Both the position numbers and the translations under genes were made by a program. A stretch of DNA of 32,053 nucleotides from Acidobacteriota bacterium (GTDB lineage Bacteria; Acidobacteriota; Polarisedimenticolia; Gp22-AA2; AA152), in the NCBI GenBank assembly GCA_022616665.1, contig JAKEFJ010000003.1:1-32053 (forward strand), written 5' to 3'. Below are positions 1 to 32,053 of the stretch, piece by piece (position 1 is the first letter of the stretch; each line of letters starts with the position of its first letter). The notes beneath the pieces are model-generated. The model did not search any database. It had not been told where the DNA came from and saw nothing but the letters and a program-made list of their open reading frames with translations.

Positions 1-1
1 A

Positions 2-175
2 GATCCGCTTGGAATCATGGCTGCGCGCCACGCCGAGGTGCCAGAAGCTCCGACCATCCAGATCGGTGCCATGACACCCGGTAAGCAGCACCAGATCACC
101 GTTCCACTGGAAATGTCGGTGGAGGGACGCAAGGTGCGGCTTCAGCTTCGGATGACACTCACCCTTTCCAATTAA
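2..175 (+). CDS. 3' end of an unidentified protein (partial)
   Basis: One frame is open from the window edge to a TAA ending at 175, giving the last 57 residues of a protein whose start lies outside the window. The tail alternates charged and hydrophobic residues (for example VRLQLRMTLTLSN at the very end), which suggests a beta-strand-rich C-terminus. No family motif is visible and I do not assign a function. A GC-rich hairpin (213-238) follows about 40 nt later, which fits the end of a transcription unit and supports this frame being a real gene end. The alternative is a chance open frame, since 57 codons is short. Confidence 0.55.
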   Translation, partial: DPLGIMAARHAEVPEAPTIQIGAMTPGKQHQITVPLEMSVEGRKVRLQLRMTLTLSN

Positions 176-212
176 GAGTTCCACGCCGATCTGGCGGGCC
201 TGGTAAAAACGC

Positions 213-245
213 GCCGGAGCCCTGGGAAGGGCCCCGGCTTCCTGT
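213..245 (+). terminator. Putative terminator hairpin after the partial gene
   Basis: The arms at 213-222 and 229-238 pair over 10 bp with one A-C mismatch around a TGGGAA loop. The following TTCCTGTCG is only weakly T-rich, so intrinsic termination is plausible but not certain. Confidence 0.45.
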
Positions 246-286
246 CGTTCGGTTGAGGAGGGTACGGACAGCAAGGGGTGAATGAA

Positions 287-308
287 GACAAGAGCATGCG
301 CTCTTGTC
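287..308. repeat. Perfect 9-bp inverted repeat, 4-nt loop
   Basis: GACAAGAGC (287-295) and GCTCTTGTC (300-308) are exact reverse complements separated by ATGC. It lies in the spacer, is not followed by a T-run on either strand, and could be an operator, an RNA hairpin or a weak terminator. Confidence 0.55.
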
Positions 309-520
309 GATTTGCTGGGGCCTTGTCGCAATATCCGTGCAAGCCCTGTTCAGGGTCGGTACTTTCGTCACAACTCCTTCCCATTCAGATCGTTCAAAAA
401 TTCGATGTCCTGAAAGGTAGGGCTCCGAGTTACATGCTGCGACCAAGAATGTAACGTGGATTACGAATCTGGAAATCAACGTCAGAGGGCTGCAATTCCA
501 GGTCCATTTCGACGCTGTGC

Positions 521-552
521 TATACTGCCGACCCATTCCGACACCGAGGAGG
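521..552 (+). promoter_or_regulatory. Possible -10 and Shine-Dalgarno for the 563-1696 gene
   Basis: TATACT (521-526) resembles a sigma70 -10. No good -35 is seen at the right distance (TTCCAG at 496-501 would leave a 19-nt spacer). AGGAGG at 547-552 lies 10 nt before the ATG at 563 and decides that start. Confidence 0.45.
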
Positions 553-562
553 AAAGGCTCTG

Positions 563-1696
563 ATGCGAAGAAAGAAGCTTGTTTTCATTGGGTTGGCAGG
601 ACTGTCCATGCTTCTTGCAGTGTCGTCCCTTCGCTCTCAACAGGAAGAGACCGGCGCGAACCCAAATGCGCGATTCGTTTCCTATCCCACATTTCGGCCG
701 AGGTTTCACAATCAGAGTGAAACGTTTTCTCTAGTCGCCAATTTTTATCTGGTAAACGCCGCAGCCCAGAGCTTGACCAATCTCACTTTTCGCCAGCCTT
801 TTCCCGTGGAGATGAAGCCGAGCCTGGCTCCCGCGGAGCTCCAGGCGCAGCTGAGCTACCCACCCGAGTTCACCCAGAAAATCGACAACGGCATGTACAG
901 CATGTCTCTGCCAAAGCTGGTCCGCCGGCAGGCGGCGGTCATTCTGACCGAGCTCTTCCTGGAACGGCGGATGTCGACATACACCATCGCACCCACCCAG
1001 ATTGAATTCACTCTCCCGGAAGGACCCGGCAAGGAAGAGACGCTGCCAGTCCCGGTGGACGTGAGCGTTTACGCCAATCACGTAGGCAATCTGGAGCGGT
1101 TTCTGCGCAAGCAGGCGCGCATCGGTCTGGATATCACGGTGAGCGGGCGGGACGAGTGGGAGTTCGCGCCTCCTGATGCGGTGGCGACCGGGAGAAATCC
1201 GTCGGGAATTATCGGGATCGACACGCGCGATGAGGGGTACTCGGGAAACTACCGGCTCCACAATGGTGCCCCCGGCAATGCACTGGACATCCTGGTCATC
1301 TGGAAATCGATTCCCAAGGCAGAGCGGATCCAGGACGAGAAGGGAGCCAGGAGTGCCCTCTCGGAGTATCTGAAGTGGACCGGGCCGTTCCGCTTCGATC
1401 CGGACGACTCCAAGATCTCCCAGGGAAAATTCAAAAAATACGATGCCTGGATTCTCGAGGGACGCTGGGTGGATTCCATACCGAAGCACCTGGGCGCAGG
1501 TCCAGCCAAGGCCCTGACCTTCTTCTCTCCCCGGGAAGACGTGGAGTACTCCATTGTGCTCACGGCTCAGGGTCGAGGAGCCGGAGCCGAGAAATGCGAC
1601 ACACCCGCCCCCGAAAAGGAGCAGGAGCTCCTGGGAGCCCTGCAAAAAATCCTGGACACTTTCAGATCCGATATTGTGCCGGTTTCGACCCGCTAG
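563..1696 (+). CDS. Secreted protein of unknown function, 377 aa
   Basis: The protein opens with a basic stretch (MRRKK) and a hydrophobic core (LVFIGLAGLSMLLAVSSL), a typical Sec signal peptide, so it is probably exported. The mature part has no motif I recognise. It contains an N-terminal region rich in Pro and aromatic residues, a central segment resembling beta strands around DVSVYANHVGNLERFLRKQ, and one lone cysteine near the C-terminus (EKCDTP, about residue 350). The ATG at 563 has AGGAGG 10 nt upstream. The gene stands alone: the neighbour on its 3' side is convergent, 51 nt away, so it is probably monocistronic. Function is unknown; the minus-strand open frame over most of its length is a shadow without its own translation signals. 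Confidence 0.8.
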   Translation: MRRKKLVFIGLAGLSMLLAVSSLRSQQEETGANPNARFVSYPTFRPRFHNQSETFSLVANFYLVNAAAQSLTNLTFRQPFPVEMKPSLAPAELQAQLSYPPEFTQKIDNGMYSMSLPKLVRRQAAVILTELFLERRMSTYTIAPTQIEFTLPEGPGKEETLPVPVDVSVYANHVGNLERFLRKQARIGLDITVSGRDEWEFAPPDAVATGRNPSGIIGIDTRDEGYSGNYRLHNGAPGNALDILVIWKSIPKAERIQDEKGARSALSEYLKWTGPFRFDPDDSKISQGKFKKYDAWILEGRWVDSIPKHLGAGPAKALTFFSPREDVEYSIVLTAQGRGAGAEKCDTPAPEKEQELLGALQKILDTFRSDIVPVSTR

Positions 1697-1747
1697 ACGG
1701 TCTCCGGACAGCACCGCCGCCACGGGGATAGCCGGGCCCGGAAGGGA

Positions 1748-2308
1748 TCAGGGGGCGACAGCTTTGAACAACTCGGGGTGCAGGGATTGAACAGGAGTGC
1801 CCGGTGGAACTACCCGGACGAGGAGGGATGCTTCCACTTTCCTGGGCGGGTAGCAGCGCTGGCTGGTACAGGCCTGATACTTGAGCGTCCCGCGCGCCTC
1901 CTTCTGACCGGGCGCTGAGCTTTCGGTCGCTTTTAGGGATCCGTGGATGACGAAGGTGCCCTCATAGATGCTCAAAGGGATGTCTGAAAAGGAGAATTTC
2001 CTGACTTGTCCTTTGGGGAATGACCAAGCGGCCGTGACCAGGCCCTCCGGCGCGACCAGCTCGAAAGTCGTAGGGATCAGGTATTCCGTCGACGGGACGT
2101 GGCTGTTGACATGGAACTCGCCGGCCAGGGAGACCCTGACTGCCAGCTTCAACGCCTCTCCGGGTCGCACGCCGTCCTTGTCGGCGAGAATTTCGATATC
2201 CTTCACCGGGCTTATCCCACCCGTCGGGGCGGCGCCCATGCTAGCCGCCAGACAAATTGCCATGAGATAGGGGAAGCCTCGGGTAAACCTCCTGAGCATG
2301 CCATCCAT
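1748..2308 (-). CDS. Stand-alone DsbD N-terminal-like secreted domain protein
   Basis: From the ATG at 2308 the protein is 186 aa: a signal peptide (MDGMLRRF then a hydrophobic run ending near AAP) and one domain of about 150 residues. Near its C-terminus it has YQACTSQRCYPP, matching the YQxC...CYPP signature of the DsbD N-terminal (alpha) domain, whose two cysteines pass electrons to periplasmic thiol proteins. In classical DsbD this domain is followed by eight membrane segments and a thioredoxin domain; neither is present here, so the protein is either a free periplasmic thiol-exchange domain or a relative with another role. The ATG at 2308 is chosen because AGAAGG lies 6 nt upstream and the signal peptide follows directly; an in-frame ATG at 2371 would add 21 atypical residues. 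It is divergent from glnA. Disulfide exchange is inferred from the motif only. Confidence 0.75.
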   Translation of the reverse strand: MDGMLRRFTRGFPYLMAICLAASMGAAPTGGISPVKDIEILADKDGVRPGEALKLAVRVSLAGEFHVNSHVPSTEYLIPTTFELVAPEGLVTAAWSFPKGQVRKFSFSDIPLSIYEGTFVIHGSLKATESSAPGQKEARGTLKYQACTSQRCYPPRKVEASLLVRVVPPGTPVQSLHPELFKAVAP

Positions 2309-2417
2309 CGGGTGCCTTCTCGATCTTTGGGCACGGCCCGGTGCCGCGCCGTTGCTGACGTAAATCATCATACGGATTTTCCTGGGACGGGGCGAATCGA
2401 AGGACGCGAAGCGTCTC

Positions 2418-2462
2418 TTGACAGCGATCCGCCCTGTGCTAGAATCCCCGCTTTCATGGAGG
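2418..2462 (+). promoter_or_regulatory. Strong sigma70-type promoter and RBS of glnA
   Basis: TTGACA (2418-2423), a 16-nt spacer and TAGAAT (2440-2445), with TG at 2437-2438 forming an extended -10. The start of transcription is expected near 2452. GGAGG (2458-2462) lies 10 nt before ATG 2473 and only 4 nt before GTG 2467, favouring the ATG. No sigma54 (-24/-12) site was seen. Confidence 0.8.
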
Positions 2463-2472
2463 AAAAGTGCAG

Positions 2473-3885
2473 ATGAAACCGGCGGATGTCTTGAAGATGG
2501 CGAAGGAAAAGAGTGCGCAAATCCTTGACATCAAGTTCATGGATTTCCCCGGGCTCTGGCAGCACTTCTCTGTCCCCATCCACGAGCTAAGCGAGTCTAA
2601 CTTCCAGGATGGATACGGCTTCGACGGGTCGAGCATTCGAGGATGGCGCTCGATTCACGAAAGCGACATGCTGGTCGTGCCCGATCCGGTCAGTGCCGTC
2701 ATGGACCCCTTTTGCGATATTCCCACGCTCTCCATGGTCGGAAACATCCTGGATCCCGTGAGCAAGGAGCGCTACGGCCGTGATCCCCGGAACATCGCCC
2801 AAAAGGCGGAGGCCTACCTCACCTACACCGGGATCGCCGACACCGCCTACTTTGGCTCCGAGGCCGAGTTCTTCATTTTCGACGACATTCGCTTCGATCA
2901 AAATGAACACTGCTCTTATTACTACATCGATTCCGTGGAAGGGCGATGGAACAGTGGCCGCGAAGAGCGGCCGAATTTGGGATACAAGCCCCGGTTCAAG
3001 GAAGGCTATTTCCCCGTTCCGCCCACCGATGCATTCCAGAACCTGCGCAGCGAAATGGTGTCCATCATGGAGCAGTGCGGGCTTCACATCGAGGCTCACC
3101 ACCATGAGGTGGCCACCGCCGGACAGATGGAGATCGACATCAAGTACAGCACGCTGACCCGCACCGCCGATTCGCTGATGCTCTACAAATACATCTGCAA
3201 GAACACAGCTCGACGTCATGGCAAGACAGTCACCTTCATGCCCAAGCCGATCTTCGGCGACAACGGATCCGGAATGCACACGCATCAGAGCCTGTGGAAA
3301 GCGGAGAAGCCCCTGTTCGCGGGCGACAAGTATGCCGGGCTTTCGGAGATGGCGCTGCATTACATCGGCGGTCTCCTGAAGCACGCCGCGTCCATCGTGG
3401 CTTTCGCGGCCCCCACCACCAACTCCTATAAGCGCTTGGTGCCGGGCTACGAGGCGCCGGTCAATCTGGCCTATTCGCGCCGAAACCGCTCCGCCGCCAT
3501 CCGAATCCCGATGTACAGCGCCAGCCCGAAGGCCAAGCGAGTGGAATTCAGGCCTCCGGACCCCTCCTGCAACCCTTATATCGCCTATGCCGCCATGCTC
3601 ATGGCGGGGCTCGATGGCATCGAGAATCGAATCGACCCCGGCGAGCCGCTGGACAAGGATATCTACGGGCTCTCTGCGAAAGAGCTCCGGAAAGTCCCCT
3701 CGCTGCCCGGCTCTTTGGAAGAATCCCTCAAGGCACTCGAGAAGGATCATGCCTTCCTCCTGAAGGGGGATGTCTTCACCGAGGACGTGGTCCAGACCTG
3801 GATTGAGTACAAAATGGAGCGCGAGGTCGAACCGCAGCGGTTTCGCCCCACCCCGTCGGAATTCGCCTTGTACTTCGACATTTGA
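2473..3885 (+). CDS. glnA: Type I glutamine synthetase
   Basis: Glutamine synthetase condenses ammonia with glutamate using ATP and is the main entry point of nitrogen in the cytoplasm. The 470-aa length matches the bacterial dodecameric type I enzyme. Visible family signatures are the N-terminal DGSSIRGW and ESDM, the ATP/metal region [28 protein letters not shown] and [14 protein letters not shown]. Tyr398 in KDIYGL aligns with the adenylylated tyrosine of the enteric enzyme, so the protein should be controlled by covalent AMP addition; glnE, which does this, starts 84 nt downstream. The ATG at 2473 is preferred over GTG 2467 because of RBS spacing. A strong promoter lies directly upstream and a 7-bp hairpin follows the stop. 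Confidence 0.97.
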
Positions 3886-3903
3886 TCACAGCGAAATAGG
3901 GCG

Positions 3904-3923
3904 GCGAGCGCTCCTTCGCTCGC
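3904..3923 (+). terminator. Stem-loop between glnA and glnE
   Basis: GCGAGCG (3904-3910) and CGCTCGC (3917-3923) form a perfect 7-bp GC-rich stem around CTCCTT. It is followed by GGATTCTCC, a poor T-run. It may attenuate or partly end glnA transcription, or protect the glnA 3' end, ahead of the separate glnE promoter. Confidence 0.5.
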
Positions 3924-3933
3924 GGATTCTCCG

Positions 3934-3963
3934 TTGACCGCTCCCACCGCGCGCCGATAGAAT
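3934..3963 (+). promoter_or_regulatory. glnE promoter next to the start codon
   Basis: TTGACC (3934-3939), an 18-nt spacer and TAGAAT (3958-3963). Only 6 nt separate the -10 from ATG 3970, and no Shine-Dalgarno is present, so transcription would begin at or next to the A of the ATG (leaderless mRNA). Confidence 0.6.
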
Positions 3964-3969
3964 CCGGGC

Positions 3970-6942
3970 ATGAGCTCGTCCGGAAAAGGGGAAACCCTGC
4001 CAAGGCTCGACGCTCTCCCGGCTCCATCGGGAGAGGAGGGGTTTTTTCGCGAGCAGATTGCGGCCAGCCCTGATCCTCCCTCTCTCATTCATTTTCTGAC
4101 CCGGTATCAAGCCAAGAATGGCCTTCCCTCCAGTCGCCAGCATCTCCTGATCCTCACGACCCTGTCGGGGCAGAGCCCCTTCCTTGGCGAGCTCGTCCTG
4201 CAGAATCCCGACTACCTGCCTTGGGCCGCAAGCCACCTGGCCTCCGATGAAGTTCGCACGGCCGAGGATTTAAAGGAGGAGCTGGCCCGATTTCGATTCA
4301 CCTTTTCTCAGCTGTCCGACGCGGCTGTGCTGCGCCGCTTCAAGTACCGGGAATACGTGCGAATCGCGCTGCGGGACTTTCTTGGAAGAGCCGACCTTAC
4401 CGAAACGACGGGCGCGCTCTCGCTTCTGGCCGATGTCCTGCTCGAGGAGGCATATCACCTTACGATGGCGGAGATGCTCAATCGCTACGGGATGCCCCAG
4501 CACCACGATGATTCCGGATGGCTGTGCGAGGCCAAGTTCGCCGTCCTGTCGCTGGGAAAGCTCGGGGGCGAAGAGCTCAATTACAGCTCGGACATCGATC
4601 TGGTCTACGTCTACAGCCGCGAAGGTCAAACCGCCGGGGCCGGCTCCAATCCGGACAGCGTGATTTCGAATCGTGAATTCTTCACGCGACTGGGAGAGGG
4701 AATCACGCAGCGCATCGCTGGAATCTCCCCCGAGGGTCAGGTGTTCCGCGTGGATCTTGGACTCCGCCCCGGAGGGGCGGATGGGGAATTGGTCAGCTCC
4801 CAGCGGGCGCTGCTCTCGTACTTTCGCACCTGGGCTCGGACCTGGGAAAGGCAGTCGCTCATCAAGGTCCGGGACAGCGCCGGAGAGACCTCTCTGGGAG
4901 ACGGGATCGCCCGCTCCCTGAAGGATTGCGTCGACCCTCCCGGGGGTTCCGCGCTGGTGGCTCTGGAAATCAAGGAAATGAAGGATCGAATTGATGAAGA
5001 GCTGGCTCGGAAGGGCTGCGGGGATGTGGACCTGAAGCTGGGCCGAGGGGGCATTCGTGAGCTGGAGTTCGCGGTGCAGGCGCTTCAGATGACTCACGGC
5101 CGCTCCGAGCCATGGGTGCATGAGGGAAACACGCTCCGGGCTTTGCACCGATTGGCAGACAAGGATCTGGTGACCTACGGCGAACATGCCAGTCTCGCCC
5201 AGGCCTATACGTTCCTGAGGCAGGTGGAGCACCGACTCCAGCTGGAAAGAAATCGCCAGACCTACCACCTTCCCTCCGAAGAGGCGCTCCTGCGAGCTCT
5301 GGCGCGACGGATGGGTTTCTTGGAGCGGGATGGGACCGAAGCGTTTCTAGGAGAATTGGACCGACACCGGCGGGCAGTCCGGGAATTCTATGATCGAGTG
5401 TTCGGTACCTTGTCCCAGCCAACCCTGGAGGCATCCGAGCCGGATCCCCTTCTGGATCCCATCTCCGAAGCAGCCCTTCCGGCACTCCTCAGCCGGGACG
5501 ACACCCTGGCTTCCGAAGAGGCGATCCGCCTCTTCAAGCGCATTCGCCGCCTCTTTTCTCCTGAACAAATCGGCCCGATGGAACGGCGCGGAGTTCGTCG
5601 AGTCTCCTCGGCCATTCTCCAGGAAGTCACCTCCGCCCCGGAATCTGAACGGGCTCTCATCAACCTGGAGCGGTTCTTGTCTTCCTTGCTGGTGGAGCCT
5701 TCCGCCCGACAGGCCTTTTTCAGGAAGGTGGAATGGATTCCGCCGCTCATTCAGCTCCTGGCTCAAAGCGAGCACCTGAGCTCGGTCTTGACCCGGCATC
5801 CACAAATCTTCGAAGAATTGGGCGGTTTTCCCCACTCCCTGAATGACGTCGGCCCCGTGCAGCTCGAGGCTCGGCTGGAGGAAGCCTTGGGTGAATCGCC
5901 AGCTCTGAGGGATGCGAGCGCCGCTCTGCGGCGTTTTCACCAGAGGGAAATCCTGTTCACGGGTCTGAGGGATATCCATCACCAGGACAGTCTCAGCCGC
6001 ACTCTCCAGCGCCTGACGCTTCTCGCTCAGACTTGTTTGCGAGGAGCCGAGAAGGTGGCGGGGAGAATCGTGCCTTGCCCGGAAATGCGCTTCTGCATCC
6101 TTGGCTTGGGGCGACTGGGATACCGCGAGCTGGACTATAACTCGGATCTCGACCTGGTATTCGTGATGGAGCCGGGAAGGGATCGTGCAGCGTCCGTCGA
6201 TTCGGCACGGCTCCGTGCCGAGTCGGTGATCCACCTGCTGACTGCCATCACCCGGGGGGGTTCTCTTTACAGCGTCGACCTCCGCCTGCGTCCGGCGGGA
6301 GGGGAGGGGGAGCTGGTCCAGTCGGATACCGGGCTACTGGAATATTTCGCTGACGAGGCGCACACCTGGGAAAAAATGGCTCTGTTGAAAGCGCGGGCCG
6401 TTGCGGGGGACCTGACCTTCGGTCGAAGCCTCATCCGCCGGATCGAGGAAGCGGTCTTCGCGAGTATCCGCCGCGACACCCTAGGCGAGGAAGTAAGGGG
6501 GATGAAGGAGAAATTGGAGCAGTCCATCTCCGGTAGAGCCGGCGAGGGAATTCCGCTCAAGCTCGGGCCCGGCGGGCTCATGGAGATTCACTTTCTGATT
6601 GAGTATCTGCAGATCTCACATGGCATTTCGGGCGTGCCGGAACGAGATACCCTCAGAATGTTGAGCGAACTGCATGCCCGACGATTGCTCTCCGACGCCG
6701 ACTATCCGACGATTTACGCCGCCTATCTTCTGTTCCGAAGCCTGGACCATTCCCTGCGTCTCCTGTACGACCGGCCAGGAGATTTCCTCCCCATGTCCCC
6801 CAGCCTGCTCGCCCGATTAGCCCGGCAGCTGAGCTCCTCATTCTCTACACCCCACCCGGCGACTGCCGATTCACTGGTGCTCCTGGTTCAGGAATCCTGC
6901 GCTTCAGTCCGGGAGTGCTTCCTGCGCATCCTGGGCGGGTAG
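3970..6942 (+). CDS. glnE: Bifunctional glutamine synthetase adenylyltransferase/adenylyl-removing enzyme
   Basis: GlnE adds AMP to, and removes it from, the regulatory tyrosine of glutamine synthetase, turning the enzyme down or up with nitrogen supply. At 990 aa it is slightly longer than the E. coli protein. The two nucleotidyltransferase domains of the family are visible. The N-terminal (removing) domain has GKLGGEELNYSSDIDL with metal-binding aspartates 208 and 210; the C-terminal (adenylylating) domain has GLGRLGYRELDYNSDLDL with Asp726 and Asp728. Both domains repeat the later RVDLGLRPGG / SVDLRLRPAG and KLGRGGIRELEF / KLGPGGLMEIHF signatures, so both active sites look intact. It lies 84 nt after its target glnA. 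No Shine-Dalgarno precedes the ATG; see the promoter at 3934-3963. No glnB/PII gene is in the window. Confidence 0.96.
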   Translation: MSSSGKGETLPRLDALPAPSGEEGFFREQIAASPDPPSLIHFLTRYQAKNGLPSSRQHLLILTTLSGQSPFLGELVLQNPDYLPWAASHLASDEVRTAEDLKEELARFRFTFSQLSDAAVLRRFKYREYVRIALRDFLGRADLTETTGALSLLADVLLEEAYHLTMAEMLNRYGMPQHHDDSGWLCEAKFAVLSLGKLGGEELNYSSDIDLVYVYSREGQTAGAGSNPDSVISNREFFTRLGEGITQRIAGISPEGQVFRVDLGLRPGGADGELVSSQRALLSYFRTWARTWERQSLIKVRDSAGETSLGDGIARSLKDCVDPPGGSALVALEIKEMKDRIDEELARKGCGDVDLKLGRGGIRELEFAVQALQMTHGRSEPWVHEGNTLRALHRLADKDLVTYGEHASLAQAYTFLRQVEHRLQLERNRQTYHLPSEEALLRALARRMGFLERDGTEAFLGELDRHRRAVREFYDRVFGTLSQPTLEASEPDPLLDPISEAALPALLSRDDTLASEEAIRLFKRIRRLFSPEQIGPMERRGVRRVSSAILQEVTSAPESERALINLERFLSSLLVEPSARQAFFRKVEWIPPLIQLLAQSEHLSSVLTRHPQIFEELGGFPHSLNDVGPVQLEARLEEALGESPALRDASAALRRFHQREILFTGLRDIHHQDSLSRTLQRLTLLAQTCLRGAEKVAGRIVPCPEMRFCILGLGRLGYRELDYNSDLDLVFVMEPGRDRAASVDSARLRAESVIHLLTAITRGGSLYSVDLRLRPAGGEGELVQSDTGLLEYFADEAHTWEKMALLKARAVAGDLTFGRSLIRRIEEAVFASIRRDTLGEEVRGMKEKLEQSISGRAGEGIPLKLGPGGLMEIHFLIEYLQISHGISGVPERDTLRMLSELHARRLLSDADYPTIYAAYLLFRSLDHSLRLLYDRPGDFLPMSPSLLARLARQLSSSFSTPHPATADSLVLLVQESCASVRECFLRILGG

Positions 6943-6950
6943 AGAGCCAT

Positions 6951-7011
6951 TCTTCCACGGCCACTCGTTCAACAGGTAGAGATGCATCGCCTGTTGAAAT
7001 CCTGTGGAAGA
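6951..7011. repeat. Nested inverted repeat after glnE
   Basis: Outer arms TCTTCCAC (6951-6958) and GTGGAAGA (7004-7011) enclose inner arms TTCAACAGG (6968-6976) and CCTGTTGAA (6990-6998). All 17 bp pair perfectly. The 13-nt loop contains the self-complementary GATGCATC. It begins 8 nt after the glnE stop and has no T-run, so it may be an RNA 3'-end structure, a factor-dependent terminator element or a protein-binding site. Confidence 0.65.
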
Positions 7012-7108
7012 CTGGGGTCCCGGCCATCTCAAGGCACTCCGCGCTTGGGTTGCACCGTCTCCCGGTCCTTATCGAGAACCTCTAGCAAAGAAAGGAGGAT
7101 AGAGGCGG

Positions 7109-7198
7109 ATGGTGCGAGAGATATGTCGCTACCTGGAGAAAAATCGGGCGGCCGAAAAATATCGACAGCTTCGCTGTGGAATGCTTGAGGGTCGCTGA
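7109..7198 (+). CDS. Possible small protein, 29 aa
   Basis: ATG at 7109 to TGA ending 7198 encodes 29 residues starting MVREICRYLEKN and ending LRCGMLEGR: basic, with two cysteines and probably helical. A full AGGAGG (7093-7098) lies 10 nt upstream, stronger than for many long genes in this window. Its stop is 2 nt before the end of the convergent M23 gene. No family is recognised. Codon third positions are about half GC, without the GC bias expected of a strongly coding frame here, so it could be chance or the remnant of a longer gene. Confidence 0.35.
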   Translation: MVREICRYLEKNRAAEKYRQLRCGMLEGR

Positions 7199-7200
7199 TT

Positions 7201-9456
7201 TTAGCGAACTACCATCCGGAATGTGGCGTGTTCTGTGCGGTTCCCAGCGCGATCCTCGGCCCAGAGCTTCAGGGTGTGGCTTCCACTGGAGAAAGGCACC
7301 GACGGAGCGCCGGTGGACCATCCTCGGTCAGGATCGTATTCCATCTCCAATTCCTTCCCGTCCGCGGCCAGGTGCACTCCGTCGTAGTTCAGCCCTGAGC
7401 CCTCGTCCTCCACGCGGACCAGGAACCGGGGCAAGGGGACGAGGCTTCCTTCACCGAGTGACGGCTCGACTCCAAGGATGCGGGGCGGGGCGCGATCTTC
7501 GAGCAGGGCGAACGTATCGAATCGACCCACAGGGACGCTGACTCCCGTATCGGTGAGCTCGCCCCCCATGAATGCCCACTCCGACCGGACACGATCCAGG
7601 CGATAGATTCCCAGGCGCCGCGTGCGCTCCGCCCCCACAGGGGGGGAGAAGCTGATGGTCGCCTTGCGGGAAAGCGGTGTACCTTCCGGCAACAGCCTTA
7701 CGACCGGGCCCTTCAAATCGAGTCCTTCTGCGGCGGGAAGCTTTCCCTTGACCTTCGAACAGGCCACGGGAGTGGGCGCGAAAATGGAACCTGCGGGAAA
7801 CTTCAACTGCATTCCGCAATCCTCCATCTCCAAAGATTCCTGCGGATAAACCACGTGAACGGACAAAGGCAGGTGAGCGCGCACCGGCTCGCCCAGGGTG
7901 TCCCACTCGGCATCGACCTTGGCAGTCTTCTGCCATTGTCCCAGCGGAACCGACGCCACCAGCACTCCCGGCTCACGCTCCGTCAGCTCGTGACGGGACG
8001 TGCCCGCCTCTCCTTCGAGCAGCAAGCGCGCGGGAAGGTACAGGTCAGTGCCGGTGAAGAGAACCTCCAGGTCCACAAAGCCCATGCCGGGAACCACCTG
8101 AATCGGGAGGGGGGCAGGGAGTTGGCCCGTCGTTAGCGGGAATGGATGGGTGATTCGGGCGACCGGGGTTCCGGCTATCAGAGCCGTCGCGGTAATCCCG
8201 CGTCCTCCTGGGTTGCCTGGAAAGGTGCATGATTCTCCGTCGGGCAGGACTTCTCGATCGCCGCACGGCAAGGGTGTGCGCAGGCCGATGGGTGTGTACA
8301 GAATCTTGAGTGTGGATTTAGCGTCACGTGCGGGAATTCCAGAATGAAGCGAGAGACGATGGGAGTCGGGCGCCGCGCCGGAGACCTCCTCCCACCTCAG
8401 CTCCGGGGCGGAAACTACCCGGAAGGGAATCCTGGCGCTCGTGGTCCCGCCCAAAGCGCCCGTGACCTCCCAATGCAATGCGTGCCCGCCAGGATTCAAG
8501 ACAGGCCAGGCTGCTTCAACGGGGGGATGAGCCTGTCCCAGGGTATTTCCCGGTAGCCTGGCCAGTCGGTAAGTGAACGCGCTCGGGGAAAGGCGGCTTC
8601 TGGCATGGTCCAGAAGCAGTCCGACCTGCGGATACTGATCGAAGCGAAAATCGTCCAGGATGACGCGATACACCAGCTTCCCGTCCAGCTTGACCGAGAT
8701 GCCCTGAATGCCCAGGTGATGCCCAGCGTCGTCCTCCGCCACGATGCGCGCCTCAGGAAGGAAGGGCCCCGTCACCACCACTTCTTTGGAGGGGACATAA
8801 TTTCCTGCCTTATCGCGGCGCAGCGATACCTCGGTGCCTCGTCCCCCTTCCACCCAACTTCCGGCATCCTTGGGAAGGAGCACCAAGCTCTCAAATCGTG
8901 GTGGCCTTCCGCGAGGCAAGCGACCGAGCACGGCGGTGGGATCGCCGGGTCGCTGCTCATCTTTGCGAAGCTCGTAGTGCAAATGAGGCAAACCAGCGCC
9001 GCTTTCCCCCGAGGTGGCAACTTGTTGACCTCGGCTCACTGGAACCGCCGGATCCAGGTAAATGTCGCCCGGATACCTCAGTCCCGTCGACTTTCTGGCC
9101 GCCTCAACTCGAGTCTCCAAGTGCAACTCAGCCTCATTGAATCGCTGCAAGTGGGCATAGACGGAAATCCGGCCGTCGGCATGGCGAAGGTAAATGGCCC
9201 GGCCGTATCCGCGCCATTCCACCTTGAGCCGAAAAATCTCGCCCCCCAGCACCGCGTATATGGGGATTCCTGTTCGCCCGCCGGTGGAGAGATCGATGCC
9301 CGGGTGCAGGTGATCCGGCCGGTACTCCGCAAAGGAGGCCACCAGCGCAGGAGCACCCTGCATCGGTGGATGGAATGGGTGGGAGGAACGGGAAGCCACC
9401 ACGCCCGCGGGGGCGGCTGGCAGGAGGGCCCAGAGAAGGAGGCTGCGGGTGCGCAT
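7201..9456 (-). CDS. Secreted M23 (LytM-type) metallopeptidase with long C-terminal region
   Basis: The 751-aa protein starts with a signal peptide (MRTRSLLLWALLPAAPAGVVA), so it acts outside the cytoplasmic membrane. Residues about 40-180 form an M23 peptidase domain: HPGID gives zinc ligands His51 and Asp55, YAH gives His102, and PHLHYE gives His158 and zinc ligand His160. M23 enzymes cut peptide cross-links in peptidoglycan, or act as inactive activators; all expected ligands are present, so activity is likely. The remaining 570 residues look beta-rich and probably form several Ig-like modules. The last (DRAPPRILGVEPSLGEG... ending LWAEDRAGNRTEH) resembles extracellular Ig-like domains. 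The gene is divergent from the cNMP-FHA operon. There is no Shine-Dalgarno, and the -10 lies 9 nt before the ATG. Confidence 0.88.
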   Translation of the reverse strand: MRTRSLLLWALLPAAPAGVVASRSSHPFHPPMQGAPALVASFAEYRPDHLHPGIDLSTGGRTGIPIYAVLGGEIFRLKVEWRGYGRAIYLRHADGRISVYAHLQRFNEAELHLETRVEAARKSTGLRYPGDIYLDPAVPVSRGQQVATSGESGAGLPHLHYELRKDEQRPGDPTAVLGRLPRGRPPRFESLVLLPKDAGSWVEGGRGTEVSLRRDKAGNYVPSKEVVVTGPFLPEARIVAEDDAGHHLGIQGISVKLDGKLVYRVILDDFRFDQYPQVGLLLDHARSRLSPSAFTYRLARLPGNTLGQAHPPVEAAWPVLNPGGHALHWEVTGALGGTTSARIPFRVVSAPELRWEEVSGAAPDSHRLSLHSGIPARDAKSTLKILYTPIGLRTPLPCGDREVLPDGESCTFPGNPGGRGITATALIAGTPVARITHPFPLTTGQLPAPLPIQVVPGMGFVDLEVLFTGTDLYLPARLLLEGEAGTSRHELTEREPGVLVASVPLGQWQKTAKVDAEWDTLGEPVRAHLPLSVHVVYPQESLEMEDCGMQLKFPAGSIFAPTPVACSKVKGKLPAAEGLDLKGPVVRLLPEGTPLSRKATISFSPPVGAERTRRLGIYRLDRVRSEWAFMGGELTDTGVSVPVGRFDTFALLEDRAPPRILGVEPSLGEGSLVPLPRFLVRVEDEGSGLNYDGVHLAADGKELEMEYDPDRGWSTGAPSVPFSSGSHTLKLWAEDRAGNRTEHATFRMVVR

Positions 9457-9465
9457 CGGAGTGCT

Positions 9466-9494
9466 ATTCTAAGGAGGCTGCCTCTCGGACGCAA
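9466..9494 (-). promoter_or_regulatory. Promoter of the M23 peptidase gene
   Basis: On the minus strand, TTGCGT (9494-9489), a 17-nt spacer and TAGAAT (9471-9466). The ATG at 9456 is 9 nt after the -10, so the transcript would have a leader of only 2-3 nt. Confidence 0.55.
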
Positions 9495-9507
9495 CGATTT
9501 CGATTCC

Positions 9508-9536
9508 TTGACACGCTCTCGCTGCCTCGATATTCT
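9508..9536 (+). promoter_or_regulatory. Promoter of the cNMP-FHA/trpS/scpAB operon
   Basis: TTGACA (9508-9513), a 17-nt spacer and TATTCT (9531-9536). Expected start of transcription is near 9543, about 11 nt before ATG 9554. Its -35 lies back to back with the -35 of the divergent M23 promoter, 13 nt apart. Confidence 0.7.
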
Positions 9537-9553
9537 CTGTCGCGTTGTTTTCT

Positions 9554-10414
9554 ATGCGATCTCTCGAACGAATCACATCTTCCCGATCAAGGACGTCTGT
9601 GGTCTCGCACCCCCTCAAGGATTTTATTGTCCGTTTCAAGTCCGGGGATCGTATCTACCGGGAAGGTGATCGCGGCTCCGAGATGTTCATCGTTCAATCC
9701 GGAGCAGTGGAGATTTACCGCGACCTGGGAGACCATGTCCAAGTCCTGGCAGTCATGGAAAAGGGCGACTTTTTCGGAGAGATGTCTGTTCTGGAGGGAA
9801 CTCCCCGCACCGCTTGCGCCCGGGCCGCTGAAGACTCGGAAGTCATCGAGATCACCAGCGCCATTTTCGACCGGATGATTCGCGGGAATATCGAGATTGC
9901 CGTGCGCATGCTCCGCAAACTTTCTTCCCGACTGCAGGAATCGCAATGGAAAATGGACACCCCCCAGGCCGACGGCACCACGGCGGCCAATGCGACGGAT
10001 CTGGATCGGTCGCTGCCCTTGGTTCGCGACGAGCCTGTTCCGCCAACACCCGTGGATGTCGGTGGGGGGAGCAGGATCCAGCTTCCTCCCGATTGCATGG
10101 GAGCGCTGATTCTGGGGGAGGGGGAGCAGGTATTTCCCATCAAGGGGGAAGTCTGCCTCATCGGCCGCTACGATCCCGTTACGGGTACTCGGCCGGAAAT
10201 CGATCTGACCCCTTTCGACACCAACCGTTCCGTTTCCAGGCGTCATGCCCGAGTGACGGCCAGCGGGTCCAAGCTTTTCATCAGTGAGGAAGTCGGAGCT
10301 CTCAACGGCACCTTCCTCAACGGGAAGCGGCTGACCCCTGGAAAGTCGGAGCCGCTCCAAAGCGGGGACACCCTCGCCTTGGGAATGGTCCTATTGAAAC
10401 TTCAAGGGCGGTAG
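9554..10414 (+). CDS. Cyclic-nucleotide-binding domain fused to an FHA domain
   Basis: The 286-aa protein has an N-terminal cNMP-binding fold (about residues 20-135) with FKSGDRIYREGD, FIVQSGAVEIY and a phosphate-binding-cassette-like GDFFGEMSVLEGTPRTACARA. A Pro-rich linker follows, then an FHA domain (about 195-285) with the phosphothreonine-binding signature GR...SRRHAR...NGTFLNG. There is no helix-turn-helix, so it is not a CRP-type repressor or activator. It probably senses a small ligand and binds a phosphorylated partner; which ones is unknown. It heads an operon with an 86-aa protein, trpS, scpA, scpB, rluB and hisC. Start: ATG 9554 is the first ATG after the promoter; TTG 9545 is possible. 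No Shine-Dalgarno is present. Confidence 0.88.
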   Translation: MRSLERITSSRSRTSVVSHPLKDFIVRFKSGDRIYREGDRGSEMFIVQSGAVEIYRDLGDHVQVLAVMEKGDFFGEMSVLEGTPRTACARAAEDSEVIEITSAIFDRMIRGNIEIAVRMLRKLSSRLQESQWKMDTPQADGTTAANATDLDRSLPLVRDEPVPPTPVDVGGGSRIQLPPDCMGALILGEGEQVFPIKGEVCLIGRYDPVTGTRPEIDLTPFDTNRSVSRRHARVTASGSKLFISEEVGALNGTFLNGKRLTPGKSEPLQSGDTLALGMVLLKLQGR

Positions 10415-10453
10415 GGCCCGGGGGGCTCGCCGCATCCGTCAGGGAGTCAGACC

Positions 10454-10714
10454 ATGGCGAATTTTCTGGGAGGCTCGGCCTATGCGATGTCGCGCGACAT
10501 CGCGGAAGGGTACGTGCTACTCAGTGCGGTACTACTCAAGGGTTTCACCCCCGCAGATCTGATGCAGCTCCGGCAGCAGCTGGAGAAGGTGCAGCGGGAA
10601 ATTCGTGCCGACCAGCCCGCTTCCGACGACGTTCAGGCCATTCAGAAGAGGGGTCGGAAGATTTCGCGCATCAGTTCGGCTCTGCTCGTCCTGGATACCA
10701 TGCGAAAGCGTTGA
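10454..10714 (+). CDS. Small helical protein of unknown function, 86 aa
   Basis: An AGGGAG (10441-10446) lies 7 nt before the ATG. After a short hydrophobic N-terminal half (EGYVLLSAVLLKGFTPADL), the protein is mostly predicted helix with many charged residues (LRQQLEKVQREIRAD, KRGRKISRISSALLVLDTMRKR). It has no transmembrane-length run and no known motif. It sits between the cNMP-FHA gene (39 nt upstream) and trpS (15 nt downstream), clearly within the operon. Function unknown; it may partner the cNMP-FHA protein, but this rests on position only. Confidence 0.8.
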   Translation: MANFLGGSAYAMSRDIAEGYVLLSAVLLKGFTPADLMQLRQQLEKVQREIRADQPASDDVQAIQKRGRKISRISSALLVLDTMRKR

Positions 10715-10729
10715 AGAGGGATGCAAGCG

Positions 10730-11716
10730 ATGAGCGCCCAAGAGCGGGTCCTTTCAGGCTTTCGGCCTTCCGGTCCGCTCCACATCGGCCATTTGGTGGG
10801 GGCACTGCAAAACTGGGTCTCCCTCCAGGATCGCTACCGCTGCTTCTATGCCATTTGTGACTGGCACGCCTTGACTTCCGAGTACGCGAACACCGAGAAC
10901 CTGAAAGAGTATGTCTTCCAAATGGCGCTGGACTGGCTGACCGCCGGCCTCGACCCGGATCGCTCGACGTTGTTCGTCCAATCCAGAGTGAAGGAACACG
11001 CGGAGCTCCACCTACTGCTCTCCATGATTGTGCCGCTGGGTTGGCTGGAGCGGGTTCCGACCTATAAGGAACAACAGCAACAGATGGCCAACCGCGATTT
11101 GACGAATTACGGGTTTCTGGGATACCCGGTCCTCCAGACCGCAGACATTCTGGCGTACAAGGCCCAATGGGTGCCCGTTGGCGAAGATCAGATATCTCAC
11201 CTGGAGCTTTGCCGGGAGATAGCCAGGCGATTCAACTCCCTCTACGGGGAAGTCTTCCCGGAGCCTCAACCCAAAACCACACGAGTCCCTCGCCTGCCGG
11301 GGACCGACGGGCGGAAGATGAGCAAGAGCTATGGCAATGCCGTCTACCTTTCGGACCCGGAGACCGAGGTGCGCCAGAAGATCTTGACCATGGTCACCGA
11401 TCCGGCCCGTGTCCGGAGGGCGGATCCAGGCAATCCTGACATCTGCCCCGTCTTCACCCTGCATAAGGCCTTTTCCTCCCAGTCCACTCAGGATTCGGTG
11501 AATGTCGAGTGCCGGAGGGCCGGTATTGGGTGCGTCGACTGCAAGACGATGCTTCTGGGCCACCTCAATCCGATTCTTGCACCGCTGCGCGAACAGCGCC
11601 AGGCGCTGGCGCAGAGACCGGGGCACGTCAGGGACATTCTGGAGCAGGGAGCCGGGAAGGCGCGACAGGTCGCTGCGGCCACGTTGGAAGAGGTGCGAGA
11701 TGCCGTTCGAATCTGA
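10730..11716 (+). CDS. trpS: Tryptophanyl-tRNA synthetase
   Basis: This class I aminoacyl-tRNA synthetase charges tRNA-Trp with tryptophan. The 328-aa length is the usual bacterial size. Both ATP-binding signatures are visible: HIGH at residues 18-21 (PLHIGHLVG) and KMSKS at 196-200 (GRKMSKSYGN). Also typical are YPVLQTADIL and VGEDQISHLEL. ATG 10730 is chosen over ATG 10721 because AGAGGG (10715-10720) gives a 9-nt spacing for the former and none for the latter. The 3' end overlaps the scpA start by 17 nt. No T-box or leader peptide is seen; it is transcribed with the upstream genes. Confidence 0.96.
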   Translation: MSAQERVLSGFRPSGPLHIGHLVGALQNWVSLQDRYRCFYAICDWHALTSEYANTENLKEYVFQMALDWLTAGLDPDRSTLFVQSRVKEHAELHLLLSMIVPLGWLERVPTYKEQQQQMANRDLTNYGFLGYPVLQTADILAYKAQWVPVGEDQISHLELCREIARRFNSLYGEVFPEPQPKTTRVPRLPGTDGRKMSKSYGNAVYLSDPETEVRQKILTMVTDPARVRRADPGNPDICPVFTLHKAFSSQSTQDSVNVECRRAGIGCVDCKTMLLGHLNPILAPLREQRQALAQRPGHVRDILEQGAGKARQVAAATLEEVRDAVRI

Positions 11717-12554
11717 GCCCCCCATGCTCGAGGGGGATGGCTCTCCGACAGAGGCAAGCCCGGCAGTCGCTGACCAATCGACAGCGGATGCGCCCCCGGC
11801 CGGCACAGGGTATCGGGTCCGGCTCCCGGCATTCGAGGGACCGCTCGATCTGCTGCTCCACCTGATTCGCGTCAATCAAATCGATCTCTTCGACATCCCC
11901 ATCGTGGAAATCACCCGGCAGTACAACGAGACGCTGGATCTCATGCGAGAGCTCAATCTGGAGGTCGCCGGCGAGTATCTGGTTATGGCGGCAACCTTGC
12001 TTCACATCAAGTCCAGGCTGCTCCTGCCGCCGGATCCGTCCGTGCTGGCTGCTGCGGCGGAGGACCCCCGCTCCGAGCTGGTTCGCCAGCTCGAGGAGTA
12101 TCAGAAATACCGCCAGGCGGCGCAGGTCCTCTCCCGGGCGGAGGAGGAATATGGGCGGGCCTGGGTGAGGCCCTCCTCCCTGGTCTCGGAATATGAGGGA
12201 GAGGCGGCGGTCGTCGCGGATCTCTTTGGACTGCTCACTGCCTTCAAGCGAATCCTGGAGACCATGAGCCGCCAAGAGCAGGTGGCGCTCAAGCGAGACC
12301 GGATTTCACTGCTGGATCGGATACACTGGCTCCTGGAAAGGCTACGGGATAGCCGACGGGCATCGTTCACCAGCCTGTTCGGGGGTTGCTCCACCCGCTC
12401 GGATCTCATCGTGACCTTTCTCGCCCTCCTGGAGCTCGTTCGACTCCAGGTGGTGGGAGCGATACAAAGCGAAAGATTCGGTGCCATCGAAATCCTCCTG
12501 CTTGAAGACCCGGAACAGATCCAAATCGATTCCGAGAGAGTCCTCGATGCCTGA
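11700..12554 (+). CDS. scpA: Segregation and condensation protein A (SMC kleisin)
   Basis: ScpA is the kleisin that bridges the SMC ATPase heads and, with ScpB, forms the bacterial condensin that organises and helps segregate the chromosome. The 284-aa protein has a variable 35-residue N-terminal tail, then the hallmark FEGPLDLLLHLIRVNQIDLFDIPIVEITRQY and LNLEVAGEYLVMAATLLHIKSRLLLP, and ends with a C-terminal winged-helix region. ATG 11700 has AGAGG 6 nt upstream and overlaps trpS by 17 nt; ATG 11724 is an alternative. It overlaps scpB by 8 nt, which favours coupled translation. No smc gene is in the window. Confidence 0.94.
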   Translation: MPFESEPPMLEGDGSPTEASPAVADQSTADAPPAGTGYRVRLPAFEGPLDLLLHLIRVNQIDLFDIPIVEITRQYNETLDLMRELNLEVAGEYLVMAATLLHIKSRLLLPPDPSVLAAAAEDPRSELVRQLEEYQKYRQAAQVLSRAEEEYGRAWVRPSSLVSEYEGEAAVVADLFGLLTAFKRILETMSRQEQVALKRDRISLLDRIHWLLERLRDSRRASFTSLFGGCSTRSDLIVTFLALLELVRLQVVGAIQSERFGAIEILLLEDPEQIQIDSERVLDA

Positions 12555-13290
12555 AGCCAAGCTGACCTTCGAAGAGTTCAAAGCCGTCCTGGAAGCGTTG
12601 ATCTACGTGTCCGAAGAGCCGCTGAAAGAAGCGGAGATCTTCGGCACTTTTCCGGCCGAGGAAGAAGCCACGGTGCGCCGGTCCCTGGAGGAGCTGATCC
12701 TGGAGTATTCGACGGTACCCCGGGGAATTCGGATTGTCCGCGTGGCGGGCGGCTACCGGATGCAGACCAGACCCGAGCATGACTCGTGGATCCGAGCCCT
12801 GTATCGCCAGCGCAATCGAATCCGGCTCTCCCGAGCCGCCCTGGAAACTCTGGCCATCATTGCCTACCGGCAGCCGGTGACCGGGCCTGAAATACAGTCC
12901 CTGCGAGGGACTCACCCCATAGGGGTGCTGCAGACGCTTCTGGAGCGCAGGCTGATCCGGACCCTGGGCCGAAAAAAGGTGGTGGGCAAGCCGATCCTGT
13001 ACGGCACGACGGATGAATTCCTCGTTCACTTCGGACTGAACTCTCTGGCCGATCTTCCCAGCCTTGAGGACTTTCCAGGCATAGCGCCCGAGGGGATCCC
13101 GGAGGGGTCAACGGCTGAAGCGGTCGAAGAGATTCAGGAAGGCATGCTTTCCAGCGGTCCTGAAATCCGCTCCGAGACGTTGGCGGCGGGGGATTCTCCG
13201 GAAGAAGCCGACTTGGGCGAGGAGCGGGTCTTGGATTCCCTGCAAGCAACCCCACAGGCTGATGGGTGGCCGCATGACGAGGAAGAATGA
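12547..13290 (+). CDS. scpB: Segregation and condensation protein B
   Basis: ScpB is a winged-helix dimer that binds ScpA in the SMC complex. The 247-aa protein shows the expected two winged-helix modules: LTFEEFKAVLEALIYVSEEPL at the start and the signature LSRAALETLAIIAYRQPVTGPEI in the middle, followed by LLERRLIRTLGRKKVVGKPILYGTTDEFL. The last 75 residues are acidic, low in complexity and probably disordered. ATG 12547 overlaps the scpA stop (ATGCCTGA). Longer open frames upstream lack this family's start and are discounted. The 3' end overlaps rluB. Confidence 0.94.
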   Translation: MPEAKLTFEEFKAVLEALIYVSEEPLKEAEIFGTFPAEEEATVRRSLEELILEYSTVPRGIRIVRVAGGYRMQTRPEHDSWIRALYRQRNRIRLSRAALETLAIIAYRQPVTGPEIQSLRGTHPIGVLQTLLERRLIRTLGRKKVVGKPILYGTTDEFLVHFGLNSLADLPSLEDFPGIAPEGIPEGSTAEAVEEIQEGMLSSGPEIRSETLAAGDSPEEADLGEERVLDSLQATPQADGWPHDEEE

Positions 13291-14023
13291 ACCGGCTCAT
13301 CCCCCGGATGGCGAGAGGCTGCAGAAGATCATCGCTGCCGCGGGGCTGGCCTCCCGGCGGCAGGTGGAGATCTGGATCCGGGAGGGTCGGGTCACCGTCA
13401 ATGGTCGCGTCGTAACCCAGCTGGGGAGCCGCGCCCGCGCCGCCTCGGACACCATCCGCGTAGACGGTCGCAAGCTGGGAATGGCCGAGCAACCCGTCTC
13501 GATCCTCCTCAACAAGCCTCGGGGATTTCTCTCCACCTGCTCGGATCCACGCAAGCGCCCCACGGTCCTGGACCTCGTGTCGGGCGTGCGGGCCCGCCTT
13601 TATCCCGTGGGGCGACTCGACTTCAATTCCGAGGGCCTGCTCATTCTGACGAACGACGGGGATCTGGCGCTTCGGGTCACTCATCCCAGGAATTCCTGCC
13701 GTAAGGTCTACCGGGTAAAGGTGCGCGGCGTGCCCACGAGCGAGGCCCTTCAGCGTCTGCGCAAGGGCATCGTGCTAGACGGACGGAAGACCGCTCCCGC
13801 AGGGATCACCGTGGTCCACGCGGAGAACAACAGCTGGCTGGAAGTTGTTCTCTCAGAAGGAAGGAAGAATCAGATCCGAGAGATGTTCAAGCGCGTGGGT
13901 TTTCCGGTAGTCAAGCTGAAGCGGATTGCCATCGGCCCCATTGGCGATCGGGGCCTAGCGCCGGGGGCCTGGCGGCATCTCACAGCCCACGAAATCCGCT
14001 CCCTCAAGGGAGAATCGCGATGA
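13274..14023 (+). CDS. rluB: RsuA/RluB-family rRNA pseudouridine synthase
   Basis: Enzymes of this family isomerise a uridine in ribosomal RNA to pseudouridine; RluB acts on 23S rRNA near the peptidyl-transferase centre. The 249-aa protein has an N-terminal S4 RNA-binding domain (ERLQKIIAAAGLASRRQVEIWIREGRVTVNG) and a catalytic domain with GRLDFNSEGLLILTNDG, whose Asp116 is the nucleophile, plus EGRKNQIREMF near the end. RluB is favoured over RsuA because this trpS-scpAB-linked gene is usually of RluB type, but target specificity cannot be read here. The start may be ATG 13274 (GGTGG 4 nt upstream) or ATG 13262; both overlap scpB. Its stop overlaps hisC (ATGA). Confidence 0.92.
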   Translation: MTRKNEPAHPPDGERLQKIIAAAGLASRRQVEIWIREGRVTVNGRVVTQLGSRARAASDTIRVDGRKLGMAEQPVSILLNKPRGFLSTCSDPRKRPTVLDLVSGVRARLYPVGRLDFNSEGLLILTNDGDLALRVTHPRNSCRKVYRVKVRGVPTSEALQRLRKGIVLDGRKTAPAGITVVHAENNSWLEVVLSEGRKNQIREMFKRVGFPVVKLKRIAIGPIGDRGLAPGAWRHLTAHEIRSLKGESR

Positions 14024-15129
14024 GCGGCAGACCCTCGGATCCTCCCCTGCAGTTCAGCCCCTATGTGCCGGGAACAGCCGAGGAGGATATTCCTGGCAGC
14101 CCAGAGGGGGAGAGGCCTCTGAAGCTCGCCTCCAACGAAAATCCGCTGGGACCGTCCCCCAGGGCTCTGGAAGCGGCTCACAGGGCGCTGCAGCAGTCCC
14201 ATCGTTACCCGGAGGGAAGCGGTCGGCTGCTTCGACAGGCCTTGTCCAGGAAATGGAAATTTCCCGCTGAGCAAATCCTGCTGGGGAATGGATCCACGGA
14301 GATTGTGGAAATGCTGGCGCGAGCCTTCGTGGGCAAGGGCGCAGGGGCAGTGACGGCCACGCCGAGCTTCATCATGTACCGGATTGCGGTCCTCTCTGCC
14401 AACGGCTCTTGCCGGGAAGTCCCGCTGAAAAACCAGCGATTCGACCTTCCCGCCATGGCCGGGGCCTGCGATGAATCCACCTCGCTCGTTTATGTCGCCA
14501 ATCCGAACAATCCCACTGGCACCTATGCCACGAAGGCGGAGCTTGAGGACTACTTCGGGAGGGTGCCTGACTCGGTCCTGACGGTGCTGGATGAGGCCTA
14601 CGCCGAATATCTGGACCAAGCCGACTACCCATCGGGTGCGGACCTCCTGCGCCAAGGCAGGCGGATCATCGTTCTTCGCACGTTTTCCAAGGCTTACGGA
14701 CTGGCGGGGATTCGTATGGGTTATGCCCTGGCTTCCCGGGAAGTCATCTCGGTGCTGGATCGAGGTCGCTCTCCCTTCAACACCAGCCGCGTGGCGCAGG
14801 CCGCTGCCTTGGCGGCACTTGAGGATCAAGAGCACCTGCAGCGGTCACGGGAGTCGAACCGATTCGGATTGCAGTTTTTGCAACAGGCCCTGGCGAGCCG
14901 CGGAATCCGATTCACGCCCAGCGTTGCCAACTTTCTCCTGGTCCATTGCGAAGGGCCGGCGGAGACAGCCTATGAAGCTCTGCTGCGGAAGGGGATCATC
15001 ACCCGCCCCCTGGCGCCCTACGGCTTGCCAAACTCACTGCGGATCACTGTGGGAACCGACCGGGAGAACCGCCGACTTCTGGCGGCCCTGGAGCAAACCC
15101 TCCAGATCCCCGGCCCAGGTGCATTCTAA
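14020..15129 (+). CDS. hisC: Histidinol-phosphate aminotransferase
   Basis: This pyridoxal-phosphate enzyme of the fold-type I class swaps an amino group between glutamate and imidazole-acetol phosphate in histidine synthesis. The 369 aa contain LKLASNENPLGPSP near the N-terminus, the YVANPNNPTGTY substrate loop, VLDEAYAEY with the cofactor-binding Asp, and RTFSKAYGLAGIRMGY in which Lys224 holds the cofactor. The C-terminal substrate arginine is in NSLRITVGT. The HisC family also includes aromatic-amino-acid transaminases; with no other his genes nearby, an aromatic substrate is possible. ATG 14020 overlaps the rluB stop by 4 nt. It is the last gene of the operon; no obvious terminator follows. 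Confidence 0.9.
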   Translation: MSGRPSDPPLQFSPYVPGTAEEDIPGSPEGERPLKLASNENPLGPSPRALEAAHRALQQSHRYPEGSGRLLRQALSRKWKFPAEQILLGNGSTEIVEMLARAFVGKGAGAVTATPSFIMYRIAVLSANGSCREVPLKNQRFDLPAMAGACDESTSLVYVANPNNPTGTYATKAELEDYFGRVPDSVLTVLDEAYAEYLDQADYPSGADLLRQGRRIIVLRTFSKAYGLAGIRMGYALASREVISVLDRGRSPFNTSRVAQAAALAALEDQEHLQRSRESNRFGLQFLQQALASRGIRFTPSVANFLLVHCEGPAETAYEALLRKGIITRPLAPYGLPNSLRITVGTDRENRRLLAALEQTLQIPGPGAF

Positions 15130-15134
15130 TTTCA

Positions 15135-15150
15135 TGAAAACAGGACTTTT
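15135..15150 (+). repeat. 16-bp motif upstream of the rpsA promoter (copy 1)
   Basis: TGAAAACAGGACTTTT ends 4 nt before the rpsA -35 and occurs again, exactly and inverted, at 22146-22161, 16 nt before the lptFG -35. It lies in the gap just after the hisC stop. Confidence 0.6.
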
Positions 15151-15153
15151 CGC

Positions 15154-15182
15154 TTGACAAGGCTCTGCCGCCTTTGTAACAT
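15154..15182 (+). promoter_or_regulatory. rpsA promoter
   Basis: TTGACA (15154-15159), a 17-nt spacer and TAACAT (15177-15182). Expected transcription start is near 15189, leaving a leader of about 190 nt before rpsA. That leader is long enough for feedback control by the S1 protein, but no specific structure was identified in it. Confidence 0.75.
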
Positions 15183-15377
15183 TAGCTACTCATTTGCTCT
15201 CATGAGTTTGCGATTACGCAGCGACTGCCCTCTTTCTGAAGATGGTCCGAGCGCTGCTGCTTTCAAGGCTGGCTTCTTCCGGGCCAGAGGCAATCCGACC
15301 TGAGGCCGAAAACAGGATACTCCCGGGACGAGCAAGGCCGGGAGACCCGACGCATGATGAAGGAGGATTCACCCCGC

Positions 15378-17210
15378 ATGGACTTGCAAAAGGACTTTGA
15401 CCAGGGCGACTTTTCCCCCGCCGGGGGGGGCAGGGCCGAAAGACCCAGGCACACCCCGCGGCCGAAGCTGGAGGCCACCGAGGCGGCCGGCGCCGAGATG
15501 GACCGCGCCGAGTACGAGCAGCTTCTCGGCCTGTATGACGACAGCTTCCGAAATCTGGCCGAAGGGGAAGTGGTCAAGGGACGGGTTCTCCGCATCCTTC
15601 CCAATGAAGTGGTGGTGGATGTCGGATACAAGTCTGAGGGTCTCATCGACATCGAAGAATTCGCCGATCCCAGCGGAAGGGTACACGTTGAGGTCGGTGA
15701 CATCATCGACGTTCTCCTGGAGAAGACCGAGAACCAAGAGGGATACGTGGTTCTCTCCAAGGAAAAAGCCGAAAAGATGAAGATCTGGGAGGAAGTCGAG
15801 CAGGCCTACAACGAGGGAAAGATTGTTCGCGGCGTGGTCAAAGAGAGGATCAAAGGCGGGCTGGCGGTGGACATCGGCGTCCGGGCTTTCCTACCGGGAT
15901 CGCTGGTGGATCTGCGTCCGGTCAGAAACCTCGATGCCTTGCGGGGCAAAGAGCTTCGAATGCGTGTCATCAAGGTGAACCGCAAACGGGGCAACATTGT
16001 CCTTTCCCGGAAAGCAGTGCTGGAGGAGGAAAACCAGGAGAAGAAGAAAAAGACCCTGGCGCTTCTGGAAGAGGGGAAAGTCCTCAAGGGCATCGTCAAG
16101 AACATCACCGAATATGGGGCATTCATCGACCTGGGAGGCATCGATGGTCTCCTGCACAAGACCGACATGTCCTGGGGGCGGGTGAACCACCCTTCCGAGC
16201 TGTTCGTGGTGGGTGATGATGTCGAGGTTGTGGTCCTGAAGTTCGATCCGGAGCGCGAGCGCGTCTCGCTGGGGTACAAGCAGAAGAGCATGGATCCATG
16301 GCAAAAGGTCGCCGAGAGATACGCCAAGAACTCCCGGGTGCGCGGCAAGGTTGTGAGCCTGACCGATTATGGCGCCTTCGTTGAACTGGAGGAAGGTGTC
16401 GAAGGTCTCATCCATGTCTCCGAAATGTCTTGGACCAAGCGAATCAAGCATCCGTCGAAGGTCCTGGCCGTAGGGGATACGGTCGAAGCTGTCGTGCTGG
16501 ACGTGGATCAGGAAGCCCGCCGCCTCTCCCTGGGACTGCGTCAAACGGAGCCGAATCCTTGGGACGTCATCGCCGACAAGTATCACGTGGGGGATCGGAT
16601 CAGCGGCAAAGTCCGAAATCTCACGGATTTCGGGGCCTTCGTCGAGGTCGAGGAGGGGATCGACGGCCTGGTGCATATCTCCGACCTGTCTTGGACTCGA
16701 CGGCTGCGTCATCCCTCGGAAATGCTAAAAAAGGGAGATACGGTCGAGGCCGTGATTCTCAAGATCGATTCGGAAAACCAAAGGCTATCCTTGGGCATCA
16801 AGCAACTCTCACCCAACATCTGGGAAGAGTTCTTCAGGCTTCGCCAGGTCGGGGACATCGTGACCGGGAGAGTGGTTCGCTTGACCGATTTCGGCGCTTT
16901 TGTGGAAATCGAGGATGGCATCGAGGGACTCATCCATGTCTCCGAGCTGTCCGAGGAGCGAGTGGAGCAGCCCAAGGACGTCCTGTCCACAGGAAGTGTG
17001 GTGAAGGCCAAGGTCATCAAGATGGAGCCCGCCGAGCAGAAAATCGGGCTTTCCTTGAAGGCGGTCGCGCAAGATCTGACTCAGGAAGAGTTGAGGGTCT
17101 ACATGGAGACCCAGAATCGGGATTCGGGGAGTACCTTGGGCGATGCCCTCGCCAACTTCCCCCCGATGGAGACCCTCGAATCGGATTATGACGGAGACGA
17201 CGAGAACTGA
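15378..17210 (+). CDS. rpsA: 30S ribosomal protein S1
   Basis: S1 binds mRNA leaders and the 30S subunit and is needed to start translation on most messages. The 610-aa protein has a charged N-terminal tail of about 50 residues and six S1 (OB-fold) repeats. The first two are divergent, and the last four are close copies with the GKVVxLTDYGAFVELEEGVEGLIHVSEMSW pattern (for example near 16340, 16610 and 16865). It is longer than the 557-aa E. coli protein mainly through the N-terminal tail. Start: AGGAGG (15361-15366) lies 11 nt before ATG 15378; the in-frame ATG 15354, with GGGAG 9 nt upstream, would add 8 residues and cannot be excluded. An HU-like gene follows 37 nt downstream, a common neighbour of rpsA. 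Confidence 0.95.
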   Translation: MDLQKDFDQGDFSPAGGGRAERPRHTPRPKLEATEAAGAEMDRAEYEQLLGLYDDSFRNLAEGEVVKGRVLRILPNEVVVDVGYKSEGLIDIEEFADPSGRVHVEVGDIIDVLLEKTENQEGYVVLSKEKAEKMKIWEEVEQAYNEGKIVRGVVKERIKGGLAVDIGVRAFLPGSLVDLRPVRNLDALRGKELRMRVIKVNRKRGNIVLSRKAVLEEENQEKKKKTLALLEEGKVLKGIVKNITEYGAFIDLGGIDGLLHKTDMSWGRVNHPSELFVVGDDVEVVVLKFDPERERVSLGYKQKSMDPWQKVAERYAKNSRVRGKVVSLTDYGAFVELEEGVEGLIHVSEMSWTKRIKHPSKVLAVGDTVEAVVLDVDQEARRLSLGLRQTEPNPWDVIADKYHVGDRISGKVRNLTDFGAFVEVEEGIDGLVHISDLSWTRRLRHPSEMLKKGDTVEAVILKIDSENQRLSLGIKQLSPNIWEEFFRLRQVGDIVTGRVVRLTDFGAFVEIEDGIEGLIHVSELSEERVEQPKDVLSTGSVVKAKVIKMEPAEQKIGLSLKAVAQDLTQEELRVYMETQNRDSGSTLGDALANFPPMETLESDYDGDDEN

Positions 17211-17247
17211 TCGGGCCACCCACAGCCGGGAGGAGGAACCCTAGATA

Positions 17248-17541
17248 ATGACCAAAGCCGAGCTGGTCGAAGAAGTCGCACGCGTCGCCGAGCTCACCAA
17301 GAAGCACTCCGAGGTCATCGTCAATACGGTGTTCGATTCCATCATCGAGGCCCTTCAAAAGGACGAAAAGATCGAATTGAGGGGTTTCGGCAGTTTTCGG
17401 ATTCGTCAACGCCGCTCGCGACAGGGACGAAATCCCAAGACGGGCGACAAGGTGGACGTCCCCGCCAAGAAGATCCCGTACTTCAAGCCCGGCAAGGAGC
17501 TCAAGGAACTCATCAACTCCGACTCCCGGCCGGAATCGTAG
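17248..17541 (+). CDS. HU/IHF-family DNA-bending protein
   Basis: The 97-aa protein fits the HU/IHF family in length and pattern: an N-terminal helix pair (MTKAELVEEVA...TKKHSEVIVNTVFDSIIEAL), then the arm signature IELRGFGSFRIRQRRSRQGRNPKTGDKV with the proline-containing beta arm, and FKPGKELKELI at the end. Such dimers bend and compact DNA. Position directly after rpsA matches the gene for the IHF beta subunit in many bacteria, but HU and IHF cannot be told apart by eye, so no symbol is given. AGGAGG (17231-17236) is 11 nt upstream. It is 11 nt from the next gene and probably in the rpsA operon. Confidence 0.94.
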   Translation: MTKAELVEEVARVAELTKKHSEVIVNTVFDSIIEALQKDEKIELRGFGSFRIRQRRSRQGRNPKTGDKVDVPAKKIPYFKPGKELKELINSDSRPES

Positions 17542-17552
17542 CCCGATACCCC

Positions 17553-18092
17553 ATGCAGAATCTCTTCACCCCCTGGCGCTATGCCTATCTTTCCGGCGGC
17601 AGGCGGGAAAAGGGATGTATTTTTTGTCAGGCGCGGGATTCCAAGGACGACCGATCCCACCTTGTGGTGCACCGCGGTCGCTTCAATTTCATCATCCTGA
17701 ATCGTTATCCCTACAACAGCGGACACCTGATGGTCGTGCCTTACGATCACCTGGCGGTACTGTCCCGCGCAGCGCCCGTGCAGCTTCGGGAGATGATGCT
17801 TCTCGCAGCACGTGCTGAGAAGGCACTCCAGGACGCCTACGGCATGGACGGATTGAACCTAGGCATGAATCTGGGAACCGCCGCGGGAGCGGGTGTCCTC
17901 GGACATTTTCACCTGCACCTGGTCCCTCGCTGGAACGGGGACACGAATTTCATGACCGTCACGGGGAGAACCCGGGTCACGCCGGAAATTCTGCAGGAAA
18001 CGTACCGAAAACTGCAGCCACTTCTCAAGACGCGCCGGAAGAATCGGGGGCCGCGCCGGAACCCGCTGCCCAGAAGGAACAGGAGGGGCTGA
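17553..18092 (+). CDS. HIT-family nucleotide hydrolase or transferase
   Basis: The 179-aa protein has the histidine-triad signature GHFHLHLVPRW, with histidines 118, 120 and 122; the middle one is the usual nucleophile. Upstream are an N-terminal CIFC pair (Cys22, Cys25) that may bind zinc, and NRYPYNSGHLMVVPYDH, which fits the nucleotide-binding half of the family. The spacing and WNGDTNFM after the triad resemble Ap4A phosphorylase/adenylylsulfate-phosphorylase-like members. The last 25 residues are very basic (RRKNRGPRRNPLPRRNRRG) and look disordered. It lies 11 nt after the HU-like gene and 4 nt before miaB, so it is co-transcribed. The exact substrate is unknown. Confidence 0.9.
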   Translation: MQNLFTPWRYAYLSGGRREKGCIFCQARDSKDDRSHLVVHRGRFNFIILNRYPYNSGHLMVVPYDHLAVLSRAAPVQLREMMLLAARAEKALQDAYGMDGLNLGMNLGTAAGAGVLGHFHLHLVPRWNGDTNFMTVTGRTRVTPEILQETYRKLQPLLKTRRKNRGPRRNPLPRRNRRG

Positions 18093-18096
18093 CACC

Positions 18097-19413
18097 TTGC
18101 GCTACCTGATTCAGACGTGGGGCTGTCAGATGAACACCCACGACTCGGAGAAGCTGGCGGGCATTTTGGAAGCTCTCGGGCATCGGAGCGCGGACGACAT
18201 CCGCTCGGCCGATCTTCTTCTCCTGAATACCTGCAGCATTCGCGAGAAAGCAGAGGAAAAGGTCTTCTCCCACCTCGGCAGCCTTCGACCGCTCAAGGAC
18301 CTTCGACCGGATCTCATCATCGGGTTGTGCGGGTGCGTGGCGCAACAGAAAGGGGAGGAGGTCTTCCGGCGCTCCAAGCTCGTCGATTTCGTGCTGGGTC
18401 CTCGGGCGATTGCGTCGCTCCCGAGCATCCTGGAGGAGGTGAGAAGCCGCCGCAGCCGGCCCATGGATCGGGAGAAGCGCGACGACAGCATTCGCTATGA
18501 CGCCTTGCGCGCTCAACGGGGTCCGGGTCCACGGGCGTTCATCACGGTGATGGAAGGCTGCAACAAGACCTGCACCTATTGCATCGTGCCCACGACCCGG
18601 GGCAGGGAAGTGAGCAAACCAGCCGAGATCGTCCTTCGCGAGGCGGTGGCACTCTCGAGGGCGGGATATCGCGAGGTGGAGTTGCTGGGGCAGAATGTCA
18701 ATGCGTATCGGGATGGCGCCATCCACCTGGATGGTTTGCTCCGGCGACTGCAAGAGGTGGACGGAATACGTCGCCTGCGGTTCACCACGTCGCACCCGAC
18801 CCACCTCAGTGAGGAAATCATTCTGGCCATGCGGGAGTGCCCGTCCGTCTGCAATGCTCTGCACCTTCCGGCCCAATCAGGCTCCGATTCCGTCCTGGAG
18901 AGGATGCGCCGGGGCTACACCCGGCGACGCTACCTTGACCGGATCGAGCGGCTCCGTCGAGCCGTCCCGGACATCGGGCTCTCCACCGACATCATCGTCG
19001 GCTATCCCGGTGAGACACGAAGCGAATTCGACGACACACTGCTGCTCTTGCGACAGGTGGAATTCGATCAGGTCTACTCCTTCGTCTACTCGCCCAGGCC
19101 CGGGACCGACGCGGTGCTTGAGGGGGATGCCGTGAAACGCGAAGAGAAAGAGTGCCGGCTGCATGAGCTCCAATCCTTGCAGCAGGAAATTCAGCGGAGG
19201 AGGAACCAGGCCCTCGTCGGCTCGATGGTGGAGGTGCTTGTCGATGGTTTCTCCCGGATGGGAGGTTCGATCCTGAAGGGGAGAACGACATCGAACCGGG
19301 TCGTCAATTTTCCGGGAACGGCGTCCCGCATGGGGCAATTCGGGTCGGTTCAAGTGAAGGCGGCGGGTCCCAACTCTCTGGAAGGACGCTGGATCGAGGC
19401 GCCACGGTCTTGA
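18097..19413 (+). CDS. miaB: tRNA-2-methylthio-N6-isopentenyladenosine synthase
   Basis: MiaB is a radical-SAM enzyme that adds a methylthio group to isopentenyl-A37 in tRNAs reading UNN codons. The 438 aa have the three expected regions. The N-terminal methylthiotransferase domain has cysteines 10, 46 and 80 for the auxiliary iron-sulfur cluster. The radical-SAM core has CNKTCTYC (Cys155, 159, 162). A C-terminal TRAM-like RNA-binding domain covers about 375-435. TTG 18097 is the start because AGGAGG (18081-18086) lies 10 nt upstream and MRYLIQTWGCQMN is the family's usual beginning. It is 4 nt after the HIT gene; a promoter for the next gene overlaps its stop. No miaA is in the window. Confidence 0.95.
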   Translation: MRYLIQTWGCQMNTHDSEKLAGILEALGHRSADDIRSADLLLLNTCSIREKAEEKVFSHLGSLRPLKDLRPDLIIGLCGCVAQQKGEEVFRRSKLVDFVLGPRAIASLPSILEEVRSRRSRPMDREKRDDSIRYDALRAQRGPGPRAFITVMEGCNKTCTYCIVPTTRGREVSKPAEIVLREAVALSRAGYREVELLGQNVNAYRDGAIHLDGLLRRLQEVDGIRRLRFTTSHPTHLSEEIILAMRECPSVCNALHLPAQSGSDSVLERMRRGYTRRRYLDRIERLRRAVPDIGLSTDIIVGYPGETRSEFDDTLLLLRQVEFDQVYSFVYSPRPGTDAVLEGDAVKREEKECRLHELQSLQQEIQRRRNQALVGSMVEVLVDGFSRMGGSILKGRTTSNRVVNFPGTASRMGQFGSVQVKAAGPNSLEGRWIEAPRS

Positions 19414-19438
19414 CTTGGCGGGACTCAGAGGATATAAG
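19410..19438 (+). promoter_or_regulatory. Promoter of the bifunctional-nuclease-like gene
   Basis: TTGACT (19410-19415), a 17-nt spacer and TATAAG (19433-19438); the -35 overlaps the miaB stop. GGAGG (19453-19457) then lies 5 nt before GTG 19463, deciding that start over ATG 19475. Confidence 0.65.
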
Positions 19439-19462
19439 TGAAACGAAATTCCGGAGGCATCG

Positions 19463-19948
19463 GTGGAAATTGAAATGAAGATCAAGGGGCTGATGATCGA
19501 CCCCATCAGCAACATGCCGATCATCATTCTCCGCGATCCGAAGACCAGTGCGGTTCTTCCGATTTGGGTGGGGATTTTCGAAGCCAACGCCATCGCGCTG
19601 CAGATCGAAAAGATCGCCACGCCACGACCCATGACCCACGATCTCTTGAAAAATATCCTGTCGGGGATTCAGGCAACAGTGGAAAAAATTGTCATCACCG
19701 AACTCAAGGACAACACTTTTTATGCTCTGGTTTACCTGAGACAGGGAGAAAAAGTTCTCCCAGTCGATTCTCGTCCCTCCGATGCCATCGCCTTGGCCCT
19801 GCGAACCGAATCGCCGATTTTCGTCGACAGTGAAGTGATCGAGAAAGCCAAAAACACAGAGATGACGAAGGATGCGGGGGAGTCGGAGCGGATTCGAAAG
19901 TGGTTGGAGAACCTGGATCCTGAAGAGCTAGGTAAGTACGAGATGTGA
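19463..19948 (+). CDS. Bifunctional nuclease (BFN/DUF151) domain protein
   Basis: The 161-aa protein matches the BFN/DUF151 family: MKIKGLMIDPISNMPIIILRD at the start, LPIWVGIFEANAIALQIE, and the strongly conserved VDSRPSDAIALALRTESPIFV. Plant and thermophile members have been reported to cut RNA or DNA; in bacteria the role is poorly known. The C-terminal 40 residues (GESERIRKWLENLDPEELGKYEM) form an acidic helical tail common in this group. Its own promoter overlaps the end of miaB, so it can be expressed separately from the rpsA operon. GTG is the start codon. Confidence 0.88.
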   Translation: MEIEMKIKGLMIDPISNMPIIILRDPKTSAVLPIWVGIFEANAIALQIEKIATPRPMTHDLLKNILSGIQATVEKIVITELKDNTFYALVYLRQGEKVLPVDSRPSDAIALALRTESPIFVDSEVIEKAKNTEMTKDAGESERIRKWLENLDPEELGKYEM

Positions 19949-19959
19949 AGTGGGCGTTG

Positions 19960-20010
19960 CCTAATTTGCTTGTAACTTTAAGATAACAAATGACTTATTA
20001 ATATTTAGCG
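19960..20010. other. AT-rich leader upstream of parAB
   Basis: A run of about 50 nt is markedly richer in A and T than anything nearby, with an imperfect dyad (ATTTGCTT at 19964-19971 against AACAAAT at 19985-19991). It contains TATTAA and TTGTAA elements but no properly spaced sigma70 promoter. It may be the parAB promoter or operator. Confidence 0.4.
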
Positions 20011-20085
20011 GCCCGTCTCTTCTGCATTGCTCTCACAATTTCCAGATCACGTAACGGTTCCCCTGCAAGTTCGAGAAAAGGCTGA

Positions 20086-20841
20086 ATGATCCTGGCCATC
20101 GCCAATCAAAAAGGAGGAGTCGGCAAGACCACCACGGCCATCAATCTTGCCGCTGCTCTCGCCCACAAGAAATATAAGACTCTGCTGATTGACTTGGACC
20201 CGCAGGGGAACTGCACCCTCTGTTTTGTCGATCATCAACAGATCAACACGACGATATACGAGGCACTTACTGACCCGGGGCTCAGCATCAAGGACGCGAT
20301 CCACGGGACGCACACCCCGAATCTCGAAATCATCCCGTCCCGCATCACCTTGGCCAAGTTCGAGAGCAAGATGATTGGGGAGCTGGACAGCCATTTTCGA
20401 ATGAAGGATCGGATCGCATCCGTGCAGAAACAGTATCAGTACATTGTCATCGACTGCCCTCCGACCCTCGGTCTTCTCACCGTCAATGCTCTGGTCGCGG
20501 CAACCCACTTGCTAGTTCCAATTCAATCCTCTTACTTCGCCCTCGAGGGCACCGACGACCTGCTTGAGACGGTCGAAAAAATCAAGGCGAGGCCCAATCC
20601 GACCTTGGAGTTTCTCGGCGTGGTTATCACGCTTCACGACAAGCGAACCGTGCTGGGCAGGGACGTCAAGAATCACATCAAAGAAGTCTTCGGTAATAAG
20701 GTCTTCAAAACCATTATCAGTCGAAGCGTAAGACTCGAGGAGAGCCCCGCTTACAAGGAATCGATATTCACATATTCCCCTAACTCCACGGGCGCTCTTG
20801 AATACTACAAGCTTTCTGAAGAGGTCATCGGCCGTGTCTAA
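20086..20841 (+). CDS. parA: ParA/Soj-family partition ATPase
   Basis: ParA ATPases bind DNA non-specifically when ATP-loaded and pull ParB-parS complexes apart to segregate chromosomes or plasmids. The 251-aa protein has the deviant Walker A KGGVGKTT (residues 9-16), LLIDLDPQGN, YIVIDCPPTLGLLTVNAL and LVPIQSSYFALEG, all typical. It is the short form without an N-terminal DNA-binding extension. It precedes and overlaps parB by 8 nt. A weak AAAAGG (20076-20081) is 4 nt upstream of the ATG. The gene has more A/T-ending codons than its neighbours, which suggests separate ancestry. It is not flanked by rsmG/mnmG as the usual chromosomal pair is. Confidence 0.93.
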   Translation: MILAIANQKGGVGKTTTAINLAAALAHKKYKTLLIDLDPQGNCTLCFVDHQQINTTIYEALTDPGLSIKDAIHGTHTPNLEIIPSRITLAKFESKMIGELDSHFRMKDRIASVQKQYQYIVIDCPPTLGLLTVNALVAATHLLVPIQSSYFALEGTDDLLETVEKIKARPNPTLEFLGVVITLHDKRTVLGRDVKNHIKEVFGNKVFKTIISRSVRLEESPAYKESIFTYSPNSTGALEYYKLSEEVIGRV

Positions 20842-21679
20842 CAATATTAAGAGTAGGGGACTTCCTCTCGAAAAGCGGATGCGTCACGACTACCACTTTG
20901 TCGACAGCCTTGCCAGAGGCACTCTCACGCCTATTGGAAGAATGGTCTCATTAGAGCAAATTGAGACCGTTCCGGAGCAGCCACGTCGCCAGATGGGTGA
21001 TTTGAAGGACCTGGTCGCTTCCATCAAGGAGAAGGGGGTGCTGGAACCCATCCTGGTGAGAAGGCAGGGCGCACGGTTTCGAATCATCGCCGGCGAGCGG
21101 CGCTACCGGGCCTCGCGGGAGGCGGGACTGACTCAGATTCCCTGCATCGAGATCGATGTGGACGACAAGGGAACGCTGGAAATCTCTCTTATCGAGAATC
21201 TGCAGCGCCGGGACCTGACTGCAATTGAAGAAGCGCATGGGATCAAGCAGCTCTGCGACAGGTTCCTCTACACCCACGAAGAAGTCGCGCGCAAACTTGG
21301 GAAGTCGAGGTCGGCTATAACCGAGATTCTGAGCTTGACTCAGATTCCGGAAGAGGTGATTGAGTATTGTCAGGAGTATGGAATCTCCTCTCGATCACAC
21401 CTTCTCGCCATCGCTCACCAGCGTGACACCGAAGCCATGCTGGCACTCGCCGAGCAGATTAGAACTCAGAACCTGACCCGGGAAGATGTCAGAAACCTGC
21501 GAAAACCAACCACGGACGAGAATCGCCCAGGCCGGCCCAAGCACTTCGTTTTTAGGTATAGGGCCGAAGATCGAAGGTTTGCGTTCAGCTTGCGGTTTAG
21601 CAAAGCTGAGGTATCTCGAGACGAGATCATCCACACCCTTCGCGAACTGCTGCAAAACCTCGAATCCGAAAACAAATAA
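20834..21679 (+). CDS. parB: ParB/Spo0J-family partition protein
   Basis: ParB proteins load on a parS palindrome, spread along DNA using CTP and stimulate ParA. From GTG 20834 the protein is 281 aa. The CTP-binding region has GERRYRA (87-93) and ENLQRRDLTAIEEA; a helix-turn-helix follows (about 148-170, VARKLGKSRSAITEIL). The C-terminal segment (HFVFRYRAEDRRFAFSLRFSKAEV and the helix after it) should be the dimer domain and differs from the lysine-rich chromosomal type. GTG 20834 is chosen because GAAGAGG lies 9 nt upstream and the coding overlap with parA is then 8 nt; the in-frame ATG 20798 lies deep inside parA. No canonical TGTTTCACGTGAAACA parS was found in the window. Confidence 0.92.
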   Translation: MSNNIKSRGLPLEKRMRHDYHFVDSLARGTLTPIGRMVSLEQIETVPEQPRRQMGDLKDLVASIKEKGVLEPILVRRQGARFRIIAGERRYRASREAGLTQIPCIEIDVDDKGTLEISLIENLQRRDLTAIEEAHGIKQLCDRFLYTHEEVARKLGKSRSAITEILSLTQIPEEVIEYCQEYGISSRSHLLAIAHQRDTEAMLALAEQIRTQNLTREDVRNLRKPTTDENRPGRPKHFVFRYRAEDRRFAFSLRFSKAEVSRDEIIHTLRELLQNLESENK

Positions 21680-21785
21680 GCGTTAGAGCCGCGGCCGAAC
21701 CGTAAGGCATCCTCCTCGACGGGGTGGTCTCCGTCCGATTGGAGCGCGTTTGCTTTCCACGCAACCCCGAATCGGAAGTGTGGCT

Positions 21786-21803
21786 TTGTCGGCCGGCCGA
21801 CAA
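21786..21803. repeat. 18-bp perfect palindrome downstream of parAB
   Basis: TTGTCGGCCGGCCGACAA reads identically on both strands with no spacer. It lies 107 nt after the parB stop in non-coding DNA. A spacer-free palindrome suits binding by a dimeric protein better than an RNA hairpin. It does not match the canonical chromosomal parS sequence. Confidence 0.75.
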
Positions 21804-22145
21804 TTCCAGGTATGCGCGGTATGGCCTTTCCAGCTAGCGAGTGAGAGGGGTCTCGAGAGATTGCTGTGTGGGGATACGTGCTTGGTAGGATCGCCTTGGA
21901 TTTCTGAGGTAAATGCACGGCTTGGCAGTTCCATGGTGGGTCAAACAGTTTTGGTGAAAGGATCGTGATGCTGCTCCTGAATTACGAGTGAGACACGCAG
22001 AAAGCGGTGAGGATCTTTCAAATCGACCAGAGCCTGCTCTCGTTGTGGCGGGGTGGCGGGTACCTTTCATTCGTCTCAGCTAGTTTACATAAGGTTTCTT
22101 ATCGGACATTGAAACCGAGGCGAGGTCGCTCCCCGGGAACCTGCA

Positions 22146-22161
22146 AAAAGTCCTGTTTTCA
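22146..22161 (-). repeat. 16-bp motif upstream of the lptFG promoter (copy 2, inverted)
   Basis: AAAAGTCCTGTTTTCA is the exact reverse complement of 15135-15150. Read on the minus strand, this copy also forms a small CCTGT/ACAGG stem (22152-22165) with a GAAA loop followed by ACTTTTT, so it could alternatively be a weak minus-strand terminator. Confidence 0.6.
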
Positions 22162-22176
22162 CAGGAGATTCCCTTC

Positions 22177-22205
22177 TTGACTTGAGAATCCGCCGCCCCT
22201 AACAT
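22177..22205 (+). promoter_or_regulatory. lptFG promoter
   Basis: TTGACT (22177-22182), a 17-nt spacer and TAACAT (22200-22205), with the same -10 hexamer and spacing as the rpsA promoter. GGAG (22218-22221) lies 7 nt before TTG 22229. Confidence 0.7.
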
Positions 22206-22228
22206 GGCTGGGCCAGCGGAGATCCTAA

Positions 22229-24655
22229 TTGTCCCGACTCTACCGCTACATCCTGCGCGAGTTGCTTTCTCCCTTCTGCCTCGGGCTCTCGATTTACACC
22301 TTCGTGCTCCTCATGAATGCGATCTTCAGCGTCACCGAGTTCGCAATGAAGAGGAACATCCCGACCATTGCTGTCCTCAAAATCATCGCGCTTTCGCTTC
22401 CGCAATTGCTGGCGCTCACCATTCCGATGTCCGTCCTGCTCGGGGTCCTGATAGGGATTGGCCGGCTGTCGGCGGATAGCGAGATGATTGCCCTCAAGGC
22501 CTGTGGCATTGGCTACCGCCGGGTCCTGGGACCTGTTTTGAGCTTGGGAATCCTGGGATGGGTCCTTTGCAGTGCATTGGTCATCTGGGTCGAGCCACAG
22601 TCAAACTACCTCAGACACCGCCTGACATCGCGGATCGTTCTCAGCTCGGACTTGCGCAAGGAGCTGAAGCCTCGAGTGGTTTTCGAAGAGATTCCCGGCC
22701 TTCTCCTCTACGCCGACAAGGTTTACGCCGGCGGAAGCAGCCTCGAAAAGGTGATTCTGTTTCAGAGTGATCCCGACGAGCGGGATCTGCTGACCACGGC
22801 TCGTAAGGGAAGGCTGGAATACGATTCACGTAGCGGGCGCATGCGGCTCTTCCTCGAAGAGGGAGTGACCCACCGGTCGGATCCCCAGCAGGCGGAGGAT
22901 TACCAGGTCTATGGAGCCGATCGCCAGATGGCATTGCGAGAGCCGGATGCCGGGTTCAAGCTGCGGACCAGGCTCTTGAAGGAGCCTCAACAAAAGAACT
23001 TCCGGGAGCAGACTCTCAAGGAGTTGAAGGTCGCCTACGAAAAAGCTGGATCCCTGGAGCACGTTCCCACCCGCCAGCGCCTGCAGGCAGCCATCGAGGT
23101 CGTTCGGCAGGAAAAATTTGCCCTCCCTGTCGCCTGTCTGGTCTTCAGCTTTGTCGGATTTCCGTTGGGAGTCTTCAATCGCCGGAGCAGCAAGTCTTCG
23201 GGAATTGCCATCAGCCTCGGAGTCGTTCTCTTCTACTGGCTCATTCTCACCATCGGTGAGCAGCTGGCCACGGAGGGAAAGCTCTCTCCCCTGTTTGCGC
23301 TCTGGTCGGCAAATGTGATCTTCACTGTTTTGGGGGCCGTGCTCATTCGTCGCCGCGAGCGGCAGGAGACCGGAGTCGGCAGCCTAGGAGTGTTTGCGGC
23401 CTCAGTTCGTCGGTTCATGGCAGCAGGCAGGAAGCTCAGCAGGGCGTTGGTTGCCAAGCCCTTGTCACAGACCGAGACCACGCCAAAGCCGATTCCCGAA
23501 GCGGCCGAGGCTCGAAGCAAATTCTCCGGGGGCCCTGCCTTTTCCTCGATTTTGGATCGCTATGTGCTGAGCAGCTATTTGCGATTCCTGTTGGTGACCG
23601 GCCTCTCCATTTACGTCATATTTCTCGTCGTGGATTTTCGTGAAATGATCGATGACGTCATCAATGGTCGCATTCCCGGCTCGGTTGTCCTGAGTTTCTT
23701 CAAATATCGCTCCCCCTGGGTCATCAATCAGACCCTTCCCGTCGCTTGTCTTATCGCGACCTTGCTTTCTTTCGGCGTGCTCTCGCGCTTCAACGAGATC
23801 ACAGCCATGAAGGCCGGCGGGCTCAGCCTCTATCGGATATGCCTGCCCGTGGTGGGAGCGACACTTTTTCTTTCCATATTCGCTTTCGGAGTCCAGGGAT
23901 ACGTGATGCCCTTCTCAAACCAGCGTGCCAGTCAGATCCGGGATCAGATCCGAGGACGCCCCGGGCGCAGTTACTCGCAGCCGCAACGCAGGTGGATCCA
24001 AGGAGAGGACGGGGTCTTTTACTCTTTCAAGACCTATCAGCGGACGACTCCCGGATTTCTACCGGGATCGGCTGATGGGACATTCCAGGGTTTCAGTGTG
24101 TTGCGCCTGGATCCCGGCAGCTATGCGGTAAAGCAGAGGTTCTACGCACGGGAAGCGCTTTGGCGGGAAGGTGGATGGATCCTGCGGAACGGCTGGCAGC
24201 GATCGTTTACTCCTGAGGGGGGAATCGGGTCCTTCGAGGCATTCAAGGAGAAGCAGGTCTCACTGCCTCTCAATCCTGCGCGATTCATGGGGGATGTCCG
24301 GACACCGGATCAGATGAACTTCAACCAGCTGAAGGCTTTCATTAAGGACCTTCAGAAACGGGGTTACTCGGTTCAGGAGCTGCTCGTCGAGCTGCATGAA
24401 AAAATCGCGCTCCCGTTTGTGTCAATGGTCATGGTGATTCTCGGGCTGCCATTCGCATTCCGAAGCGGCAAGAAAGGGTCCCTTTACGGGATTGGCCTGG
24501 GCATCGGGCTCGTGGTGGTCTACTATTTTGTCTTCGCAGTTTTGAGCGCCCTGGGACAGATCGGACTCTTTCCACCTTTCTTGGCCGCCTGGGCTCCCAA
24601 TATCCTCTTTGCCGGGATTGGGACCTACATGATGCTCTCAGTGGGTCAAACTTAG
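22229..24655 (+). CDS. Fused LptF-LptG lipopolysaccharide export permease
   Basis: LptF and LptG are the two membrane subunits of the LptB2FG ABC transporter that extracts lipopolysaccharide from the inner membrane. Here both lie in one 808-aa chain. The first half (about 1-375) has the YRYILRELLSPF start, LPQLLALTIPMSVLLGVLIGIGRLSADSEMIALKACG, a periplasmic beta-jellyroll region and C-terminal membrane helices. A linker of about 60 residues rich in Arg and Ser, with PKPIPEAAEA, follows. The second half (about 438-808) repeats the plan with LDRYVLSSYLRF, LPVACLIATLLSFGVLSRFNEITAMKAGG and VMVILGLPFAFRSGKKGSLYGIGLGIG. TTG is the start, with GGAG 7 nt upstream. Its stop overlaps that of the convergent HEAT gene. 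No lptB is in the window. Confidence 0.93.
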   Translation: MSRLYRYILRELLSPFCLGLSIYTFVLLMNAIFSVTEFAMKRNIPTIAVLKIIALSLPQLLALTIPMSVLLGVLIGIGRLSADSEMIALKACGIGYRRVLGPVLSLGILGWVLCSALVIWVEPQSNYLRHRLTSRIVLSSDLRKELKPRVVFEEIPGLLLYADKVYAGGSSLEKVILFQSDPDERDLLTTARKGRLEYDSRSGRMRLFLEEGVTHRSDPQQAEDYQVYGADRQMALREPDAGFKLRTRLLKEPQQKNFREQTLKELKVAYEKAGSLEHVPTRQRLQAAIEVVRQEKFALPVACLVFSFVGFPLGVFNRRSSKSSGIAISLGVVLFYWLILTIGEQLATEGKLSPLFALWSANVIFTVLGAVLIRRRERQETGVGSLGVFAASVRRFMAAGRKLSRALVAKPLSQTETTPKPIPEAAEARSKFSGGPAFSSILDRYVLSSYLRFLLVTGLSIYVIFLVVDFREMIDDVINGRIPGSVVLSFFKYRSPWVINQTLPVACLIATLLSFGVLSRFNEITAMKAGGLSLYRICLPVVGATLFLSIFAFGVQGYVMPFSNQRASQIRDQIRGRPGRSYSQPQRRWIQGEDGVFYSFKTYQRTTPGFLPGSADGTFQGFSVLRLDPGSYAVKQRFYAREALWREGGWILRNGWQRSFTPEGGIGSFEAFKEKQVSLPLNPARFMGDVRTPDQMNFNQLKAFIKDLQKRGYSVQELLVELHEKIALPFVSMVMVILGLPFAFRSGKKGSLYGIGLGIGLVVVYYFVFAVLSALGQIGLFPPFLAAWAPNILFAGIGTYMMLSVGQT

Positions 24656-25590
24656 GGCCGGCTCGAGTTGTTGGTGGGTTTCGAGCTTTTCTTGCCGCCT
24701 TGTTCCCTTTTCAGCAGTATCACCTGGGCCTCAAATCGGACCGCCTGGGCCGGATCCTGATCTGCGACGGCTTCAAGTGTCGGCCGGACCTCCTCACCAC
24801 TCCAGCTCCCCAGAGTCTGCACGGCAGCAACGCGCACCGCCTCGATGGGGTCATTCCGGGCCATTGCCAGAACTCTGGATAAAGCGTCGCTCGAGTCCTC
24901 ATCCGGATCTTCCCCCGGCTTGCGACTACGAAAGAAGCTCTCCAATAATTTTAGAGCCTGGGATCTTCTGGCGGGGGCGGGATCCTGCAGATAGGAAAGC
25001 ACCACGGGCAACAGCTTGCGATCCATCAGATCCAGGCGCAGCGTTTCCTTGAGACCCGCATCGGCCAGGATGGGGTTGGGGCTTCCCAGCAAGCCTAGAA
25101 TCTGGGAATAGAGCTTGCGGTGATCCTTCTGGGAGGCCATGGAGGCGAATACCCGCAACGCTTCGAGGTATATCTCGTCTCCCTCCCTGGGCAGGGGGAC
25201 CTTTCCGAATCGCCCGCGGTAAAGCGTGTACCGGTCTTCCCCTTTTCGAACTCCCTCCAGGTTGACCTCCGGCTCCAGAAAGAGGATTTCCGTTTCTCCA
25301 TCGGCAAATACAACCCTGTCTCGCTTGTTCAGGTCCAAGTTCAGATCGCGAAACGCGATTTGCAGGCGCTGGCCCTCACGGCCTTCCCCTCGGAACACCT
25401 CCAAGACCTGCACCTGCGCCAGCTTGACCTGCCCCGAGAGAACTTTCGCGGTCACCACGAGCGGCGACCGGGCGGTCAGCTCGTAGAGCGTCGGGAAGTC
25501 CTCCCCCTTCGCAAGTCCCCCGACGGATTGCGTCGAGGCGACAGCCATGAAGGAAGATAGGACGTACAAAACCAGGAGCCGTCGGGTCAT
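24652..25590 (-). CDS. Secreted HEAT-repeat-like protein
   Basis: From ATG 25590 the protein is 312 aa with a signal peptide (MTRRLLVLYVLSSFMAVAST). An N-terminal beta-rich domain (about 35-150, with LVVTAKVLSGQVKLAQVQVLEVFRGEG and DRVVFADGETEILFLEPE) precedes helical repeats (about 160-300) such as PVVLSYLQDPAPARRSQALKLLESF and DPIEAVRVAAVQTLGSW, typical of HEAT units. These usually form protein-binding scaffolds. The C-terminus is basic (GGKKSSKPTNNSSRP). The ATG overlaps the stop of the upstream phosphodiesterase/TPR gene by 4 nt (ATGA), so the two are translationally coupled; the open frame extending to 25773 is discounted. Partner and function are unknown. Confidence 0.82.
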   Translation of the reverse strand: MTRRLLVLYVLSSFMAVASTQSVGGLAKGEDFPTLYELTARSPLVVTAKVLSGQVKLAQVQVLEVFRGEGREGQRLQIAFRDLNLDLNKRDRVVFADGETEILFLEPEVNLEGVRKGEDRYTLYRGRFGKVPLPREGDEIYLEALRVFASMASQKDHRKLYSQILGLLGSPNPILADAGLKETLRLDLMDRKLLPVVLSYLQDPAPARRSQALKLLESFFRSRKPGEDPDEDSSDALSRVLAMARNDPIEAVRVAAVQTLGSWSGEEVRPTLEAVADQDPAQAVRFEAQVILLKREQGGKKSSKPTNNSSRP

Positions 25591-28500
25591 GGCGACACAC
25601 CCGCGGAGGCCTCTTGCAAGCGGGCCGAAATTTCCGGCTGGAAGGGGTTCACTTCCAGGGACCGGCGAAATGAGTCGATGGCGCCATCCATACTGCCCAA
25701 TTGCCAGAGCGACTCCCCTCTCAAGTTCCAAAGCGAATAATCGTCCGGGTGAACCTGCAGTGACGCGGTGCAAAGATCTGCGGACTCCCTGGCTCTCCCG
25801 CTATCCAGTAGAAGCCCTCCCAGTTCCAGGCTAGCACGGGCTTCCCCCGGGACGGCTTGCAGGTATTTTCTGAGGTCCTGCTCGGCCTCGCGTTTCTTCC
25901 CTTGCGACCAATGCAGGCGCGCAAGATTGAGCCGCTGCTCGGGGGATTTCGGATCCAGGGAAATCGCTTCCCTGAACTCCGCCTCCGCCTGGCGCCCCTC
26001 GTCTCTTCGGGAGTGAACCGCTCCAAGGCCGTTATGCGGTTCGGCATAGCGGGGCCTCAGCTCCAACGCGCGGCGAAACTCCGCCGCGGCCTTATCTAGC
26101 TCTCCCCTGCGGAGAAAAAGATTCCCTCGATTATTGCGCACGGCAGGATCGTCCGGAGCGATCGCGATGGCGCGCTCCATCAGCTTCTCCGCCTCGGCTA
26201 GATCATCCCGCTCCATGGCGCAGGTGGCAAGGTTGCTCAGGGCCGCAAATGAGGACGGATCCGCTTCGATGGCCCGTCGAAATCGAGACTCCGATTCTTC
26301 CGGTTTTCCCGATTCTCTTAGGAGTATTCCGAGCCAGTTCTGGGATTGCGCGTCGTCGGGATCGATGGAGAGCGCCTGCAAGAATTCCGATTCGGCTCGC
26401 TGCGCCTCTCCTCGAGATAGAAAAATCTGCCCCAGAAGGCGATGGGCCGAGCCCATCGATGGATCCTGCCTGACGAGCTCCCTGAGCCGCTTTTCCGCAG
26501 CGGCATCATCTTTCTGGGAAAGCTCTATTTCCGCCAGCAGAACGGTGGCCTCGGGAGAGTCCGCATCCAGCCGGAGGGCCTGCTTGACCTCTTGTCGCGC
26601 TCTTGGAGTGTCTCCGTTCGCAAGATAGGCACGCGCAAGATTAATCCGTGCGAGGACGAGACGCGGAGCCTCATGCACCGCATTCTCGAACTCGTGAATC
26701 GCTGCTTCCACTTTTCCCTCGGCAAGCAGTGCGCTACCCATGTTGTTGGAAGTGAGCTTCCCTTCTCGGCTCAAATAGCCGAGGGAGAGAAGCTTTTCGC
26801 GAATGGCCCGGTCTCCGTCCGGGTCCTCGAACGATTCCAGCACGGTGGGAGGAGCCTGAGTCTCCCACGATGGGCGGTAGGTTACGGGATGCTCTTGTAG
26901 GAACTCCGGCTGGAATACTTCGATCATGGGCCTGCCCTGCATGTCTTCTCCAACCGGCAGTCCGAAATAGGCAAGGATCGTCGGCGTCAAATCCAAAATG
27001 GAGAATTCCGCCAACGCAGCTCCTCTGCGAAACCTTCCCCCCGAGGCGATGAAAATCCCGTACTTCCGGTGCCACGAAGCCGCGGATGAGTAATTGATTC
27101 GAGACTCCCTCTGGGGCCTGTCGTTCTCGGACTTGAAGCCGTGATCCGAGAGGACCACGACGCCTGCATTCGGATCGGCCTCGGCCAGAATCTCTCCGAG
27201 AATTTGGTCCTGCCTGATGTAGAACGCGTCCACCGCTTCGGAATAGGCGGCGAAATCCTGGTCCGATATTCCTGGGCGCTGTGGCGATCGAAATGGCATG
27301 AAAAGGTGTGACACTGTATCAATTCCCTCAAAATAAATTATCTCGAGGGAGTTGAATCCATTCGATGCCAGAGCCAAGGATATCGCTTCATAGGTATTTG
27401 TCGAGGCCAGAACGGTTTTTAGCTCCCTTTCACGGCTGGCGAAATCCGCGGATTTCAGCGGACCCGTTGGTCCCGAATACCTCAAGTATCGCTTGAGCTC
27501 AGGAGTATCGACTCGGTTGGGGGACTGGATTAGGGGCCGGATTTTTTGATAGAGCTCCGGGGGGAAGGTCCTGCCGCCGATGGAATCGTCTGCGGGAAAG
27601 CTCTGGCCAAAGAGTTGATAGCCAACTCGATCCGATACGATGTAGCCGTCTACGTACTCAGCCGGCCAAGTCGCCCACCAGCCGATGACCCCCACGCTGA
27701 CTCCGGAATCGCTCAGGAGGTTCCAGACGGCCTTCACTTTGCGATGCCGGCTGGTGACCGGAACATCTTTTCCGGTCCGTTGATCGCGCACGAGAAAGTC
27801 GAGGATGCCGTGCTCCGAAGGAAGGAACCCGGTAGCCGCCGTGGTCCAGACGACGGGAGACAAGATCGGATCCACAGTCTTAAGGCGGGCGCGAACCCCG
27901 TCCCGGATCAGCTTGGCCAGGGTGGGGAGCTGAGCCCGGCGCAGGAGCGGATCGATGACGCGCCAGTCGGCGCCGTCCAATCCGATGACCAGGAGCTTGG
28001 ATCCCGGAATCGGCTCCGTGGACGCCGCCGCACCGGACAGTGCCATGCGCACCGAATCGACACGCACGGAGAGCAAGGTCAGACCGAGACCCCGAAGACG
28101 AGCTCCCAGAGCTATCTTCAGGGAAGCCTCTAGCTCCACCCGATGCGCTCCCGAGATGCGCGCGAAGCTCGCCTCGCGAACTTCCTTCACGATCTCCTGC
28201 CGCAATTGGGGGCGCAGAAAATCCGCAACAGGTTTTTCGGCGGTCAGCTTGTGGAGGCGCAGCGCCGATTCGGGAGGAATTCTATAGGTGAGGGATCCCC
28301 GAACTCGTGAAGCAACCCCTTCCAGACTCACCGGGGACTGCGTTCCTGGCTCGGGAAAGTTGAAGGGGAGTTCCTGCGGCACCGCCGGATAGCTTGACCG
28401 GCGGCATAATCCCAAGGGTGAAAAATTCCAACCGGCGGGCAGGATTCTCGGCGTGCCGCCGGTCAGCCGGCAGTCCTGGATGACGCACTGGCCGTCGGCT

Positions 28501-28601
28501 CGGACGAAGCGAAAGGATAGACAGAGATAGGCAGCCAGGGCCAGCAAGCCCAGGCCTATTAGGATGCGGGTGCGCCGCCGATGATCCGGGAAACGCCCCA
28601 A
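25587..28601 (-). CDS. Membrane-anchored SPFH-like / alkaline-phosphatase-superfamily phosphodiesterase / TPR protein
   Basis: The 1004-aa protein joins four parts. Residues 12-30 are one membrane helix. Residues about 33-190 resemble an SPFH/band-7 domain (GSLTYRIPPESALRL, LRPQLRQEIVKEV, ELEASLKIALGARLRGLGL). Residues about 200-560 are an alkaline-phosphatase-superfamily phosphodiesterase with GLDGADW (Asp209), WTTAATG (candidate nucleophile Thr253 or 254), HGILDF, EGIDTVSHLF (Asp428, His432), SDHGF (Asp486, His487) and His511. Residues about 615-1000 are roughly ten TPR units. The orientation is probably one anchor with the bulk outside the membrane, but that is not proven. The start is TTG 28601, 10 nt after ahcY, with only a weak G-rich RBS; no ATG is near. 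The substrate (phosphoglycan, lipid head group or nucleotide) is unknown. The SPFH call is the least certain. Confidence 0.85.
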   Translation of the reverse strand: MGRFPDHRRRTRILIGLGLLALAAYLCLSFRFVRADGQCVIQDCRLTGGTPRILPAGWNFSPLGLCRRSSYPAVPQELPFNFPEPGTQSPVSLEGVASRVRGSLTYRIPPESALRLHKLTAEKPVADFLRPQLRQEIVKEVREASFARISGAHRVELEASLKIALGARLRGLGLTLLSVRVDSVRMALSGAAASTEPIPGSKLLVIGLDGADWRVIDPLLRRAQLPTLAKLIRDGVRARLKTVDPILSPVVWTTAATGFLPSEHGILDFLVRDQRTGKDVPVTSRHRKVKAVWNLLSDSGVSVGVIGWWATWPAEYVDGYIVSDRVGYQLFGQSFPADDSIGGRTFPPELYQKIRPLIQSPNRVDTPELKRYLRYSGPTGPLKSADFASRERELKTVLASTNTYEAISLALASNGFNSLEIIYFEGIDTVSHLFMPFRSPQRPGISDQDFAAYSEAVDAFYIRQDQILGEILAEADPNAGVVVLSDHGFKSENDRPQRESRINYSSAASWHRKYGIFIASGGRFRRGAALAEFSILDLTPTILAYFGLPVGEDMQGRPMIEVFQPEFLQEHPVTYRPSWETQAPPTVLESFEDPDGDRAIREKLLSLGYLSREGKLTSNNMGSALLAEGKVEAAIHEFENAVHEAPRLVLARINLARAYLANGDTPRARQEVKQALRLDADSPEATVLLAEIELSQKDDAAAEKRLRELVRQDPSMGSAHRLLGQIFLSRGEAQRAESEFLQALSIDPDDAQSQNWLGILLRESGKPEESESRFRRAIEADPSSFAALSNLATCAMERDDLAEAEKLMERAIAIAPDDPAVRNNRGNLFLRRGELDKAAAEFRRALELRPRYAEPHNGLGAVHSRRDEGRQAEAEFREAISLDPKSPEQRLNLARLHWSQGKKREAEQDLRKYLQAVPGEARASLELGGLLLDSGRARESADLCTASLQVHPDDYSLWNLRGESLWQLGSMDGAIDSFRRSLEVNPFQPEISARLQEASAGVSP

Positions 28602-28611
28602 AGGCCCCCCG

Positions 28612-29883
28612 TCAGGTTCCCTCCGTCCAACTGTTGAGGTACCGCTCCTGCTCCTCGGTGAGGCGATCGATGACGATGCCCATGGAAGCCAGCTTCAGGC
28701 GTGCAATCTCCCGATCGATTTCAGGAGGGACGGAATAGACGCCTTTCGCTAGGCTGCTTCCCTTGCGCACCAGGTGCTCCACCGAGAGCGCCTGGTTGGC
28801 GAAGCTCATGTCCATCACCATGGCGGGGTGCCCCTCGGCTGCCGCCAGATTGATGAGTCGTCCTTCCCCGAGCAAGTGGATGCGCTTTCCGTCGGAGAGC
28901 GTGAACGACTCCACAAACTCTCGGAGGCGTCGAGGCGCGCCGGATAGAGCCTGCAGAGCCGGGATGTCGATCTCCACATTGAAGTGCCCCGAATTAGCCA
29001 GAATGACGCCATCCTTCATTGCGGTGAAGTGCTCCTTGCGGAGCACGTGCTTGTTGCCCGTGAGGGTCACGATCACATCGGCGCTCTTCACCGCCTCCGA
29101 AAGCGTCGAAACGGTGAAACCGTCCATGACCGCTTCGAGGGCTTTCACCGGCTCCACTTCGATGATGACGACATTGGCACCCAAGCCGCGCGCGCGCTGG
29201 GCGACTCCGCGACCGCACCAGCCGTAGCCGCATATCACGAACTTCAGGCCCGCCACCAGGAGGTTTGTGGCCCGAATGATCCCGTCCAGGGTGCTCTGGC
29301 CCGTGCCGTAGCGGTTGTCGAAAAGGTGTTTCGTGTCGGCGTTGTTGACTGCGATGATGGGATAGGCCAGGGCCCCTTCGGATGCGAGGCTCTCCAGGCG
29401 GATCACTCCGGTGGTGGTTTCCTCGGTTCCGCCGAGGATCCCCGGCAGCAGGTCCCGCCGCTTGGTGTGGATCATCGAAACCAGATCCGCTCCGTCGTCC
29501 ATGGTGATCTTGGGCTTGCTGTCCAGCACCGATTCGATGTGCCGATAGTAGGTCTCGTGATCCTCACCCTTGATGGCATAGGTGGCAATGCCGTGCTTCA
29601 CGGCCAGGCACGATGCCACGTCATCCTGGGTGGAGAGCGGGTTCGAAGCGCACAGCGAAACCTGCGCCCCCCCCGCGGCGAGGGTGGTGGCCAGCACGCC
29701 AGTTTCGGTGGTCACATGCAGGCACGCCCCGATGGACATTCCGCGCAGCGGCTTCTCCTTCTCGAATCGCTGCCGGATGGAGCGCAGCACCGGCATGTTG
29801 TGCTCCGCCCATTCCATGCGGTCCTGACCTTTTCCGGCCAGCGCCGGTTCCTTAACGTGAAACTCCGCAGCCTTCCCAACCAC
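28612..29883 (-). CDS. ahcY: Adenosylhomocysteinase
   Basis: AhcY splits S-adenosylhomocysteine, the inhibitory by-product of methylation, into adenosine and homocysteine in the cytoplasm. The 423-aa protein has the NAD-binding GYGWCGRGVAQRARGLGANVVIIEVEP loop, substrate residues in HVTTETGVL, TMDDGADLV, ETTTGVIRL and NNADTKHLFDNRYGTGQS, and SGHFNVEID. The length fits the shorter form without the extra ~40-residue segment of some bacterial enzymes. GTG 29883 is the start, with GGGGAG 8 nt upstream. It lies 28 nt after metK, so SAM is made and SAH removed from one transcript, and 10 nt before the phosphodiesterase/TPR gene. Confidence 0.96.
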   Translation of the reverse strand: MVGKAAEFHVKEPALAGKGQDRMEWAEHNMPVLRSIRQRFEKEKPLRGMSIGACLHVTTETGVLATTLAAGGAQVSLCASNPLSTQDDVASCLAVKHGIATYAIKGEDHETYYRHIESVLDSKPKITMDDGADLVSMIHTKRRDLLPGILGGTEETTTGVIRLESLASEGALAYPIIAVNNADTKHLFDNRYGTGQSTLDGIIRATNLLVAGLKFVICGYGWCGRGVAQRARGLGANVVIIEVEPVKALEAVMDGFTVSTLSEAVKSADVIVTLTGNKHVLRKEHFTAMKDGVILANSGHFNVEIDIPALQALSGAPRRLREFVESFTLSDGKRIHLLGEGRLINLAAAEGHPAMVMDMSFANQALSVEHLVRKGSSLAKGVYSVPPEIDREIARLKLASMGIVIDRLTEEQERYLNSWTEGT

Positions 29884-29911
29884 GTTTGGACTCCCCTTTC
29901 TGGATGCGCTC

Positions 29912-31063
29912 CTAAAGACCCGCGTCCCGCCGAATGGCGTCCGCCTTGTCGGTTTTTTCCCACGTGAACTCGGCTTCCGTGCGCCCGAAGTGCCCGAAAG
30001 CGGCCGTCGCCCTGAAGATCGGCCGGCGCAAATTGAGGTGCTCGATGATTTCCTGGGGCTTCAGCCGGAAGTGGCTGCGCACCAGGTCGTGAATCTTGGC
30101 TTGCGGAATTTTGCCCGTTCCGCTGGTGTCGACCATGAGTGAGACCGGCTCCGCCACTCCGATGGCGTAGGCCACCTGAACCTCCGCCCTCTCCGTCACG
30201 CCGGCGGATACCAGGTTCTTGGCGATGTAGCGGGCCATGTAGGACGCCGAGCGGTCCACCTTGGTCGGGTCCTTTCCCGAGAAGGCCCCTCCGCCATGGT
30301 GTCCCCAGCCGCCGTAGGTGTCCACGATGATTTTTCTACCGGTCACGCCGGTATCACCCTGGGGCCCGCCCACGGCAAAGCGCCCGGTGGGGTTGATGTG
30401 GTAGCGAGTCTTTGCATCCAGGAGATCCTCCGGGAGGTTTTTCAGGATGATCTCCCGCTTGATTTCATCACGCAACGTCTCGATCTTCGTGGCCGCATCG
30501 TGCTGGCAGGAAACCACGACGGTGTCGATGCGCACCGGGCGGAATCCCTCGTATTCCACCGTGACCTGGGATTTGCCGTCCGGTCTCAAGTACGCGAGGC
30601 GCTCTTCGCGCCGGGCACGGCTCAGGGCCCGGGTCAGACGGTGGGCCAGCATGATGGGAAGGGGCATCAATTCCGGCGTCTCCCGGCAGGCGAACCCGAA
30701 CATCATCCCTTGATCGCCCGCGCCGCCGGGATCCACGCCCATGGCAATGTCGGGGGACTGCTCGTCGATGGCCGTGACCACCGCGCAAGTTTGATAATCG
30801 AATCCGAACTTGGCCCGCGTGTACCCTACTTCCTGGATGGTGGCTCGGACAATTCGCGGGATGTCCACATAGCTTCTGGTGGTGATTTCCCCCGCCACGA
30901 ACGCCAGTCCGGTGGTCACGAGGGTCTCGCAGGCGACGCGCCCCACGGAGTCCTTCTCGAGCACGGCATCCAGAATGGAATCCGAAATCTGGTCCGCGAT
31001 CTTGTCCGGATGCCCCTCCGTGACCGATTCGGACGTAAAGAGATACTTGCCCTGGTTCTCCAT
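29912..31063 (-). CDS. metK: S-adenosylmethionine synthetase
   Basis: MetK makes S-adenosylmethionine from ATP and methionine. The 383-aa protein has the family signatures GHPDK (17-21), [53 protein letters not shown] and [19 protein letters not shown] 31063 is preferred over ATG 31069 because AGGAG (31075-31071) gives spacing of 7 nt for the former and 1 nt for the latter. A strong promoter and a GC-rich leader with alternative hairpins lie upstream. It is the first gene of the metK-ahcY operon. dnaE ends on the same strand about 120 nt before it, and the metK -35 overlaps the dnaE stop codon. Confidence 0.97.
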
Positions 31064-31086
31064 TCGCATGCTCCTATGACGGTTCC

Positions 31087-31130
31087 AACCCGTGGCGGGC
31101 TTCCCGCCCTTCCGGCGGGACTGCCGGGTT
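31087..31130 (-). ncRNA. Structured metK leader with competing hairpins (candidate cis-regulatory RNA)
   Basis: On the minus strand an outer stem AACCCG (31130-31125) with CGGGTT (31092-31087) encloses two alternative inner pairings. GGCGGG (31108-31103) can pair with CCCGCC upstream (31119-31114), giving a 7-bp stem with loop GGAAG, or with CCCGCC downstream (31099-31094) across a 3-nt loop. The two pairings exclude each other. The outer stem ends 11 nt upstream of the AGGAG ribosome binding site. This is switch-like architecture in front of a SAM-making gene. No published SAM-riboswitch consensus was recognised. Confidence 0.5.
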
Positions 31131-31163
31131 TTGGGATGCCTCTTCAGTATTGCGCGAGCGGCT

Positions 31164-31193
31164 ATTCTAAGAAGGACGGCTCCATTCTGTCAA
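31164..31193 (-). promoter_or_regulatory. metK promoter
   Basis: On the minus strand TTGACA (31193-31188), an 18-nt spacer and TAGAAT (31169-31164). Expected transcription start is near 31157, giving a leader of about 94 nt. The -35 overlaps the dnaE stop codon (31192-31190). Confidence 0.8.
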
Positions 31194-32053
31194 CGATAGG
31201 AGACCGAGCCCTTCCCCAGGACCCGCTCCAGGGCCTGGGTCAGTCCCGGATTTGGTCCGATGCGCAAGGGAATCTGCGGGCGAACCGTCAGCCGGTACCC
31301 TCCTGGCTGGACCACCCGGATGAGGACCATGCAGTCTCCGGGGTTGTCCATGAGCAGCCGGTGCACCTCTCGCGCCCGCTCCTCCCCGAATCCGTCCGCG
31401 CTGACCTCCAGGATCAAGCGGCTGGCATGGCGCTCCGCGGCCCCCGCCAGGGGAGAGATTTCCTCCGCCACGAGCCTGAAGCGGCCGTCTTCCAGCTCGG
31501 CCTTTCCGCGAACCACTACCGCGGACTCATCCACCAAGCGGGCTTGGGAAACCTTGTACAGCTCTGGGAAAACCATGACTTCCACTCCCCCTTCCAGATC
31601 TTCCAGGGTGAAAGTCGCCATCCAGTCTCCCCGCCGCGTCTTCCGTTTCTTGAGCGCTGTGACCAGTCCTCCCAGGCTCTGCGTCCTGCCGGACATTTCA
31701 GGTGTGAGACTTCGAGTTGTCGGCCCCTGCAAGGCTGCGAGCGTCTGCTGATGCTCGCTCAGGGGATGGCCGCTGATATAGAAGCCGAGAGTCTCTTTCT
31801 CAAAAGCCAGTCTCTCGCGTGAGCCCCATTCCTCCGCCGCTGCGATAGCCGGTGCCGTTTCCGCCGGGTGATCGGCGCCATCAAACAGGCTGGCCTGTCC
31901 GGCCGCCAGATCCCGGGATTCCTTCTGAGCCGAGGAGACCACCGCGTCCAGGGTGCGATAGAGGGCCGCCCGAGGCAATCCGAGGCCATCCAGCGCACCG
32001 CTTTTGACCAGCGACTCGAGAGCCTTTCGGTTTAGGGTCCGGCTGTCCACCTC
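31190..32053 (-). CDS. dnaE: DNA polymerase III alpha subunit, C-terminal part (partial)
   Basis: The replicative DNA polymerase subunit; only the last 287 residues are in the window and the gene continues beyond 32053. Visible are NRKALESLVKSGALDGLG (the helix-hairpin-helix region that follows the polymerase core), the conserved linker ...KETLGFYISGHPL, and an OB-fold (LGGLVTALKKRKTRRGDWMATFTLEDLEGGVEVMVFPELY), then a C-terminal tail. The polymerase active site and PHP domain lie outside, so completeness cannot be judged. The in-frame GTG at 32050 is not the start: the frame stays open to the edge. metK follows on the same strand with its own promoter. Confidence 0.93.
   Translation of the reverse strand, partial: EVDSRTLNRKALESLVKSGALDGLGLPRAALYRTLDAVVSSAQKESRDLAAGQASLFDGADHPAETAPAIAAAEEWGSRERLAFEKETLGFYISGHPLSEHQQTLAALQGPTTRSLTPEMSGRTQSLGGLVTALKKRKTRRGDWMATFTLEDLEGGVEVMVFPELYKVSQARLVDESAVVVRGKAELEDGRFRLVAEEISPLAGAAERHASRLILEVSADGFGEERAREVHRLLMDNPGDCMVLIRVVQPGGYRLTVRPQIPLRIGPNPGLTQALERVLGKGSVSYR

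Follow-up and report, generated by a model that had tools for sequence, protein, structure and literature searches.

The window analysed here is a 32,053-nt stretch that corresponds to contig 111 in a draft genome of 2.8 Mb (G000). To judge from named MetK relatives, this genome probably belongs to the phylum Acidobacteriota, and its genus is a small one of uncultured bacteria. It was compared with two further genomes of the same genus (G001 and G002; genus n=3), one more genome of the same family f1 (G003) and the class as a whole (n=41). On its minus strand, the window carries the 3' end of dnaE, encoding DNA polymerase III alpha (31190..32053; C-terminal match to NF004226 and NF005298), upstream of and on the same strand as metK, encoding methionine adenosyltransferase (29912..31069; TIGR01034, 574 bits against a cut-off of 309.4). 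The latter is followed by ahcY, encoding adenosylhomocysteinase (28612..29883; TIGR00936, 621.8 bits against a cut-off of 497.6), which is presumably cotranscribed with metK. dnaE and metK are separated by a gap of 120 nt. The ATG of metK is located at 31069 and is preceded by the Shine-Dalgarno (SD) sequence AGGAGC (31070..31075, minus strand), which reads GGGAGC in G001 and AGGAGCC in G002 and G003. metK is a common target of SAM riboswitches, several classes of which have been found in front of this gene.

Elsewhere in the window (22229-24655), a single 808-aa open frame was shown to match both the LptF and the LptG NCBIfam models. As LptF and LptG are usually encoded by two genes, this frame represents a possible fusion of two LPS-export permeases.

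The metK promoter and its leader

Upstream of metK, a promoter was identified that consists of a -35 hexamer TTGACA (31188..31193) and a -10 hexamer TAGAAT (31164..31169), both on the minus strand and separated by 18 nt. The -35 hexamer overlaps the dnaE stop codon TGA (31192-31190), and the promoter scan returned an 11/12 match. This is the sole promoter-like site within 30900-31400 (500 bases), with 0.0 such sites expected in shuffled sequences. TTGACA and the 18-nt spacing are retained in G001, G002 and G003 (with TAAAAT as the -10 hexamer in G001 and G002, and TAGAAT in G003), while only 2 of the 18 spacer letters are identical within the genus. The first-pass annotation of this DNA had described a switch-like leader between a strong TTGACA-18-TAGAAT promoter and the metK SD, a position that is real and whose promoter is kept in relatives. 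Within 30900-31400, no intrinsic terminator (a GC stem with a trailing U run) was found, so that an effect of the leader on transcription is not required.

Overlap between promoter and upstream gene was also observed across the order, where TTGAC(A/T) of the metK promoter and the stop codon of the preceding gene share bases (L006, L008, L015, L016, L020, L022 and L030). In the window, the gene that shares its stop codon with the promoter is dnaE, and this fusion of gene end and promoter is conserved in the order.

Alignment of the three genus leaders revealed a conserved element of 48 nt, GAGGCNUCCCNNANCCCGGCNGUCCCGCCGGAANGNCGGGAAGCCCGC (31095..31142, minus strand), in which 41 of the 48 columns are identical. 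In the same three genomes, the fourfold-degenerate sites of metK are only 47-50% identical in pairwise comparison, and the sequences flanking the element have diverged (at most 5/21 identical positions in the leader 5' of the element and 0/20 positions 3' of it). Against a background identity of 30-35%, the conservation of the element corresponds to a binomial P of about 1e-12 to 1e-15. Such identity at near-saturated neutral divergence and between diverged flanks points to a functional element. Strong purifying selection on the element within the genus is thus supported, and the leader very probably contains a conserved cis-regulatory element.

Each of the three genus genomes contains one copy of the element, always at metK. 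A REP-like repeat, which would require many copies, was therefore rejected for this single-copy sequence. An N-terminal extension of MetK was also considered, since the frame upstream of metK is open in each genome; however, the distance from the 34-nt core of the element to the metK ATG (25, 30 and 39 nt in the three genomes) places the element in differing frames, and the element is therefore not such an extension. In a genome-wide search with a shorter core, matches elsewhere did not rise above those of a reversed control, which led to the rejection of an operator regulon, and the near matches that were inspected have no relation to methionine genes. Similar sites at G001:C85 and G002:C253 are located where a PHP-domain-like coding region ends (by translation), and one at G000:C46 lies in an unrelated context. 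Two models derived from the element (R1 and R2) retrieved only the three genus members across the class and 396 genomes of the phylum. The next matches in the phylum had E-values of 0.005 or worse per genome, the two best of these being located inside pyruvate-dehydrogenase-type coding regions (by translation).

Alternative pairings within the leader

Two CCCGCC segments flanking one GGCGGG segment, inside a longer AACCCG/CGGGTT stem, had initially been taken to form two stable hairpins that exclude each other. This layout is present on the minus strand as described (CCCGCC, 31119-31114; GGCGGG, 31108-31103; CCCGCC, 31099-31094; outer stem AACCCG, 31130-31125, with CGGGTT, 31092-31087, enclosing CCCGCC/GGCGGG), and the hairpins do exclude each other. 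However, the window leader folds no more stably than its dinucleotide shuffles (-36.3 versus -32.3 +/- 3.4 kcal/mol; z -1.17; 20 of 200 shuffles as good), so that exclusive hairpins are what such a composition yields. Nor are the stems conserved: the outer stem retains 6/6 pairs in the window genome only and is not kept in G001 or G002 (72% of cells over the three genomes), the CCCGCC/GGCGGG stem loses one pair in G002, and the GGCGGG/CCCGCC stem is one pair short in each of G001 and G002. While a switch-like choice of pairings is still plausible, it is a different architecture, and not the hairpin pair originally named, that is conserved.

Unguided folding of the three genus sequences with RNAalifold yielded a consensus consisting of a helix P1, formed by GGCNUCCC and GGGAAGCC, and a hairpin S1, CCGGC/GCCGG. 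P1 comprises seven pairs with a 1x1 mismatch and closes an internal loop, NNANC/AANGNC, and S1, CCGGC(NGUCCC)GCCGG. The 5' strand of P1, referred to here as block 1 (GGCAUCCC; 31133..31140, minus strand), is complementary to the metK SD, and its seven P1 pairs are invariant in the three genomes. The 3' strand (31098..31105, minus strand) itself resembles an SD sequence (GGGAGC in G001). S1 (31112..31127, minus strand; 31127-31123 paired with 31116-31112) is invariant at 5/5 pairs, its sole variable base being located in the loop. In the internal-loop strand AANGNC (31106..31111, minus strand), the A, A, G and C residues are conserved within the genus.

P1+S1 leaves each of the seven variable columns unpaired, and the structure was recovered at full strength when these columns were forced to be unpaired. 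Random placement of seven variable columns performed as well in 0.25% of trials (G000 base) or 3% of trials (G002 base), and the alifold energy compared with column shuffles gave P=0.06. Alignment of related metK leaders, proposed in the first-pass annotation as a check for covarying pairs, produced a strongly conserved stretch but, in the strict alignment of three genomes, no two-sided change at any pair inside the element, as both helices are invariant throughout. The minimum-energy leader folds differ among the single genomes; in G000, the minimum is lower than P1 by about 7 kcal/mol and lower than the anti-SD pairing by about 3 kcal/mol. Overall, the P1+S1 structure is moderately supported by these predictions. 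An H-type pseudoknot (CCGGC/GCCGG with UCCC/GGGA), all pairs of which are invariant, was set aside as a possible alternative state, since P1+S1 covers more columns.

In G003, the promoter is kept and the sequence of the element is not. For the G003 leader, a GCGG/CCGC stem enclosing CCGGC/GCCGG is possible, with AACGGC, at the place that corresponds to AANGNC, preceding the closing strand; such a fold would imply three two-sided changes in P1. In shuffled sequences, the structure together with the motif occurred in 0.2% of cases and the structure alone in 7%. Although it is tempting by eye to align G003 as a fourth member, the covariance model of the element did not match the G003 leader, and G003 was therefore not counted.

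A further stem may enclose block 1, formed by ACUG (31145..31148, minus strand) as a possible 5' strand and CAGU (31123-31120), and resembles P1 of the SAM/SAH riboswitch. This ACN/NGU stem (three to five pairs) reads ACU/AGU, ACG/CGU and ACC/GGU in the three genomes, with the third base matching variable column 21 each time (U-A, G-C and C-G). Shuffled upstream sequences equalled this match in about 0.8% of trials (P about 0.008, uncorrected for the several columns tried). As the stem was sought post hoc, guided by the arrangement of the SAM/SAH riboswitch, its covariation is suggestive only.

A proposed switch at the metK Shine-Dalgarno sequence

Block 1 is complementary not only to its P1 partner, but also to the metK SD, with which it could pair (GC-N-UCC with GGAGC) through five pairs with a single bulge in 3/3 genus genomes; the complementarity is longer in G002 (GGC:GCC) and G001 (UCCC:GGGA). 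The probability of this pairing in full-leader ensembles was 0.98 in G002, 0.63 in G001 and 0.003 in G000, where a competing fold is better by 3 kcal/mol. Block 1 is thus a candidate switching strand, likelier than the hairpins described initially. In one predicted state, block 1 would pair with the 3' strand of P1, the helix would close around CCGGC/GCCGG and the SD would stay free. In the other, block 1 would pair with the SD, GGAGC(C), in the manner of the pseudoknot strand of the SAM/SAH riboswitch, thereby turning metK off. The choice between these pairings would govern translation initiation of metK and, through metK, that of ahcY, the signal possibly being SAM or SAH.

Judged by its sequence, the element resembles an RNA switch, so far undescribed and limited to one genus, that would turn metK on and off. 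As the main reading, we tentatively propose a cis-regulatory RNA, restricted to this genus, that would control metK translation by alternative pairing of block 1, with an estimated probability of roughly 0.4. Its action as an RNA and on translation, the use of both states and SAM or SAH as the signal are parts of this model that we infer.

Conservation alone would equally fit a site recognised on DNA or by a protein. An operator for a repressor of metK transcription (SahR/SamR-like or other) could be provided by the inverted repeat TCCCG-N9-CGGGA, which is invariant in the three genomes and lies just downstream of the start site, as would suit a repressor, and SAM-cycle genes are often under SahR/SamR control in Proteobacteria (PMC4239095). 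This explanation is unlikely, however, given that SahR/SamR regulons have several targets, whereas no second good copy was found in four genomes, and that the 48 conserved nucleotides are asymmetric and exceed a usual operator (20 bp for SahR and 24 bp for SamR; PMC4239095). Moreover, the changes in G002 break the longer repeat TCCCGCC/GGCGGGA, while P1+S1 stays intact in the RNA. Somewhat less unlikely is a structured leader that is bound by a protein or acts without a ligand (in autoregulation, as an mRNA stabiliser or as a translational attenuator) instead of being a riboswitch. Strong conservation and structure would fit such a leader as well, and the absence of a terminator-like site is consistent with this possibility, but the conserved unpaired residues A13, C15, A32, A33, G35 and C37 and the loop GUCCC exceed what a plain stabiliser would need, and metK is a typical target of small-molecule feedback.

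That the alternative hairpins merely reflect the composition of an ordinary GC-rich leader, the fall-back explanation in the first-pass annotation, would agree with the near-random fold energy and with the poor conservation of those hairpins. This explanation is nevertheless largely refuted by the strong conservation within the genus and is very improbable. A slightly better, though still highly unlikely, candidate is a divergent SAM/SAH (RF01727) riboswitch, with an ACN/NGU stem, a loop containing GGCNUCC and a pseudoknot to the SD. It would share the gene, the pseudoknot pairs and the bulge with the element, and the possible flanking stem with covariation at column 21 is in its favour. Conversely, RF01727 finds nothing in the leader at E-values up to 10, the loop would be longer in such a reading, and AAC before GGC as well as U after UCC are absent.

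Comparison with known SAM and SAH riboswitches

The claim that the leader belongs to none of the known SAM/SAH classes holds, as neither these nor any other Rfam family matched the window leader. RF01727 (SAM/SAH) returned nothing in the G000-G003 leaders at E-values up to 10 or in the window at 31060-31165, RF01724 (SAM-Chlorobi) returned nothing in the leader even at an E-value of 10, and RF00162 (SAM-I) and RF01057 (SAH riboswitch) matched neither the leader nor any other site in the four family-f1 genomes.

SAM-I is a widespread SAM switch. Without matches in the four f1 genomes, it occurs in f2, a sister family belonging to the same order, where 5/8 genomes carry one copy each (L115, L117, L118, L120 and L121). 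The one f2 locus that was inspected (L118) precedes a ThiF/MoeB-like adenylyltransferase gene, and not metK. A genome from the same class that consists of a single contig (L123; G021:C1:1823622-1823707) contains a sub-threshold match to the SAH riboswitch (34.6 bits against a cut-off of 37), which is possibly a divergent SAH switch.

SAM-Chlorobi (RF01724), found in leaders of metK and ahcY in Chlorobi, resembles the element in being a lineage-restricted, conserved leader of a metK/ahcY operon behind a strong promoter, and its ligand, too, was not found in preliminary tests (PMC2864571). It differs from the element in sequence, and its model misses the leader. In the SAM-VI and SAM-III metK leaders, mutually exclusive stems set access to the SD (PMC6914780), as is proposed for the element; these riboswitches are three-way junctions, and the element has no Rfam match.

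A close parallel concerns the SAM/SAH riboswitch (RF01727) of Rhodobacterales metK leaders, in which the loop GGCUUCC pairs with GGAGC through five pairs with one bulge and hides the SD on ligand binding (PMC7367207). The element likewise lies in a short metK leader, would regulate translation, and shares a GGC-N-UCC-like strand that is complementary to the SD GGAGC over five possible pairs and one bulged base. In contrast, compared with the published construct (PMC7367207), it is without the ligand-site bases AACGGCUUCCUGGC, lacking both the AAC that precedes GGC and the U that follows UCC, which form part of the >97% conserved SAM/SAH ligand site (PMC7367207). Also unlike RF01727, it includes a further, invariant GC-rich segment that has a hairpin of its own, and it occurs in another phylum. 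As judged from these differences, the element is not a member of the known SAM/SAH class.

One hallmark of riboswitches, the conservation of a structured leader in front of a relevant gene, is seen here, with moderate support for the structure. Rare, lineage-restricted SAM-riboswitch classes are expected, yet hard to see, and the element is a possible further class. It may constitute a new, genus-limited translational riboswitch class that senses SAM or SAH, with a convergent GGC-N-UCC:GGAGC block and a different aptamer, although we consider this specific version rather unlikely. If true, the strand with which the SAM/SAH riboswitch blocks the SD would have a convergent counterpart in another phylum.
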